This document shows positions 1-64,000 of a stretch of 64,000 bases of DNA, one piece after another. Made by a program: the position numbers and the translations under genes. Within the stretch, counting starts at the first letter, position 1, and each line of letters opens with the position of its first letter. The notes beneath the pieces were generated by a model. The model did not search any database. It was given only the letters and a program-made list of their open reading frames with translations, and was not told the DNA's origin. Origin of the DNA: Candidatus Competibacter sp. (lineage in GTDB: Bacteria; Pseudomonadota; Gammaproteobacteria; Competibacterales; Competibacteraceae); NCBI GenBank assembly GCA_029624815.1, contig JARSSH010000041.1, positions 1 to 64,000 of the forward strand, in the 5' to 3' direction.

Positions 1-135
1 CTGATCGTCGCCGACGCGGCGGCGCGGCGCGGCCTTCGCCTCGATTGGCGCGTTCACGCCCGTATCGGCGTGCCCGTCACTCTGGCGACCCTGGCGATCT
101 GCGCCGGCTATGGGGCATGGCGGCTTGGCGGCTGA
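1..135 (+). CDS. C-terminal end of an ion/anion permease (partial)
   Basis: Frame 1 is open from the window edge to a TGA at 133-135 and encodes 44 residues. It holds a basic loop (AAARRGLRLDW) followed by a hydrophobic helix (IGVPVTLATLAICAGYGAW). This pattern, NLIVA-type text, an arginine loop and then a VGVPVT-like last membrane helix, is typical of the C-terminus of ArsB/NhaD/SLC13-type permeases. The rest lies outside the window, so substrate and family cannot be fixed. Confidence 0.55.
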   Translation: MIVADAAARRGLRLDWRVHARIGVPVTLATLAICAGYGAWRLGG

Positions 136-164
136 GCACTCGCGACGGGTCGGGGTGCATTCAG

Positions 165-192
165 TTGCGATTAAGATCGCGTTCCCTATCCT
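165..192 (+). promoter_or_regulatory. Possible sigma-70 promoter for the exported protein gene
   Basis: TTGCGA at 165-170 and TATCCT at 187-192 are separated by 16 bases. Each matches the consensus at four of six positions. It lies about 100 bases before the start at 290. Weak support only. Confidence 0.25.
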
Positions 193-289
193 GAAACGCA
201 ATAAGCAGTTTCCGTCGGGCGAGGGCGAGACGCTCGCCGGACGGGTAGCGCATCCTTTCTTTCAAACCAAGCGATCCGGGAGCGAACCG

Positions 290-781
290 ATGAAGCCAAA
301 ACTCTTGACCTGGACCACTGCGTGGGTGTTGTCGATCGGCATGTTGGGGTTTGCGTCCGCGCCCGCGCAGGCGCGCGGCCCTGGCTACGCTCCAGACGAT
401 GACGACCGCGTCGAATATCGCCGTTTCCCGGACGGACATGGCTATTATCCCGAATACAATCCCGTTGTGCGGCGGGATTACCATGGCGACGGCGGCTATG
501 CCCCGGACGGCACTTACCACAGCACCTACGTAGAAGAAGATCGGCACGCCAGTTATTACGCGCCGGGGCGCAATCGAGCGATCACCCGGCCGCGAACCAC
601 CGTCGAGACTTGGGACGAAGGCCCCGGCCGGCAGACCACGCGCCGGCGCACGAGTTGGATCGGCGCGGACGGCAGGCCCCACAGCACCACGATCGACAGC
701 ACCACCACCATGGATGGGTACGGCAACAGCCACACCGACACACACGTCACCCTTAAACGCGCCCAATCGTCCGGCCGGTGA
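290..781 (+). CDS. Small exported protein of unknown function
   Basis: 163 residues. The ATG at 290 follows a GGGAG Shine-Dalgarno sequence; the same frame is open upstream to 110 but without a comparable ribosome site. Residues 1-29 form a signal peptide: MKPK, a hydrophobic core, then a likely cleavage at APAQA-RG. The mature part is polar, rich in Tyr, Arg, Asp and Gly in the first half (repeated GYYPEY/YAPD-type text) and Thr-rich near the end (STTIDSTTTMDGYGNSHTDT). There is no cysteine pair, lipobox or membrane helix, so it is probably periplasmic or secreted and largely unstructured. No family is recognised. Confidence 0.7.
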   Translation: MKPKLLTWTTAWVLSIGMLGFASAPAQARGPGYAPDDDDRVEYRRFPDGHGYYPEYNPVVRRDYHGDGGYAPDGTYHSTYVEEDRHASYYAPGRNRAITRPRTTVETWDEGPGRQTTRRRTSWIGADGRPHSTTIDSTTTMDGYGNSHTDTHVTLKRAQSSGR

Positions 782-893
782 TCCGCCGCGGTCGCCGCCG
801 CGAAGCCGCAACGCGATTTTTGTGCGGGGCGTCTGGCGGGGCGACGGAAACGACAGCTAAACTGGAAAGGTCACATTCTCCGAGGGAACACCC

Positions 894-1580
894 GTGCCCG
901 ATCCCGCGCTGCCCGAGACCTACAACAGACTCCCCGACCCCCTCAAGCAAACGCTCGCCAAATCGCACCAGGAATACGTCAAAGGCTGGCCGGGGCGTCC
1001 GTTCGTCGATTACGTCAACGACCTGGACTCGGGCGGTCACTTGGCGGTGATCCGCGACGTGTACGCCCGCTGCACGAAAGAGCCCAAGCTGTGGCCTTTC
1101 ATCCAAGCGATCATCGGTCCATGGACCTACGCCGCGGGCCACAACATCTCGCAGGGTTTCAATTTCCTCTGCGACAAACCCGACGAGTTGCTCAAGGCCC
1201 TGCGGGGTTCGTCGCTCTTTTGCGAGGACGATCCGACGACAACCGTGCACGGCCCGCGCGACTGTTTTCGCGAGTTGATCACCGCCGGCTCGGGCCTGCA
1301 CGTCTGCGTGGTTCGCCCCGCTTCCCGACAAACCCAACGCCACGACATCCACATCGACAAGTTCCAGACGGTTTGCAAGCGCAAAACGGACGGCTCCTGC
1401 GACTATCAGTATAAGAACACCAATTTCGTCAACCACATGAAAGATGTCGTGCCGTGGTTCCTCACGGACGTCGCGCCGAAGAAAATCGGAGAGGCGGCCG
1501 AGGCGGTCGGCAAGGCCGCCGGCGAAGCCCTGCGAGATTACGGCGAACGCGAAAGCAAGGGCCACGGCCCGAAGTGGTAG
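894..1580 (+). CDS. Protein of unknown function, cysteine-containing, not exported
   Basis: 228 residues from a GTG at 894 with a GAGGGA ribosome site just before it. There is no signal peptide or membrane segment. The central part is Cys- and His-bearing: RCTKEP, FLCDKP, LFCEDDP, GPRDCF, GLHVCVV, then RHDIHIDKFQTVCKR and DGSCDYQYK, followed by HMKDVVPWFL. The tail is helical and Ala/Glu-rich (EAAEAVGKAAGEALRDYGERE). The RHDIHIDKFQ segment with its close cysteines could be a metal or catalytic site, but I recognise no family. It sits between two small exported-protein genes without sharing an obvious operon signal. Confidence 0.65.
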   Translation: MPDPALPETYNRLPDPLKQTLAKSHQEYVKGWPGRPFVDYVNDLDSGGHLAVIRDVYARCTKEPKLWPFIQAIIGPWTYAAGHNISQGFNFLCDKPDELLKALRGSSLFCEDDPTTTVHGPRDCFRELITAGSGLHVCVVRPASRQTQRHDIHIDKFQTVCKRKTDGSCDYQYKNTNFVNHMKDVVPWFLTDVAPKKIGEAAEAVGKAAGEALRDYGERESKGHGPKW

Positions 1581-1612
1581 CTGTACGAAACCGTACCGAG
1601 AGGTTCCAGCCG

Positions 1613-1939
1613 ATGAACGCCGCAATCGCCCCGCGCCACGCCGTCCTCATCCTGGCGGCCACTCTAAGCGTGACGCCCTGCTGGGCGAGCGATGGAGAGG
1701 ATCGTTTCAACCCGGAGGCGACCGCCGGCGCCACGACCGCCGACCTCCTGCTCGCCAGACCCGGTGGCGCCGTGGCGACGGTGCTCGGTACGGCCATCTT
1801 CGTGGTGGGATTGCCTTTTACCTTGATTAACGGCAGCACCGAACAAGCCGCGCGGACGCTCGTCGTACAACCCGCCCACTACACCTTTGCCCGTCCCTTG
1901 GGCCAGGACATCGGGGGCTTGGGCGATCCACAACACTGA
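1613..1939 (+). CDS. Small exported/membrane-associated protein of a conserved proteobacterial type
   Basis: 108 residues; ATG at 1613 with GAGAGG upstream. An N-terminal signal peptide (residues 1-26, cleavage near CWASD) precedes a second hydrophobic stretch, GGAVATVLGTAIFVVGLPFTLI, at about 50-71. It ends with NGSTEQAARTLVVQPAHYTFARPLGQ. This layout, with a PxRYTFxRPLG-like end, resembles short hypothetical proteins common in Gammaproteobacteria, sometimes labelled 'multidrug transporter' without evidence. It is 32 bases after the preceding gene and could be co-transcribed. Function unknown. Confidence 0.65.
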   Translation: MNAAIAPRHAVLILAATLSVTPCWASDGEDRFNPEATAGATTADLLLARPGGAVATVLGTAIFVVGLPFTLINGSTEQAARTLVVQPAHYTFARPLGQDIGGLGDPQH

Positions 1940-2077
1940 GCGTGGCCTGTGGGGTCACGATTCTCCCCGTTGCGATTCCAGGAGCGCCGCCGGCGGTTTG
2001 TCCACCAACGCGCGGGCCTGTTCCGGCGTCATGCTCGCGGCAACCCCTGTAAACAGCGGCTGGCCCGGAGCGAGCCG

Positions 2078-2432
2078 CTGGGCGAGGTGGCATTCACCCT
2101 GCCGACCGCCCCGGACCGGCCGGCGCGACGGGTGCGCCAGCCCCTGTATCGCCACGCGGTGACCCTGCCGGCGCATCTTGCACTTGGTCACTTGGGGCCG
2201 AGACTGCCCGAATCCGTCGTGCGACGTGGTGTTCGATCCCGAGGAATGGCAGGCCGCCTGGATCGTCGCGTACCGCGCCAAACCGCCGGAAGCCCCGCCC
2301 CCCTTGAGCCAGATGGTGCGTCTGATCGCCGGCTTCGGCGGCTTCCTCGGCCGCAAACACGACGCTCATCCCGGCCCCAAAGCGATCTGGGAAGGCCTGC
2401 AAAAAGTCAGAGCCTTTGCCATCGCCTTGTTG
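2078..2432 (+). pseudogene. Remnant of an IS4-family (Tn5-like) transposase
   Basis: Two adjoining frames carry recognisable transposase text. Frame 2 (about 2078-2175) gives LGEVAFTLPTAPDRPARRVR and then VTLPAHLALG. Frame 3 (about 2178-2432) gives FDPEEWQAAWIVAYR and then MVRLIAGFGGFLGRKHDAHP followed by IWEGLQKVRAF. The EEWQA...GGFLGRK.D..PG..IWxGL run is the typical C-terminal block of IS4/Tn5-type transposases. The frame break near 2175, the loss of the catalytic middle and of most of the N-terminus, and the lack of terminal inverted repeats show a decayed copy. It runs directly into a truncated Uma2 gene at about 2431. Confidence 0.8.
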
Positions 2433-2802
2433 GTGGATTCTGCCCGAACCCGAAATTCACTTCGTCCGCGACACCGAAGTCGCCGTTCCCGATCTGGCCG
2501 GTGGGCGACGCGAACGGATGCCGGCCATTCCCCGCGATCACCGTTTCGAGGTCGTGCCCGACCGCGTTTGCGAAATCCTCTCGCCCTCCACCGCGCAGAA
2601 GGATCGAACCCTAAAACTCCCGCTCTACGCCCGTTACCGCGTCGCTCACGCCTGGCTGGTCGATCCGCTGGCGCGCACGCTGGAAGCCTGCGAATTGCAA
2701 GACGGTCGATGGCTGTTGCTTGGGGCAATTGGAGAAGAGGCGCCGGTCTGTTTCCCATCCTTCGCGGCGGTGACTTTTTCGCTCGCCGATCCGTGGGTTT
2801 GA
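2431..2802 (+). pseudogene. 5'-truncated Uma2-family (DUF820) endonuclease-like gene
   Basis: The frame encodes WWILPEPEIHFV, then VAVPDLAGGRRERMP, then FEVVPDRVCEILSPST, DRTLKLPLYARYRVAHAWLVDP and a C-terminal beta segment, ending at TGA 2800-2802. These are the hallmarks of the Uma2 (DUF820) PD-(D/E)xK fold: the VPD-LAG-WRRER block, E-ILSPST, and K..LY. About the first third of the usual 180-190 residues is missing, and its place is taken by transposase sequence ending at about 2430. A TTG at 2416 could start a short product but lies in the transposase part, so I treat it as broken. The retained core motifs are intact, suggesting a fairly recent break. Confidence 0.75.
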
Positions 2803-2845
2803 CTATACTGGCTGCCCATTTCGTCACCGCCCGCCCGCCTCTCCC

Positions 2846-4063
2846 ATGCCCACATCCTCCGTTTCCCCCACCGATTTCGCCCCCCTGCGCCTGCGCAAGG
2901 ACGAAGACCGCCGCCTGCGCGCCGGCCATCTCTGGGTCTACAGCAACGAAATCGACACCGGCGTGACCCCCCTGCGCAATTTCCAGCCCGGCCAGCCGGT
3001 GGCGATTCAAGCCAGCAACGGCAAAACGCTCGGCACCGGTTACATCAATCCGCACGCGCTGCTGTGCGCCCGGTTGGTCAGCCGCGACTTGGAGCATCCC
3101 ATCGGCCCCTCGCTGCTGGTGCATCGCCTCAACGTGGCGCTGAGCCTGCGCGAGCGGCTGTACGATCGGCCGTTCTACCGCTTGATTTACGGCGAGGGCG
3201 ACGGGCTGCCGGGCTTGGTCGTGGATCGCTACGGCGACTTCTGCGTGGCGCAACTCACCACCGCCGGCATGGAACAATTGAAGGACGCTATTCTTGCCGC
3301 GCTGCAAAAAGTGTTAAATCCGACGGCGATACTATGGCGCAATGACAGTCGGGTGCGGGAGCTGGAAGGGCTGGAACGCACCGTCGCCGAAGCTGCCGGC
3401 GTGGTTCCGGAAACCGTGACGGTCGAGGAAGACGGGCTGTGTTTCCAGGTGTCGCCGCGTGCCGGGCAGAAAACCGGCTGGTTCTACGATCAGCGCGACA
3501 ATCGCGCCCGGCTGGATCGTTACGTGGCCGGTCGTCGAGTGCTGGACATGTTCAGCTACGTCGGCGCTTGGGGCGTGCGCGCGGCGGCGCGCGGCGCCCG
3601 CGAAGTGCTGTGCGTGGATTCGTCCGCAACCGCGCTGGAGCAAGCGATGGCCAACGCGGCGCGCAATGGGGTCGGCGAGCAGGTCAGAACCGAGCAGGGC
3701 GACGCTTTCGAGGTATTGAAGGCGTTGCGCGAAGCTCGTGAGCGCTTCGATGTGGTGGTCGTGGACCCACCGGCCTTCATCAAACGCCGCAAGGATTTCA
3801 AGGAAGGCGCGCTGGCCTACCGGCGGCTCAACGAAATGGCGATGCAGGTGCTGGAACGCGATGGGCTGCTGGTGTCTTGCTCCTGCTCGCAGTTGTTCTC
3901 CCGCGATGTGTTGGTGCATACCCTGTTGCAGGGGTCGCGGCATCTGGATCGCAATCTGCTGATTCTGGAGCAGGGCCGACAGGGACCGGATCATCCGGTC
4001 CTTCCAGCGATTCCCGAAACCGACTATCTCAAGGCGCTATTCGCACGGGTGCTGCCGGCCTGA
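2846..4063 (+). CDS. rlmI: 23S rRNA (cytosine-C5)-methyltransferase RlmI-like
   Basis: 405 residues, close to the 396 of E. coli RlmI (YccW), which makes m5C1962 in 23S rRNA. The N-terminal 85 residues form a PUA-type RNA-binding domain (LRLRKDEDRRLRAGHLWVYSNEI). A linker follows with YGEGDGLPGLVVDRYGD. The Rossmann methyltransferase part has the SAM-binding LDMFSYVGAWGVRAA near residue 233, the acidic VLCVDSS, the DPPAFIKRRKDF motif near 307 and SCSCSQLFSRD near 345, which holds the family cysteine. ATG at 2846. It follows the Uma2 scar, and a TATACT at 2804-2809 may be its -10. Confidence 0.88.
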   Translation: MPTSSVSPTDFAPLRLRKDEDRRLRAGHLWVYSNEIDTGVTPLRNFQPGQPVAIQASNGKTLGTGYINPHALLCARLVSRDLEHPIGPSLLVHRLNVALSLRERLYDRPFYRLIYGEGDGLPGLVVDRYGDFCVAQLTTAGMEQLKDAILAALQKVLNPTAILWRNDSRVRELEGLERTVAEAAGVVPETVTVEEDGLCFQVSPRAGQKTGWFYDQRDNRARLDRYVAGRRVLDMFSYVGAWGVRAAARGAREVLCVDSSATALEQAMANAARNGVGEQVRTEQGDAFEVLKALREARERFDVVVVDPPAFIKRRKDFKEGALAYRRLNEMAMQVLERDGLLVSCSCSQLFSRDVLVHTLLQGSRHLDRNLLILEQGRQGPDHPVLPAIPETDYLKALFARVLPA

Positions 4064-4109
4064 AAAAGACAGGATCGATCCCATGCAAACAATCTAAGGG
4101 TCCGGAGCG

Positions 4110-4391
4110 ATGAACGAGCAGGATTTTCACCACCTGATTCGGGTACTGGAAGAAATACGCGACCATCAAAAGTTGCAACTGGAGCGCCAGGCCGAGGCGC
4201 TGGCATTGCAGCGCGAGCAATTCGCGTTGGTGCGGAAGCAAACCGAACGCGCCGAGCGCCTACAGGATCGCGCCGAGCACATCCAGGCCAAAAGCGCGCA
4301 ACTGGTCGCCGGCGCCCGCAAGGCGATGGTGGTCGTCCTGCCCATTCTCATCGCGCTCATCGCTTACCTGACTTGGCTCATCTTTCGTTGA
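4110..4391 (+). CDS. Small tail-anchored coiled-coil membrane protein
   Basis: 93 residues; ATG at 4110 with GGAG seven bases upstream. Residues 1-70 are charged and helical with heptad spacing (LIRVLEEIRDHQKLQLERQ, then REQFALVRKQTERAERLQDR), predicting a coiled coil. Residues 73-92 (VVVLPILIALIAYLTWLIF) form a single C-terminal membrane helix ending in Arg. The cytoplasmic coiled coil is thus probably anchored to the inner membrane. No specific family is recognised. It lies between rlmI and lgt, about 46 and 125 bases away. Confidence 0.7.
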   Translation: MNEQDFHHLIRVLEEIRDHQKLQLERQAEALALQREQFALVRKQTERAERLQDRAEHIQAKSAQLVAGARKAMVVVLPILIALIAYLTWLIFR

Positions 4392-4516
4392 TCGTGCGGC
4401 GCTCTCGCATCGTTTCAACACGCTTGTGGGTTTCGCACCCCTGAAAGATTTCACGGTTATGGTTATGGGCCAGCGACCGATCGTCGGCTGGCTCGAATAT
4501 CCTTACGGAGTTTTCC

Positions 4517-5311
4517 ATGCTCGTACATCCCGATTTCGATCCGGTGGCGTTCAGTCTGGGGCCGCTGCACGTGCGCTGGTATGGTCTCATGTATCTGTTG
4601 GGGTTCCTCGCCGGCTGGGCGTTGGGCCGTTACCGCGCCCGGAAACCCGGTTCCGGCTGGACCGGCGCGCAGGTGGACGATCTGGTGTTCTACATCGCCC
4701 TGGGGGTCATTCTCGGCGGCCGGATCGGCTACATCCTGTTCTATGGCTTCAACTCCTTCCTCGACAATCCGCTGGTGTTGTTCCGGGTCTGGGAGGGCGG
4801 GATGTCGTTTCACGGCGGCTTTATCGGCGTGCTGCTGGCCATGGCGCTGTTTGCCCGCAAGTACCAAAAAGGATTCTGGCCGACCATCGACTTCATCGCG
4901 CCGCTGATCGCGCCGGGCATCCTGTGCGGACGGATCGGTAATTTTATCAACGGGGAATTGTGGGGCCGAGTCACCGATCTACCGTGGGGGATGGTGTTCC
5001 GGCAGACCGGCGATGGGCTGCCGCGCCATCCGTCGCAGTTGTACGAGGCGGCGCTGGAGGGGCTGGCGCTGTTCGCCATCGTCTGGCTATTTTCAGCCAA
5101 GCCACGCCCGACCATGGCGGTGTCGGGTGTGTTCGCGCTGAGCTACGGCATCTTCCGCTTTCTGGTGGAGTTCGTCCGCCAACCGGACGCGCAACTCGGC
5201 TACCTGGCTTTCGGTTGGGTGACCATGGGTCAGGTGCTGTCGCTGCCGCTGATCGTGGTGGGGGTGGTTCTGCTGGCGCTGGTCTACGGTCGGACGGTCA
5301 GCCGGGCGTAG
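4517..5311 (+). CDS. lgt: Prolipoprotein diacylglyceryl transferase
   Basis: 264 residues, within the usual 260-290. Lgt transfers diacylglycerol from phosphatidylglycerol to the lipobox cysteine of prolipoproteins in the inner membrane, the first step of lipoprotein maturation. Seven hydrophobic segments are visible, starting with [19 protein letters not shown]. The conserved SFHGGFIGV (about residues 97-105) and the signature [14 protein letters not shown] (about 139-152) with its essential Arg and Asn are intact, as are HPSQLYEA and [17 protein letters not shown] at 4517 follows GGAG. It ends convergently with the minus-strand TerD-protease gene, 129 bases away. Confidence 0.95.
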
Positions 5312-5440
5312 AAAGCGAAACAAACCGTGCGCCTCTACGCGAACATCCCCATCGAACCCCAATCCGCTCGTCTTCGCCTGGTCGCCTGAGCAGGGGAGGG
5401 GGTGCGCTCGACCGGCGACGCCCGATCGGTTGCCTCACCC

Positions 5441-6661
5441 CTATCCTCGGCACTCGATCTTGAGCACAAAATCGCGGGCTTCGGCGGCGATGTCGGCGGT
5501 GAAACGGGAGGAGCGCGGCGCGCGGCTCTGGTAATCCACCCCGACCGCCTCCAGGAACCCGCGCGCCAGCGCCGACTTGATGGCGAAATTGACGTTCTGC
5601 GGGATGTCGCCGGTCATCTCGTGCACCCGAACCACGTTCAGCTTCGAGCTGACCACGCCCACCACCGCGCCGTCGCCGTCCAGCAGCGGGCCGCCACTGT
5701 TGCCGGCTTGGGTGGGCGCGGTGAATTGCAGGGCGCGGGTATCGTCGCCGGGGCCGATCAGAGAGCTGACATTGCCGGTGGTTACCTGCGGCCCCGATCC
5801 GAGCAACCCACCCAGCGGATAGCCGACCACGATCACCGTCTCCCCCAGGCGGGCCGGCACACCCTCACGGAATACCGCCACGCCGGGCAGAGGAGTATCG
5901 GATCGCAGCAGCGCCAGATCGTTGGTCGGGTCGGCGAACACCGGCTCCAGCCGACAGCGCTGGCGTGGCGAGCGGGCCAGGATTTCGTTCGCGCCCTCGA
6001 TGACGTGATGATTGGTCAGCACGTAGCCTTCCGGGTGCACGCAGAATCCGGTGCCGCTGAACGAAGCGGGAGCGCCCGGCCGCGCCGGTTCGCGCCGCTG
6101 CCCCGGTCCGCCAGCGGAACGTTCGTCCGGCGCGGGCTCCGGCAGGCGCAGGCCGAAATGCGCCGCCAGCGCCGGCAGACCCGCCGCGAACCCCTGTCCC
6201 ACCGCCCGGAATTTCCATTGCCCCTGGTGACGATAGAGTTCCGCCAGGATCATGGCGGTTTCGCCGCGGCTGGCCAGCGGCAGCGGAAAAACCAGCAGCG
6301 GCTGACCCGCCGCGTCCGCCAGCCAGCATCGAATCGCGGCGAACACCGCGAAGGTCGTCCCTGACCCCAAGCCGGGCCTCACCGCCAGCACGATGGCGAT
6401 CCGGGCCGCCGCCGCCGGCACGGCGTCCAGGTCCAGCCGGAACTCGCCCGGCGGCTCGGCGAACGCCACCGATCCATCGCGGGATCGCGGCTGCTCGGCG
6501 CTCACCAGATCGTCGGGGTCAAGAATCCGGCCATCGGCGGCCAGCAGCAGCGCGCCCGCCTGGGTCTTGGCGAGAAATTCCTCGCGCGGCTCGCTGGCGA
6601 CGCCGATGACAACCCGACCGTGACCGATCGGGCGATTTTGTCCGGGCTGAAGTTCCTGCAT
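5441..6661 (-). CDS. TerD-domain/trypsin-like serine protease fusion
   Basis: 406 residues; ATG at 6661 with a strong GAGGAG ribosome site. Residues about 1-175 read as a TerD/stress-response domain: a RPIGHGRVVIGV strand, RIAIVLAVRPGLGSGTTF, and the typical RGETAMILAELYRHQGQWKF followed by GQGFAAGLPALAAHFGL. Residues about 200-390 are a trypsin/HtrA-type protease with His219 (TNHHVIEG), Asp248 (TNDLALL) and Ser322 (AGNSGGPLL). No signal peptide or PDZ domain is visible, so it is probably cytoplasmic, as TerD proteins are. TerD proteins bind calcium and belong to the tellurite and chemical stress system; here the protease may act on targets chosen by that domain (inference). It starts 83 bases after pqiC on the same strand and may be read with the pqi operon. 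Confidence 0.8.
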   Translation of the reverse strand: MQELQPGQNRPIGHGRVVIGVASEPREEFLAKTQAGALLLAADGRILDPDDLVSAEQPRSRDGSVAFAEPPGEFRLDLDAVPAAAARIAIVLAVRPGLGSGTTFAVFAAIRCWLADAAGQPLLVFPLPLASRGETAMILAELYRHQGQWKFRAVGQGFAAGLPALAAHFGLRLPEPAPDERSAGGPGQRREPARPGAPASFSGTGFCVHPEGYVLTNHHVIEGANEILARSPRQRCRLEPVFADPTNDLALLRSDTPLPGVAVFREGVPARLGETVIVVGYPLGGLLGSGPQVTTGNVSSLIGPGDDTRALQFTAPTQAGNSGGPLLDGDGAVVGVVSSKLNVVRVHEMTGDIPQNVNFAIKSALARGFLEAVGVDYQSRAPRSSRFTADIAAEARDFVLKIECRG

Positions 6662-6744
6662 GACCGCTCCTCTTCCCGCCGCCGGCCGTTCCAATCGCCA
6701 GCGAAACGGCTTCGATCAAAGACAAGCCGGCCGGCGGAACCCAG

Positions 6745-7368
6745 TCAACGGCCGGAGCCGGCGGACGACGACTCCGCAATCCTCGACGCCACATCGCGAC
6801 TGAACGCTTCCAGATTTTGGTTCATGGCGGCCACCGTCGCGGCGTAATCCGGCCCGGCCGGGGTGTCCCGGTAGGTCGAGGCGCGCGCCAGCAGCTCTTT
6901 GCCGCCGCCGTCCAACACGCGCCAGCGCGCGGCCAGCACGCTCTCCCCATTTTCCAGCCGATCAAAACGGGTGACCTGAACGGTGACTTGATAATCGACC
7001 GGCGTCGCCCGCTTCCAGGGATAGACCGAGACCCGCTGGCTCGGCAGCAGCGCCGCCAGATTCTCGGCCAACACTCGGGTCGTATTGTCCTTCAGGGATT
7101 CGGCCCAGCGGTCGAAATCGGCCATGTTCAACTCGTTGTGGCTGGTGCGGGTCACGATTTGAGGCCGGTCGAGGTATTCCGGCAATTCCACCGGGCCGAC
7201 GCCGACGGCCAACTCCCGGACCGCCGCGCCGCCCGGTCCCACCGGGGCGGCCACCGGCGCGGTGCTTAATACATAGTAGCGCACCGGTTCGCTGCCGGCG
7301 CACCCCGCGAGCGCCAACCATCCGCCCATCAGCGCTACGCGTATCGTCATTGATGGCTTGCCGTTCAT
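6745..7368 (-). CDS. pqiC: PqiC-type outer-membrane lipoprotein
   Basis: 207 residues. The ATG at 7368 overlaps the TGA of pqiB (ATGA) and has GGAG upstream; a second ATG at 7350 lacks a ribosome site. A lipoprotein signal with lipobox LAGC ends near Cys22. The ABC-transport auxiliary lipoprotein fold (DUF330/PqiC) follows: PVRYYVLSTAP, VGVGPVELPEYLDRPQIVTR, LNMADFDRWAESL, LAENLAALLPSQRV, and WRVLDGGGKELLARAS. PqiC is the outer-membrane partner of the PqiA/PqiB system that bridges inner and outer membranes for lipid traffic. The gene order pqiA-pqiA-pqiB-pqiC supports this. Confidence 0.9.
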   Translation of the reverse strand: MNGKPSMTIRVALMGGWLALAGCAGSEPVRYYVLSTAPVAAPVGPGGAAVRELAVGVGPVELPEYLDRPQIVTRTSHNELNMADFDRWAESLKDNTTRVLAENLAALLPSQRVSVYPWKRATPVDYQVTVQVTRFDRLENGESVLAARWRVLDGGGKELLARASTYRDTPAGPDYAATVAAMNQNLEAFSRDVASRIAESSSAGSGR

Positions 7369-9080
7369 TTTTTCGCTCCGGGTGCGGGTCCGCCCTTGCC
7401 GTACAGCAGGGATTCGGGATGGCGTTCCAAATGGTCGCTCAAGGTGCGGATGGAACGGGCCGCCGCCGCCAGTTCCTCCAGGGTGTTGGCGAGATCGATC
7501 ATCAGCGGCGCCTCGGGATCGACACTCTCCAAAGTGTTTCGCGCCGCTCCCAGGGTTTTCCCGGCATCGGCGGCCAGCGCGGCCACCTGCCGGTCGGCGG
7601 TTTGCGCCAGCGTCCGCACGTCTTTCAGAGTCGCGTCCAGGGAGCGGATCGCCGCTCGCCATTCCGGAGCGTTGACCAAGCGGTTGGCGCCCTGCATCGT
7701 CCCCAGCAGTTCCTGGGCGATCCGGTCCAGGGGCAGCTTGCGCAGGTTATCCAGGAGATCCAAGGCGGTTTTCTGGAAGGCTTCCAGCGCGCCCGGCACC
7801 GTGGGAATCTCAGGCTGCGGCCCGCCGTACACCAGCTCCAGCGGCGGACTATCAGGATAAAAATCCAACTCGACAAAGAGTTGGCCGGTTAGCAGGCTGC
7901 CGGTTTTCAACTGCGCCCGCAGTCCGCGCTTGACCATGTGCTCCATGCCGGGTCGACGGCCCTCCGCGCGGAGCGCGCCGTAGGTTTCATCAAACTGCTT
8001 CATCAGGTCCGGAGGCAGGATGCGTTCCAGTTCCAACTCCACCATTACCGGGACACGGATGTTACCGGTCTTCAGGTCGACGTCGAGTTTCACTTCGGTG
8101 ACCTTGCCGATCCTGAGACCGCGAATCTCCACGGGCGCGCCCACGCTCAGGCCGCGCACCGAACCTTCGAAATACATCATATAGGGATCGCGGCGGGTGT
8201 AAGACGACTCGGCGATGTCGGCAACGCTGTCGTACAACCGGAACTGGGCGCCGTTCTGGCTTGGCGCGCTCGACTCGTCGTGAGCCGGGCTATCGAACGC
8301 AATGCCGCCCAGCAGCACGGACAGCAGCGATTCCATTTTCACATCGATGCCCTGCGCGCCGAGCGAGACCTCGAAACCGCTGGTTTTCCAAAACCGGCTC
8401 TGGTCGCGCACCAGACGGTCGTAGGGCGCGTTCACGAACACATGCACGAGCACGTTCCGTTTGTCTTCGGCCAACTGGGTGGTGAGTACCTCGCCCACCT
8501 GGATGTCGCGGAAATAAATCGGCGAACCGCGTTGGATCGAACCCAGCTTGTCGCTCAGCAATAGATAACGGTGGCCGGGAGTGTCGGCTCTGACGATCGG
8601 CGGCTGTTCGAGCCCGGTGAATGTCCTGGCCGGCTTGCCGCCGCCGAATTCCACCTCGATGTAGGTGCCGGACACCACGGTCTCCAGCCCCGAAACGCCG
8701 CCCAGCCCCACACGGGGCCGCACCACCCAGAACCGGCTGTCTTGGCCCAGGTGCCGCTCCACCTCCTTGTTCATCCGCGCCGTGACGATGACGTCGGACA
8801 GATCGGGACCGAACTGGACGGTTTCGACCACGCCGACCTCCAGGGCCTTGTATTTGATCTTGGTCTTGCCGGCTTCCAGACCGGTGCCCTCCCGAAAGGC
8901 GAGCGTGATGACCGGCCCCTGCTCGCTCAGCGTCTTGTAGGCCAGCCAGGCGCCGATCAGCGCCGCGACCAGGGGAATCAGCCAGACGATCGAAAAGCCG
9001 CTGCGTTTTTCCACCACCACCGCGTCGGGCACCGGATCGTTCCCGGACGGGCCCTGGTGTCGGATATCGTTATCGCTCAT
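7365..9080 (-). CDS. pqiB: Intermembrane lipid transport protein PqiB (three MCE domains)
   Basis: 571 residues (E. coli PqiB is 546). ATG at 9080 with GGAG upstream; it overlaps the end of the second pqiA by 11 bases. A short cytoplasmic start precedes one membrane helix (SIVWLIPLVAALIGAWLAYK). Three MCE/MlaD domains follow: near ITLAFREGTGLEAGKTKIKY, near GSPIYFRDIQVGEVLTTQLA, and near SVGAPVEIRGLRIGKVTEVK. A helical C-terminal part (about 425-560) would form the needle-like tunnel. MCE proteins carry phospholipids across the periplasm; PqiB spans it, with PqiA in the inner membrane and PqiC at the outer membrane. Confidence 0.93.
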   Translation of the reverse strand: MSDNDIRHQGPSGNDPVPDAVVVEKRSGFSIVWLIPLVAALIGAWLAYKTLSEQGPVITLAFREGTGLEAGKTKIKYKALEVGVVETVQFGPDLSDVIVTARMNKEVERHLGQDSRFWVVRPRVGLGGVSGLETVVSGTYIEVEFGGGKPARTFTGLEQPPIVRADTPGHRYLLLSDKLGSIQRGSPIYFRDIQVGEVLTTQLAEDKRNVLVHVFVNAPYDRLVRDQSRFWKTSGFEVSLGAQGIDVKMESLLSVLLGGIAFDSPAHDESSAPSQNGAQFRLYDSVADIAESSYTRRDPYMMYFEGSVRGLSVGAPVEIRGLRIGKVTEVKLDVDLKTGNIRVPVMVELELERILPPDLMKQFDETYGALRAEGRRPGMEHMVKRGLRAQLKTGSLLTGQLFVELDFYPDSPPLELVYGGPQPEIPTVPGALEAFQKTALDLLDNLRKLPLDRIAQELLGTMQGANRLVNAPEWRAAIRSLDATLKDVRTLAQTADRQVAALAADAGKTLGAARNTLESVDPEAPLMIDLANTLEELAAAARSIRTLSDHLERHPESLLYGKGGPAPGAKK

Positions 9081-9717
9081 TGGGGTTCTCCAGTGCATCC
9101 CAGATCAGGCGGGGATCGAAGCTCATCGCGGCGAACATGGTGACGACCACGACGGCGGCGAAGGCCAGCGCGCCCGCGCCCGGCTCGATCGTGGCGATGG
9201 CGCCGAGTTTGACCAGCGCCACCAGGATCGAAATCATGAACACGTCGATCATCGACCAGCGCCCGACCGCCTCGGTGATGCGGTACAGGACGGTGCGATC
9301 CCGGGGACGCCAGCGCGATTTGCGCCGCACCGAAACCAGCAGATAGGTCAGCGCCACCAGTTTCAGCACCGGCACGACGATGCTGGCGAAGAAGACCAGC
9401 AGGGCCAGCGGCCACAGACCCCCCGCGACCAACACCCGCACCCCGCTGAGAATGGTGTCCGGCTCGCCGTGCCCCATCGACACCACCGTCATGATCGGCA
9501 GGGTATTGGCGGGGATGTAAAGGATGAACGCGGCCAGGGTCAGCGCCCAGGCGCGGGCCATGCTGTCGGGCTTGCGTAGGTGCAAGTCGGCTCCGCAACG
9601 CGGACACAGGAGATGGCCGCCCGACGGCGGCGGCTTCCATCGACTCAACAGATGACAGGCGTGGCAGCGAACCAGTCCGGTGCGCGCCGCCGTGATGGGC
9701 AGGGAGGAGGGGGTCAT
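9070..9717 (-). CDS. pqiA: PqiA-like inner-membrane protein (second half-length copy)
   Basis: 215 residues; its ATG at 9717 overlaps the TGA of the upstream copy (ATGA). The N-terminal zinc-ribbon-like motif has two cysteine pairs, CHACH and CPRCG, about 20 residues apart. Four membrane helices follow, including ALTLAAFILYIPANTLPIMT and GLWPLALLVFFASIVVPVLK, and the typical SMIDVFMISILVALVKLG. E. coli PqiA is one 417-residue chain of two such halves; here the halves are separate genes. Works in the inner membrane with PqiB. Confidence 0.9.
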   Translation of the reverse strand: MTPSSLPITAARTGLVRCHACHLLSRWKPPPSGGHLLCPRCGADLHLRKPDSMARAWALTLAAFILYIPANTLPIMTVVSMGHGEPDTILSGVRVLVAGGLWPLALLVFFASIVVPVLKLVALTYLLVSVRRKSRWRPRDRTVLYRITEAVGRWSMIDVFMISILVALVKLGAIATIEPGAGALAFAAVVVVTMFAAMSFDPRLIWDALENPNER

Positions 9718-10355
9718 CGTCGCGTCTCCAGGCGTTCCCAGATGGCTTCCGGCTCCAGCGCGGCGTCGGTGGCGGCCATCGCCACGATCAGCGCCGCGAA
9801 GGAATACAACGCCACGCCCGGCACGATGGTCGCGATATCGGACAGCTTGACGAACGCCACCAGTACGCCCAGCAAATACACTTCGGTCATCGCCCAGGGA
9901 TGCAGGGTTTCGATCCAGCGGAACACCCAGGCCATGCGCCAGGGCCGGCGGCCGACACGCAGCGGCAACAGCACGTAGAGCAGGGCCAGAATCTTCAGCA
10001 ATGGCGCCAGGATGCTGGCGACGAACACCACCGCCGCCAGCGCCCACATACCCTGCGCGTACAGCTCCCAAACGCCGCTCAGCACCGAACTCTGTTGCCC
10101 GCGGCCCTGAAACTGGAAATCCAGCAGCGGAAAGGCATTGGCCAGCCCGAACAGGATCAGCGCCGCCAGCGCCAGCGTCAGCGCGCGTTCGATGCTGTTC
10201 GACTTGCGGGCGTACAGCAGCGCGCCGCAGCGGCCGCAGCGGGCCTTTTCGCCTTCCCGCAGTGGTCGCTTGCGATAAAGCAGATCGCAGTCGTGGCAGG
10301 CGACCAGCGCATCCGCCGCCGCCGGTGGAAAAGCTGGGGAATTGGCGTTCATCAT
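9714..10355 (-). CDS. pqiA: PqiA-like inner-membrane protein (first half-length copy)
   Basis: 213 residues from ATG 10355. A TTG at 10364 in the same frame has an AGG six bases upstream and could be the true start, adding three residues. Cysteine pairs CHDCD and CGRCG form the N-terminal ribbon. Four membrane helices follow, with the family's NAFPLLDFQFQG, APLLKILALLYVLLPL and WAMTEVYLLGVLVAFVKL. First gene of the pqiA-pqiA-pqiB-pqiC operon. A good promoter lies only 30-60 bases upstream. E. coli pqi genes respond to SoxRS; no SoxS box was identified here. Confidence 0.9.
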   Translation of the reverse strand: MMNANSPAFPPAAADALVACHDCDLLYRKRPLREGEKARCGRCGALLYARKSNSIERALTLALAALILFGLANAFPLLDFQFQGRGQQSSVLSGVWELYAQGMWALAAVVFVASILAPLLKILALLYVLLPLRVGRRPWRMAWVFRWIETLHPWAMTEVYLLGVLVAFVKLSDIATIVPGVALYSFAALIVAMAATDAALEPEAIWERLETRR

Positions 10356-10390
10356 CGAATTCAAGGGCAGCCTATTTGTAACACTGATTA

Positions 10391-10419
10391 ATTATAGATA
10401 AAACCGTAGGTTCTGTCGA
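10391..10419 (-). promoter_or_regulatory. Sigma-70 promoter of the pqi operon
   Basis: Read on the minus strand: TCGACA (10414-10419) and a perfect TATAAT (10391-10396) separated by 17 bases. The start site would fall near 10384, giving a leader of about 20-30 bases before pqiA. Five of six and six of six consensus matches in a GC-rich genome make this a convincing promoter. Confidence 0.65.
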
Positions 10420-10485
10420 ATCGAGTCGTTTTTCCACCAACGTGGCCCGGATGATGCCACCCCGCTGAAACCGCCCGTGTCCATC

Positions 10486-11178
10486 TTAATCACCCGCTTC
10501 GTCGCCGGTCCGGCCACTGATCGGCGGCAGTTCGGAAAAGTCGTGGATCGCCGGAAACTCGCCCGGCGGTTTGGGCGGGTCGGCGGAATCCGGCCGCAGC
10601 ACCGACACCAGATAGGCGATCCCCTGCGCCCGCGCCGTGCGCAGGATCGCCAGGTTGTCGTCCACCAGCAGCGTCGTCGCCGGATCGAACGGTTCGACTT
10701 CCCGCAGGCGCGGCCAGAACTCCGGCTGCTCCTTGACGAAACCCAGATCGTGCGCGCAGACGATGACATCGAAATGTCCGGCCAGCCGGGTTTTTTCCAT
10801 CTTCAGCGTCAGACTGCGCGGATGGGCGTTGGTCACCAGCACCACCCGCTTGCCGGCGGTGCGCAGCGCATCCAGAAATTCCACGGCATGAGGATGCACG
10901 GCAATCAGATGCTCGATCTCGCGCTTGAGAGCGACAATATCCAATGCCAGTTCCCGGCTCCAGTAGTCCAGGCAATACCAGGCCAGTGTTCCCTCCACCA
11001 ACCGGGTCCGGTTCGCCACCTCGGCGCGGGCGCGGGCCAGTGGCAGGCCGTGGCGTTCGGCGTAGCGCACCGGCACCAATTCCCGCCAGAAATGATTGTC
11101 GAAACGCAGATCCAGCAGTGTGCCGTCCATGTCGAGCAGAACCGTTCGAATCCGCGACCAGGCTAAGGATGCGATCAT
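10486..11178 (-). CDS. yrfG: GMP/IMP nucleotidase YrfG-like HAD hydrolase
   Basis: 230 residues, near the 222 of E. coli YrfG, a HAD-superfamily 5'-nucleotidase that hydrolyses GMP and IMP. HAD motif I is VLLDMDGTLLDL with the nucleophile Asp and the acid/base Asp. Motif II is VVLVTNAHP, motif III the Lys of FVKEQPEFW, and motif IV TLLVDDNLAIL. The cap region holds NHFWRELVPVRYAERHG, which is family-typical. ATG at 11178 with GGAG upstream. It is divergent from cysQ; in many gammaproteobacteria yrfG, nudE and cysQ are neighbours, and nudE is absent here. Confidence 0.9.
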   Translation of the reverse strand: MIASLAWSRIRTVLLDMDGTLLDLRFDNHFWRELVPVRYAERHGLPLARARAEVANRTRLVEGTLAWYCLDYWSRELALDIVALKREIEHLIAVHPHAVEFLDALRTAGKRVVLVTNAHPRSLTLKMEKTRLAGHFDVIVCAHDLGFVKEQPEFWPRLREVEPFDPATTLLVDDNLAILRTARAQGIAYLVSVLRPDSADPPKPPGEFPAIHDFSELPPISGRTGDEAGD

Positions 11179-11281
11179 GAAAAGCTCCGATGGGGAAACG
11201 GGTCAGGCCACAAATTGTTGTAGAATGCACATAAAACACCATTCAGACGCGACCCTTCCGACTTTCGAGGCTTTCCGCGGC

Positions 11282-12142
11282 ATGACCGACGCCCCCGATA
11301 TCGACTTGTCCGCTCTGGCGGCGCCGGTTCAGGACATCGCCCGCGAGGCGGGGCGCCGGATTCTGGACGTGTACGCCGGGTCTTTCAGCGTCACCGCCAA
11401 GCCCGACCAAAGCCCGGTCACCGAGGCCGACTTTGTCGCCCACCGCTGCATTCTGCGCGGCCTGAAGGCCCTGACGCCGCATATCCCGATTCTGTCCGAG
11501 GAAGCTTCCGACGTCGGCTTCGCCGAGCGCAGCCGTTGGGAATGGCTGTGGCTGGTGGATCCGCTCGACGGAACCCGCGAATTTATCCGGCACAGCGATC
11601 AGTTTACGATCAACATCGCTCTGATCCACAAGCACGAAGCAGTATTCGGGCTGATCCTGGCGCCGGTTGACGGCATTTGCTATCACGCCTGGCGCGGTGG
11701 CGGCGCCTGGAAGCAGCTCCGCAGCAGCCAGGTCGCCCGCCGTATCCAGGCCGCGCGGATCTGCCACCCGCCGGTTCGGGTTATCAGCAGTCAGGCGTCC
11801 TACCGCAGCCAGCGCTTGCAGAGCTATCTGCAACGGCTGGGCGATTACCGTCACCTGTTCGTGGGCAGCGCCCTGAAATCCTGCCTCATCGCCGAGGGCG
11901 CGGCCGATCTGTACCCCCGCTTCGGGCCGACCGGCGAGTGGGACACCGCCGCCGCGCAGGCGATTGTCGAGGAAGCCGGCGGACACCTGACCGACATGCA
12001 GTCGCGGCCGCTGCGCTACAACGCCCGGCCGGTGCTGATCAACCCGGATTTCTTCGCCTTCGGCGACATCGACCGCGACTGGCTCCAATATCTCCCTCAG
12101 CGCAACCAGGCCGGACAGCCGGTTTCCCTGCCCGGCCTCTAG
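11282..12142 (+). CDS. cysQ: 3'(2'),5'-bisphosphate nucleotidase CysQ
   Basis: 286 residues from the ATG at 11282 (GAGG upstream, spacing long); an in-frame ATG at 11228 would add 18 residues without a clear ribosome site. CysQ removes the 3'-phosphate of PAP, the toxic by-product of sulfate assimilation. The inositol-monophosphatase fold is evident: metal-binding ILSEEASDVGF, the signature LWLVDPLDGTREFI, and the C-terminal GPTGEWDTAAAQAIVEEAGG. The C-terminal LINPDFFAFG and a Gln-rich tail extend it about 20-40 residues beyond the E. coli enzyme. Confidence 0.9.
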   Translation: MTDAPDIDLSALAAPVQDIAREAGRRILDVYAGSFSVTAKPDQSPVTEADFVAHRCILRGLKALTPHIPILSEEASDVGFAERSRWEWLWLVDPLDGTREFIRHSDQFTINIALIHKHEAVFGLILAPVDGICYHAWRGGGAWKQLRSSQVARRIQAARICHPPVRVISSQASYRSQRLQSYLQRLGDYRHLFVGSALKSCLIAEGAADLYPRFGPTGEWDTAAAQAIVEEAGGHLTDMQSRPLRYNARPVLINPDFFAFGDIDRDWLQYLPQRNQAGQPVSLPGL

Positions 12143-12166
12143 CACAACCCGCTTTCGAGTTTCGCC

Positions 12167-13279
12167 ATGCCTTACGAACGCTATCGCCAGGATCTGCAAC
12201 GGGAAGGCTTCCAGCACGATCCCGCCCAGGAACGGGCGGTGCTAGCCCTGCAAAAAATCTACGATCGGTTGATGACCCAGCCGGAGCCCGCCGCCGCCAG
12301 CAAAAAACCGGGGCTGCTCGCCCGTCTGGCCGGGCGCGATAAAACCGCCGTCGCGCCGCCCGCCGTGCGTGGGCTGTATTTATGGGGCGGCGTTGGACGC
12401 GGCAAGACCTATCTGGTGGACACCTTCATCGATGCCCTGCCGCTGGAGCGCAAGCAGCGCATTCACTTCCACAGCTTCATGCGGGCGGTCCATTCCGAAC
12501 TGAAGGCGTTGAAAAACCAGCAGAACCCGTTGCGAATCGTCGCTCGCCGCTTCGCCGAACAAGCGCGAGTGATCTGTCTGGACGAGTTCTTCGTCGCCGA
12601 CATCACCGACGCCATGCTGCTGTACGGCCTGTTGGAGGAGCTGTTCAACCAGGGCGTCACTCTGATCACCACCTCCAACATCCCGCCGGACGATCTGTAT
12701 CGGGACGGCCTGCAACGCGCCCGCTTCCTGCCGGCGATCGAACTGCTCAAGCAGTATCTGGATATATTGAACGTGGATGGCGGGGTGGACTACCGGCTGC
12801 GCTACCTGGAACAGGCCGAGATCTATCACTCGCCGCTGGACGAACGAGCCGAACAAATCCTGAACGAGATATTCAATAACATTGCGCCCGAACCCGGCCA
12901 CCGGGGTGGCGATATGGAGATCGAGGGCCGCTACATTCCCACCTTGCGCGAAGCCGACGGCATCGTCTGGTTCAACTTTCGGGCGATCTGCGACGGGCCG
13001 CGCGGCACCGCCGACTACATCGAAATCGCCCGCTGCTACCACACCGTGCTGATCTCCAACGTACCGGCCATGGATTGGCAGATGGAAAACCCGGCGCGAC
13101 GCTTTATCAATCTGGTGGATGAGTTTTACGACCGTGGCGTCAAGCTGATCCTGTCCGCCGCCGTTTCGCCATTCGAGCTGTATCAGGGCGAGAAATTGAA
13201 GTTCGAGTTTCAGCGCACGGTCAGCCGCCTGCGGGAAATGCAGTCGCACGAGTATCTGGAACGGCCGCATCTGCCCTAA
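12167..13279 (+). CDS. zapE: Cell division ATPase ZapE (AFG1 family)
   Basis: 370 residues (E. coli ZapE 375). Residues 1-60 match the family start MPYERYRQDLQREGFQHD. The AAA-type nucleotide site has Walker A GGVGRGKT (about residue 73), FHSFMRAVHSEL, Walker B VICLDEFFVADI and the sensor-like TLITTSNIPPDDLYRDGLQR. The C-terminal region retains FLPAIELLKQ, DADGIVWFNF-type text and FINLVDEFYDRGVKLILSA. ZapE interacts with FtsZ at the constricting septum. ATG at 12167, 24 bases after cysQ, so the two are probably co-transcribed. Confidence 0.93.
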   Translation: MPYERYRQDLQREGFQHDPAQERAVLALQKIYDRLMTQPEPAAASKKPGLLARLAGRDKTAVAPPAVRGLYLWGGVGRGKTYLVDTFIDALPLERKQRIHFHSFMRAVHSELKALKNQQNPLRIVARRFAEQARVICLDEFFVADITDAMLLYGLLEELFNQGVTLITTSNIPPDDLYRDGLQRARFLPAIELLKQYLDILNVDGGVDYRLRYLEQAEIYHSPLDERAEQILNEIFNNIAPEPGHRGGDMEIEGRYIPTLREADGIVWFNFRAICDGPRGTADYIEIARCYHTVLISNVPAMDWQMENPARRFINLVDEFYDRGVKLILSAAVSPFELYQGEKLKFEFQRTVSRLREMQSHEYLERPHLP

Positions 13280-13322
13280 GCGGTCGCGCAAAGCGATTTT
13301 CAACTTTAATCGTCGACCGCTT
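13278..13322. repeat. Inverted repeat after zapE, possible terminator
   Basis: AAGCGGTCG at 13278-13286 is exactly complementary to CGACCGCTT at 13314-13322. Inside, GCGATT and AATCG can extend the pairing around an AT-rich loop. There is no clean T-run after it, so an intrinsic terminator is only possible. It lies directly at the zapE stop. Confidence 0.4.
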
Positions 13323-13446
13323 GGTTGTGGCCGCTTTCGGGCGGTCGCGGCGGGCTATATAACCGACGAGCCGTCTTCTACAATCAAATCCATAGGTTGG
13401 TTTTCTTGCACAGCCTCTAAAGGCCGCAACCTGTTGGAGCCTGCTC

Positions 13447-16377
13447 GTGACCCCGCCCAGCACCCTCCCCAGCCCGAAACTGATTCAATTGGGTAATGCC
13501 CTGGACGACGTCATCCAGCAGCTTGCGTCCCTGTTCGATCTGATCCCCGCCGCCACCTATGTGCAGCAACTCGCCCCCGGGACCGCCGGCATCCCGCAAA
13601 CGGTCTACGCCAGCCCGGATTTCGAACGGATCACGGGCTACCCGCCGGACGCCTGGTGGCAAGCCGATTTCTGGGCCACGCACGTTCACCCCGACGACTT
13701 GGCGGGCGCGCTGGCGATCCGGCAACGGCTCCGGCACGAAGATCGGATCGAGCATGAATACCGCTTCCGCCACCGCGACGGCCACGATATCTGGATTCAC
13801 GACCGCCTCAGCGTCCAACGCCATGAAACCGCCGCCCGGCTGATTGTGGGCCTGTGGTGGGACGTCAGCGAGCGCAGGAACGCCGAACAGGTGCTGGCCG
13901 CCCACCGCGATCTGCTGTTGACGCTGCAACGGATCGCCGCCGATCCCGAAGCGGCGATGCGGGCGATTCTCGACACCGCGCGGGCGCTGCCGGGCATCGA
14001 CTGCGGCGGCATCTACGATGTAGATCACCGAAACGGCCATCTGACCTTGGCCGTTCACGCCGGCCTTTCCGATGAATACGTCGCGGCGACGCGCGCGGTC
14101 CCGCGCGATTCCTGCCCCGGCGTCATCGCGCGCGCCGGCCAGCCACGCTACAGCTTCCGCGATCTCGACCTGATGGATCTGTCGCCGGCTGCCCGGCAGG
14201 AAGGCTTACGCGCCGTCGCCATCCTTCCGATCCTGCACGACGGGCAAACGGTCGCCTGTCTCAAGTTGGCCAGCCATCGAGCCGACACGATTCCCGATCT
14301 GAGCTGTCGGACGCTGGAAACCCTGGCCCTGCAACTGGGCGAAGTGCTGCTCAGGATACGCGGCGCGGTCGCCGCCAAAATCCAGCGGCAAAATCTGCTG
14401 GCCCTGTTCGAAGCGCTCGACGATTTCGTTTTCGTACTCGATGAAGCCGGCGATATCGTCTACCAAAACCCGACCGTGGAGCGACGGCTCGGGTACGGTT
14501 CGGTGGAATTGCAAGGCCGCGGCCTGCTTGCGGTTCATCCGCCGGAGCAGCATGCCGAAGTCAAGCGAACCCTCGACAAGATGCCGACCAGCCACCGCGA
14601 GGCGCACCAGGCCCCTCTGCAAACTCGATCCGGCGAGACGATTCCGGTCGAGACCCGGATCTTGCGCGGCCAGTGGAACGACCGCCCGGCGCTGATCAGC
14701 GTCAGCCGCGATATCTCCGAATTGCTCGCCAGCCAGCGCCAAGTGGCGGAAGAGCGCATCCTGCTGCGCACGCTCTACGAAACTCTGCCCGACCTGCTTT
14801 GGATCAAGGATCCGGAAGGTCGTTTCCTGTTCTGCAACCGGGCCTTCACCGCCTATTACGGCGCTCCCGAGGCAGCCATCGTCGGCAAGAGCGATTATGA
14901 TTTCGTGGATGCCGAAACCGCCGCCTTCTACCGCGAAAAGGATCGGGCCGCGCTGGCGGCCGGTGAGTCCCGCACCAACGAAGAATGGCTGGTCTATCCC
15001 GACGGGCGCCGCATCCTGGTGGAAACCACCAAGACGCCGGTGCGTGGCGGCGACGGCCAGTGGCTCGGCGTGCTCGGCATCGCTCACGACATCACCGCGC
15101 GGCACGAGGCTCAGGAATCCGTCCATCGCCTTTATCAGGCGATCGAACAAATCCCGGTTTCCATCATGCTGACCGATCTGGAAGCCCGGATCGAATACGT
15201 CAATGCCTATTTCACGCAAGCCACTGGCTACAGCCGCGAGGAAGCGCTTGGCCAAAGCCCGAGCCTGCTTAAATCGGGCGAGACGCCGCCGGGCCATTAT
15301 CAACAGTTGTGGAAAACCATCACCGATGGCGGTATTTGGACCGGCGAGCTTCACAACCGGCGCAAGGACGGTTCGCTGTACTGGGAACACGCCATTATTG
15401 GCCCGGTGCGCGATCTGGGCGGACGCATCGCGCATTTTCTCGCCATCAAGGAAGACATTACCGCCCGCCGTCAGGCCGAACAACGGCTGCGACTGGCCGC
15501 CAGCGTCTTCAAACACGCTCATGAGGGCATCGTCGTCACCGATGCCAATGGCATCATCGTCGAGGTCAACGACGCCTTCAGCGCGCTGACCGGCTACAGC
15601 CGCGAGGAAGCGCTCGGCCAAAATCCGCGTTTTCTCCAGTCCGGCCGCCACGATCCCGAATTTTTCGCCACCCTGTGGCAAGCCTTGATCGACAAGGGAC
15701 TCTGGACCGGCGAACTGTGGAACCGCAAGAAAAACGGCGAGCTGTACGCGGAGAACGCCAGCATCTCGGCGGTGCGCGACGAGGCCGGCCGCGTCACTCA
15801 CTACGTCAACGTCTTCGCCGACATCACCGATCTCAAGGATAGCCAGCGCCGTCTGGAGAATCTGGCTTATCACGACCCCCTCACCCAACTGCCCAACCGC
15901 GCCCTGCTCGCCGACCGACTGCAACTGGCCATCGCTCAGGCCGAGCGCCAGGGAACCTTGCTTGCGGTCTGCTACCTTGATCTCGACGGATTCAAACCAG
16001 TCAACGACACGCTCGGCCACGCGGTCGGCGACCAACTGTTGATCGCCGTCGCCGGGCGTCTGCGGGCCTGCGTGCGTGGCGGCGATACGGTGGCGCGATT
16101 GGGCGGCGATGAATTCGTCGTGCTGTTCGGGGGGTTGAGCGGCGTGGAGGAATGCAAAGGCGCCGTCGCTCGGTTGCTGAGAGCTTTATCCGCGCCTCAT
16201 GTGTTTGGCGAGCATTCGTTCACGGTGACCGCCAGCATCGGCGTCGCGCTCCACTCGCTGGACGGCGGCGATGCCGATACCTTGCTGCGTCACGCCGATC
16301 AGGCCATGTATCTGGCCAAACAGGCCGGCCACAATCGCTATTGGCTGTTCGATGCCGGAGGGAGTTCCAGTTCCTGA
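13447..16377 (+). CDS. Soluble PAS/GAF diguanylate cyclase (GGDEF)
   Basis: 976 residues from a GTG at 13447 with GGAG upstream. No membrane helix is seen. Order by reading: PAS with PAC (about 15-145), GAF (about 155-305), then four PAS/PAC units (about 315-430, 440-555, 560-680, 690-805), and GGDEF (about 810-970). The last two PAS units carry near-identical text (YVNAYFTQATGYSREEALGQ; VNDAFSALTGYSREEALGQN), pointing to internal duplication. The active-site RLGGDEFVVLFG (about 886) is intact, and RGGD five residues before it fits the product-inhibition I-site. No EAL domain. It should make cyclic di-GMP in response to cytoplasmic signals; whether any PAS binds haem or flavin cannot be told. 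Confidence 0.92.
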   Translation: MTPPSTLPSPKLIQLGNALDDVIQQLASLFDLIPAATYVQQLAPGTAGIPQTVYASPDFERITGYPPDAWWQADFWATHVHPDDLAGALAIRQRLRHEDRIEHEYRFRHRDGHDIWIHDRLSVQRHETAARLIVGLWWDVSERRNAEQVLAAHRDLLLTLQRIAADPEAAMRAILDTARALPGIDCGGIYDVDHRNGHLTLAVHAGLSDEYVAATRAVPRDSCPGVIARAGQPRYSFRDLDLMDLSPAARQEGLRAVAILPILHDGQTVACLKLASHRADTIPDLSCRTLETLALQLGEVLLRIRGAVAAKIQRQNLLALFEALDDFVFVLDEAGDIVYQNPTVERRLGYGSVELQGRGLLAVHPPEQHAEVKRTLDKMPTSHREAHQAPLQTRSGETIPVETRILRGQWNDRPALISVSRDISELLASQRQVAEERILLRTLYETLPDLLWIKDPEGRFLFCNRAFTAYYGAPEAAIVGKSDYDFVDAETAAFYREKDRAALAAGESRTNEEWLVYPDGRRILVETTKTPVRGGDGQWLGVLGIAHDITARHEAQESVHRLYQAIEQIPVSIMLTDLEARIEYVNAYFTQATGYSREEALGQSPSLLKSGETPPGHYQQLWKTITDGGIWTGELHNRRKDGSLYWEHAIIGPVRDLGGRIAHFLAIKEDITARRQAEQRLRLAASVFKHAHEGIVVTDANGIIVEVNDAFSALTGYSREEALGQNPRFLQSGRHDPEFFATLWQALIDKGLWTGELWNRKKNGELYAENASISAVRDEAGRVTHYVNVFADITDLKDSQRRLENLAYHDPLTQLPNRALLADRLQLAIAQAERQGTLLAVCYLDLDGFKPVNDTLGHAVGDQLLIAVAGRLRACVRGGDTVARLGGDEFVVLFGGLSGVEECKGAVARLLRALSAPHVFGEHSFTVTASIGVALHSLDGGDADTLLRHADQAMYLAKQAGHNRYWLFDAGGSSSS

Positions 16378-16501
16378 TGGAGTCTCGGAGCCAGCGCCCG
16401 TTCATTGTCCCACTAGAAACGGTTCCCGCGGCGGGACCGGGCGCGCTTGGCCACCGCAAGGAACCGCCCTGTAATCCGCGCTCCGTCCGTTTGATCGGCC
16501 G

Positions 16502-17320
16502 CTATTTGGGAAACATCAACTGTAGCTGCGCGCGGATCTGCCAGTTGGCGGCATCGTCCGGCGCGGCCACGTTGTAATAGGCCGACAACTGCGTATTCAC
16601 TGGCAACTTGCCGAAGTGAAAGATTTTGCCGACACCACCGCCCAGAGGCACGGTCCACTGCTGGCCGCTGTCGGCCTTCCAGTCGACGGTCAGGATGGGC
16701 GCGCTGGTGAGATAGAAGCCGCTTTTGAAGTTATAGTTGAGGAAGGGCTGGATTAGGCCGTTGTTGTACGAGCCGCCCTGCTTGTCGCTGGTGAGCGACC
16801 AGATATTGTTGATCAGTGCTCCGTACACCCACGGACTGCCCTTTTCGAGGTGCAGCACCACGAACGAGGGCCCCAGACCCCAGTTGTCGTTACCCAGTTC
16901 CGCATTGCTGTTGGTGGGCAACTGGGCGATGGCCCCAACACCCCAGATCCACTCACCGGGGTTGGCCGGAGATAGAAATGCAGTGAACTGCATATCGCCG
17001 ATACCGTTGGTGCGGTCGTCCCCTGGATAAAGCGACGGCATGGAGATCACGGGAATGATGGTGCGGGTGATGATATTCCAGTCGTCGTTCACCGAGACCG
17101 GGATCACCGGCTGGATGTTGAGCACGTTCTGCGTGCCCTTCTCCGGCCCGAAGTTGAGATTGGTGTTGTTCTGGAACGGCACGCTGATCAGATTGCCGAC
17201 CGGATTCTGGGCGAGTTTCGCCAGTTCCTCGGCGCTCATTTCGGCCAGCGCGGGCGCTGCCGCGAACAGCAGGGCGGCAAACCAGGCCGCGCTGGCCCAA
17301 GGTGGTACTTTCGTTTGCAT
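16502..17320 (-). CDS. Outer-membrane beta-barrel protein of the 'neuromedin U'/transporter-like type
   Basis: 272 residues; ATG at 17320 with GGAGAG upstream. The signal peptide (residues 1-26) ends at ALA-EM. Then come EELAKLAQNPVGNLISVPFQ and NNTNLNFGPEKGTQNVLNIQ, a start typical of a family often annotated as neuromedin U-like or 'transporter'. The rest is alternating polar/aromatic strands (WGVGAIAQLPT, NWGLGPSFVVLH, WVYGALINNIWS, GLIQPFLNYNF) and ends in the terminal LQLMFPK strand. Cargo unknown. A LysM-DUF1254 protein gene lies upstream on the same strand. Confidence 0.8.
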   Translation of the reverse strand: MQTKVPPWASAAWFAALLFAAAPALAEMSAEELAKLAQNPVGNLISVPFQNNTNLNFGPEKGTQNVLNIQPVIPVSVNDDWNIITRTIIPVISMPSLYPGDDRTNGIGDMQFTAFLSPANPGEWIWGVGAIAQLPTNSNAELGNDNWGLGPSFVVLHLEKGSPWVYGALINNIWSLTSDKQGGSYNNGLIQPFLNYNFKSGFYLTSAPILTVDWKADSGQQWTVPLGGGVGKIFHFGKLPVNTQLSAYYNVAAPDDAANWQIRAQLQLMFPK

Positions 17321-17388
17321 CACTCTCTCTCCGAAAAAAGGGCCTCGCCGCTGCGAGGCCCTGGTTCTCATGGCCGTTGTTTCGTGAA

Positions 17389-17503
17389 ATATAGCGCTCC
17401 TATCTGACTTGTGGAATCACCGTTTCAAACCACCCCGGCGCAGCGCACCACCCCTCCTTGTCCAAGGAGGGGAAATTTCACAACCAATCTGGGAACGCTA
17501 TAT
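17389..17503. repeat. MITE-like element with imperfect terminal inverted repeats
   Basis: The left end (ATATAGCGCTCC..., 17389 on) and right end (...AACGCTATAT, to 17503) are inverted copies over about 28 bases with roughly 20 matches. In the middle is a perfect hairpin, CCCCTCCTTG and CAAGGAGGGG (17451-17472) with a 2-base loop. The element is about 115 bp with no coding capacity. The right-end sequence matches the repeat at 26625 at about 22 of 24 positions, so this is a repeat family in this genome. It separates two minus-strand genes and its hairpin may also slow transcription. Confidence 0.6.
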
Positions 17504-17513
17504 CTTTCTCGCC

Positions 17514-19364
17514 TCACTTGACGAGTTCGATCTCGCTCGGCCGCCAGCTCTTGTCGAAGAACGACTCGAGCGGGCTGTAGAGGCGCAGGATCGTGAACCA
17601 GCCCTTGTTGGGCATGGTTTGAATCCAGTTGCCACGCTTCACGCCTTCGGGCTGTTTTGGGCCGAAATACACCGTCGTGGAGCCGTCGGCGTTCGTTTCG
17701 GCGGCCGGCGAGGGATAGCTCTGACTGCCGGCCCGCGGGTAGCGCTGTGGCGTATCCAGCATCGAGCGCGACTGGTTATCGTAAACGGTAAACGACCAGA
17801 ATGCCTTGGCGGGAATGCCCTTAGGCAGTGTCACTTTGTAGGTCTTGCCACCGTCGAATGGATTGTTCTCCGAATCCAGGAAACCCATCAGATACTGCGA
17901 GCCCACGCCGGGAAGCCGCATGATCATCCCCGGCGAGTCAAGCGTGTAGCCGAAGTAGAACGCCGTCCTCGAATCGAGGGTCCGCGCGCCGGTCGGTGGA
18001 TTCGCTTTAAAGAAACCTTCCTTGGTAATCATCGGCGGCGGTGTCTCGAAGTTATAGCCGCCTTCCCACAGCATGTTTCCCCAATTGGAATCGGAATAGT
18101 AATTCCAATCGGGATGGGCCGTTGCGTAGCGCCAGTTCAGCACGCGACCGGTTGCGTTGCCCATCGCGGCGGCGTTGGAGAGGATTTCCTTCATCCTGGC
18201 ATCCGGCTTGAAGGGTTTGCCCTTCACGATGCCAATGGCGGCTAGCTGGCCCGCGAGTTCCACGTCGTAGCTGTCGGCGGGTTCCTGTTGGACGTTCTCG
18301 TTGATCATCTCGAAGAAGGTGTAGTCGCTCGGAGGGACCGTGTTGAAGGCCTTGCCGCTCGCCTCGACAAACTTGGTCGGGGGAACCGGCGGATTCTGTT
18401 CGAGCCGCACCCCACCTTCGAGAGCCGTGGCGATGCTCGTCCCATAGCCTCCCGGGGTGTAGGGATAGATCTTCATGTACTTCCTGACCATTTCAACGGC
18501 CGGCTTCGGGTCATTGTCCACCAGATAGGCGCGAGATGCGTAGAGGATCCGGTTTGTCTTCGAATGCGCGACATGAAAGCCGCTATCAGGCAGCGGGCCG
18601 TTATAGCCGGGAGGGACAATCAGGTATTTGCCCCCTTCACCGCGATCGGGTCCGGGGAATCCGATATCGATGATCCATGAGAACCACATGTCGTTGATGG
18701 TGCCCACGCCCTTTGGCGGTTGCTCGATCACCATCGGTCCCTTGGACAGATCCACGACGGCCAGGTAATAGACGGTGTCGGCGTTGGCGGTCAGGAAGAT
18801 CGACTGTGAATCCATCAACTCGGGAAAGATAACCACCGTGTTGTCTTTCGCGCCGATATCGATGAAACCTTTGCGGATCGCATACGCGGAGGCGCCCCGG
18901 AAGCTGTTGTTGTATACATTCAAGGCGCGGGTGAATGCTAGGGTGTCGTAAACCTTTTCGGCGGTTTCCGGGGTCGGTGCGCCGTCCTTGTAGGTGAGCT
19001 TACCGAGGCTGGTTTCGACGACGTCCGGGGTGAAGATCGAGGGAGGGATGCCCGCAGTGCCGGCGGCGGCAATCGCCAGCTTATCGCCGACCTTGATGGT
19101 GTCCGATGGCAGCTTGTTCCGTGCCTTCAGCGCGTCCACGGGGATCTCGAAGCGCTCGCCGATCGCGATCAGGTCATCGCCTTCGACCACCACGTAGGTA
19201 GCGGTGACGGTATCGTACTCGCCCCGCGCATGATGGCGCGGTCCCTGGTCGGCGGCTTGGGCGCCGCCGATCACCAGACAGGCGGCCAACGCCAAGACCG
19301 AGAAAACGCTTTTAAGCCCTGCGCTAAAGGGCGCTCTCATCAATAAGGTTTCTTTGAGTTGCAT
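17514..19364 (-). CDS. Exported LysM-DUF1254/DUF1214 protein
   Basis: 616 residues from ATG 19364 (GAGG upstream). Signal peptide to about residue 38 (...GGAQA-AD). A LysM-like module follows at about 50-100 (TYVVVEGDDLIAIGERFEIP, then ALKARNKLPSDTIKVGDKLA), which would bind peptidoglycan. DUF1254 comes next (ALNVYNNSFRGAS; VVIFPELMDSQSIFLTANAD; TVYYLAVVDLSKGPMVIEQP). The C-terminal DUF1214 has MITKEGFFKANPPTGARTLD, FYFGYTLDSPG, KAFWSFTVYDNQSRSML and GNWIQTMPNKGWFTILRLYS. DUF1254 proteins are common, secreted and of unsettled function. LysM on this family is unusual enough to note. Lies upstream of the barrel-protein gene on the same strand. Confidence 0.88.
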   Translation of the reverse strand: MQLKETLLMRAPFSAGLKSVFSVLALAACLVIGGAQAADQGPRHHARGEYDTVTATYVVVEGDDLIAIGERFEIPVDALKARNKLPSDTIKVGDKLAIAAAGTAGIPPSIFTPDVVETSLGKLTYKDGAPTPETAEKVYDTLAFTRALNVYNNSFRGASAYAIRKGFIDIGAKDNTVVIFPELMDSQSIFLTANADTVYYLAVVDLSKGPMVIEQPPKGVGTINDMWFSWIIDIGFPGPDRGEGGKYLIVPPGYNGPLPDSGFHVAHSKTNRILYASRAYLVDNDPKPAVEMVRKYMKIYPYTPGGYGTSIATALEGGVRLEQNPPVPPTKFVEASGKAFNTVPPSDYTFFEMINENVQQEPADSYDVELAGQLAAIGIVKGKPFKPDARMKEILSNAAAMGNATGRVLNWRYATAHPDWNYYSDSNWGNMLWEGGYNFETPPPMITKEGFFKANPPTGARTLDSRTAFYFGYTLDSPGMIMRLPGVGSQYLMGFLDSENNPFDGGKTYKVTLPKGIPAKAFWSFTVYDNQSRSMLDTPQRYPRAGSQSYPSPAAETNADGSTTVYFGPKQPEGVKRGNWIQTMPNKGWFTILRLYSPLESFFDKSWRPSEIELVK

Positions 19365-19436
19365 TCGCGATCTTCCCTCATTAGAAGACGAAGGCCCCAC
19401 AAGGGGGTGTTGGGTAACCCTTATAGGTTCAAATGA

Positions 19437-19631
19437 CTACTTCATCGTGACCTTGATGCCGCTGGCCAGGAACAGATCCGACGTTTCGTTGACCTGCCGC
19501 TTCATCGTGACCTTGATGCCGCTGGCCGATCCCACGTTCAACCGCAAGCCTTGGGTATGCGACTCCAGGCGCACGATCACCCTGTTTTCGTTCTTGAGCC
19601 GCAACCCGCCGACGCCTCCTCCCAGGGTCAT
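19437..19631 (-). pseudogene. Broken small gene with a 60-bp tandem duplication at its end
   Basis: The frame encodes GGGVGGLRLKNENRVIVRLE, then HTQGLRLNVG, and then ASGIKVTMK twice, 20 codons apart, before a stop. Reading upstream of the ATG at 19631 the same frame is open and protein-like only to a stop about 35 bases further (SPGACAKLEAS), so the first part of the gene is missing. The strand-like content resembles the last domain of an exported beta protein, but no family is recognised. With no ribosome site at 19631, I treat it as a C-terminal fragment. Confidence 0.45.
19440..19527. repeat. Direct repeat, 28 bp, offset 60 bp
   Basis: Positions 19440-19467 and 19500-19527 are identical over 28 bases. 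The offset is exactly 60 bp, a multiple of three, and it duplicates the codons for ASGIKVTMK on the minus strand. The sequence between the copies is not repeated. Confidence 0.9.
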
Positions 19632-19712
19632 GCTCGCTTCCAGCTTGGCGCAGGCGCCCGGGGATCAGGAATCCCCGCTTTTTAGGGCGAGAGGATGGCG
19701 GCGCCGCCGGAT

Positions 19713-20663
19713 CTACCCGCGCCGAGCGGTTTTGCGGAAAGAATCGTACCGGCGGCGCTGGGTTTGTTGCGCGAAGTGCATCGGCATGATGCTCTCGACC
19801 GAACGGGGCGCGATGCCGAGCGCCTCCAGCCCGTTGCAGGCGCAGACGCTGTCCACCTGCAGGGAGAGAAAATTATCGGTGGTGAAGATCTTGACCGGCA
19901 GCATACCCAGAATCTTGCCCTGCAGCCGGGCCAGCGAATCCGGCAGGCCGACCACCCGCCGCTTCAAATCCAGCATCCGGGCGATATCCTCGACCAGTTC
20001 CTTAAAGGTGTAAACGCGCGGCCCGCACAGTTCGTAGCTCTGGCCGATGGTCGCGTCATTTTCGAGCGCTGCCTCGAACGCCTGCGCCACGTCGCCGACA
20101 TAGACCGGGGCGAAGCGGGAATTCGGGCAGGCCAGCGGCAGCACGCGGGCAAGCTTGAGCATGTTGGCGAACTGGTTGTAGAAATTGTCGTCCGGCCCGA
20201 AGATGATCGAGGGTCTGAATACGGTAACGGCCAGATCCTTGGCTTGCATGACTTGTTGTTCGCCCTCGCCCTTGCTGAACAGATACTGGCTCGGTCCCTT
20301 GGCGGAGTCGGCGTGCAGGGCGCTCATGTGCAGCAGGCGCTTGACCCCGGCCGCGTGGCAGGCCTCCGCCACTGTTCCGGGCAGTTCGACGTGAACGGCG
20401 CGGAAGCTTTGGCGCGAAAATTCGTGCAAAACGCCGACCAGGTTGATGACGGCGTCGCACCCGGTGAAGTGTTGCTGGAGCACCGTGGGATCATGCACGT
20501 CCGCTCCAAGCAATTCCACGCCGGGCAAGACCTCGATTTCCCGATGCCGGTGCGGATAGCGCGTCAGAACCTTGACCGGATATCCTCGATTGGCCAGCCG
20601 CGCGACCAGATGCCGGCCGACGAAACCCGTGCCACCCAACACGCAGATTTTTTGAACTTTCAT
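19713..20663 (-). CDS. NDUFA9-like NAD(P)-dependent reductase/epimerase
   Basis: 316 residues. It starts with the Rossmann motif CVLGGTGFVGRHLVARLANRG (TGxxGxxG) and belongs to the atypical short-chain dehydrogenases close to complex I subunit NDUFA9 and plant/bacterial NAD(P)H-binding epimerases. Supporting text: GCDAVINLVGVLHE, LLHMSALHAD, YLFSKGEGEQQV (YxxxK position), FRPSIIFGPDDNFYNQFA and YVGDVAQAF. The substrate is unknown; bacterial members have been proposed to act on quinones or isoprenoids. ATG at 20663, divergent from the TauE/SafE gene. Confidence 0.85.
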   Translation of the reverse strand: MKVQKICVLGGTGFVGRHLVARLANRGYPVKVLTRYPHRHREIEVLPGVELLGADVHDPTVLQQHFTGCDAVINLVGVLHEFSRQSFRAVHVELPGTVAEACHAAGVKRLLHMSALHADSAKGPSQYLFSKGEGEQQVMQAKDLAVTVFRPSIIFGPDDNFYNQFANMLKLARVLPLACPNSRFAPVYVGDVAQAFEAALENDATIGQSYELCGPRVYTFKELVEDIARMLDLKRRVVGLPDSLARLQGKILGMLPVKIFTTDNFLSLQVDSVCACNGLEALGIAPRSVESIMPMHFAQQTQRRRYDSFRKTARRG

Positions 20664-20872
20664 GCCTGTGCCTGCTCCTCGCTGTTCTTATGCCGCCCGC
20701 GGCGGACGGACGCCGCGGAATGATCGTTGTCGGGGCGGGGACACGCCCAATGATTCGCCCTTACAATAGCGCCGCGCGTCAAGCCGGTTCGGCGGCCGAT
20801 TCGAGGCAAAATTTACCATAGATCGACGGCGCGCTCCTCTTCAGCAATGTTGCATCACAAGGATACCCGGTC

Positions 20873-21673
20873 TTGGAAGCAATCTTGTTAACCCTGTTGT
20901 TTTATCTGGCCCTGGGCCTGTTCGCCGGCGTCATGGCCGGCCTGCTCGGCGTGGGCGGTGGATTGATCATCGTGCCGGCCCTGGCCTGGATTTTCCATCA
21001 TCAGCAGGTCGGCGACGCCATCATCATGCATCTGGCCATCGGCACCTCGCTGGCGACCATCGTCGTCACCTCGATTTCATCGGTGCGCGCCCACCACCGA
21101 CGGGGCGCGGTGCTGTGGCCGGTTTTCTGGCGGCTGACGCCGGGCATTGTCGTGGGAGCCTGGCTGGGAGCGGCCATCGCCGACGCCTTGCCCAGCGCGG
21201 TGTTAAGCAAGGTATTCGCCGTGTTCGTGTTGGCGGTGGCGGCGCAGATGGGTTTCGGCGCCAAGCCGGCGCCGCATCGCGACCTGCCCGGCGCGGCCGG
21301 CATGTTGACCGCCGGCGGCGTGATCGGCGCGGTTTCGGCCATCGTCGGCATCGGCGGCGGTTCGCTGACCGTGCCGTTCCTGACCTGGTGCAATACGGCG
21401 ATTCGCCAGGCGGTGGCGACTTCTTCCGCCTGCGGTCTGCCCATCGCCCTGGCCGGCGCCCTGGGTTTCATCGTCACCGGGCTGAACGCCGCCGGCCGGC
21501 CTGATTGGAGCCTGGGCTACATCTACGGCCCGGCGCTGGTTGGGATCGCGCTGACCAGCATGTTGTCGGCCCCGCTGGGCGCGAAATTGGCCCATACCCT
21601 GCCCACCGATGTGCTGAAGAAGGTATTTGCCGTGTTTCTGACACTGGTGGGCGTCAAGATGCTGCTGGGTTGA
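20873..21673 (+). CDS. TauE/SafE-family anion exporter
   Basis: 266 residues from a TTG at 20873 with AAGGA nine bases upstream. Eight hydrophobic segments in two inverted halves are visible. Each half carries the family glycine motif: AGLLGVGGGLIIVPAL near residue 23 and VGIGGGSLTVPFLTW near 163. Members export sulfite, sulfoacetate or similar anions across the inner membrane; the substrate here cannot be told. The next genes (DUF554, RND adaptor, RND pump) follow with gaps of 43, 49 and 7 bases, so this is probably the first gene of a four-gene operon. Confidence 0.88.
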   Translation: MEAILLTLLFYLALGLFAGVMAGLLGVGGGLIIVPALAWIFHHQQVGDAIIMHLAIGTSLATIVVTSISSVRAHHRRGAVLWPVFWRLTPGIVVGAWLGAAIADALPSAVLSKVFAVFVLAVAAQMGFGAKPAPHRDLPGAAGMLTAGGVIGAVSAIVGIGGGSLTVPFLTWCNTAIRQAVATSSACGLPIALAGALGFIVTGLNAAGRPDWSLGYIYGPALVGIALTSMLSAPLGAKLAHTLPTDVLKKVFAVFLTLVGVKMLLG

Positions 21674-21716
21674 GCGCGATGGTCGAAAAGTCGCTAACGG
21701 ACCGGGAGAAAAGAGG

Positions 21717-22394
21717 GTGATTGGCACTCTGGCGAACACCGGCGCGGTGGTGGTGGGCAGCGCTATCGGTCTGGCGGCCGGAACGCGGCTGCCGGAGCGC
21801 GTCAAGATCGTGCTGATGCAGGCGCTGGGGCTGGCCACGGTTACCATCGGCTTGCGCATGGCGCTGGAGGCTGGGCATACCCTGCTGGCGATCGGCTGCC
21901 TGCTGCTGGGCGGCGTCACCGGCGAATTGCTGCGCATCGAGCAACGGCTGGACAATCTGGCCGAAACCCTGGGCCGAACCTTGCGTTCCAACTCCAGCCG
22001 TTTCGTCGAAGGCTTCGTCACCGCCACCCTGCTGTATTTGACCGGCGCCATGACCATCGTCGGTTCGATTCAGGACGGCACCCTCGGCGATCCCAGCGTG
22101 CTGCTGGTCAAGTCCTTGCTGGATGGCGTCGCCTCGGTCGCCCTGGCTTCGTCGCTGGGGGTCGGGGTGATGTGTTCCGCCTTGCCGGTGCTGCTGGTGC
22201 AGGGCGGCATGACTCTGCTGGCGGCGCAATTGGCCTTCCTGTCGCAACCGGCGGTGCTGGACGCCGTCAACGCCACCGGCGGGCTGCTGATTCTCGGTAT
22301 TGGGATCAATCTGTTGGAAATCGGCCGGATTCGCGTGGGCAACCTGCTGCCGGCGTTGCTGTATGCCATCGTTGGCGCACTGTTGTTTCCCTAG
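21717..22394 (+). CDS. DUF554 membrane protein
   Basis: 225 residues from a GTG at 21717 preceded by GGGAGAAAAGAGG. It begins MIGTLANTGAVVVGSAIGLA, the standard DUF554 start, and continues with RVKIVLMQALGLATVTIGLR, the central YLTGAMTIVGSIQDGTLGDP and SLLDGVASVALASSLGVGV, and ends GGLLILGIGINLLEIGRIRV followed by NLLPAL. About six or seven membrane helices. The family has no settled function. Its place between a TauE/SafE exporter and an RND pump suggests a transport or membrane-stress role (inference). Confidence 0.88.
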   Translation: MIGTLANTGAVVVGSAIGLAAGTRLPERVKIVLMQALGLATVTIGLRMALEAGHTLLAIGCLLLGGVTGELLRIEQRLDNLAETLGRTLRSNSSRFVEGFVTATLLYLTGAMTIVGSIQDGTLGDPSVLLVKSLLDGVASVALASSLGVGVMCSALPVLLVQGGMTLLAAQLAFLSQPAVLDAVNATGGLLILGIGINLLEIGRIRVGNLLPALLYAIVGALLFP

Positions 22395-22443
22395 ATTTCG
22401 CGCTGCGTCAACTCCCACAAGCATCCGAGGCGAAGGAATCGTC

Positions 22444-23514
22444 ATGCGCATTAGGCTAAAACAGGCGGTGTTAGGCGCCGTCTTCGTCATTTTTTCGACG
22501 AACCCTCTCGCGGTCTTGGCCCAAGCGAAGCCCATGCCGCCGTTGCCGGTCAAGGCCGCGCCGGCGACCCGCGCGACGCTGAATGTCGAAGTCGCGGCGA
22601 TCGGCACCTTGCGGGCCGAAGAAACCGTGACGGTTCGCCCGGAGATCGCCGGTCGGGTGGCGACCATCCATTTCCGGGAAGGGCAGAAAGTACGCCAAGG
22701 CGACCCGCTGGTGACGCTGGATCAGGAGGAGTACCAGGCGCAACTGGCCAGCAGCGCCGCGCAACTGGCCTTGGAGCAAAGCAGTTACCGACGTTTGCAG
22801 GACATGGATCGCCAGCAGCTCGCCAGCCAGCAGAATCTTGATGAAGCCAAGGCCAAACTGGATACGGCGCGCGCTCAGCAGGAACTCAATCGAGTGCGCT
22901 TGAGCAAGACCGCGATTCGAGCACCGTTCGATGGCCTGATCGGTCTGCGCAAGATCAGCCCCGGCGCCTACGTCAAGCCGGGCGACGATATCGTTGCGCT
23001 GGAAAGCCTCGGCGCGATGAAGCTGGATTTCCGGGTGCCCGAAACCTATCTGGCGCGGCTGGCGGTGGGTCAGCGGCTGGCGGCGCGGGTGGATGCCTAT
23101 CCCGAGCAAATTTTCGAAGGCGCCGTTTACGCCATCGAACCGGCCCTGGACGAGGAAACCCGCACCGTGCTGCTGCGGGCGCGGTTGCCCAACCCGGACA
23201 ATAAGCTGCGGCCGGGCCTGTTCGCCCGGATCGGGTTGATTCTGGAGCGGCGGGAGAACGCCCTGGTCGTGCCGGAGCAGGCCATCGTGCCGGTGGGACA
23301 GACCACTTTCGTCTACCGGGTGACGGATGGCAAGGCGGTCATGACGCCGGTCAAGCTGGGACTGCGGCGGCCCGGCCTGGTGGAAATTCTGGAAGGTCTG
23401 GAACCCGGCGATCTGGTGGTGACCGACGGACAGTTGAAGATCCGCGACGGCGCCCCGGTGACGGTGTTGCCGCCAGCGGAGACTCAGCCGCCGCCGGGCG
23501 CGAACCAGGGGTAA
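22444..23514 (+). CDS. RND efflux periplasmic adaptor subunit
   Basis: 356 residues; ATG at 22444 with AAGGA. The signal peptide ends near LAQA. The membrane-fusion layout is complete: a first half-lipoyl segment (VRPEIAGRVATIHFREGQKV), an alpha-hairpin (QLASSAAQLALEQSSYRRLQ to DTARAQQELNRVRLSKT), a second half-lipoyl segment (IRAPFDGLIGLRKISPGAYV), beta-barrel and membrane-proximal domains (PETYLARLAVGQ; EPALDEETRTVLLRARLPNP; VPEQAIVPVGQTTFVYRV). It ends Pro-rich. It would link the RND pump encoded 7 bases downstream to an outer-membrane channel, which is not encoded here. Confidence 0.92.
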   Translation: MRIRLKQAVLGAVFVIFSTNPLAVLAQAKPMPPLPVKAAPATRATLNVEVAAIGTLRAEETVTVRPEIAGRVATIHFREGQKVRQGDPLVTLDQEEYQAQLASSAAQLALEQSSYRRLQDMDRQQLASQQNLDEAKAKLDTARAQQELNRVRLSKTAIRAPFDGLIGLRKISPGAYVKPGDDIVALESLGAMKLDFRVPETYLARLAVGQRLAARVDAYPEQIFEGAVYAIEPALDEETRTVLLRARLPNPDNKLRPGLFARIGLILERRENALVVPEQAIVPVGQTTFVYRVTDGKAVMTPVKLGLRRPGLVEILEGLEPGDLVVTDGQLKIRDGAPVTVLPPAETQPPPGANQG

Positions 23515-23521
23515 ATCGTCC

Positions 23522-26500
23522 ATGTTCCTTCCCGAACTCTGCATCAAGCGCCCGGTGCTGGCGACGGTGATGAGTCTGGCCATCGTCTTGATCGGCGTCA
23601 TCTCCTTTCTGCGGTTGCCGGTGCGCGAATATCCCAACATCGACGCACCCATCGTGTCGGTGCGCACCGTCTATCCCGGCGCCAGCGCCGAGATCATGGA
23701 AAGCCAGGTGACTCAGCCGCTGGAGGATTCGCTGGCCGGCATCGAGGGCGTCCGCGCCATCAAGTCGGTCAGTCGCGAGGAAGTCAGTCAGATCACGGTC
23801 GAGTTTCTACTGGAGCGGGATGTGGACGCCGCCGCCAACGACGTGCGCGACCGGGTGGCCAGGGCGCGCGGCCAGTTGCCGGACGAAACCAAGGATCCGG
23901 TGGTGGCCAAGATCGAGGCGGACGCTCAGGCCGTCATGTGGCTGGCCTTTTCCAGCGACCGGCACGGCGCTTTGGAAATCACCGATTACGCCGACCGCGT
24001 CGTTGTGGATCGCTTGCAGGCGCTGCCGGGCGTGGCCAGCGTCATCGTCGCCGGCGAGCGGCGCTACGCCATGCGGCTGTGGCTGGACCGCGACCGGATG
24101 GCGGCATACGGCCTGACGCCGCAAGACGTGGAAGACGCCCTCAAAAAGCAAAACGTCGAACTCCCGTCCGGCCGCATCGAATCGCGCCAACGCGAGTTCA
24201 CGGTGCTGACCGAATCGGATCTGCGCACCCCGGCCCAGTTCAACGACCTGATCCTCAAGGAAACCAAGGGCTACCCGATCCGCTTGCGCGACATCGGTGA
24301 TGCCGAAATCGGCGCCGCCGACGAGCGCAACGCCGTCCGGGTCAACGGCAATCCATCGGTGGGTTTGGGCGTGGTCAAGCAATCCACCGCCAATACCTTG
24401 AGCGTGGCTCGATCGATCAAGGCGTTGTTGCCGCGCATCGAGGCCGACATGCCGGAGGGCATGAAAATCCTCGTCGGCTTCGATGGCTCGATCTTCATCG
24501 AAAAATCCATCGAGGCCGTTTACAAGACCATGCTGGAAGCCCTGACGCTGGTGGTGGCGGTGATCTTTCTCTTTCTGCGCAACTGGCGGGCGACGGTCAT
24601 TCCGTTCGTGACCATTCCGGTGTCGCTGATCGGTTCCTTCGTGTTTCTCCATGCCATGGGATTCACCATCAACACGCTGACCCTGCTGGGACTGGTGCTG
24701 GCCATCGGCCTGGTGGTGGACGACGCCATCGTGGTGTTGGAAAACATCCATCGCCATATCGAAGACGGGATGCCGCCGTTTCGGGCGGCGCTGCAAGGCT
24801 CCCGGGAAATCGCCTTCGCGGTGGTGGCGATGACCTTGACGCTGGCCGCGGTCTTCACGCCCCTGGCGTTCATGGCCGGCAACACTGGCCGGCTGTTCAC
24901 CGAATTCGCGTTCACCGTGGCGGCGGCGGTGATCGTCTCCGGCTTCACCGCCCTGACGCTGACGCCGATGATGTGCTCGACGCTGCTGCGTCACGAGCGG
25001 AAGCACAATTGGCTGTTCAACGCGAGCGAACGCTTTTTTCTGGCGATGAACGACGGCTATCGCCGCGCGCTGGTTTGGGCGCTCAAGCTGCGCTGGCTGA
25101 TCGTACTGGTATTTTTCGCCACCGGAGCCGGGGCCGGCTGGTTGTTCCTGCATCTCAAATCGGAACTGTCGCCGCTGGAGGATCGCGGGACCATCATCGG
25201 CGTGATCGTCGCGCCGGAAGGGGCGACCCTGGCCTACACCGACGGTTACGCCCGGCAACTGGAGCAGTTTTATAAGGCCGTTCCCGAAGTGACTTCGTAC
25301 TTCGTTTTTGTTGCGCCGGGGTTGGAAAAGCCCAATCCGGTCAACAGCGCGCTGTCTTTCGTGCGGTTGAAACCGTGGGAGCAGCGCCAGCGCAAACAGC
25401 AAGACATCGCCAAGGAACTGGCGCCGAAAATGTTCGGCGGGCTGCCGGGGGTGCTGGCGTTTCCGATCAATCCACCGTCCCTGGGTCAGAGCTTCCGCAA
25501 TCCGGCGGTGCAGTTCGTGATCCAGGCCACCAGTTACGCCGAATTGCAGACGCTGGTGGATCGGATGCTGGCCAAGGGCCGGCAATATCCCGGCATGGTC
25601 AATCTGGACACCGACCTGCGTCTGAACAAGCCGCAACTGTCGGTTGTCCTCAAGCGCGACAAGATCGCCGCCGTGGGCGTGGATGTCGAGGAAATCGGCC
25701 GGACCTTGGAAACCTTGCTGGGCGGGCGGCAGGTGACCCGCTTCAAACGGGAAGGTCAGCAGTACGACGTGATGGTGCAACTCAAGGACCAGGATCGCGA
25801 GCAACCCACCGACTTGACCGCGATCTTCGTGCGCGGCAAGGATGGACGTTTGGTGCAACTCTCGAACCTGGTCGACGTGCGGGAAACCGTCGCGCCCAAG
25901 GAATTGAACCACTTCAACCGGCAGCGTTCGGCCGTGCTGTCCGCCAACATCGCGCCCGGTTACACCCTGGGCGAGGCTTTGGACTTCATGGATCGCACGG
26001 CCCAAGAGGTATTGGGGGAGGACGCGCGGACCGAACTGGACGGCCAGTCGCGCGAGTTCCGCGAGTCCGGCGCGACGCTGTATGCGACCTTCGTGCTGGC
26101 GTTGCTCTTCATTTATCTGGTGCTGGCGGCGCAGTTCGAGAGCTTCGTTTCGCCGTTCGTGATCATGTTGACCGTGCCGCTGGCGGTGACCGGGGCGTTG
26201 CTGGCGCTGTTCCTGACCGGCGGCACCCTGAACGTCTACAGCCAGATCGGTTTGGTGATGCTGGTTGGCCTCGTCACCAAGAACGGCATCCTGATCGTCG
26301 AGTTCGCCAACCGGTTGCGATCGACCGGGCTGGATCGGCGCGAGGCGGTGCTGGAAGCGGCGACCCTGCGGCTGCGGCCGATCCTGATGACCACGCTGGC
26401 CACCGTTCTCGGTGCGATTCCATTGGCGCTGGCGGTGGGAGCGGGAGCGGAAAGCCGCCAGCAGATCGGCTGGGTGATCGTCGGCGGGCTGCTGCTGGGC

Positions 26501-26629
26501 ACGCTGCTGACCCTGTCGGTGGTGCCGGTGGCCTATACCCTGCTGGCGCGCAAGGTTCACCACGGCGCCGAGGAAGCGGCGGAACGGGCGGAACGGGCGG
26601 CGATGACGACCGAACCGCTAGGGCTATAG
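23522..26629 (+). CDS. RND multidrug efflux pump permease (HAE-1 type)
   Basis: 1035 residues, the usual AcrB/MexF size. It starts MFLPELCIKRPVLATVMSLA. Two porter domains are seen (for example VREYPNIDAPIVSVRTVYPG). The membrane half with helices 4-6 carries GLVLAIGLVVDDAIVVLENI, holding the proton-relay Asp pair, and RHIEDGM. The second half repeats with GLVTKNGILIVEFANRLR and the closing LRPILMTTLATVLGAIPLAL. Substrates cannot be predicted, though it lies closer in text to MdtBC/MexF-like than to heavy-metal pumps. The last codon pair CTA TAG lies inside a repeat end that begins at 26625, so the repeat supplies the stop. Confidence 0.93.
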   Translation: MFLPELCIKRPVLATVMSLAIVLIGVISFLRLPVREYPNIDAPIVSVRTVYPGASAEIMESQVTQPLEDSLAGIEGVRAIKSVSREEVSQITVEFLLERDVDAAANDVRDRVARARGQLPDETKDPVVAKIEADAQAVMWLAFSSDRHGALEITDYADRVVVDRLQALPGVASVIVAGERRYAMRLWLDRDRMAAYGLTPQDVEDALKKQNVELPSGRIESRQREFTVLTESDLRTPAQFNDLILKETKGYPIRLRDIGDAEIGAADERNAVRVNGNPSVGLGVVKQSTANTLSVARSIKALLPRIEADMPEGMKILVGFDGSIFIEKSIEAVYKTMLEALTLVVAVIFLFLRNWRATVIPFVTIPVSLIGSFVFLHAMGFTINTLTLLGLVLAIGLVVDDAIVVLENIHRHIEDGMPPFRAALQGSREIAFAVVAMTLTLAAVFTPLAFMAGNTGRLFTEFAFTVAAAVIVSGFTALTLTPMMCSTLLRHERKHNWLFNASERFFLAMNDGYRRALVWALKLRWLIVLVFFATGAGAGWLFLHLKSELSPLEDRGTIIGVIVAPEGATLAYTDGYARQLEQFYKAVPEVTSYFVFVAPGLEKPNPVNSALSFVRLKPWEQRQRKQQDIAKELAPKMFGGLPGVLAFPINPPSLGQSFRNPAVQFVIQATSYAELQTLVDRMLAKGRQYPGMVNLDTDLRLNKPQLSVVLKRDKIAAVGVDVEEIGRTLETLLGGRQVTRFKREGQQYDVMVQLKDQDREQPTDLTAIFVRGKDGRLVQLSNLVDVRETVAPKELNHFNRQRSAVLSANIAPGYTLGEALDFMDRTAQEVLGEDARTELDGQSREFRESGATLYATFVLALLFIYLVLAAQFESFVSPFVIMLTVPLAVTGALLALFLTGGTLNVYSQIGLVMLVGLVTKNGILIVEFANRLRSTGLDRREAVLEAATLRLRPILMTTLATVLGAIPLALAVGAGAESRQQIGWVIVGGLLLGTLLTLSVVPVAYTLLARKVHHGAEEAAERAERAAMTTEPLGL

Positions 26630-26650
26630 CGATCCCAGATTAGTTGTGGT
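26625..26650. repeat. Terminal-repeat copy of the MITE-like family, overlapping the RND stop codon
   Basis: TATAGCGATCCCAGATT followed by AGTTGTGG matches the inverted right end of the 17389-17503 element at about 22 of 24 bases. No full partner end was found downstream; GTTGCTATA near 26764-26772 may be a decayed one. The pump gene's TAG lies at 26627-26629, inside this end. Confidence 0.6.
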
Positions 26651-26664
26651 TGCCGCCCGCCACA

Positions 26665-26726
26665 CCCTCACCCCGCGCTGACGCGCTCCCCTCTCCCGCC
26701 GGCGGGAGAGGGGTCGGGGGTGAGGG
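26665..26726. repeat. REP-like palindrome after the RND gene
   Basis: The core at 26688-26713 is a perfect 26-bp palindrome (CCCCTCTCCCGCC joined to its complement). Outer arms CCCTCACCCC (26665-26674) and GGGGTGAGGG (26717-26726) extend it with a mismatched middle. It lies between convergent genes and could act as a transcription barrier or mRNA 3' protector, like REP elements. Confidence 0.75.
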
Positions 26727-26747
26727 CGTCCGTTATCACCGATCAAT

Positions 26748-26795
26748 CCACCACTCAAGGAGGGTTGCTATATAGCAACCCTCCTTGAGTGGTGG
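26748..26795. repeat. 48-bp perfect palindrome
   Basis: Two inverted 23-base arms meet around a central TA; the centre reads TTGCTATATAGCAA. Each arm starts TATAGCAACCCTCCTTGAGT from the centre outward. The layout equals two identical element ends placed head to head. In RNA it would form a near loop-free hairpin; with no T-run it would still block or process transcripts from either convergent gene. Confidence 0.9.
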
Positions 26796-26873
26796 CGGCG
26801 TGGAGCACCGAGCCAAATCCTCCCGCCGCCGACGCGACGCCTCCCGCGATGCGCCCCACCACCACCGGGCAAC

Positions 26874-27638
26874 TCATGCGCGAGCTGATCTCGTGGCCCC
26901 CAGTTTTTCCTCGGCGAACAGCGCCGCACCGATCATACCGGCCAGATTGAGAAACCGGGCGGGTACGACAGGAGCCTGCACGGTAATCCTCGGGGCAAAC
27001 TTATGCAGCTTTTTGCTGGCGCCGCCACCGAGTACGATCAGGTCCGGCCAGAACAATTTTTCCATGGTCGCCAAGTAACGGTTGAGCCGATCGCCCCAGT
27101 CTTTCCATTTGAGCTTCTGGGCATCGCGCACGGCTTCCGAAGCATAGTGTTCGGCCTCCAGACCGTTGTCGAGCACGATGTGACCCAGCTCGGTATTCGG
27201 CAGCAGATGGCCGCCGCTGAACAGGGCCGTTCCAAGGCCGGTGCCAATCGTGACGACCAGCACCACCCCAGCCGTATCCTTGGCGGCGCCGAACCGCATC
27301 TCGGCCAACCCGGCAACGTCGGCATCGTTCGCGACTTGAATCGGGCAGCCGGTTTGCCTCGAAAAGTAATCGGCTACCGGCAATCCGATGAAGGCGGGGT
27401 CGATGTTCGCCGCGGTGCGGGCAACGCCATGCTGGATGGCGGCTGGAAATCCGATGCCGATCGGTCCGGACCAATGCTGTTGATCGATGAGATCTTGGAT
27501 TGCGATGCCGACAGCCTCGGGGGTCGCCGGACGAGGCGATTCGATACGAATACGCTCGCTCAGCAATTCGCCGGTCATGGTTTCGATCACGGCGCCCTTG
27601 ATCCCCGTCCCGCCCACGTCGATGCCTAGGATCTTCAT
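26874..27638 (-). CDS. ppgK: Polyphosphate glucokinase (ROK family)
   Basis: 254 residues, the normal PpgK size. The enzyme phosphorylates glucose using polyphosphate, and often ATP. The nucleotide/phosphate motif is [34 protein letters not shown] is the PpgK-typical segment. Sugar-binding [12 protein letters not shown] and [13 protein letters not shown] follow, then [13 protein letters not shown], the ELGH segment, and near the end [15 protein letters not shown] with [19 protein letters not shown], which separates PpgK from other ROK kinases. The Cys-rich zinc motif of ROK regulators is absent, as expected. ATG at 27638 with GGAG upstream. Classical in Actinobacteria, it is sporadic in Proteobacteria, including polymer-storing ones. 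Confidence 0.88.
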
Positions 27639-27663
27639 AATATGTTGCCGTCTCCTTTCGATC

Positions 27664-27693
27664 TTTATTCAACGATGCCGCCGGTCGGGTCAA
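27664..27693 (-). promoter_or_regulatory. Possible promoter of ppgK
   Basis: On the minus strand, TTGACC (27688-27693) and AATAAA (27664-27669) with an 18-base spacer. Matches are five and four of six. The start site would be about 20 bases before the ppgK ATG, leaving just room for the ribosome site. Confidence 0.35.
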
Positions 27694-27815
27694 CTCGATC
27701 CAGCGACTGGCGGCACGGTCGCCTCTCCGCCCAGCTTTTCCGGGGGGAACGCGAAAATACGGGTAAAATAGAGGAAATCGATCCCGATGGAAAACGCAGC
27801 GCGAAGGTGGGAGCC

Positions 27816-30743
27816 ATGTTGGCGAAGCTCAAGAATTACGGCCCGCTGATCAACCTGATACCCAACACCGCCATCCAGTTTCTGGATTTCGGCTTCAATC
27901 TCAACGAAACCCGGGTGTCGCGGGCGTTTCTGACCGAAGCCGGCGCGGACGGACGCCCGCTGCTGACCGCGCTGTACGCCGACGACGCCAGCGGCCAGTT
28001 CGTCACCCAGGACGGCCGGACGGCCCGGCCGGAACAGGTCTTTTCCTGCAACGCCGCCAAGGCCGCCGCGCTGTTCGACGGCGCCTGGCTGCCGCTGCCG
28101 TTCCCGCGCATCCGCGAGCCCCACCCGGACGGTCGCCACCTGTTCGACAAGGGACCGGTCAATTGGGCGCGGGCGCGGCTGCTGGAACTGCCGACCCCCG
28201 ACGCCGAGGGCAATACCCATCGCGTCACCCTGGCGTTCGATACCCAGTTGCTACCGACCCGCGAAGGCCGGCCCTATCTCGCTCCCAGCCCGCTGGACAT
28301 GCAGTCCGGCGAGGAATTCGCCCTGAGCGACGCCGAGACCGATACCGGCTGGTTTCTGGAACAGGAATGGGTGCGCGAGTGGCTGTATCAGCGGTTTTAC
28401 GCCTACGAACGGCGTCGCCGCGCCCCGCGCCGGGTGGACGAAGCCGAACTGCGCGCCAGCCCGGACGCGCCGGCCGCCTGGCTCACCGTGCTGACCGTGC
28501 TGCAACGAGCGGTGCGGCCCCCACGCTTGCGCTTCACTTTCGTGGACAACGGGCCGACCGCCCGCCTCAATCGGCCGGTGGACGTGGATCTGGTGCTGGA
28601 CATCGGCAATTCCCGCACCTGCGGCATGCTGATGGAGAGCAGCGGCGACGATCCGGTGGACATGAACGACAGCTACCGGCTGGAATTACGCGATCTGAGC
28701 CAGCCGGAACGGGTCTACGACGAACCGTTCCCCAGCCGGGTCGAGTTCGTGCGCGGCGGGTTCGGCGACGAAAAACTGTCGCGGCGCAGCGGTCGCAGCG
28801 CCTTCCTGTGGCCGACGGTGACACGGATCGGTTTCGAGGCGCAGGCGCTGTCCTATTTCAGCCACGGCACCGAGGGCAACACCGGCCTGTCCAGTCCCAA
28901 ACGCTATCTGTGGGACACCGACCCCCGCCATCACGCCTGGCGCTTCAACCCTGGGCCGGACGGAACCGGCGGCGACAGCGGCCCGGTCACCACCGGCCCC
29001 TTCGTTAGCCAACTGCGCGAGGACGGCGAGGAACTGATCCCCGGCGAGCCGCCGGCGGTGACGGCCCTGTTCTCGCGCGGCGCGCTGATGAGCTTTTTCG
29101 TGGCCGAGGTGCTGCTGCAAGCCTTCGTGCAGATCAACTCGCCCGGCCGCCGCTACGAACGGGCTTATTCCGATGCTCCGCGCCGCTTGCGGCGGGCGAT
29201 TCTGACCCTGCCCACCGCCATGCCACTGGCCGAGCGCAAATTGTTCACCCGCCGGGTCAACACGGCGATCCGCTTGACCTGGCGGGCGCTGGGGCTGGAG
29301 GAGGATCAGGCGCCGGAACCGTTCCTGCAATGGGACGAGGCGACCGGCACTCAGATCGTATTCCTCTACAACGAGATCAAGCACAACTTCCAGGGCGACG
29401 CCGCGTTGTTTTTCGAGGTATTCGGGCGGGCGCGGGAGGATTACGGCGAGACGCCCTGCCTGCGGCTGGCCAGTATCGACATCGGCGGGGGAACCACCGA
29501 TCTCATTATCACTACCTACCAGTTGGAAGGCGGCACGGCGGTCAAACCCACCCAGGAATTCCGCGAGGGCTTCAACATCGCCGGCGATGACGTGTTGTGC
29601 GGGCTGATCGAGCGCAACGTGCTGCCGGCGCTGCTGGAGGTGATCCGCCACAGCGGCGCGGCCAACCCCGAGGAGCTGCTGGCGCGGCTGTTGGGTGCCA
29701 ATCGCGGCGATCAGGCCGAGCGCGACCGCACCCTGCGCCGGCAATTCGCCAATCAGGTGGCGTTGCCGCTGGCGCTGGAACTGCTGCATCGCTACGAAAA
29801 CACCGATCTCAGCACGGCCAATGAGGCGGTGACCTTGAAACTGGCCGATGTCTACCCGCCGGGCGCCGGACCGCACGAACAGGTGGCGGCGTTCCTGGAG
29901 GACGCGGTGCGCGCCGCTGGCGGTCAAGGCTTCCAATTGGCCGGGGTGGCGATCGCCACCACCATGCTGGCGCTGGACACCACGGTGCGCCGCGTTCTCG
30001 GCCAAGTGCTCAGCGATCTGTGCGAGGTGATCCACCTGTACGATTGCGACTATCTGCTGATTTCCGGGCGGCCCTGCCGGCTGCCGGCGGTGCGGGCGGC
30101 GATTTTGGCCAAGCTGCCGGCCCCGCCGGACCGCATCGTCAGTCTGCACGCCTACCGGGTCGGCGACTGGTATCCGTTCCGTTCGGTCGGCGGCCGGTTG
30201 ACCGATCCCAAGACCACCGCCGCGGTCGGCGCCATGGTGTGCGCGCTGTCGGAGGGACAGTTGTACAAGTTCAACCTGCGCAGCCGCGATCTGGGCATGA
30301 AATCCACCGCCCGCTTCATCGGTGTGCTGGAGCAGACCGGCCGGCTCAAGCAGGAGAACGTGCTGTTCGCCAATCTGGAACTGGAGGATCGCAAGACCCG
30401 GCTGCCGGAAGCGACCTTCGATTTCTACGCGCCGGTATTCCTGGGGTTTCGGCAACTGAATGTCGAGCGCTGGCCGGCTTCTCCCCTGTATCGGGTCACT
30501 TTCGCGCATCCGCAGGACGCCCGCTCCAAGGCCTTGCCGCTCAGGGTGACGCTGGAGCGCTCCACCGACGAGAACGTCGATCTGGATTTCAAGGTGCTCG
30601 ACGTGAGCGACGACGCCGGCAACCAGCAGCCAAGCGGCGTGGTGCTATTGAAGCTGCAAACCCTCAAGGACGAATACGGCTATTGGCTGGATACCGGCAT
30701 CTTCTCGATTTCCGCGCGGGCCGGCGATGCGCCGCGCCATTGA
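27816..30743 (+). CDS. srfB: SrfB-family protein with actin/Hsp70-type ATPase motifs
   Basis: 975 residues from the ATG at 27816 (GGTGGGAG upstream); the frame is open further back to 27642 without a better start. The text matches the SrfB virulence-protein family (about 1000 residues): LINLIPNTAIQFLDFGFNL near the start, VDLVLDIGNSRTCGMLMESS (phosphate 1), ILTLPTAMPLAERKLF, and LASIDIGGGTTDLIITTYQ (phosphate 2), then EGFNIAGDDVL and DYLLISGRPCRLP. It is soluble with no signal. srfB was first noted in the Salmonella srfABC locus controlled by SsrB; its function is unresolved. srfA and srfC are not adjacent. The neighbour 36 bases downstream encodes a DUF3592 membrane protein and is probably co-transcribed. 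Confidence 0.78.
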   Translation: MLAKLKNYGPLINLIPNTAIQFLDFGFNLNETRVSRAFLTEAGADGRPLLTALYADDASGQFVTQDGRTARPEQVFSCNAAKAAALFDGAWLPLPFPRIREPHPDGRHLFDKGPVNWARARLLELPTPDAEGNTHRVTLAFDTQLLPTREGRPYLAPSPLDMQSGEEFALSDAETDTGWFLEQEWVREWLYQRFYAYERRRRAPRRVDEAELRASPDAPAAWLTVLTVLQRAVRPPRLRFTFVDNGPTARLNRPVDVDLVLDIGNSRTCGMLMESSGDDPVDMNDSYRLELRDLSQPERVYDEPFPSRVEFVRGGFGDEKLSRRSGRSAFLWPTVTRIGFEAQALSYFSHGTEGNTGLSSPKRYLWDTDPRHHAWRFNPGPDGTGGDSGPVTTGPFVSQLREDGEELIPGEPPAVTALFSRGALMSFFVAEVLLQAFVQINSPGRRYERAYSDAPRRLRRAILTLPTAMPLAERKLFTRRVNTAIRLTWRALGLEEDQAPEPFLQWDEATGTQIVFLYNEIKHNFQGDAALFFEVFGRAREDYGETPCLRLASIDIGGGTTDLIITTYQLEGGTAVKPTQEFREGFNIAGDDVLCGLIERNVLPALLEVIRHSGAANPEELLARLLGANRGDQAERDRTLRRQFANQVALPLALELLHRYENTDLSTANEAVTLKLADVYPPGAGPHEQVAAFLEDAVRAAGGQGFQLAGVAIATTMLALDTTVRRVLGQVLSDLCEVIHLYDCDYLLISGRPCRLPAVRAAILAKLPAPPDRIVSLHAYRVGDWYPFRSVGGRLTDPKTTAAVGAMVCALSEGQLYKFNLRSRDLGMKSTARFIGVLEQTGRLKQENVLFANLELEDRKTRLPEATFDFYAPVFLGFRQLNVERWPASPLYRVTFAHPQDARSKALPLRVTLERSTDENVDLDFKVLDVSDDAGNQQPSGVVLLKLQTLKDEYGYWLDTGIFSISARAGDAPRH

Positions 30744-30779
30744 TGGTTCGCTGCATTACCTCCTGGAGTCACGACCCTC

Positions 30780-31901
30780 GTGAGTGAAATTCCCCTGCAT
30801 CCCGGCCTGCAAAAACTGGCCGCCGCGCACCGCCGGCGCCTGCGCCTGCTGGGACTGCTGTTCTTTATGGGCATGGCCGGCGCCCTGATCTTCATGATGA
30901 CCATCGCCCTGTCCGACCGCGATATGGTCAATCTGTTGATCTTCGCGGCCGCGGGTCTGGTGATGTTGCCGTCGATGGCGCTGGCGGGCGGCTTGCTGTG
31001 GCATCTGGAGCGCCGCCAAACGCGGCGCTTGAACGCGGCCAATCAAATACTGCGGGAGAATGCGCCGACGAGCGTTCGGTTGGCGCCGACCGGCCTGGCC
31101 AGCCGTCTCGGAACGCTGGTGGCGGTACAACCCGAAACGCACGCCAAGCCATCGTCGGCCGAGCCGGTTTTCGCGCTGCTCGATCCGGCATACCGCTGGG
31201 GCCGCGCGCCGCGGCGCGATCTGGCGGTCCAGTTGTATTGTTCCAAGCTGGAGCCCAATCACGAACTGGTCGCGCTCCGGGACAACGGCGGCGCCTTGCT
31301 GGGCAAGCTGGTCGCCTTGGAAAGCTACCGTCGCCAGACGCTATGGATGACGGCGGTGGCGCTGAGCCTGATCGCGCTCGGAATGGCCGTGCTGGCGGTG
31401 CTGGCGATGGGCCACCACCAGGAAGGTCAGCGACTCGAACAGGCCCAGCAGGCCGCCGCCGCCAGTGAAAGCTGGCCCCATGCGCGCGGGACGGTGCTGG
31501 ATGCTTCGGTGGTGACTCTGCGGATTCCCCGGGGGAAAACCTCGGTGACCGGCTACCGGGCGCGGGTCGAATTCGAATACAGCGTGGCGGGAAGCGCCCA
31601 TCGCGGCGATCTCCTGAGTTTCTGCCAGCCGTCCAGCCTGGAACGGTCGGTGGCCGAAGCGCGGCTGGCCCGGTATCCGGGCGGGGCGCCAGTCGAGGTC
31701 CGTTACGATCCGGCCAATCCAGGCCGAGGAGTGCTGGAGCCCGGCCACGCCGGAGAGTGCGAACCGCTGTTGGAAACGGCGTGGCGGGATTTGCTGTTGC
31801 TGATCGGGCTGATCGGGTTGCTGGCGCTGGTCGGCCTAGCGGCGGTCTGGGAATTTCGCAAGCAATGGCGGGTATTTCGCACTTGGGCGGAACCCCACTG
31901 A
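30780..31901 (+). CDS. DUF3592 membrane protein
   Basis: 373 residues from a GTG at 30780; GGAG lies about 11 bases upstream. Membrane helices at about 23-42, 49-71, 187-209 and 337-358. Between the third and fourth is a DUF3592 beta domain with the family pattern: WPHARGTVLDASV, GYRARVEFEYSVAGSAHRGD, and YPGGAPVEVRYDPANPGRGV followed by LEPG. The first loop (about 75-185) includes VALRDNGGALLGKLVALE. DUF3592 proteins are of unknown role. It follows srfB closely and the pair looks like one functional unit (inference). Confidence 0.82.
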   Translation: MSEIPLHPGLQKLAAAHRRRLRLLGLLFFMGMAGALIFMMTIALSDRDMVNLLIFAAAGLVMLPSMALAGGLLWHLERRQTRRLNAANQILRENAPTSVRLAPTGLASRLGTLVAVQPETHAKPSSAEPVFALLDPAYRWGRAPRRDLAVQLYCSKLEPNHELVALRDNGGALLGKLVALESYRRQTLWMTAVALSLIALGMAVLAVLAMGHHQEGQRLEQAQQAAAASESWPHARGTVLDASVVTLRIPRGKTSVTGYRARVEFEYSVAGSAHRGDLLSFCQPSSLERSVAEARLARYPGGAPVEVRYDPANPGRGVLEPGHAGECEPLLETAWRDLLLLIGLIGLLALVGLAAVWEFRKQWRVFRTWAEPH

Positions 31902-31916
31902 ATAATACTGTCACGC

Positions 31917-31945
31917 CTGAAAACCGTGTCAGAATGGGTTAAAAT
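31917..31945 (+). promoter_or_regulatory. Possible promoter of the GGDEF/EAL gene
   Basis: CTGAAA at 31917-31922 and TAAAAT at 31940-31945 with a 17-base spacer, four and five matches of six. The gene starts at 31982. Confidence 0.3.
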
Positions 31946-31981
31946 ACAGTACACCCATTTCTGGGTTGAGGCGGAATTCGT

Positions 31982-34900
31982 ATGCTCCATGAAACACAAC
32001 AAAGCCTCCTCGGCCGGAGTCGAACGCTTGCGCCGCGCCATCCGAGCCTTGCCTTCAAATTCCCGCTGTTCGTGCTGGCCTTGTTGCTCGTGGTGATCTG
32101 GGGGCTAGCCCTCTTCGCCGATTTTTTTCTCAAACAACATCTGGAACGCCTGCTAGCCGCCCACCAGCTTGCCGCTATTTCGGTGATCGCGGAGAGCCTC
32201 GACCAGGAAATCCGCCTGCGCGTTCGGTCGATCCAGGATCTGGCCCAGGCGGCCGGCCAGCGGGAGATCCATGGCTCGCCGGAACGACTGCGCGCCTTTC
32301 TGCAAGACCAACCCGCCATCGCCGCGCTTTTCAACGGTGGCCTGCTCGCACTCGATGCCAGCGGCGTTGTCTTGGCCGACATCCCGGCCATGCCCGGACG
32401 GGTCGGCCAGAGCCTCGCCGGTTGGGGCGATTTCGCCGCCGCGCTGGCGCAGGGCGAACCGGTCGTCGGCACGCTGCCGACGGGCGCATCGTTCGTGCGC
32501 CCGTCGATGACCATCGCCGCGCCGGTCGGATCGGCCTTCGCTCGGCCGGTCGGGGTGCTGGTCGGGATTACGCGCCTCGACACCGCCAGTTTCATTAGCC
32601 GGATTATCGGAACCTACGGTGGCGAACACGGCAGCGTGCTGATCATCGATCCTAGAAGCGGGCGATTCGTGGCGGCGACCGACCCGACCCGCATTCTCCA
32701 GCCAATTCCCGCTCCCGGCGTCAACCGGATGCATGATCGTCACATGAGGGGTCATGAAGATTCCGGCATCGCGGTCAGCTCCCGAGGCATCGAAGAGCTG
32801 TCTTCCAGCCGCCGCATTCCAGCGACAGGCTGGTTGGCCGTGGGGGTGCTGCCGACCGCCGAGGCGTTCGCGCCGGTGAAGGTCATCCAAGGCACTATCC
32901 TGAGCACGGCCCTGGCGCTGTCCGTGGTCGTGCCGTTGCTGGCCGTATGGGTGACCCGCCGATGGCTCAGGCCGCTGCGGGACGCCACCGCCGCGCTGGC
33001 CGAGATGACTTGCGGCAAACGCGCCCTGGAACCGCTACCGGTGCGGACATGCGACGAAATCGGCCAACTCATCGACAGCTTCAACCGGTTGCAGGCTCGG
33101 GTTCGCGCCAACGAACGCCTGCTGCGCGGACACTACGCTCGCCTGCAAACGGCGCTGAGCGCCGCCCGGATGCGGTTCTTCGAATGGTCGAGCACGGCGG
33201 AGGAACCGGTCGCGGCCGACCTGCTGGCGCTGGTGTGCCCACAGGATCGCGAGCGGGTGGCGGAAATTGTCGGGCGGGCGTGCGCGGCGCGCGAGCGGTT
33301 CCTGACCGAGTTTCGCAGTCCCGGCTCGAACGGTAGCGAGGCCTGGTTCATAGCGCGCGGTCAGGTGTCTCGGGAAGATCCCGAACCCGGCGTCATCGCC
33401 ATCGTCTGGGACATCACCGAATTCAAGTTGGCGGAACTGGCGCTTTACGAGAACGAGGAACGATTCGAGGCCATCGTCGATTCGCTCAACGACGCCGTGT
33501 TTCTCCAAAATGGCCAAACCGGAGAATTTCTGTACACCAACGGTCGGGCGAGCGAACTGTTCGGCTACAGCCGGGGTACTTTCTCGCGTCTGACCTTCGA
33601 TGCGCTCTGCGCGGACGACGAGGCGACCCAGCGTCGGGCGCTCGACCAGTTGGCGCAAGCGTTCGAGCATGACGATCCACAGTGCTTCGAATGCCTTGCC
33701 AGGAACGCCGGCGGCCGTCAGTTCTGGATCGAGGCCAACGTCCGCGCCGCCTGGATCGGCAATGCGCGCCGCTTGGTGGTGGTGGTGCGCGATATCGACG
33801 ACCGCAAGCTGGCCGCGCGAACTCTGCTGGAAAGCGAAAAGCGCTACCGCACCCTGCTGGATTTATCGCCGGACGCCATTTTCGTGCATCGCGACGGCGT
33901 CATGACGATGGTCAATCGCTCCGCGCTGCGCCTGTTTGGCGCCGACAGCGAAGCACGGTTGCTGGGCTTGCCGTGGAGAGAGCGGATTCACCCCGATTCC
34001 CACGAGGCGGTGGCGCAACGCCTGCGGGCGGTGCGGGATTCCGAGCAACCGATCATCTTGCCCGCCATGGAACAGCGCCATCTCCGGGTGGATGGTTCCC
34101 CGATCGAGGTCGAAGTGACGTCGAGCAGCATCCTGCTGGCCGAAGGGCGGGCGATGCTGTCGATCGCCCGCGACATCACCCAGCGCAAGCAGGATGAAGC
34201 GCGCCTCAAATCCCTGCTGGCGCAGCGGGAAGCCATTCTCGATAACGTACTGGTCGGCATCGTGCTGTTCAGGCAGCGGGTGATCACCCAGTGCAACCGC
34301 CGCTTCGAGGAGTTGTTCGGATACGGCGAGGGCGAGATGCTCGGCTGCGCGACCTTGATCCTGTATCCGACCGCGGAGGATTTCCAAACCGTCGGCGAAC
34401 GCGCCTACAACGCCCTGGCGGGTGGCGGAACCTATGTGGAGGAACTGTGGCTGAAGCGCAAGGATGGCAGTCTGTTTTGGGGCTGCCTGAACGGCCGAGC
34501 GCTGGATTCGAGCCAGCCCCAGGAAGGGAGTGTCTGGATCTACAGCGACCTGACCGCGCAAAAGCAGGGGCGCGAGCGGCTGCGGTTGGTGGCGAGCGTC
34601 TTCGAAAGCGCCGCCGAGGGGATCGTGATCACCGATCCCGATCGGACCATTCTGGCGATCAACCCGGCGTTTAGCGAGATCACCGGTTACGCCGCCGAGG
34701 AAGTGCTGGGCCGGAGTCCAAATCTCCTCCAGTCCGGCCGGCACGACACGGCGTTTTTCCAACACATGTGGCGAAGTATCGAGCAGAACGGCAAATGGCG
34801 CGGCGAGATCTGGAACCGCCGCAAGAATGGCGAGGTTTATCCGGAACTGCTCTCCATCAGCACGGTGAAGGACCAGGCCGGCTGCGTTACCCACTATGTC

Positions 34901-36235
34901 GGCGTTTTCACCGACATCGCGGCGATCAAGAGCTTCGAACGGCAACTCATTTTTCTCGCTCATCACGATCCGCTGACCGAACTACCGAATCGATCTCTGT
35001 TCAACGACCGCCTGACCCAGGGCATTCTGCACGCGGCTCGCGACAACACCCGCCTGGCCGTATTGTTCATCGATCTGGACCACTTCAAGAATGTCAACGA
35101 CACCTTGGGCCATCAGCTTGGCGATCGATTGCTGCAAATGGTGGCCGAGGAGCTGCGAAAGCCGATTCGCGCCTGCGACACGCTGGCGCGCTTGGGTGGC
35201 GACGAGTTCATCCTGCTGATCGAGCGTATCGACAGCCATCAGGATGCCACCATGGTGGCCCACAAGTTGCTGGCCATCTTCGAAAAACCGTTCTTGCTCG
35301 CGGAACACGACATCCATATTTCCGCCAGTATCGGCATCAGCTACTACCCGGCCGACGGCCGGGATTGTGGCGAGTTGGTGAAAAACGCCGACGCCGCCAT
35401 GTATCAGGCCAAGGCCAAGGGCCGCAACAACTATCACCTGTACGCTCGGGAAATGACCACCAACGCCCTTGAGCGCTTGCGTCTGGAAGCGATGTTGCGG
35501 CGCTCGGTGAGGAACGACGAGTTGGTCGTCCATTTTCAACCGCAGGTGGACATGGCCAGCGGCGCGCTGATCGGCGCCGAGGCGCTGGTCCGCTGGAACC
35601 ATCCCGAACTGGGCCTGATCCTGCCTGGAAAATTCGTCTTCCTCGCCGAGGAAACCGGCTTCATCGCCACTTTGGGAGAGTGGGTGCTGCGGGAGTCCTG
35701 CGCGAAGCTGCAAGCCTGGCGCGCGGCGGGATATCCCCTCGGCAAAATTTCCGTCAACTTCTCGATCCGGCAATTCGAACGCGGCGACATGACCGGTCTG
35801 ATCGAAGCGATCCTCGCCGAAAACGGCTTGCCGCCCGAATGTCTGGAGATAGAAATCACCGAATCGTTCATCGTCAAGACCGAGGATGCATTCCGGTTTT
35901 TCGGGGATCTCCGCGCGCTCGGCGTCCATCTGGCGGTGGACGACTTCGGCACCGGCTATTCCTCGTTGATGTACTTGAAGCGCTTGCCGATCCAGCGGCT
36001 CAAAATCGACCGCTCCTTCGTGGCCGACATCGGCCGCGATCCCAACAACGAAGCCATCATCCGCGCCATCATCGTGTTGGCCGGAAACCTGGGCCTGTCG
36101 GTGATCGCCGAGGGCGTCGAAACCGAGATGCAGGCGGATTTCCTGCGGCGCGAGGGTTGCCCCCACGGGCAGGGCCATTATTTCGGCCGGCCGCTGCCGG
36201 AAGATGAGTTCGTCGCGCGCTGGCTGTCCGTTTGA
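31982..36235 (+). CDS. Membrane-bound PAS/GGDEF/EAL cyclic di-GMP protein
   Basis: 1417 residues; ATG at 31982. Helix 1 (about 27-49), a periplasmic sensor region of the dCache type (about 50-300), helix 2 (about 303-325) and HAMP (about 326-380, DATAALAEMTCGKRAL). Then come a weak PAS-like part and four clear PAS/PAC units (about 480-600, 615-735, 745-860, 870-985), the GGDEF domain (LGGDEFILLIE, near 1073, with RACD as I-site five residues before it) and the EAL domain (EALVRWNHPE near 1200, DDFGTGYSSLMYL, KIDRSFVADIG, EGVET). Both catalytic motifs are intact, so it could make or break cyclic di-GMP. It would couple an external signal to that choice. Confidence 0.93.
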   Translation: MLHETQQSLLGRSRTLAPRHPSLAFKFPLFVLALLLVVIWGLALFADFFLKQHLERLLAAHQLAAISVIAESLDQEIRLRVRSIQDLAQAAGQREIHGSPERLRAFLQDQPAIAALFNGGLLALDASGVVLADIPAMPGRVGQSLAGWGDFAAALAQGEPVVGTLPTGASFVRPSMTIAAPVGSAFARPVGVLVGITRLDTASFISRIIGTYGGEHGSVLIIDPRSGRFVAATDPTRILQPIPAPGVNRMHDRHMRGHEDSGIAVSSRGIEELSSSRRIPATGWLAVGVLPTAEAFAPVKVIQGTILSTALALSVVVPLLAVWVTRRWLRPLRDATAALAEMTCGKRALEPLPVRTCDEIGQLIDSFNRLQARVRANERLLRGHYARLQTALSAARMRFFEWSSTAEEPVAADLLALVCPQDRERVAEIVGRACAARERFLTEFRSPGSNGSEAWFIARGQVSREDPEPGVIAIVWDITEFKLAELALYENEERFEAIVDSLNDAVFLQNGQTGEFLYTNGRASELFGYSRGTFSRLTFDALCADDEATQRRALDQLAQAFEHDDPQCFECLARNAGGRQFWIEANVRAAWIGNARRLVVVVRDIDDRKLAARTLLESEKRYRTLLDLSPDAIFVHRDGVMTMVNRSALRLFGADSEARLLGLPWRERIHPDSHEAVAQRLRAVRDSEQPIILPAMEQRHLRVDGSPIEVEVTSSSILLAEGRAMLSIARDITQRKQDEARLKSLLAQREAILDNVLVGIVLFRQRVITQCNRRFEELFGYGEGEMLGCATLILYPTAEDFQTVGERAYNALAGGGTYVEELWLKRKDGSLFWGCLNGRALDSSQPQEGSVWIYSDLTAQKQGRERLRLVASVFESAAEGIVITDPDRTILAINPAFSEITGYAAEEVLGRSPNLLQSGRHDTAFFQHMWRSIEQNGKWRGEIWNRRKNGEVYPELLSISTVKDQAGCVTHYVGVFTDIAAIKSFERQLIFLAHHDPLTELPNRSLFNDRLTQGILHAARDNTRLAVLFIDLDHFKNVNDTLGHQLGDRLLQMVAEELRKPIRACDTLARLGGDEFILLIERIDSHQDATMVAHKLLAIFEKPFLLAEHDIHISASIGISYYPADGRDCGELVKNADAAMYQAKAKGRNNYHLYAREMTTNALERLRLEAMLRRSVRNDELVVHFQPQVDMASGALIGAEALVRWNHPELGLILPGKFVFLAEETGFIATLGEWVLRESCAKLQAWRAAGYPLGKISVNFSIRQFERGDMTGLIEAILAENGLPPECLEIEITESFIVKTEDAFRFFGDLRALGVHLAVDDFGTGYSSLMYLKRLPIQRLKIDRSFVADIGRDPNNEAIIRAIIVLAGNLGLSVIAEGVETEMQADFLRREGCPHGQGHYFGRPLPEDEFVARWLSV

Positions 36236-36403
36236 GAAGAGGAGGAGGCCCCGGCCAGTACCGGGATTGCGCCGGTCCAGTCCCAGGCTAAACGAGGATC
36301 TCGATCGGTCCGAGCGACCCATTCACGGTGCGTTAACCCCAAAACCGGCTGTGAGCGTTTATTGTTTATATCAAACCCGCTCAACCCTTGGAGGTCGCGA
36401 CCG

Positions 36404-37591
36404 ATGAATCGAACCCCATTGCCGTATTCGCTGGGCCTGCTGTTGCTGCTCGGCGCCGCGCCGCCAGACGCGCCGGCCCGTATCAAACTCACGACCTTGC
36501 CGGTGCGCGAGCAGGTGGAAATCCAGCTCGATCACCCGCAAATCGCCCTGGTCGAGGAAGAGCGCATCGTGCCCTTGGTCAAGGGCGTCAATCAGGTGGA
36601 TTTTTCCTGGGCCAATACCCGCATCGACCCCGACACCCTGGTGTTGCGCATCCTCGTTCCGGCGGGTGAGCAGGCGCTGGACGCCAAGGTGCTATCGGTC
36701 AGCTATCCGCCCAACGAAACCGCCCTGGTGTGGTCGGTGGCCGCCAGCGCCTCCGGCGCGGCCCGCATGCGGATCAGTTACGTGCTGGGTGGGCTGGGCA
36801 AGGAGTTCCACTACCGCGCCGTGGCCGACCGCGACGAGAAGACCCTCAATCTGGCGCAATACCTGCGAGCGAATAACGCCGCCAACGAATCCTACGACAA
36901 CGCCCGGTTCTGGGTCGGCGTCGGCGAGCGCTTCGAAAAGCCGCTGGGATTGAACGAAACCAAGGAAGTGCTACTGAATCGCTTCGCCGCCGTGCCGGTG
37001 CGCAAGACCTACACTTGCGACCCCGTGCAATTCGGCTATCTGGACCGGGCTCAGGACAAACTCAACGTGCCGATGCACTACGTGGTCAAGAACGCCGGTG
37101 GTCCCTTGGGTCGGGAACCGCTGCCGGAAGGCAAGGCGCGCATCTTCCAGGACGACGGCAAGGGCGGCAGCGCCTTCCTCGGCGAGGATCGCGGCGCGTT
37201 CACCCCGCCCGACGACGAATGGGAACTCTATCTGGGCCTGGCCCGCGACATCGGCGTGCGGCGCACCGTGGATCGCAACGAGCGCCAGCGCATTGCCGGC
37301 AATCTGTATCGCCACGACGTAACGCTGAAATACGAGATCGAGAACTTTAAGGACACGCCGGTTACGCTCGATATCGTCGAGAGCGTGCGCCAGATCCGCA
37401 ACGACATTCGCGGCGACAACGGCCGCGCCCCGGAATGGCAATTGGGCGACGGCACCCTGCGCCAACCCGATCCCGAAAAGAGCGACGCCGACAAGTTGCT
37501 GTTCCATGTGGATTTGCCCGCCCGCGCCACCGCCGGCCAGGCGCAAAAACAGATTCACACCCTGCGGCTGACCCTGAACAACGAGTGGTGA
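36404..37591 (+). CDS. Exported DUF4139-like protein, first of a tandem pair
   Basis: 395 residues; ATG at 36404 with GGAGG upstream. Signal peptide to about residue 25 (LLLLLGAAPPDAPA-RI). The beginning VREQVEIQLDHPQIALVEEE and VNQVDFSWANTRIDPDTLVL parallels the next gene's VVTFKQGVNPLQFSWANTLI, and both keep the FSWANTxIDP block, so the genes are paralogues. The central RISYVLGGLGKEFHYRAVAD and later DEWELYLGLARDIGVRRTVD with NLYRHDVTLKYEIENFKDTP are DUF4139-like. It is periplasmic; function unknown. Confidence 0.75.
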   Translation: MNRTPLPYSLGLLLLLGAAPPDAPARIKLTTLPVREQVEIQLDHPQIALVEEERIVPLVKGVNQVDFSWANTRIDPDTLVLRILVPAGEQALDAKVLSVSYPPNETALVWSVAASASGAARMRISYVLGGLGKEFHYRAVADRDEKTLNLAQYLRANNAANESYDNARFWVGVGERFEKPLGLNETKEVLLNRFAAVPVRKTYTCDPVQFGYLDRAQDKLNVPMHYVVKNAGGPLGREPLPEGKARIFQDDGKGGSAFLGEDRGAFTPPDDEWELYLGLARDIGVRRTVDRNERQRIAGNLYRHDVTLKYEIENFKDTPVTLDIVESVRQIRNDIRGDNGRAPEWQLGDGTLRQPDPEKSDADKLLFHVDLPARATAGQAQKQIHTLRLTLNNEW

Positions 37592-37596
37592 GCGCC

Positions 37597-39039
37597 ATGA
37601 TCGTGAACCGGATTGCCCGTTTGCTCTGTCTGTTCGGGTTGCTACTGCCGCTGACGCTGCCGGCCGGCAACGTCGATCTCGCCACCGTGCCCGAGCGGCG
37701 CACGGTGCAACTGACCATTTACAATTCCGAGGATCTGACTCTGGTGCGGGAAACCCGGGTGGTGACCTTCAAACAAGGCGTCAACCCCCTGCAATTCTCC
37801 TGGGCCAACACCCTGATCGACCCGACTTCGGTGGACTTGCGCTTTCGCGAACCCAAAACCGGGCTGGACGTGCTCGACACCACCTTCCCGCACCACAAGC
37901 CGCAGACCCTGTACTGGAACGTGTACAGCGACGCTGATCGCGAGGCGACCATCGAAATCAGCTACTTCACCTCCGGCATTGGTTGGGCCGCCGACTATCT
38001 GGCCATCGCCGATCCCGATGAACGGCATCTGCGACTGGAAAGCTTCGTGCGAGTCGGCAACCGATCCGGCGAGGATTACGAAAACGCCCAGGTGCGGCTG
38101 GTGGTCGGCACCATCAATCTAGTGGAAAAAATCGCCGAGCTGGCCAAGGTGCCGGTCGGGCGGGTCAACGAACTCAAGCGCGAGGAATATCGCGATCTGC
38201 GCCAGAGAGCGGCCCGCAAGGCCATGGCGCCGCCGCCCGCGCCGGCGATGGAACTGTCCATCGGCGCGATGGCCGCCGACATGGCGGAGATGGCGCCCAA
38301 GGAGATCGTCAAGGAAGGGCTGAGCGAGTATTTCATCTACACCATCGAAGGCGCCGAAACCGTGCCGAACGGCTGGGCCAAGCGCCTGCGCAGTTTCGAG
38401 GCGGACGCGGTGCCGATGACGGTCCAGTACCGTTACCGGCCCCGCGAGTACGGCGACCAGTTGACGCGGCTGTACCTGCTGAAAAACGACGTGGCGTCGA
38501 AACTCGGCGGCACCCCGCTGCCGGACGGCGTGATTCGAGTATTTCGCGCCAACGGCCGCGAGGGCTTGAGCTATCTGACCACCCAGAATCTCAAGTACGT
38601 GCCCATCGGCGACAAGATCGAACTGAATCTGGGCGTCGATCCGGCGGTGGTGTTCGAACTGGTCGAGCGGAAGGTTTACCGCGACAACTTCTGGTTGCAA
38701 ATCAAGGGCGGCAACCTCTACCGCAAGCTGGACGAGGATGGACTGAAGCTGGAACTGAACAGCCAGGTGGCGGGCTGGGACGAGCACACGGTGTACCGGC
38801 AACGCATCCGCAACTACAGCCGCAAGCCGATCGCGGTCCAGATCCGTCGCGACTATCCGGGCGACGTGGTGTTTCGCAGCCGCTTGAACCCCAGCCCGCA
38901 CGATTTCCAGACCGTGCAGTTCGAGGCCGAGATTCAGGCCGGCGAAAAGGCCGGACTGGATTACGAGGTCATCACCCGCATGGGCTACAACCAGAAGCAG
39001 AACCGGGTGGAACTGCAAACCGGGGAACCAGGACACTGA
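37597..39039 (+). CDS. Exported DUF4139 protein, second of a tandem pair
   Basis: 480 residues; ATG at 37597, five bases after the first copy. Signal peptide to about residue 24 (LPLTLPAG-NV). Features: RTVQLTIYNSEDLTLVRETR, QFSWANTLIDPTSVDLRFRE, ISYFTSGIGWAADYLAIADP, and the C-terminal DUF4139 text (YFIYTIEGAETVPNGWAKRL, FRANGREGLSYLTTQNLKYV, IELNLGVDPAVV, YRQRIRNYSRKPIAVQIRRD). A 50-residue Ala/Met/Pro-rich insert (RKAMAPPPAPAMELSIGAMA) sits in the middle. DUF4139 members are secreted and uncharacterised in bacteria. Ends 47 bases from the convergent degQ-like gene. Confidence 0.82.
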   Translation: MIVNRIARLLCLFGLLLPLTLPAGNVDLATVPERRTVQLTIYNSEDLTLVRETRVVTFKQGVNPLQFSWANTLIDPTSVDLRFREPKTGLDVLDTTFPHHKPQTLYWNVYSDADREATIEISYFTSGIGWAADYLAIADPDERHLRLESFVRVGNRSGEDYENAQVRLVVGTINLVEKIAELAKVPVGRVNELKREEYRDLRQRAARKAMAPPPAPAMELSIGAMAADMAEMAPKEIVKEGLSEYFIYTIEGAETVPNGWAKRLRSFEADAVPMTVQYRYRPREYGDQLTRLYLLKNDVASKLGGTPLPDGVIRVFRANGREGLSYLTTQNLKYVPIGDKIELNLGVDPAVVFELVERKVYRDNFWLQIKGGNLYRKLDEDGLKLELNSQVAGWDEHTVYRQRIRNYSRKPIAVQIRRDYPGDVVFRSRLNPSPHDFQTVQFEAEIQAGEKAGLDYEVITRMGYNQKQNRVELQTGEPGH

Positions 39040-39048
39040 GGTTGAGAA

Positions 39049-39077
39049 ACCGGGAGCGGCGGCAAGCCGTCCCCGGT
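39049..39077. terminator. Hairpin between convergent genes, possible bidirectional terminator
   Basis: ACCGGG (39049-39054) pairs with CCCGGT (39072-39077), and CGGC (39057-39060) with GCCG (39066-39069), around the loop GGCAA. There is one A-C mismatch and one G-U pair. No T-run follows on either side, so termination is possible but not proven. Confidence 0.45.
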
Positions 39078-39086
39078 CACCCAAAT

Positions 39087-40463
39087 TCAGCGCAGCACCA
39101 ATAGCAATTCGCCCTGGCCGCGCACCAGATTGAGCAGCAGGGAGCCACTGCGCGCGGCAAGCTGGCGCAACTCATCGGTGCTGGTGACCGCGCGATGGTT
39201 GACGCCGGTGATGACATCGTTCGCGCGCAGGCCGGCGCGGGCGGCGGGACTGCCGGAATCGACGTTCGTGATCAGCACGCCCTGCACCTTCCCGGCCAGC
39301 GGCGAATTCGGGCCGATGTCTTCGAACGCAGCGCCGGCCAGTCGCGGGTTGATGTCGTCGCCTTCGGCCTTGGCCGGGACGTACTCGCCCACTTTGGCAT
39401 CGATGGTGAGCGCCTTGCCATCCCGCAGGATTTCCAGCCGGGCCGCCTCTCCGATTTCCAGCAGACCGATGGCGTTACGTAGGCTGCCGCCGTCGCGGAT
39501 GGGTCGGTCGTTGACCCGCAGCACCACATCGCCCGCCTTCAGCCCGGCCTTGGCGGCGGTGGAACGGGGGCTGACCTGGGCGATGACCGCGCCCTGACTG
39601 GCGGGCAGGTTGAAGGCCCGCGCCAGATCCGGCGTGAGATCCTGCACCGACACCCCCAACTGACCGCGCCGCACCGCGCCATGGGCGACGATTTGCTCCA
39701 TCAGCCGCGCCACCATGTTGGCCGGAATGGCGAAGCCGATGCCGACGTTGCCCCCGCCGGGCGCGATGATGGCGGTGTTGACGCCGACCAGCTCGCCGCG
39801 CAGGTTGACCAGCGCGCCACCGGAATTGCCGGGGTTGATGGACGCATCGGTTTGGATGAAATCCTCGTAGCCCTGGATGCCCAGGCCGGTGCGGCCCAGC
39901 GCGCTGACGATGCCCGAGGTCACGGTCTGGCCCAAACCGAACGGGTTGCCGATGGCCACCACGAAGTCGCCGACCCGCAGCCGGTCGGAATTCGCCAGCG
40001 GCAGCGCGGTGAGATTGCGGGCAGGAACCTGAATCACCGCCACATCGCTTTCCGAGTCGGAACCGATGACCTTGGCCTCAAGCTGGCGGCCGTCGCGCAG
40101 GGTGACGGTGATGGTGTCTGCCCCGTCGACCACATGGTGGTTGGTGATGACATAGCCGCGACGGGCGTCCACCACCACTCCGGAGCCGACGCTTTGCGCC
40201 CGGCGCTCGCGCGGCTGGTCGGGGATGTTGAAAAAGTGGCGAAAGAAAGGGTCGTCCAGCAGTGGATTGCGGCGCTGTTGCACCCGGCTTTCGGTGGCGA
40301 TGTTGACGACCGCCGGAGTCGCCTGCTCCAACATCGGCGCCAGGGTCGGCAGTGGCTGCCCCTCCGCCAGGGCGGGCAGGGCGGCTTGAACCGGCGGCGG
40401 AACGGCGGCGGCGAGGCCCAGCGCCAGCAGGGCTGCCGACCAGAAATGGCGTTGGCTGTTCAT
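39087..40463 (-). CDS. degQ: Periplasmic serine endoprotease of the Do/DegQ family
   Basis: 458 residues from ATG 40463 (GGAGAG upstream). Signal peptide to about residue 27 (PPPVQA-AL). The protease triad is His in TNHHVVDGAD, Asp in SDSESDVAVI and Ser in NPGNSGGALVNL. Two PDZ domains follow (LGVSVQDLTPDLARAFNLPA; GVLITNVDSGSPAARAGLRA). The Q-linker near RRNPLLDDPFFRHFF is short, as in DegQ rather than DegP. It degrades or refolds damaged envelope proteins. The cbpA and hsp20 genes lie upstream on the same strand. Confidence 0.93.
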   Translation of the reverse strand: MNSQRHFWSAALLALGLAAAVPPPVQAALPALAEGQPLPTLAPMLEQATPAVVNIATESRVQQRRNPLLDDPFFRHFFNIPDQPRERRAQSVGSGVVVDARRGYVITNHHVVDGADTITVTLRDGRQLEAKVIGSDSESDVAVIQVPARNLTALPLANSDRLRVGDFVVAIGNPFGLGQTVTSGIVSALGRTGLGIQGYEDFIQTDASINPGNSGGALVNLRGELVGVNTAIIAPGGGNVGIGFAIPANMVARLMEQIVAHGAVRRGQLGVSVQDLTPDLARAFNLPASQGAVIAQVSPRSTAAKAGLKAGDVVLRVNDRPIRDGGSLRNAIGLLEIGEAARLEILRDGKALTIDAKVGEYVPAKAEGDDINPRLAGAAFEDIGPNSPLAGKVQGVLITNVDSGSPAARAGLRANDVITGVNHRAVTSTDELRQLAARSGSLLLNLVRGQGELLLVLR

Positions 40464-40554
40464 ACGGCGAAAACTCTCCAACTGGAACGATATTCAGCGA
40501 TTTTGAGCCAGGAAATGACCAGCGGCCGATCTGGCCAACGACCGTGTTACGGCG

Positions 40555-41505
40555 TCACCGTCCCCAGTGAGCGCGCGGGTCGAACGAAAGTTCCCGCGCC
40601 ATGCGCCGGAAGCATTCGCGTGCTTCCTCGGTGTCGGCCGGCGGGTTGACGATGCGCAACACCGCCAGTTGATCGCCGGGCGGCTGACCGGGCAGACCGC
40701 GACCGCGTAGCCGCAGCTTCTGGCCGTTGTGGGCGTTGGCCGCGATGTTCAGCGTCACCGGACCGCCCAAGGTCGGCACTTCGACCTTGCAGCCCAGCGC
40801 CGCTTCCCAGGGCGCCAGCGGCAGTTCCAAAGTGATATCGCGCCCCTTCACCTGGTATAGGGGATGCGGCCTGATCGTTACTTTCAGATAGAGATCGCCG
40901 CCGAGTCCGCCGCTACCCTGACCGGCCAGGCGAATCTTCTGGCCGGTGGTTACTCCGGCGGGAATCTTGACGTTCAAGGTGCGGATTTGGGCGCCGACCC
41001 GGCCGCTGGCGTCCATCTCGGGCGCCTGCAACTGCAAGGAACGCTGGCCACCGTGATAAGCTTCTTCCAGACCGATCTCCAGCGCCACGGTCCGATCCTC
41101 GCCGCCGGGCTGGTGAAACCCGCGTCCGCCACCGTGAAACCCGCGCGCGCCGCCAAACCCGCCGAGCCCCCCCAGGCCGCCGAACAGCGATTCGAAAAAA
41201 TCGCTGAAGTCGCCACCGCCGAAGCCGCCGCCGGCGGAGGTCCGTCCGCCCTGCCAGCCGGGCGGCGGCCGGAACTCCTGACCGGCCCGCCAGTTGCTGC
41301 CGAGCTGGTCGTAGGCGGCGCGCTTTTCGGAATCGCGCAGCACCTCGTAGGCCTCGGCGACCTCCTTGAAACGGTCCTCGGCGTTGGACTCCTTGCTGAC
41401 GTCCGGGTGATATTTGCGAGCCAGCCGACGATAAGCCTTCTTGATGTCCTCTTCCGATGCGTCGCGGGCCACGCCGAGGATTTGGTAGTAGTCCTTGTAT
41501 TTCAT
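40555..41505 (-). CDS. cbpA: CbpA-type DnaJ co-chaperone
   Basis: 316 residues (E. coli CbpA 306). An N-terminal J domain with KYHPDVSKE carries the HPD motif that stimulates DnaK. A Gly/Phe-rich linker follows ([20 protein letters not shown]), with no zinc-finger Cys repeats. The two C-terminal substrate-binding beta domains end at about 300 ([40 protein letters not shown]). That makes it CbpA/DnaJ class II. E. coli cbpA is followed by its inhibitor cbpM; no such gene is present here. ATG at 41505, 61 bases after hsp20. Confidence 0.92.
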
Positions 41506-41533
41506 GCCGGTTCCGAGCGGTTTGGACGGAAGC

Positions 41534-41559
41534 GGCCGGCGGGAGCGCCCCCGCCGGCC
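41534..41559. repeat. Perfect hairpin between hsp20 and cbpA
   Basis: GGCCGGCGGG (41534-41543) and CCCGCCGGCC (41550-41559) form a 10-bp stem with the loop AGCGCC. No T-run follows on the minus strand. It may reduce read-through from hsp20 into cbpA or protect the hsp20 mRNA end. Confidence 0.5.
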
Positions 41560-41566
41560 ATGGGGT

Positions 41567-42007
41567 TCAGCCTTCGACCTTGATGGTCCGCGACACGGTA
41601 TGGGTTAGCTTGGGAATGCCGATTTCCAGCACGCCGTGCGCGCTGCGGGCGGCGATCCGGGCCAGATCGGCGGTGTCCGGCAGGCTGAAACGGCGGTAGA
41701 AACTGCCGCAGGGCCGCTCGACCCGGCTGTAGCCGGCGCGGGTTTCACGGGTTTCACCCGGACGGTTGCCACGAAGGGTCAGGACGCCGTTTTCGGCGAT
41801 AATCTCGACGTCCTTCGGGTCCACGCCGGGGATATCGGCGCGCAGCACATAGCGTTCCTTCTCTTCCTTGATGTCCACCGCCGGAATCCAGTCGCAGGTG
41901 GCGATGCTGGATTGATCGTTGCCGGCGTTGTAGGACTCGAACAGCCGGTCCAGTTCATTGCGCATGTGGTGCATGTGTCGCCAGGGTTCGAAACGGGTCG
42001 GGTTCAT
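41567..42007 (-). CDS. Small heat-shock protein Hsp20
   Basis: 146 residues, normal for bacterial alpha-crystallin chaperones. N-terminal [20 protein letters not shown] and RLFESY. The alpha-crystallin domain spans about 38-146: [46 protein letters not shown] and [20 protein letters not shown] followed by [11 protein letters not shown], which holds the family's A-x4-GVL motif. It lacks a clear I-x-I tail (ends RTIKVEG, where IKV may serve). It holds unfolded proteins for DnaK. GAGG upstream of the ATG; a sigma-32 promoter lies about 40-65 bases before it. Confidence 0.93.
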
Positions 42008-42046
42008 GGCGGGAAACCTCGCGTCAGTGAGTTGTCGATGTCTTTA

Positions 42047-42074
42047 AAATGAGGCCGGCCCACCGGATTTCAAG
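42047..42074 (-). promoter_or_regulatory. Heat-shock (sigma-32) promoter of hsp20
   Basis: On the minus strand, CTTGAAA (42068-42074) is a perfect -35, followed after 13 bases by CCTCATTT (42047-42054), one base from the CCCCATTT -10. The start site would fall near 42040, about 33 bases before the ATG of hsp20. Consensus and target gene agree. Confidence 0.8.
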
Positions 42075-42118
42075 CGGTTCCGGCCGGATTTTCTTCGAAG
42101 CCGCAAGGGATGTCTGTC

Positions 42119-42664
42119 ATGAACGAACGTGAATTTCTGCCGCTGGCGATAGCGGTGCTGACCGTATCCGATACCCGTACTCTAGCGGACGACGCGTCCG
42201 GTCAAACCTTGGCGGCGCGGCTGAGCGCCGTCGGTCACCATCTGGCCGACCGGACGCTCGTGCCCGACGACATCTACCGCATCCGGGCGGTGGTGTCGGG
42301 CTGGATCGCCGATCCAACGGTGCAGGTGGTGCTGATCACCGGCGGCACCGGCATGACCGGCCGCGACAGCACGCCCGAGGCGATCCGGCCGCTGCTGGAC
42401 AAGGAGATTGACGGTTTCGGCGAATTGTTCCGCATGTTGTCCTGGGACGAGATTGGAACCTCCACCCTGCAATCGCGGGCGCTGGGCGGGCTGGCCAACG
42501 CCACGTTCATTTTCTGTCTGCCCGGCTCGACCGGGGCCTGCCGCACCGGCTGGGACCGCATCCTGCAAGCGCAGTTGGACGCCCGCACCCAGCCCTGCAA
42601 TCTGGTCGAGCTGTTGCCGCGCTTGCGGGAAGGACAGGGAGGCGGCGGTCATGCGGCGACCTAA
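42119..42664 (+). CDS. moaB: Molybdenum cofactor biosynthesis protein MoaB
   Basis: 181 residues from ATG 42119, chosen because AAGGGA sits eight bases before it; the in-frame ATG at 42110 would overlap that site. MoaB/MogA fold: [20 protein letters not shown], the molybdopterin-binding [39 protein letters not shown] and [15 protein letters not shown]. In E. coli MoaB is related to MogA, which adenylates molybdopterin. It overlaps the start of the patatin gene by 14 bases. No other moa genes are nearby. Confidence 0.9.
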
Positions 42665-43583
42665 ACCCCGGCTTGGCGTCGCGCTCGGCAGCGGTTCGGC
42701 CCGCGGCTGGGCGCACATCGGCGTTTTGCGGGCGCTGGAACGGGCCGGGATCGTGCCGGATATCGTGTCCGGAACCTCGATCGGCGCGCTGGTCGGCGCG
42801 GCCTACGCCAGCGACCGACTGGAGCGGCTGGAGGAGTGGGTTTCGCAGATCGACTGGTGGGAAATCATCCGCTACATGGACGTGCGCCGCGGCGGGGTGG
42901 AGGGCGAACGGCTGATGCGCGCCTTCGGCGAGCGGATCGGAGACGCGCGAATCGAGAGCCTGTCCAAACCGTTCGGCGCGGTGGCCACCGATCTGCAGAC
43001 CGGCCGCGAAGTATGGTTTCAGAGTGGTTCGCTGCTGGAGGCGGTGCGCGCCTCCATCGCCCTGCCGGGATTGTTCAGCCCGGTGCGGTTTCAGGATCGC
43101 TGGTTGGTGGACGGCGGGCTGGTGGACCCGCTGCCGGTGTCGCTGTGCCGGGCGCTGGGCGCGGAGCAGGTGATCGCGGTGAATCTGAATGGCAGCATCG
43201 TTGGCCGGCACTTTGGCGAACGACCGATGCGCCTACTCAGGTCCAGCCCCCTGCTGGGGCGGCTGAGCACCGGCTGGCAGGCGGTGTTGGGGAATTTGCA
43301 CGGCCGGCTGTCGCCGCCGGAGGAGCCGCGGAGGCCGGAAGAGGATGAGCCGCCGAGCCTGTTCGACGTGATGGCCGGCTCGATCAATATCATGCAGGAT
43401 CGCATCACCCGGGCGCGGATGGCCGGCGACCCGCCGGACGTGGTGCTGGCCCCGCGGCTGGCGCATCTGGGGCTGATGGATTTCGACCGCGCCAACGAGG
43501 GCATCGCCGCCGGCATGGACTGTGTGCGGCTGCACTTGCCGTTGCTGCGCGATGCCCTGAACCTGGCGGAAAAACCGGAGTGA
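42651..43583 (+). CDS. rssA: RssA-like patatin-family phospholipase
   Basis: 310 residues from ATG 42651 with GGGAGG upstream, starting inside the end of moaB. Oxyanion text [20 protein letters not shown], nucleophile Ser in [12 protein letters not shown] and Asp in the [12 protein letters not shown] motif make the Ser-Asp dyad complete. The later part includes [20 protein letters not shown]. RssA homologues are cytoplasmic patatins often next to rssB; rssB is not here. Substrate unknown. Confidence 0.85.
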
Positions 43584-43640
43584 CAGGCTACGATTTCGCC
43601 TACAATCCGCCCTCTTTCGCGCAACCCTGCTGAAATCTCC

Positions 43641-44492
43641 ATGTCCATCCTTCGCTATATCCTGACCATCGCCTGCCCCGACCGGGTGGGAATCGTGGCC
43701 GCCGTGTCCGGCGTGCTGGCGGCTCATCGCGGCAATATCGTGGAATCCAGCCAGTTCAGCGACACCGAATCCGGCCGGTTTTTCATGCGGCTGGTGTTCG
43801 ATCTGGACGAAGCGACCGAGCCGGCGCTGGTGGAGCATTTCACCCCGCTGGCCCGGCGGTTCGAGATGGACTGGCATTTGTACGACCGGCGCCGGCCGCC
43901 TCGGGTGATGGTTTTGGTATCCAGGGCCGAGCATTGCCTGAACGATCTGCTGTACCGGCACCGCACCGGAGCGCTGCCCATGGAGATCGCCGCCATCGTT
44001 TCCAACCATCGCGAGCTGGCGCATCTGGCCGACTGGCACGCGATCCCCTATTACCACCTGCCGGTGACGGCGGCGACCAAGTCGGAGCAGGAGCGACGGA
44101 TTCTGGATCTGATCGAGCAGACCCGCACCGAACTGGTAATCCTCGCTCGCTACATGCAAATCCTGTCGCCGGACCTGTGCCGGGCGCTGGAAGGACGGGC
44201 GATCAACATCCACCATTCCTTTCTGCCCGGCTTCAAGGGGGCGAAACCCTACCACCAGGCTTACAACCGCGGGGTGAAACTGATCGGCGCCACCGCCCAC
44301 TACGTCACCGCCAACCTGGACGAAGGGCCGATCATCGAGCAGGAAGTAGAACGTGTGGACCACGCGCACGGCCCGGAACACTTGGCGGCGGTCGGCCGTG
44401 ACATCGAGAACATCGTGCTGGCCCGAGCGATTCATTATTACCTGGAACGGCGGGTGTTCCTGAACGGTGGCAAGACCGTGGTGCTGCGCTAG
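43641..44492 (+). CDS. purU: Formyltetrahydrofolate deformylase
   Basis: 283 residues (E. coli 280). Hydrolyses 10-formyl-THF to THF and formate, balancing one-carbon pools and supplying formate for PurT. An N-terminal ACT domain (ILTIACPDRVGIVAAVSGVL) may sense methionine and glycine, as known for PurU. The catalytic formyltransferase-like part has MVLVSRAEHCLNDLLYRHRT, HYLPVTA-type text, the NIHHSFLPGFKGAKPYHQAY block with its His, and IGATAHYVTANLDEGPII with the catalytic Asp. ATG at 43641. Confidence 0.94.
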   Translation: MSILRYILTIACPDRVGIVAAVSGVLAAHRGNIVESSQFSDTESGRFFMRLVFDLDEATEPALVEHFTPLARRFEMDWHLYDRRRPPRVMVLVSRAEHCLNDLLYRHRTGALPMEIAAIVSNHRELAHLADWHAIPYYHLPVTAATKSEQERRILDLIEQTRTELVILARYMQILSPDLCRALEGRAINIHHSFLPGFKGAKPYHQAYNRGVKLIGATAHYVTANLDEGPIIEQEVERVDHAHGPEHLAAVGRDIENIVLARAIHYYLERRVFLNGGKTVVLR

Positions 44493-44500
44493 GCGGCGGG

Positions 44501-45196
44501 ATGGCCATCGACCCTCCCTACCTGGCCGCTTTCTTGATCGGCCTGAGCGGCGGCGCGCACTGCTTCGGCATGTGCGGCGGCATCGTTGGGGCGCTGACCC
44601 TGGGCCTGTCGGCGGCGTCGGGATCTCCGCTGCGCACCCGCCTGCCGTATCTGCTGGCCTACAACGGCGGGCGCATCATCAGTTACATGGTCGCTGGCGC
44701 GCTGGCCGGCGGCGTGGGCGCCTGGGCCTCGCATCTGCTGCCCGTCCATCGTGCTCAGTTGGGCCTGCAACTGCTGGCCGGACTGTTCATGATTTTGCTG
44801 GGCTTGTATCTAGCTGGTTGGCAAACGGTGCTGGGCCGACTGGAACGAGCCGGCGGCGTGTTGTGGCGACGGATCGAGCCGCTGGGTCGGCGCTGGCTGC
44901 CGGTGCGTACTCCGGCGCAAGCCTTGGGTATCGGCCTGGTGTGGGGTTGGCTGCCCTGCGGCTTGGTCTACAGCGTCTTGGTGTGGGCGATCGGCGCGGG
45001 TGGGGCGCTGGAAGGCGCGCTGTTGCTACTGAGTTTCGGTCTGGGCACCCTGCCGGCGCTGCTGGCGATGGGCACGGCCGCGGCGGCGCTGGCGGTATTC
45101 GTGCGCCGGCCGGCGGTGCGCCGCTTGGCGGGATTGCTGGTCGTCCTGTTTGGGGTGTATGAAATCGTACTGGCGGCGCGGATGCTGGTGGGCTAA
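44501..45196 (+). CDS. DsbD_2/TauE-like cysteine-bearing membrane protein
   Basis: 231 residues with six membrane helices. The signature GGAHCFGMCGGIVGAL near residue 16 and the half-matching WGWLPCGLVYSVL near 146 place Cys residues in facing helices, as in DsbD_2-type ('sulfite exporter TauE/SafE') proteins. These often sit with cbb3 oxidase assembly genes and may move copper or reductant. No cco genes are present here, so the role is uncertain. It starts eight bases after purU. Confidence 0.85.
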   Translation: MAIDPPYLAAFLIGLSGGAHCFGMCGGIVGALTLGLSAASGSPLRTRLPYLLAYNGGRIISYMVAGALAGGVGAWASHLLPVHRAQLGLQLLAGLFMILLGLYLAGWQTVLGRLERAGGVLWRRIEPLGRRWLPVRTPAQALGIGLVWGWLPCGLVYSVLVWAIGAGGALEGALLLLSFGLGTLPALLAMGTAAAALAVFVRRPAVRRLAGLLVVLFGVYEIVLAARMLVG

Positions 45197-45332
45197 AAGC
45201 CGCCCGATCCTGCCTGATCCCATGACCGTTCGGTTGTCCCGCCATGGCCGCGCACATTGCTCCACAAATCCCGCTGAATTCTGATAGTCTTCGACTTCTC
45301 CGACCGTCCTTGCCCTGCCCAGCACCCGTTCC

Positions 45333-45977
45333 ATGACCCCGACTCCCCGCACCCGCGTCAAAATCTGCGGCATCACCCGTCCCCAGGACGGTGTGACGGC
45401 GGCCGAACTGGGCGCGGACGCCATCGGCTTGGTCTTCCATCCGCCCAGCCCCCGCTACGTGAGCGCGGACGCGGCGCGACGGATCGTCGCGGCCCTGCCG
45501 CCCTTCGTCACCCCGGTCGGCCTGTTCGTGAACGCCGAACCGGCGGCGGTTCGCGCCGTCTTATCCCAGGTTCCCGTGCAGCTACTGCAATTTCACGGCG
45601 ACGAGGATCCCTCCTACTGCGCGGCGTTCGGCTTGCCCTACCTCAAGGCCGTGCCGATGGGCGCCAATGCCGAGGTACGGGACTACGAACAACGGTTCGC
45701 GAGCGCGGCCGGCTTGCTGCTGGACAGCCACGGCGGCGACAAAATGGGCGGTTCCGGCCAAGGCTTCGACTGGGCGAAAATTCCCACCGAACGCCGCAAG
45801 CCCCTGATTCTGGCCGGCGGTCTGCATCCCGGCAATGTCGCCGCCGCGATCCGCCAAGTCCAGCCCCACGCGGTCGATGTCAGCAGCGGGGTGGAAACCG
45901 CCAAGGGCGTCAAGGACGCCGAATTGATGCGCGCATTTTTTCGAGGTGTGAACGATTGTGAAAGCGGCACTGCGTAA
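45333..45977 (+). CDS. trpF: Phosphoribosylanthranilate isomerase
   Basis: 214 residues, typical of a stand-alone TrpF. Third step of tryptophan synthesis: N-(5-phosphoribosyl)anthranilate to CdRP. TIM-barrel motifs: [20 protein letters not shown] with the catalytic Cys, [51 protein letters not shown] with the catalytic Asp, and [15 protein letters not shown], then [16 protein letters not shown]. It overlaps trpB by 20 bases, so the two are translationally coupled. Confidence 0.95.
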
Positions 45978-47181
45978 CCCGGTCGATTTCAGCCAGTTTC
46001 CCGACTCCAGCGGTCATTTCGGACGCTACGGCGGCCGTTTCGTGGCCGAAACGCTGATGGAAGCCCTGCACGAACTGAACGAAGCCTGGCGGGATTGCCG
46101 CGGCGACCCCGAGTTCCTGGCGGAACTGGACGACGATCTGGCCCATTACGTCGGTCGCCCCAGCCCGCTCTATTACGCCGAACGCTGGAGCCGGCAACTG
46201 GGCGGCGCGCGAATCTACCTCAAGCGCGAAGATCTGAACCATACCGGCGCGCACAAGATCAACAATACCGTCGGCCAGGCGCTGTTGGCCAAGCGCATGG
46301 GCAAGACCCGGCTGATCGCCGAAACCGGCGCCGGCCAGCACGGCGTGGCTTCCGCCACCGTGGCCGCTCGGCTGGGTATGGAATGCGTGGTTTACATGGG
46401 CGCGGAGGACATCCAGCGCCAAGCGCTGAACGTCTATCGCATGCGCTTGCTGGGCGCCACCGTGCATCCGGTGACTTCCGGTTCCCGCACCCTGAAGGAC
46501 GCACTCAACGAGGCCCTGCGCGACTGGGTCGCCAACGTGGACAACACGTTTTACATGATCGGCACGGTGGCCGGCCCGCATCCCTACCCGCTGATGGTGC
46601 GCGAATTTCAGGCGGTGATCGGCCGCGAGGCGCGCGAGCAGATGCTGGCCGAGCGCAACGCTCCGCCGGACGCCCTGGTGGCCTGCGTGGGCGGCGGCTC
46701 CAACGCCATTGGCCTGTTCCATCCGTTTCTGAACGACGCCGAGGTGGCGATCTACGGCGTCGAGGCCGCCGGTTCGGGCATCGACACCGGCCGCCACGCC
46801 GCCACGCTGTGCGCCGGCCAGCCCGGCGTGCTGCACGGCAACCGCACCTACCTGCTGAACGACGAGCACGGCCAAATCATCGAGACTCACTCGGTCTCCG
46901 CCGGACTGGACTACCCCGGCGTCGGCCCGGAGCATGCCTGGCTCAAGGATATCGGCCGGGTCCAGTACGTCGCCATCACCGACGCGGAGGCGCTGCGGGG
47001 CTTCCACGACCTCACCCGCGCCGAGGGCATCATTCCGGCGCTGGAAAGCAGCCACGCCCTAGCTTACGTCACGAAACTGGCCCCGACGATGCGCCCCGAC
47101 CAAAGCATCGTGGTCAACCTGTCCGGCCGCGGCGACAAGGACATCTACACCGTCGCCGCGCTGGAAGGCATCCAACTGTAA
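45958..47181 (+). CDS. trpB: Tryptophan synthase beta chain
   Basis: 407 residues from a GTG at 45958 (GAGGTG upstream). It condenses indole and serine using pyridoxal phosphate. Motifs: [36 protein letters not shown] with [12 protein letters not shown] (the PLP-binding Lys follows the His), [36 protein letters not shown] (phosphate loop) and [20 protein letters not shown]. Length and motifs are of the TrpB1 type that pairs with TrpA, encoded 14 bases downstream. Confidence 0.97.
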
Positions 47182-47195
47182 GGGTCTCGAATCTC

Positions 47196-48026
47196 ATGAA
47201 CCGGATTACCCACCGTTTCCAGGAATTGCGCCGCGCCGGACGCAAGGCCCTGATTCCGTACATCACCGCCGGCGATCCGCGCCCGGAACTGACCGTGCCC
47301 ATGCTGCACGCCCTGGTCGCGGCCGGCGCCGACATCATCGAGCTGGGCGTGCCCTTTTCCGACCCGATGGCCGACGGTCCGGTCATTCAGAAAGCTTGCG
47401 AGCGGGCCCTGGCCCAGGGCATGACCCCGCGGCGGGTGCTGGAACTGGTGCGCGAGTTTCGTCGGACCGACCGCGAGACGCCGCTGGTGCTGATGGGTTA
47501 CCTCAACCCCATCGAGCGCATGGGCCACGCGGCATTCGCCGCCGCCGCCCGCGACGCCGGGGTGGATGGCGTGCTGACCGTGGACCTGCCGCCGGAAGAG
47601 GCGGCCGAACCGATCAAACTGATGAATGCCGCCGGGATCGCTCCCATTTTCCTGGTGGCCCCGACCAGTTCCGTCGAGCGCATCCGCCACACCGCCCAAT
47701 TGGCGCAAGGCTATCTCTACTACGTCTCGCTCAAGGGCGTGACCGGTTCGGCCGCGCTCAACGTCGCCGAAGTGGCGGAGAAACTGGCGGCGATCCGTGC
47801 CTGCACCGATCTACCGCTGGGCGTCGGCTTCGGCATCAAGGATCCGCCGACCGCCGCCGCCGTCGCCCGAGTCGCCGACGCCGTGGTGGTGGGCAGCGCG
47901 CTGGTCGCCAGAATGAACGAACTGGCCGACGACCCCGAACGGATGCGCCGGGAAGTCGCCGGGCAGATCGCCGCCATGCGCCAGGCCATGGATCGGGCCT
48001 GCATGTCCGCCGCCCTCGCCGATTGA
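47196..48026 (+). CDS. trpA: Tryptophan synthase alpha chain
   Basis: 276 residues from ATG 47196 with AAGGG upstream. Cleaves indole-3-glycerol phosphate and passes indole to TrpB. The signature [33 protein letters not shown] (with the catalytic Glu and its neighbours), [17 protein letters not shown] with the catalytic Asp, [14 protein letters not shown] and [20 protein letters not shown] are intact. The same frame is open back to 46095 across trpB; that is a chance opening in GC-rich DNA. Confidence 0.97.
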
Positions 48027-48123
48027 GCCTCCCCTCCGCACCCCCGTTGACCTCCACGCGGCCCGCCCGGCATCTCTTGGCCACCGGCCGCCGGAGGGTC
48101 TTCTCAAACCCGGAACCCGTGGC

Positions 48124-48990
48124 ATGAGCTGGTACGAAAAACTCGTTCCCTCCCGCATCCGCACCGACGGTCGCAACAAGCACCAGATTCCCGAGGGACT
48201 GTGGAGCAAGTGCGAGGAATGCGGGGCGGTGCTGTATCGCGTCGAGCTGGAGCGCAACCTGCAAGTTTGTCCCAAGTGCGGCCATCACATGTACCTTGGC
48301 GCCCGCAAGCGCCTGCGCGGCTTGTTGGACGACGCCGAAACCAGCGAAATCGGCGACGATATCGAGCCGACCGATTTCCTCAAGTTCAAGGACGGCAAGA
48401 AATACAAGGATCGCCTGGCCCAGGCGCAGAAAACCTGCGAGGAAAAGGATGCTCTGATCGCCATGCGCGGCCTGCTCAAGGGCATGCCGGTGGTCGCCGC
48501 CGCGTTCGAATTCGAGTTCATGGCCGGCTCGATGGGTTCGGTGGTCGGCGAGCGTTTCGTCCGCGCCGCTCGAATCGCCTTGCAGGAACATATCCCCTTC
48601 GTCTGCTTTTCCGCCAGCGGCGGCGCCCGGATGCAGGAGGCATTGGTCTCGCTGATGCAAATGGCCAAAACCAGCGCCGCGCTCGCCCGGTTGGCCGAGC
48701 ACGGCATTCCCTACATCTCCGTGCTGACCCACCCGACCACCGGCGGCGTTTCCGCCAGTCTGGCGCTGCTGGGCGACATCAACATCGCCGAACCCAAGGC
48801 CCTGATCGGTTTCGCCGGCCCGCGGGTGATCGAGCAAACCGTGCGGGAAAAGCTGCCGCCCGGCTTCCAGCGCAGCGAGTTTCTGCTGGAGCACGGCGCC
48901 ATCGACCTGATCCTCGACCGCCGCGAACTGCGCGACCGCTTGGCCAGCCTGCTGGCGATGCTGACCGGCCGCGACGTTCTGGCGGCCTAG
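48124..48990 (+). CDS. accD: Acetyl-CoA carboxylase carboxyltransferase beta subunit
   Basis: 288 residues (E. coli 304). With AccA it moves the carboxyl group from biotin to acetyl-CoA. The N-terminal zinc ribbon has CEEC and CPKC pairs; the crotonase-like core includes [80 protein letters not shown] and [23 protein letters not shown] at 48124. The order trp-accD-folC is common in Gammaproteobacteria. Confidence 0.96.
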
Positions 48991-49008
48991 ACGCCCGCAT
49001 CGCTCTCC

Positions 49009-50313
49009 ATGCCCGACCCGCGGTTTTCGACCCTGGACGGCTGGCTGCGCTGGCAGGAAACCCTGCACCCTCGAACCATCGAACTGGGTTTGGAGCGGGT
49101 GCGGACCGTGTTGCGCCGGCTGCAACCGGAACCGCCATCCCATATCGCGATCACGGTCGGCGGCACCAACGGCAAGGGCTCCTGCGTCGCCCTGCTCGAA
49201 GCGATACTGCGGGCCGCCGGCTATCGGGTCGGCGCCTACACCTCGCCGCATCTGCTGCGCTACAACGAGCGTATCCGCATCGACGGCGCGGAGGCCAGCG
49301 ATGCGGCGCTTTGCCGGATCTTCGCTCGCATCGACGCGGCTCGTGGCGACGTTTCCCTGACCTACTTCGAATTCGGCACCCTGGCGGCCCTGGAGTTGTT
49401 CCGCGAAGCCGGCATCGAGGTCGCGCTGCTGGAAGTCGGCCTCGGCGGACGGCTGGACGCCGTCAACGTTGTCGACGCCGACGCCGCGCTGGTGGTCAGC
49501 ATCGGTCTCGATCACACCGACTGGTTGGGACCGGATCGCGACAGCATCGGTTACGAGAAAGCCGGCATCTACCGCGCCGGCCGGCCGGCGATCTGCGCCG
49601 ATCCCGATCCGCCGCGTCGACTGGTCGAACACGCGCGCGACATCGGCGCAACTTTCCTGCAGGTTGGCCGCGATTACGGCTTTTCCCGCGCCGGCCGGGC
49701 TTGGCGCTGGTGGGCGGACAGCCTGTGCTTCGACGATCCGCCGCCGCTGGGGCTGGCCGGCTCGCACCAAATCGGCAACGCCGCCGCCGCGCTGATGACC
49801 CTGGCCAGCCTGAGTGGCCGCTTGCCGGTTCCAGCCGCCGCCATCCGCGCCGGTTTGGCGCAAGCCGAACTGCCCGGTCGCTTTCAAAGCATCTCCGGCC
49901 CGGTTGAGTGGATTCTCGATGTTGCCCATAATCCGCATGGCGCCGCTGTTCTGGCCGCCAACCTGCGGGAACGGCCCCGCGCCGGGCAAACCCGGGCCAT
50001 CATCGGCCTGCTGGCCGACAAGGATGCGCACGGCGTCGTCCGGGCATTGGCCGGCCCGATCGATATCTGGCATCCGGTTAGCCTGACCGGGCCGCGCGGT
50101 CGCTCCGGCGACGATCTGGTTCGGGTGCTGAGCGGCGTCGGCGCGCAGGCGACCGCCGCCACCGACCTGGCCAGCGCCTGCCACGCGGCTCGAACCGCCG
50201 CGCGGCCCGGCGATCGCATCGTCGTGCTGGGTTCGTTTCAAACCGTCGCGCCCGTGCTGGCCGCCCAGCCGTGGCGATTCGATTCCCCGCCGCCGCAATC
50301 ACGGGAGGCTTGA
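49009..50313 (+). CDS. folC: Folylpolyglutamate/dihydrofolate synthase
   Basis: 434 residues. A Mur-ligase-type enzyme that adds glutamates to folates and makes dihydrofolate from dihydropteroate. P-loop HIAITVGGTNGKGSCVALLE, YTSPHLLRYNERIRIDG, GLGGRLDAVNVVDADAALV, SIGLDHTDWLGPDRDSIGYE, and the GRFQ and WILDVAHNPHGAAVLAANLR blocks of the C-terminal domain. ATG at 49009, 18 bases after accD. Confidence 0.95.
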   Translation: MPDPRFSTLDGWLRWQETLHPRTIELGLERVRTVLRRLQPEPPSHIAITVGGTNGKGSCVALLEAILRAAGYRVGAYTSPHLLRYNERIRIDGAEASDAALCRIFARIDAARGDVSLTYFEFGTLAALELFREAGIEVALLEVGLGGRLDAVNVVDADAALVVSIGLDHTDWLGPDRDSIGYEKAGIYRAGRPAICADPDPPRRLVEHARDIGATFLQVGRDYGFSRAGRAWRWWADSLCFDDPPPLGLAGSHQIGNAAAALMTLASLSGRLPVPAAAIRAGLAQAELPGRFQSISGPVEWILDVAHNPHGAAVLAANLRERPRAGQTRAIIGLLADKDAHGVVRALAGPIDIWHPVSLTGPRGRSGDDLVRVLSGVGAQATAATDLASACHAARTAARPGDRIVVLGSFQTVAPVLAAQPWRFDSPPPQSREA

Positions 50314-50315
50314 TT

Positions 50316-51227
50316 TTGGACAACCGCTTAACCCAACGCCTGGTCGGCGCCGCCGTCATCGTCGCGCTGGCCGTGATTTTCGTCCCGGAATTGCTGGAAA
50401 AATCGCGAGCGCCGTCCAGCGCGCATCCTCCCACCGCCCGTTCGCCGGACACCCCGCCGCCGAGCGACCCGAAACCGCCCGCGCTAACCATTTCTACTCC
50501 AGCGCCGGCCGACACGGCTCCGCCGGTGGTTTCAGGCGGGCCGACGCCGCCAGCCGAGACCGAGAGCGCTCAAGCCGCTCAGGAAGAAGCGGCGCGCGCC
50601 GCCAGGGATCAGGCCGAAGCCGAACGCATCGCGGCGGCCAAGGCTCGCAGCGAGGCCATCCACCGTCAGGAACAGGCGGAAGCCGCTCAAACGCGAGCCC
50701 ACGCCGAGGAAGCCCGCGGCGCCGCCGCCAACAGCCAAGCCGCTCGCCTGCAAGCCGCTCGGGAAGCCGCGCCCGCGCCGCGTTCGTCCGCCGCGGAAAC
50801 CAGCGCCGCCCAGGCCGAAGCCAGCCGGGCCGCCGAGGCCGCCCGCCGGGAAGCCGCCCGCGCCGAGGACGCCCGCCGCGCCGCTCAGGCCGAGGCCGCT
50901 CGCCGCGCCGCCCAAGCCGAGGCCGCCCGCCGCGCCGCTCAGGCCGAGGCCGCCCGCCGCAAAGCCCAGGCCGAGGCCGCCCGCGCCAAGCCGCTTACTA
51001 CCGCCCTGCCTCAAATCGAACTGGTCGCCAAGCCGCGGACGCCCGCGGCGGCTCCAAGCCCGCCGGCCGCCGCGCCGACTGGCGGTAGTGTCGTGGTGGC
51101 CAGCTTCGCGTTGCAGGATAACGCCTATGCCGTGCGTGACCGCTACCGGAGCCGCAATATCCGGGCAGCGGTCGAACAGACCACCGCCAACGGCCGGCCG
51201 CTGTACCTGGTGCGCATCTGGCAATGA
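50316..51227 (+). CDS. DedD-like SPOR protein with shortened SPOR domain
   Basis: 303 residues from a TTG at 50316, chosen for the GGGAGG before it and the DedD-type start DNRLTQRLVGAAVIVALAVI; it lies two bases after folC. One N-terminal membrane helix (about 9-27) is followed by a Pro-rich stretch, then a long Ala/Glu/Arg-rich region (about 80-230) with repeated AARRAAQAE-type units, probably a periplasmic helix. The end GSVVVASFALQDNAYAVRDR and the later LYLVRIWQ match only the first two-thirds of a SPOR domain; the usual VGPF...AEALxxxL end is absent. SPOR proteins bind denuded peptidoglycan at the septum. Confidence 0.8.
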   Translation: MDNRLTQRLVGAAVIVALAVIFVPELLEKSRAPSSAHPPTARSPDTPPPSDPKPPALTISTPAPADTAPPVVSGGPTPPAETESAQAAQEEAARAARDQAEAERIAAAKARSEAIHRQEQAEAAQTRAHAEEARGAAANSQAARLQAAREAAPAPRSSAAETSAAQAEASRAAEAARREAARAEDARRAAQAEAARRAAQAEAARRAAQAEAARRKAQAEAARAKPLTTALPQIELVAKPRTPAAAPSPPAAAPTGGSVVVASFALQDNAYAVRDRYRSRNIRAAVEQTTANGRPLYLVRIWQ

Positions 51228-51355
51228 AACCCGCCGATGGCCGCGTTCCAGCCCACCCGCGTTTTTGTTAAGATGCAAGCCCCCGAGCGACCGCAAGCGA
51301 CTTGTCCCCCCATGATCCATGCGTACCAACGTTCCGGAGTGGGATACCGCCACCC

Positions 51356-51862
51356 ATGAACTGGGCAGATTACCTGATCGTCGCCATCGTTGCCCTCTCC
51401 ATGCTGATCGGGCTCTGGCGCGGCTTGTTGCGCGAAGTGATTTCGCTGGCCACCTGGATCGCCGCCTTCGCCATCGCCTTCCTGTTCGCCGAACGCGGCG
51501 CCGTTTATCTCACCCCCCATCTGGACGTGCCGTCGTTGCGCACCGCGGTCGCCTTCGGCGGTCTGTTTCTCGCCACGCTGCTGCTCGGCGGGCTGGTCGG
51601 CATCCTCGCGTCCTACCTGGTCCATTACACGGGCCTGACCGGCACCGACCGAGTCTTGGGCATGAGCTTCGGCCTGGCGCGTGGCGCGGCCGTCGTCGCC
51701 GTACTGGTGTTGGCGGCGGGGCTGACGCCGCTACCCAAGGATCCCTGGTGGCAACAGTCGCTGCTGCTGCGACATTTTCAGGAAACCGCCCTCTGGATGC
51801 GGAATTTCCTGCCGCCGGAGCTAGCCCAGAATTTTCGCTTCCCTGAAGTCGTTCCCAAATGA
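51356..51862 (+). CDS. cvpA: CvpA-family membrane protein
   Basis: 168 residues from ATG 51356. Four membrane helices: NWADYLIVAIVALSMLIGLW, REVISLATWIAAFAIAFLFA, TAVAFGGLFLATLLLGGLVG and AAVVAVLVLAAGL, with the family's GLTGTDRVLGMSFGLARG. CvpA is needed for colicin V production in E. coli and for envelope stress resistance; its molecular role is unclear. It lies directly upstream of purF, as in most Gammaproteobacteria. Confidence 0.92.
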   Translation: MNWADYLIVAIVALSMLIGLWRGLLREVISLATWIAAFAIAFLFAERGAVYLTPHLDVPSLRTAVAFGGLFLATLLLGGLVGILASYLVHYTGLTGTDRVLGMSFGLARGAAVVAVLVLAAGLTPLPKDPWWQQSLLLRHFQETALWMRNFLPPELAQNFRFPEVVPK

Positions 51863-51898
51863 CGGCGACAGCCGTCCAGTACGCGCGGGTGGTGGCAA

Positions 51899-53410
51899 AT
51901 GTGCGGAATCATCGGTATCGCGGGGCGTGGCCCGGTCAACCAGAGCCTGTTCGACGGCCTCACCGTCTTGCAGCACCGCGGCCAGGACGCGGCGGGCGTT
52001 GTTACCTGCGACCTCGGTCGCCTGTTCCTGCGCAAGGACAACGGCCTGGTCCGCGATGTCGTCCGCACCCGGCACATGCGCAACCTGCACGGCAACATCG
52101 GGATCGGCCACGTCCGCTACCCGACCGCCGGCAGCTCCGACTCCGCCGAGGCGCAACCGTTCTACGTCAACTCGCCGTTCGGCATCACCCTGGCCCATAA
52201 CGGCAACCTGACCAACGCCATCCAGCTCAAGGACGAACTGTTTCGTTCCGACCTGCGCCACATCAACACCAATTCCGACTCGGAAATCCTGCTCAACGTG
52301 TTCGCCCACGAATTGCAGCAGCGCAGCAAGCTGTCGGTCGACGCCGAGGATATCTTCGCGGCGGTGGCGGCGGTGCATCGGCGGGTGCGGGGCGCCTACG
52401 CCGCCGTGGCGCTGATCGTCGGCTTCGGTCTGGTAGCCTTCCGCGACCCCTACGGTATCCGGCCGTTGGTGTTCGGTCGGCGCGAGACCGAGAGCGGCAT
52501 GGAGTACATGGTTGCTTCCGAAAGCGTGGCGCTGGACGCGCTGGATTTCCAGCGCATCCGCGACGTGGCGCCGGGCGAGGCGGTGCTGTTCGACCTCGAC
52601 GGGCGCATGCACGCCCGCCAGTGCGCCGACCATCCATGCTATTCCCCCTGCATTTTCGAGTTCGTCTATCTGGCCCGTCCCGACTCGATCATGGATCAGG
52701 TCTCGGTGCACAAGGCCCGGCTGCGCATGGGCGAATACCTGGCCGAAAAAATCCTGCGGGTCTGGCCCGATCAGGACATCGACGTGGTGATCCCGATCCC
52801 CGACACCAGCCGCACCGCCGCTTTGCAGATGGCTTCGATCCTGGGCATCAAATACCGCGAAGGCTTCATCAAGAACCGCTACATCGCCCGCACCTTCATC
52901 ATGCCCGGCCAGAAGATCCGCAAGAAATCGGTGCGGCAGAAGCTGAACGCGATCGACCTGGAATTTCGCGGCAAGAACGTGCTGCTGGTGGACGATTCCA
53001 TCGTCCGCGGCACCACCTCCGAACAGATTATTTGCATGGCTCGGGAGGCCGGCGCCCGCAAGGTATATTTCGCCTCGGCCGCGCCGCCGGTGCGCTACCC
53101 CAACGTCTACGGCATCGACATGCCGGCCGCCCGCGAGCTGATCGCCCATGGCCGTTCCGAGGAAGAAGTCGCCCAGGCCATCGGCGCCGACCATCTGATT
53201 TTCCAGGACTTGTCCGACCTGGAAGAAGCGGTGCGGCGTGGCAACCGCGCGCTCAAAACCTTCGATGCCTCCTGTTTTACCGGCGAGTACGTGACCGGCG
53301 ACATCGACCGGGCTTATCTGGACTGTCTGGCCCGCGAGCGTTCCGACAGCGTCAAGGCCGCCCATGAAGCCGCCGAAAACGCATTCATCGACCTGTATAA
53401 CGATGCCTGA
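51899..53410 (+). CDS. purF: Amidophosphoribosyltransferase
   Basis: 503 residues (E. coli 505). First step of purine synthesis: PRPP and glutamine to phosphoribosylamine. The start [20 protein letters not shown] puts the N-terminal nucleophile at Cys2. The glutaminase part has [10 protein letters not shown] and HNGNLTNA; the transferase part has the PRPP site [20 protein letters not shown]. No propeptide, as in the E. coli enzyme. A terminator-like hairpin begins at the stop codon. Confidence 0.96.
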
Positions 53411-53430
53411 GCACGGTGCTCGGTCTTTTT
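53409..53430 (+). terminator. Intrinsic terminator after purF
   Basis: GAGCA and TGCTC arms around CGG, overlapping the purF stop, followed by GGTCTTTTT. The AGCACGGTGCT unit is repeated about 24 bases further on without a T-run. Confidence 0.55.
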
Positions 53431-53457
53431 GACAGCACGGTGCTTTCCCTCTAAGCT
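53429..53457 (+). promoter_or_regulatory. Promoter of the metZ riboswitch leader
   Basis: A perfect TTGACA at 53429-53434, a 17-base spacer and TAAGCT at 53452-53457. The expected start site near 53464 falls at the first paired base of the SAM-II fold, which supports both calls. Confidence 0.7.
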
Positions 53458-53463
53458 TGGTGG

Positions 53464-53522
53464 CCAGCGCCGATTTGAATGTTCAGCTTGCGGGCGCTTA
53501 ACAAATTTTGCTAAAGCGGGTT
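53464..53522 (+). ncRNA. SAM-II (SAM-alpha) riboswitch
   Basis: P1 pairs AGCGCC (53466-53471) with GGCGCT (53493-53498). The loop carries the conserved GATTTG (53472-53477) and CAGCTTGC (53484-53491). After P1 come the A-rich TTAACAAA (53498-53505) and GCTAAA (53510-53515), which pairs back to the loop through AGC/GCT to make the pseudoknot. These invariant blocks, in order and spacing, are those of the metA/SAM-alpha motif that binds S-adenosylmethionine. The gene downstream is metZ, a classic target. Confidence 0.82.
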
Positions 53523-53559
53523 AAACCTGCCTGGGCCGTCCCCACCGAGCGGGTTTTTT
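53523..53559 (+). terminator. Intrinsic terminator of the metZ leader
   Basis: AACCTGC (53524-53530) pairs with GCGGGTT (53549-53555) with one G-U pair, and TGGG (53532-53535) pairs with CCCA (53541-53544), followed by six T (53554-53559). It starts just after the riboswitch and would act as its expression platform. The 3' arm sequence GCGGGTT also occurs at 53516-53522 at the riboswitch end, so AACCTGC has two possible complements. Confidence 0.75.
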
Positions 53560-53639
53560 CATGCCCGCGCGCCGCCGGCGCCGTCAGGGCACTCCGCGGC
53601 GATTTTGCAACCTCCTGTTTACCGCGGAGACACCCAGAC

Positions 53640-54875
53640 ATGCCCATCGACGATACTCCCGAACTCGGTTTCGCCAGCCTGGCGGTGCGCGCCGGCCAAC
53701 AGCGCACCCTCGAAGGCGAGCATGCCGAACCGATTTTCGCCACCTCCAGTTTCGTGTTCGCCAATGCCGCCGAGGCCGCCGCCCGTTTCAGCACCGCCAC
53801 CGGAAACATCTACTCCCGTTTCACCAATCCGACCGTGCGGGTGTTTCAGGAACGGCTGGCGGCGCTGGAAGGCGGTGAAGCCTGCATCGCCACGTCCTCG
53901 GGAATGGCGGCGATCCTGGCGACCTGCATGGCGCTGCTCAAAAGCGGCGACCACATCGTTTCGGCCAACGCTGTGTTCGGAACCACCGTTTCGCTGTTCA
54001 ATCAATATCTGGCCAAGTTCGGCGTCGCCACCAGCTACGTCTCCTTGAGCGACATCGCCGCCTGGGAGGCGGCGATCCGCCCGGAAACCCGGTTGTTTTT
54101 CCTCGAAACCCCCTCCAATCCGCTGATGGAGCTGGCCGATATCCGGGCACTGGCCGATCTCGCCCACGCGCATGGCTGCCTGCTGGTGGTGGACAACTGT
54201 TTCTGCACTCCCGCCTTGCAGCGGCCTTTTGAACTGGGCGCCGATTTGGTCATCCACTCCGCCACCAAGTACCTGGACGGCCAGGGCCGCTGCGTCGGCG
54301 GCGCCGTGGTGGGCGACCGGCAGCGGGTCGGCGTCGATATTTACGGTTTCCTGCGCACCGCCGGCCCTACTCTGAGTCCGTTCAACGCCTGGGTGTTTCT
54401 CAAGGGACTGGAAACCCTGTCCCTGCGGATGCGCGCCCACAGCGAAGGCGCCTTGCGTCTGGCCCAATGGTTGGAGGCGCAACCGGCGGTGGCGCGGGTT
54501 TACTATCCAGGATTGCCCTCGCACCCCCAGCACGAACTGGCGAAACGGCAGCAGAGCGGCTTCGGCGGCATCGTTTCGTTCGAACTGCGCGGCGGCCGGG
54601 AAGCGGCCTGGGCGTTGATCGACAGCACCCGGCTGATTTCGATCACCGCCAACCTGGGCGATGCCAAGACCACCGTCACCCACCCCGCCACCACCACGCA
54701 CGGCCGGCTGACCCCGCAAGAACGCGAAACCGCCGGTATCCGTGAGGGGCTGGTGCGCATTTCGGTCGGCTTGGAGGACGTCGCGGACATTCAGCGCGAT
54801 CTGGAGCGCGGCTTCCAGTGTCTTGCTTCCTACCCCGGTCCTTTTTCCGCCAGGGAAGAAGCAACGCTTCGATGA
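53640..54875 (+). CDS. metZ: O-succinylhomoserine sulfhydrylase
   Basis: 411 residues from ATG 53640. PLP enzyme that makes homocysteine from O-succinylhomoserine and sulfide in methionine synthesis. Motifs: GEHAEPIFATSSFVFANAAE, GNIYSRFTNPTVRVFQERLA, SSGMAAILATCMALLKSGDH, FFLETPSNPLMELADI, LLVVDNCFCTPALQRPFELG, HSATKYLDGQGRCVGG with the PLP Lys, and SLGDAKT-like ANLGDAKTTVTHPATTTHGR. The gene is preceded by a promoter, SAM-II riboswitch and terminator, so it is likely shut down when SAM is plentiful. It overlaps the HAD gene by four bases. Confidence 0.94.
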   Translation: MPIDDTPELGFASLAVRAGQQRTLEGEHAEPIFATSSFVFANAAEAAARFSTATGNIYSRFTNPTVRVFQERLAALEGGEACIATSSGMAAILATCMALLKSGDHIVSANAVFGTTVSLFNQYLAKFGVATSYVSLSDIAAWEAAIRPETRLFFLETPSNPLMELADIRALADLAHAHGCLLVVDNCFCTPALQRPFELGADLVIHSATKYLDGQGRCVGGAVVGDRQRVGVDIYGFLRTAGPTLSPFNAWVFLKGLETLSLRMRAHSEGALRLAQWLEAQPAVARVYYPGLPSHPQHELAKRQQSGFGGIVSFELRGGREAAWALIDSTRLISITANLGDAKTTVTHPATTTHGRLTPQERETAGIREGLVRISVGLEDVADIQRDLERGFQCLASYPGPFSAREEATLR

Positions 54876-55567
54876 TCAAAGCCATCACCTTCGATCTGGA
54901 CGACACGCTCTGGGATATCTGGCCGGTGGTCGAACGCGCCGAGCAGTTGCTGCACGACTGGCTGGCGGTGCGCTACCCGCGCATGACCGAGCAATTCACC
55001 CCGCTGGAGTTGCGGGATTTATCGGTCGAGGTGGTCGCCACCCGTCCGAACATGGCCCACGACCGCACTTGGCTGCGCAAGGCGGCATTGAATCTGGCGG
55101 CGCGGCGGGCCGGCTATCGGCAATTCGACGTGGAAGGGGCGTTCGAGGTGTTCTTTATCGCCCGCAACGCCGTGGAACCGTTCGCGGACGTGCGGCCGAC
55201 CCTGGAGCGACTGGCGCGGCGCTATACGCTGGCCTCCCTATCCAACGGCAACGCCGACCTGCGGTTGATCGGTTTGCACGATGTTTTCGCCTTCTCGCTC
55301 AACGCCATCGATGTGGGCGCGGCCAAGCCGGAGCGGTTGATGTTCGAACGGGCCCGTCAACGATTGGCGGCGCAACCCGAACAGATCGTCCATGTCGGCG
55401 ACGACCCGGAACACGATGTCTTCGGCGCGGCTCAAGCCGGTTTCCGCACGGTCTGGATCAATCGCACCGGCCGGGACTGGCCCGGTGGCCCGCGGGCGGA
55501 AGCGGAAATCGCTCATCTGGCGGAACTGGAATACGTGTTGGCGGCTTGGGAAAGCGACGCGCCCTGA
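54872..55567 (+). CDS. YigB-like HAD phosphatase
   Basis: 231 residues; the ATG at 54872 overlaps the metZ stop (ATGA), with AGGGAAG upstream. HAD motif I is AITFDLDDTLWDIWPVVERA; motif II is ASLSNGNADL; motif III the Lys in GAAKPERLMFE; motif IV VHVGDDPEHDVFGAAQAGF. This pattern (FDLDDTLWD...SNGN) fits YigB, which dephosphorylates a riboflavin intermediate and other small phosphates in E. coli. Its coupling to metZ hints at shared SAM control but no direct pathway link is known. Confidence 0.85.
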   Translation: MIKAITFDLDDTLWDIWPVVERAEQLLHDWLAVRYPRMTEQFTPLELRDLSVEVVATRPNMAHDRTWLRKAALNLAARRAGYRQFDVEGAFEVFFIARNAVEPFADVRPTLERLARRYTLASLSNGNADLRLIGLHDVFAFSLNAIDVGAAKPERLMFERARQRLAAQPEQIVHVGDDPEHDVFGAAQAGFRTVWINRTGRDWPGGPRAEAEIAHLAELEYVLAAWESDAP

Positions 55568-55588
55568 GACGGGGCAAGCAGCGCCTGC

Positions 55589-56326
55589 TCACCAGGGAAG
55601 CGGCTCTCCGTCGCGAAAGAAACCGCCGGTCGGCCCATCGTCCGGCAAGATGGCGGCCCAGACGATGCCGGTTGCACCCTCCTCGACCGTCCGTTCGGCA
55701 TTGGGGCCACCCATTTCGGTGCGCACCCAACCCGGACAGACCGAATTGACCAGAATGTTATAGCCCTGGGTCTCGGCCGCCAGGATGCGGGTCAGCGCGT
55801 TCAGCGCGGTCTTGGAAATCCGGTAGGCCGGCGATCTGCCTTCCATCTCGCTCAACTGACCCATCCCACTGGAGATATTGACAATACGACCGTAATGCTG
55901 TTGCTTCATCAGGGGTACCAACTCTTGGGTCAGGAGCAGTGGACCATACAGGTTGGTTCGCAGCGTCGCCGTCAGCGTTTTCAGGCTGGCATTGAATACG
56001 CTGGCGCTACCCGAATCTTCCGAACCGTGGCTGTCGAGAAAAACCCCGGCGTTGTTAACCAGAACATCCACCCGGCCGCAACGGCTGTGAATGAACGCGC
56101 CCAGTTCGGCGACGCTGCTTTCCGAAGTAACGTCCAGTGGCTGGAACAGCACGTCCAGGCCCTCGGCCAACAATTTCTCCAGGGCCATCTCGCCCTTGCC
56201 CACGTTGCGGCTGGTGAGCAACACGCGGAAATCGCGCTTGGCCAGTTGCCGGGCCGTTTCCAGACCCAGCCCGCGGTTGGCGCCCGTCACCACTGCCACG
56301 GGCGAAGTGTTTTTACCGGTCAGCAT
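55589..56326 (-). CDS. Short-chain dehydrogenase/reductase
   Basis: 245 residues from ATG 56326 with GGAG eight bases upstream. NADP-type classical SDR: VAVVTGANRGLGLETARQLA, VDVLVNNAGVFLD, IVNISSGMGQLSEM with the catalytic Ser, YRISKTALNALTRIL with the catalytic Tyr and Lys, and NSVCPGWVRTEMGGPNA. It resembles carbonyl-reductase-like SDRs; the substrate is unknown. It ends 21 bases from the convergent HAD gene. Confidence 0.9.
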   Translation of the reverse strand: MLTGKNTSPVAVVTGANRGLGLETARQLAKRDFRVLLTSRNVGKGEMALEKLLAEGLDVLFQPLDVTSESSVAELGAFIHSRCGRVDVLVNNAGVFLDSHGSEDSGSASVFNASLKTLTATLRTNLYGPLLLTQELVPLMKQQHYGRIVNISSGMGQLSEMEGRSPAYRISKTALNALTRILAAETQGYNILVNSVCPGWVRTEMGGPNAERTVEEGATGIVWAAILPDDGPTGGFFRDGEPLPW

Positions 56327-56357
56327 GATGATGTTCTCCAGTCCAGCCCTGTTTGTT

Positions 56358-56390
56358 GTTAAAATAACACTCATTGTTGTAAATCTTAAC
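56358..56390. promoter_or_regulatory. AT-rich inverted repeat upstream of the SDR gene, possible operator
   Basis: Arms GTTAAAAT (56358-56365) and ATCTTAAC (56383-56390) surround a 17-base spacer in an AT-rich island within GC-rich DNA, about 30-60 bases before the SDR start. TTGTTGT also occurs twice nearby in direct order. It could bind a TetR- or LysR-type regulator, but none is encoded next to it. Confidence 0.3.
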
Positions 56391-56481
56391 AGCATCCCTC
56401 CTGCAAGAAAAACAAAACCCTATCGGATTGCTAGGCCCGCCGATCCGGAGGCATCGCCACGGCTTTCGATGGCGCGACGAA

Positions 56482-56506
56482 AAAGGGCGCGATGTACGCG
56501 CCCTTT
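56482..56506 (-). terminator. Intrinsic terminator of the sucAB-lpd operon
   Basis: A 10-bp perfect stem, AAAGGGCGCG and CGCGCCCTTT, with a 5-base loop, followed on the minus strand by TTTTTCG. It lies just after the lpd stop at 56527. Confidence 0.8.
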
Positions 56507-56526
56507 GTCCGACTCCCATAAAAAGT

Positions 56527-58042
<1,516 letters not shown>

Positions 58043-58065
58043 TCCCCACTCCTCGCCCGCCAGCC

Positions 58066-59337
58066 TCAGACGTTCAGAACCAGCCGGGCCGGATCCTCGA
58101 TGCACTCCTTGACGGTAACCAGGAAGGTTACGGCTTCGCGCCCGTCGATGATGCGGTGATCGTAGGAATGGGCCACGTACATCATCGGCCGGATCACGAC
58201 CTGGCCGTTCTCGGCGACCGGCCGGTCCTTGGTGGCGTGCATGCCGAGAATGCCACTCTGCGGCGGGTTGAGGATCGGCGTGGACATCAGCGAGCCGAAC
58301 ACGCCGCCGTTGGTGATGGTGAAGGTGCCGCCAGTCATGTCCTCGACGGTCAAGGTTCCTTCCTTGGCTTTCTTGCCGAACTCGCCGATCGCTTTCTCAA
58401 TGTCGGCTAGGCTCATCTGATCGGCGTCGCGCAGAATCGGCACCACCAGGCCGCGCGGCGAAGACACCGCGATGCCGATATCGTAGTAGCCGTGGTAAAC
58501 GATATCGTTGCCGTCGATCGAACCGTTCACCGCCGGATAGCGCTTGAGCGCCTCGATCACCGCCTTGACGAAGAACCCCATAAACCCCAAGCGGACATTG
58601 TGGGTTTTTTCGAACTGATCCTTGTAGCGGTTGCGCAGATCCATCACCGGCTTCATGTCGATTTCATTAAACGTCGTCAACATGGCGGTGCTGTTTTTAG
58701 CCGTCAGCAGCCGTTCGGCGATACGGGCGCGCAACCGGGTCATCGGTACGCGCTGTTCCAGTCGACCGAGTGCGTCGGGCGGCAACGGCGCGGCCGGCGC
58801 GGAAACCGGCGCGGAAACCGGCGCGGCGGTCGGCGCGGAAACCGGTACGGCGGCGACGTGAGCTGGCCGGCCTTGCTTTTGCGCCTCGATGTAAGCCAGC
58901 ACGTCGGCCTTGGTCACGCGTCCGCCGCGCCCGCTGCCGGCAATCTTGCCGACATCCAGCCCCTGCTCGGCGGCCAGGCGACGCACCGCCGGGCTCAAAC
59001 CTTCCAGGTCCACTTCCATCGTTGCCGCGGGCCCCGGAGCGACGGCGGGGGCGGCGGCCGGCGCGGGGGCGGCCGGCGCTTCGGCCACGGGTTGGACAGC
59101 CCCTTCCTCCAGCATGGCGATCACGTCGCCGGTGGTCACGATATCGCCTTCCTGGCGCAGAATCTGGCCGAGCACGCCGTCCGCCGGGGCGGGAATGTCC
59201 AGCACGACCTTATCGGTCTCCAAATCCACGAGGTTTTCACCCCGCCGCACCGGTTGGCCCGGTTGTTTCTTCCAGTTGACCAACGTGCCGTCGGAAACGG
59301 ATTCAGGCAGGGCGGGGACTTTCACTTCTAGGGTCAT
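58066..59337 (-). CDS. sucB: 2-oxoglutarate dehydrogenase E2, dihydrolipoyl succinyltransferase
   Basis: 423 residues from ATG 59337 with AAGGGAA upstream. One lipoyl domain ([20 protein letters not shown], with the lipoyl Lys in [11 protein letters not shown]), an Ala/Pro-rich linker, the peripheral-subunit-binding domain ([38 protein letters not shown]), a second Ala/Pro/Val linker with repeated [10 protein letters not shown] text, and the catalytic domain with [16 protein letters not shown]. Starts 49 bases after sucA. Confidence 0.96.
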
Positions 59338-59386
59338 TGTATTATTCCCTTGGGTTCCGGGGTTTTTTAGGCTAAGCCATGGGGGG

Positions 59387-62218
59387 TCACTGGCCCAGGG
59401 CCTGATTGACGAGCGCTTGCTGCTGTTCGACATGGACGCTGTAATAACCCACCGCCGGCGATGCCGAAGGTTCGCGACCGGCGTAATGGAGCGTTTGGCG
59501 TGGCCGCAGACCCCGCTCCAGGTGATGCAGGCTTTGATACCAGGCGCCCTGGTTCTTGGGTTCTTCCTGACACCAGACGATGTCGGTCACGTTGGGGTAA
59601 GCTTCCAGTTGCTGGCTGTAGGGCGCCTGCGGGAACGGATAGAGCTGTTCGATGCGGACGATGGCGATATGATTCAGCTTTTGCTCGCGACGCGCTTCCA
59701 GCAAATCGTAATAGACCTTGCCACTGCAGAACACCAGCCGGGTGACCTGTAATGGATCGTGGGGATCGATCTCGCCGACGATCTCCTGGAAACAGCCCTC
59801 GGTCAGATCCTCCAGGCTGTTCACCGCCAGCCGATGCCGCAACAGGCTCTTGGGGCTCATCGCGATCAGCGGCTTGCGGAACGGGCGCAGCATTTGCCGA
59901 CGCAGCATGTGGAAGCATTGGGCCGGGGTCGACGGCACCACCACCTGCATGTTGTTCTCGGCGCACAATTGCAGGTAGCGCTCCAGCCGAGCCGAGGAGT
60001 GCTCCGGACCCTGGCCCTCGAAACCGTGCGGCAGCAGCATCACCAGCCCGCACAACCGGCCCCACTTGGTCTGGCCGGAAGAGATGAACTGATCGATCAC
60101 CACTTGCGCGCCGTTGGCGAAATCGCCGAACTGGCCTTCCCAGATCACCAAACCGTCGGGTTCGGCGGTGGCGTAGCCATATTCGAAGCCCAGCACCGCT
60201 TCCTCGGACAGGATGGAGTCGATCACGAAAAAGGTCGGCTGGCCCGGATACAGGTTGGCCAGCGGCGTGTAGCTGCTGCCGTCCTTCTGGTTGTGCAGCA
60301 CCGAGTGACGGTGGAAAAAGGTGCCGCGACCGCAGTCCTGGCCGGAAATACGCACCTGATAGCCTTGTTTGAGCAGGGTGGCGTAGGCCAGGTTCTCGGC
60401 AAAGCCCCAGTCCAGCGGCAGAGCGCCGGCGGCCATCTTGCGACGGTCGTCCATGATCTTGGCCACGCGCGGGTGCATCTCAAGCCCCTCGGGCGCCTTC
60501 AGCAACTGCTCGGACAGTTCGCGGAGGGTCTCCAACGGCACGGCGGTGTCGGCCGAGAAGCTCCAGTCCTCGTTTTTGAACGCCGACCAGTCGATGGAAT
60601 AAGGCCCTTTAACCGGAGGCTGCGTCGGCCGCGATACCTGCCGGCCGGCGTCGAGGTCGTCACGGTATTGGGTCTGCATGTCCTGAAATTCGGCCTCGGC
60701 GATCACGCCTTCGGCGATCAGCCTCTCGGCGTACAGGGTGGCCGTGGTTTTGCGCGCCCGGATTTTTTTGTACATCATCGGCTGGGTGGCGGCCGGCTCA
60801 TCGGCCTCGTTGTGACCCAGCCGACGGTAACAGATCATATCGATGACCACATCCTTGTTGAAGGTCATCCGGTACTCGACCGCCAGCCGGGTGACGAACA
60901 GCACCGCCTCGGGATCGTCGCCGTTCACATGGAAGATCGGCGCCTGCACCATCTTGGCCACGTCGGTGCAGTACAGCGCCGAGCGAGTGTCCAGCGGGTT
61001 GCTGGTGGTGAAGCCGATCTGGTTGTTGACGACGATGTGCACGGTGCCGCCGGTGCGGTAGCCGCGCACCTGCGAGAACTGAAGGGTTTCCATATTGACG
61101 CCTTGGCCGGCGAAAGCGGCGTCGCCGTGGATCAACAACGGCATCACGGCGTTCAGGGGCGGGAACTCCGCGCCGGGCGCGCGGCGGCGCTCCATGCGGG
61201 CGCGCACCGAACCCTCGACCACCGGATTAGCGATTTCCAGGTGCGAGGGGTTGAAGGCCAGGGCCAGATGCACCGAGCCGCCGGGTGTTTCGACATCCGA
61301 GGAGAACCCCATGTGGTACTTGACATCGCCGGTACTGCTCTCGGCCACCCGTCGCTTGCCCTCGAACTCCTCGAACAGCTCGCTCGGCAGCTTGCCGATG
61401 ATGTTGACCAACACGTTGAGGCGACCGCGATGGGCCATGCCGATGACGATTTCCTGTATCCCGCGGGCGCCGGCCAACTGGACGATCTGGTCCATCATCG
61501 GGATCAGGCTGTCGCCGCCTTCCAGCGAGAAGCGTTTCTGGCCGACATAGCGAGTGTGCAGATAGCGCTCCAGCCCCTCGGCGGCGACCAGCCAGCGCAG
61601 CAGATCCCGGCGTTCCTGGGCGCTCAGGTCGAGTCGGGCGCGTTGCCCTTCCAGGCGCTTTTGAATCCAGCGCTTCTCTTCCGTTTCGTTAATATGCATG
61701 TATTCGGACCCGATAGTACCGACATACACATCGCGGATCAGATCGAGAATCTCGCGCAGCGACCACTGCGAGGACGCCACCAGAGAACCGGTGTTGAACA
61801 GCGTGCCCATGTCGGCCTCGCTCAGGCCGTGGTAGCCGGGCTCCAGTTCCGGCACCGGCGGCCGGTCGCGCAGGCGCAGCGGGTCGAGGTTGGCGGCTTT
61901 GTGGCCGCGGGTGCGATAGGCATTGATGATGCGCAGCACCGAGGCTTGCTTTTCGGCGGCGGCGGGGCTGTACGCTTGCACGCGCCCCACGCCGACCTGG
62001 GGCTGCAAGGCCAATTGGGCGAAAGAGTCGCGGATCGGACCGTGCGCGACGTCGCGGGCGCCCTGGGTCTGCGATTGCAGGTCGCGGAAATACCGCCGCC
62101 AATTCTCGCTGACCGATTCCGGATCGCTCAGGAAACTTTCGTACAGATCCTCGATGAACGCCGCGTTACCGCCGAACAGGGGTGAACTTTGGCGAAACTG
62201 CTCGATAAGTGTGCTCAT
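59387..62218 (-). CDS. sucA: 2-oxoglutarate dehydrogenase E1
   Basis: 943 residues (E. coli 933). Thiamine-diphosphate enzyme that decarboxylates 2-oxoglutarate in the TCA cycle. N-terminal [20 protein letters not shown] and [20 protein letters not shown]. Core [54 protein letters not shown] (ThDP-binding), [20 protein letters not shown], and the C-terminal [20 protein letters not shown], then [15 protein letters not shown] at 62218. First gene of the operon. Confidence 0.97.
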
Positions 62219-62557
62219 GGATGGTCGTCAACTCCCCGGTATTGTAAGGGCCCCAATAAATCCGACTTGGGGCGGTTTTTCCTGGAGCGCAGGGTGGAGA
62301 ATGCGGGCAGGCCGCGCGGCGTGTCTCCGCTGGATCGGCGGCGCCTCGGCCGTGCCGGTAACAGGGAAGCCGTCGGGCAGGACACCACCGCGCGCGGTCG
62401 CGCCGGTTGTTCTCGTCATCGTGCTGTCGGCCTCGATCGCTTTTCCGGGTCGGCTTGTCAATGATACAACCATCCCCATGGCGACGTAACGATGGGATGC
62501 GCCGGACGGAAAGCATGGTGGGTATCCGGAGGTGTGGGCGCTTTTAAGGGCAGCGTG

Positions 62558-62586
62558 ATTATAACGGTGGCGCAGGCGCGGATAAA
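62558..62586 (-). promoter_or_regulatory. Possible sucA promoter
   Basis: On the minus strand a perfect TATAAT (62558-62563) stands 17 bases after TTATCC (62581-62586), which matches the -35 at only three of six. The sucA leader would be about 330 bases. Confidence 0.4.
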
Positions 62587-62684
62587 CCCGCGATCCGTTG
62601 TTCTCGTTCGCTTCCCCGCGAGTGCGGCCAAACTCCCATCGCCTCGCGTCCCCCGGCCGGCAAAAGAGATTTATTTCATAACTT

Positions 62685-62713
62685 TTGCCATGACAACAAG
62701 GCTGCTGTACATT
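62685..62713 (+). promoter_or_regulatory. Promoter of dksA
   Basis: TTGCCA (62685-62690) and TACATT (62708-62713) with a 17-base spacer, five and four matches of six, in an AT-rich patch. The leader to the dksA ATG would be about 97 bases. Confidence 0.5.
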
Positions 62714-62816
62714 TTTAAGCGATGGCATCGCGAGTCACTGGTGCCAGCATCGTGGCGGGGGTCGATAACGGTCGATTCCGCCGCGCCGGTCTGGCTCCAT
62801 TCAGGAGGGAATCGCG

Positions 62817-63242
62817 ATGGTCGCTACCAATCCGATCGCGCCGGGAACGCCCGCGCCTTACCAGCCCGCCGAAGGCGAGGCCTACATGGGCGACGCTCAA
62901 CGGACTTACTTTCGCCAGGTTCTCCAAGACTGGAAGCAAAGCCTGTTGGATGAGGTGAGCCGCACGGTCAACCACATGCGGGACGAATCCACCGCTTTTC
63001 CCGATCCCAACGACCGCGCCACTCAGGAGGAGGAATTTAGCCTCGAACTGCGCACTCGCGATCGGGAGCGCAAGCTGCTCAAAAAAATCAACGAGTCGCT
63101 AGCCCAGATCGAAAGTGGCGATTACGGCTATTGCGAGGCCTGCGGCGTGGAGATTGGGCTGCCGCGCATGCAGGCTCGTCCGACCGCCACTCTATGCATC
63201 GACTGCAAGATGCTGGAAGAAATCCGCGAAAAGCAGGGGTAG
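62817..63242 (+). CDS. dksA: RNA polymerase-binding transcription factor DksA
   Basis: 141 residues (E. coli 151). It binds in the RNA polymerase secondary channel and with ppGpp resets rRNA and amino-acid promoters. The coiled coil spans about 20-105 with the acidic tip FPDPNDRATQEEEFSLELRT, keeping both Asp and the following Ala. The zinc finger has CEAC and CIDC pairs (YGYCEACGVEIGLPRMQARP). ATG at 62817 with a strong AGGAGGGA. gluQ follows 36 bases on, as in most Gammaproteobacteria. Confidence 0.97.
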   Translation: MVATNPIAPGTPAPYQPAEGEAYMGDAQRTYFRQVLQDWKQSLLDEVSRTVNHMRDESTAFPDPNDRATQEEEFSLELRTRDRERKLLKKINESLAQIESGDYGYCEACGVEIGLPRMQARPTATLCIDCKMLEEIREKQG

Positions 63243-63278
63243 CGGCGCGGCATCGCCCGATCGGTTCCGCATTCGCTC

Positions 63279-64000
63279 ATGCCGCGGCGGTTGTCTGACG
63301 CGGACGCCCGATCGGCGGGGAGTTGTCCAGCGCGCGGCCGTTTCGCGCCGTCCCCGACCGGACCGCTCCATTTCGGTTCCCTGGTCGCCGCACTCGCCAG
63401 CTTTCTGGAGGCGCGACGCCATGATGGAGAGTGGTTGCTACGTATCGAGGACGTGGACACGCCCCGCCGCGCGCCGGGCGCCGCCGACGCCATTTTGCGC
63501 GCCCTGGACCGCCACGGTCTGCACTGGGACGGGCCGGTGTGGTATCAAAGCCAGCGCCGGGATTGCTATCGGGCGGCGCTGGAGCGATTGTTGCGAGCCG
63601 GGCTGGCTTATCCCTGCACCTGCACCCGGCGAGAATTGGCCGCCCATTCCATCCACGCTCGCGACGGCAGTCCGATTTACCCCGGCCATTGCCGCGGCGG
63701 CATTCGCCAACCGGGCCGCCCCGCCGCCATCCGCTTGCGCGTCACCGCCGCGCCGCTGACATTCCAGGATGCCCTGCGGGGCTCTTACGAGCAGCGTCTG
63801 GATCAAGAAGTGGGCGATTTCGTGATTCGCCGCGCCGATGGCCTGTTCGCCTACCAACTGGCGGTCGTGGTGGACGATGCGGCTCAGGGGATTACCCAGG
63901 TCGTGCGCGGCAGCGATTTGCTGGACTCCACCCCCCGACAAATCCACCTGCAACATCTGCTGGGCCTGCCTACACCGCGTTATACTCACCTGCCGGTCGC
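63279..64000 (+). CDS. gluQ: Glutamyl-Q tRNA(Asp) synthetase (partial, runs off the window)
   Basis: The frame is open from ATG 63279 to the window end (240 codons). GluQRS attaches glutamate to queuosine in tRNA-Asp. Present: the HIGH-type block [40 protein letters not shown], the zinc site CTCTRREL with YPGHCR, and [20 protein letters not shown] followed by [14 protein letters not shown] 20-residue N-terminal stretch before RFAPSPTG is of normal length. No clear ribosome site at 63279, so the start is the least certain part. The remaining third, with the KMSKS-type region, lies beyond the window. Confidence 0.93.

Follow-up and report, generated by a model that had tools for sequence, protein, structure and literature searches.

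The joining of a TerD-type domain to a trypsin-like protease is an architecture that is not new, having been in print since 2008. It was tabulated in that year as TerD-Tryp for the Pseudomonas syringae protein YP_273108.1, and was described there as not functionally characterised (PMC2605481). In this protein the TerD domain is N-terminal to the trypsin domain, as in the fusion described here, a likeness at the level of architecture. A search of the openly licensed literature found no title on the function of a TerD-trypsin fusion. The calcium sites of Klebsiella TerD have been assigned to residues 40, 41, 42, 78, 79 and 89, and to residues 29, 82, 84 and 88 (PMC8779313). A survey of jumbo phages lists Ter among the phage-resistance systems, with TerB and TerD among the possible sensors of a nucleotide-like signal (PMC7824862), and a survey of conflict systems suggests that TerD might recognise nucleotide derivatives (PMC7159879).

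The protein considered here is encoded in a window of 64,000 nucleotides, the whole stretch of DNA that was analysed, from a Candidatus Competibacter contig (Table 1). The TerD family (PF02342) matches its residues 4–169 at 90.2 bits, against a cut-off of 25.3, and at 92.8 bits in a second search; this is the sole PF02342 match on the contig of the window. Residues 203–336 match Trypsin_2 (PF13365) at 98.2 bits, against a cut-off of 27.6, with the whole of the model (1–144 of 144) covered. The occurrence of TerD and a complete trypsin-like domain in one protein is therefore confirmed as a real combination. Where genes are called Lgt, PqiA, PqiB, bioF, bioC, bioD, cysteine synthase, CysQ, ZapE, RlmI or TRSP, the names are presumptive, having been given by eye and not from a search.

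Table 1. Features of the TerD-trypsin fusion locus, in window coordinates
Feature	Position	Strand	Remarks
TerD-trypsin fusion CDS	5441..6661	-	406 aa + stop; ATG at 6661, stop at 5441-5443
TerD domain, residues 4-169	6155..6652	-	TerA-type side of the tree; lacks the calcium-site residues
Variable linker, residues 170-202	6056..6154	-	
Trypsin_2 protease domain, residues 203-336	5654..6055	-	
Catalytic His219 codon (by alignment)	6005..6007	-	
Catalytic Asp248 codon (by alignment)	5918..5920	-	
Catalytic Ser322 codon (by alignment)	5696..5698	-	motif GNSGGP
C-terminal tail, residues 337-406	5444..5653	-	invariant I402-E403-C404; no PDZ
AGGAG ribosome-binding site, 5 bases before ATG	6667..6671	-	read from sequence
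pqi genes, upstream of the fusion	6745..10349	-	two PqiA halves and PqiB by eye; PqiC by Pfam ABC_trans_aux
HAD hydrolase gene	10486..11178	-	relatives directly upstream of the fusion in 13/24 loci

Structure prediction with AlphaFold recovered the TerD fold in the N-terminal half (10-residue mean pLDDT 58–91), which superposes on 3ibz with a Z score of 18.8 (rmsd 2.8 over 158 residues) and on Klebsiella TerD, 2kxt, with a Z score of 14.4 (rmsd 3.6 over 159 residues). The protease half was modelled with low confidence (mean pLDDT 36.9, against 50.3 for the whole protein) from shallow alignments holding 21 and 18 close sequences, and so the assignment of the protease fold rests on sequence matches; the structural hits of the model of this half were weak and are given no weight. 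A profile of this half matches 110 distinct solved sequences at an E-value of 0.001, the best being MucD at 1.3e-20. In the alignment H219, D248 and S322 fall on the catalytic positions of the solved MucD- and DegP-like proteases, and all three are unchanged in the 21 aligned copies (21/21). The fusion is probably an active serine protease, as judged from these residues.

The fusion shares its catalytic core and triad motifs with HtrA, DegP, DegS and MucD but differs from them in layout, having no PDZ domain, signal peptide or anchor and carrying a TerD-type domain instead. Pfam matches up to an E-value of 10 included TerD and protease families only and no PDZ domain, although few matches with an E-value over about 0.1 pass the HMMER filters. 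The HtrA-type models of NCBIfam scored far below their cut-offs, degP_htrA_DO reaching 77.1 bits against a cut-off of 416.2. Neither signal peptide nor membrane anchor was found at the N-terminus by hydropathy, and a TerD domain that begins at residue 4 leaves no space for the former. Over 11-residue spans close to the N-terminus, hydropathy peaks at 1.3, compared with 2.1–2.9 in six of seven unfused relatives and 1.0 in the seventh (L038), for which the frame was taken from the first possible start. A hidden signal peptide or an upstream start had also been considered. It is ruled out by the AGGAG ribosome-binding site, by a start codon that is aligned across all 21 copies (GTG in L012), and by the position of the TerD domain. 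As neither an export signal nor a PDZ domain was found, the protein is probably cytoplasmic. Several statements of the first-pass annotation are thus upheld: that a TerD domain is joined to a protease with a complete His219/Asp248/Ser322 triad, that signal peptide and PDZ domain are lacking, and that the protein is in layout unlike the periplasmic HtrA family.

Of 39 Competibacteraceae genomes, 24 encode the fusion intact, in one uninterrupted reading frame. In a further genome, G015 (L050, 3707-4925), it is divided in two close to the linker, by a natural break or an assembly error. Among the family genomes that are at least 90% complete the fusion is found in 19 of 25; some of the 14 genomes lacking it are incomplete. 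Column identity averages 84% over 21 copies. Alignment A2 omits L008, L022 and L026, and some of the extracted stretches are shortened by contig ends. When all 20 relatives were compared with the window copy, dN/dS was 0.15–0.35 in the TerD half and 0.05–0.15 in the protease half, with dS saturated in some of the comparisons. Both halves are under purifying selection. This conservation, together with selection, rules out the fusion as a product of chance or of annotation.

Outside the family the fusion is rare, being present in 5 of 369 genomes of the class, three of which belong to the family itself. A sample of the phylum, queried with the Pseudomonas fusion at an E-value of 1e-30, returned the window genome only (1/398), and the same query gave no match among phages. 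The further matches in the class (G113, G182 and G253) are trypsins with other N-terminal parts and no TerD domain, which share 41–50% identity with the fusion in the protease and have a related C-terminal tail. In L038, L039 and L041, which are trypsins close to the fusion protease, the N-terminal parts look by eye like Sel1 repeats or lipoprotein starts, and the C-terminal tails are similar. Among plasmids, 128 records match the Pseudomonas protein at 1e-40, and in 127 of them a single stretch covers 80% of it or more. A relative of the protease half, at 45.5% identity, is also found on plasmid pRBL16 (NZ_CP015879.1) of the environmental strain Pseudomonas citronellolis SJTE-3, which is described as non-pathogenic (PMC8779313). 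The Pseudomonas plasmid proteins (e.g. WP_010792512.1) have the same domain order as the fusion and H, D and S motifs that are intact by eye. Identity is 44–49% over the part running from late TerD to the C-terminus, and these proteins likewise lack a hydrophobic N-terminus and the calcium loop. They differ in lying inside a ter biosynthetic operon, in a far more degenerate TerD half (33.2 bits) and in forming their own branch in both trees. When the window protein was compared with plasmids by tblastn, the best rows covered at most 69% of it and began at residue 127, so that the TerD halves of the two proteins are far apart.

A link to the Ter system is the best-supported reading of the fusion, on circumstantial evidence. 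We lean, by a modest degree, towards a cytoplasmic serine endopeptidase that serves as an accessory of the Ter (tellurite, phage or stress) system. The domains, the intact triad and the purifying selection all accord with this, and gene order in more distant relatives points the same way. In five Pseudomonas plasmids the ter biosynthetic operon includes a relative of the fusion, flanked by the ATP-grasp and PRTase genes; the ATP-grasp is ATPgrasp_Ter by Pfam in the one copy scanned. In G111 and G340 the relative adjoins the PRTase-TRSP-StiP-HpcH genes; G111 has its ATP-grasp gene upstream in the opposite orientation, and none was found in the stretch from G340. The G111 copy is broken. Of the two relatives scanned with Pfam, the Pseudomonas protein makes a modest TerD match, whilst that of the G340 protein, at 24.7 bits, falls just under the cut-off of 25.3, which weakens the argument. 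G340 has two equal-scoring copies of the fusion, L047 and L048, on contigs C57 and C42.

Contig C21 of the window genome carries a core ter operon (TerD, TerA, TerB, TerC, TerD, TerD) and contig C10 the PRTase-TRSP-StiP-HpcH genes; the fusion does not adjoin the ter PRTase and StiP genes. The first-pass annotation had placed the fusion away from any other ter gene, which is correct for its surroundings but not for the genome as a whole. Upstream of the PRTase-TRSP-StiP-HpcH genes on C10 there is a glycosyltransferase-like gene (L062, 14067-15074, minus strand; Glyco_trans_1_2, 113 bits). In G028 the fusion (3125-4342) and the ter core operon (about 30750-34420) are both on contig C113, some 26 kb apart.

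Co-occurrence also favours a Ter accessory. Among the 39 family genomes another TerD match is present in all 25 that have the fusion and in 7 of the 14 that do not (p 0.0002), the fusion itself being taken to contribute a single PF02342 match to the tally of each genome. StiP is present in 22 of the 25 and in 5 of the 14 (p 0.0013). In the class, where 339 genomes were searched, StiP is found in 4 of 5 fusion genomes against 3 of 334 others. All of these comparisons ignore shared ancestry, which counts against them, as does the lack of StiP in three fusion genomes (G008, G028 and G029). Of the family genomes at least 90% complete, G001, G011 and G024 have TerD without the fusion, and G021, G022 and G023 have neither.

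TerD domains have other partners too. A second TerD fusion is encoded in the window genome (L046, contig C28, 13892-15235, minus strand), with a TerD match of 141 bits and an AIM24 match of 229 bits; its TerD domain also falls on the TerA side of the tree. A protein of 1,120 residues in G033 (L093, 1215-4574, plus strand) combines TerD with Virul_Fac (PF10139, 836 bits), and in other family genomes frames of about this size also match TerD. These fusions to AIM24 and Virul_Fac are consistent with a Ter accessory role, and the variety of partners would suit an adapter module which plugs different proteins into one system.

Whether the Competibacteraceae and Pseudomonas fusions share one origin bears on how far the plasmid operons can speak for the family. 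In the protease tree the Pseudomonas-type fusions group with those of G340 and G111 (support 97/95) and the Competibacteraceae fusions form a separate group (89/97). A single group of all 16 fusions is not rejected, with p-AU values of 0.52 in the protease tree and 0.26 in the TerD tree, and both trees carry long-branch warnings. The trees include a subset of nine Competibacteraceae fusions; L028, L030 and L033 are in neither, and L027 was excluded from the TerD tree because of its truncated start. Sequences were cut to one half (175 residues for the TerD domains of fusions, 182 for the TerA-like ones, 215 for L084), with 17 residues removed from the start of the G111 sequence. One origin is thus neither shown nor rejected and, with the TerD halves so far apart, this tells against the Ter accessory reading. 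So does the unfused trypsin of G253 which, at 50% identity in the protease compared with 44–49% for the fused relatives, is as close as they are and makes two origins possible. If there were two, the same pairing would have arisen twice in ter-bearing bacteria.

Work on tellurite resistance also tells against the Ter accessory reading. When ter genes of P. citronellolis SJTE-3 were cloned in E. coli, terCD or terCE was enough to make it resistant to tellurite (PMC8779313), and the fusion would on this evidence not be needed for that phenotype.

Gene order within the family offers a further objection to the Ter accessory reading, as the loci seen are not inside a ter locus. Across 24 loci, that of the window and 23 others, the gene directly upstream of the fusion is a HAD hydrolase in 13, a pqi gene in 4 and neither in 7; the upstream genes of L010, L013, L018 and L050 are biotin-like by eye. 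The fusion gene is without a fixed partner in the Competibacteraceae. Such scattered positions away from ter loci, together with the HtrA-like catalytic core and the strong conservation within the family, could instead indicate a general cytoplasmic quality-control protease, in which the TerD-type domain would stand in for PDZ by binding substrates or by oligomerising, and would have no functional tie to Ter. This is unlikely in our judgement, given that relatives stand beside ter biosynthetic genes in the five Pseudomonas plasmids, G111 and G340, and that the fusion is absent from the seven family genomes which have no TerD match at all.

A little less probable again is a dormant immune effector, activated by a Ter-made signal or by phage attack, which would cut cell proteins and stop growth. 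The notion draws on a survey that counts Ter with the phage-inhibition systems in which enzymes make a signal, TerD being a possible sensor (PMC7824862), and on the presence of trypsin domains in other conflict systems (PMC7159879). The protease half also resembles the RT-Protease models of PADLOC, but the match is limited to the common protease part. In the systems covered by the conflict-system survey nearly all trypsins in effector position are inactive (PMC7159879), unlike the fusion with its intact triad. The neighbours of the fusion in the family, many of them named by eye, look like housekeeping genes, which also tells against an immune effector.

The first-pass annotation had proposed a cytoplasmic protease that senses calcium or stress. 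In favour of calcium, the TerD of Klebsiella binds it (PMC8779313) and the fold is shared, but the idea is not sustained by the residues concerned. The numbering of the Klebsiella sites agrees with that of the 2kxt chain from residue 41 onwards, and the positions were mapped through a canonical TerD of the Pseudomonas plasmid. In the alignment the window protein has K at position 40, Q at 42 and P/G at 88/89, and the loop 78–84 is deleted; position 29, Trp in canonical TerD, is S. Acidic residues are absent from 40, 42, 88 and 89 in the nine Competibacteraceae copies compared, each of which is also missing 78–84. Five copies from Pseudomonas and Burkholderia are likewise without an acidic residue at positions 40, 42, 88 and 89, and the copies of G340 and G111 retain D40 only. 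By this alignment the TerD half has lost the canonical calcium-binding residues. In an unrooted TerD tree 16 fusion and 5 TerA-type domains are split from 12 canonical TerD domains with support of 99/98, although the TerA-type domains do not cluster together there. TerA-type domains lack the calcium loop, as the fusion does, but they have no protease; the TerA of the window genome is TerD alone in Pfam. With the ligand residues lost and the fusion domains on the TerA-type side of the tree, calcium sensing is very improbable, and a TerD match by itself does not imply it.

Equally remote is an envelope protease working with the pqi lipid-transport genes. In its favour, pqi immediately precedes the fusion, in the same orientation, in the window and in three relatives. 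Against it, the fusion has no export signal, and the adjacency described by the first-pass annotation is seen in just these 4 of the 24 loci. In three of the four (the window, L007 and L008) the pqi genes separate the HAD gene from the fusion, as if inserted there; in the fourth, L012, no HAD gene was found in the stretch. A promoter scan at the locus found no sigma-70-like site. Terminator-like sites numbered five, against 1.5 expected, and two of these are inside the genes on either side.

If the fusion is an accessory of Ter, the domains suggest how it might work. A TerD fold of the TerA side, its calcium binding lost, would act as a docking or ligand-sensing module, and the variable linker would hold an HtrA-like catalytic domain without PDZ, the TerD-type domain providing localisation, switching or both in place of PDZ. 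The protease might then be recruited to its substrates, or activated, on contact with other Ter proteins or with a small molecule, the presumed product of the Ter biosynthetic enzymes. The location, the catalytic activity, the docking or sensing role and any substrate are all things that we infer. A wider and more tentative proposal, to which we give distinctly less than an even chance, is that Ter has a proteolytic output. A calcium-less plug of the TerA type would sense or dock, the protease would cut selected cytoplasmic proteins upon a Ter signal, and TerD plugs, found also on AIM24 and Virul_Fac, would be a general adapter wiring outputs to Ter.

A Ter-type domain is here covalently tied to a protease with an intact triad, the pairing is under selection in one bacterial family, and in Pseudomonas plasmids it stands within a ter biosynthetic operon. 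Together these provide a testable handle on the role of Ter; finding the trigger and the substrate of the protease would read out part of the Ter pathway.
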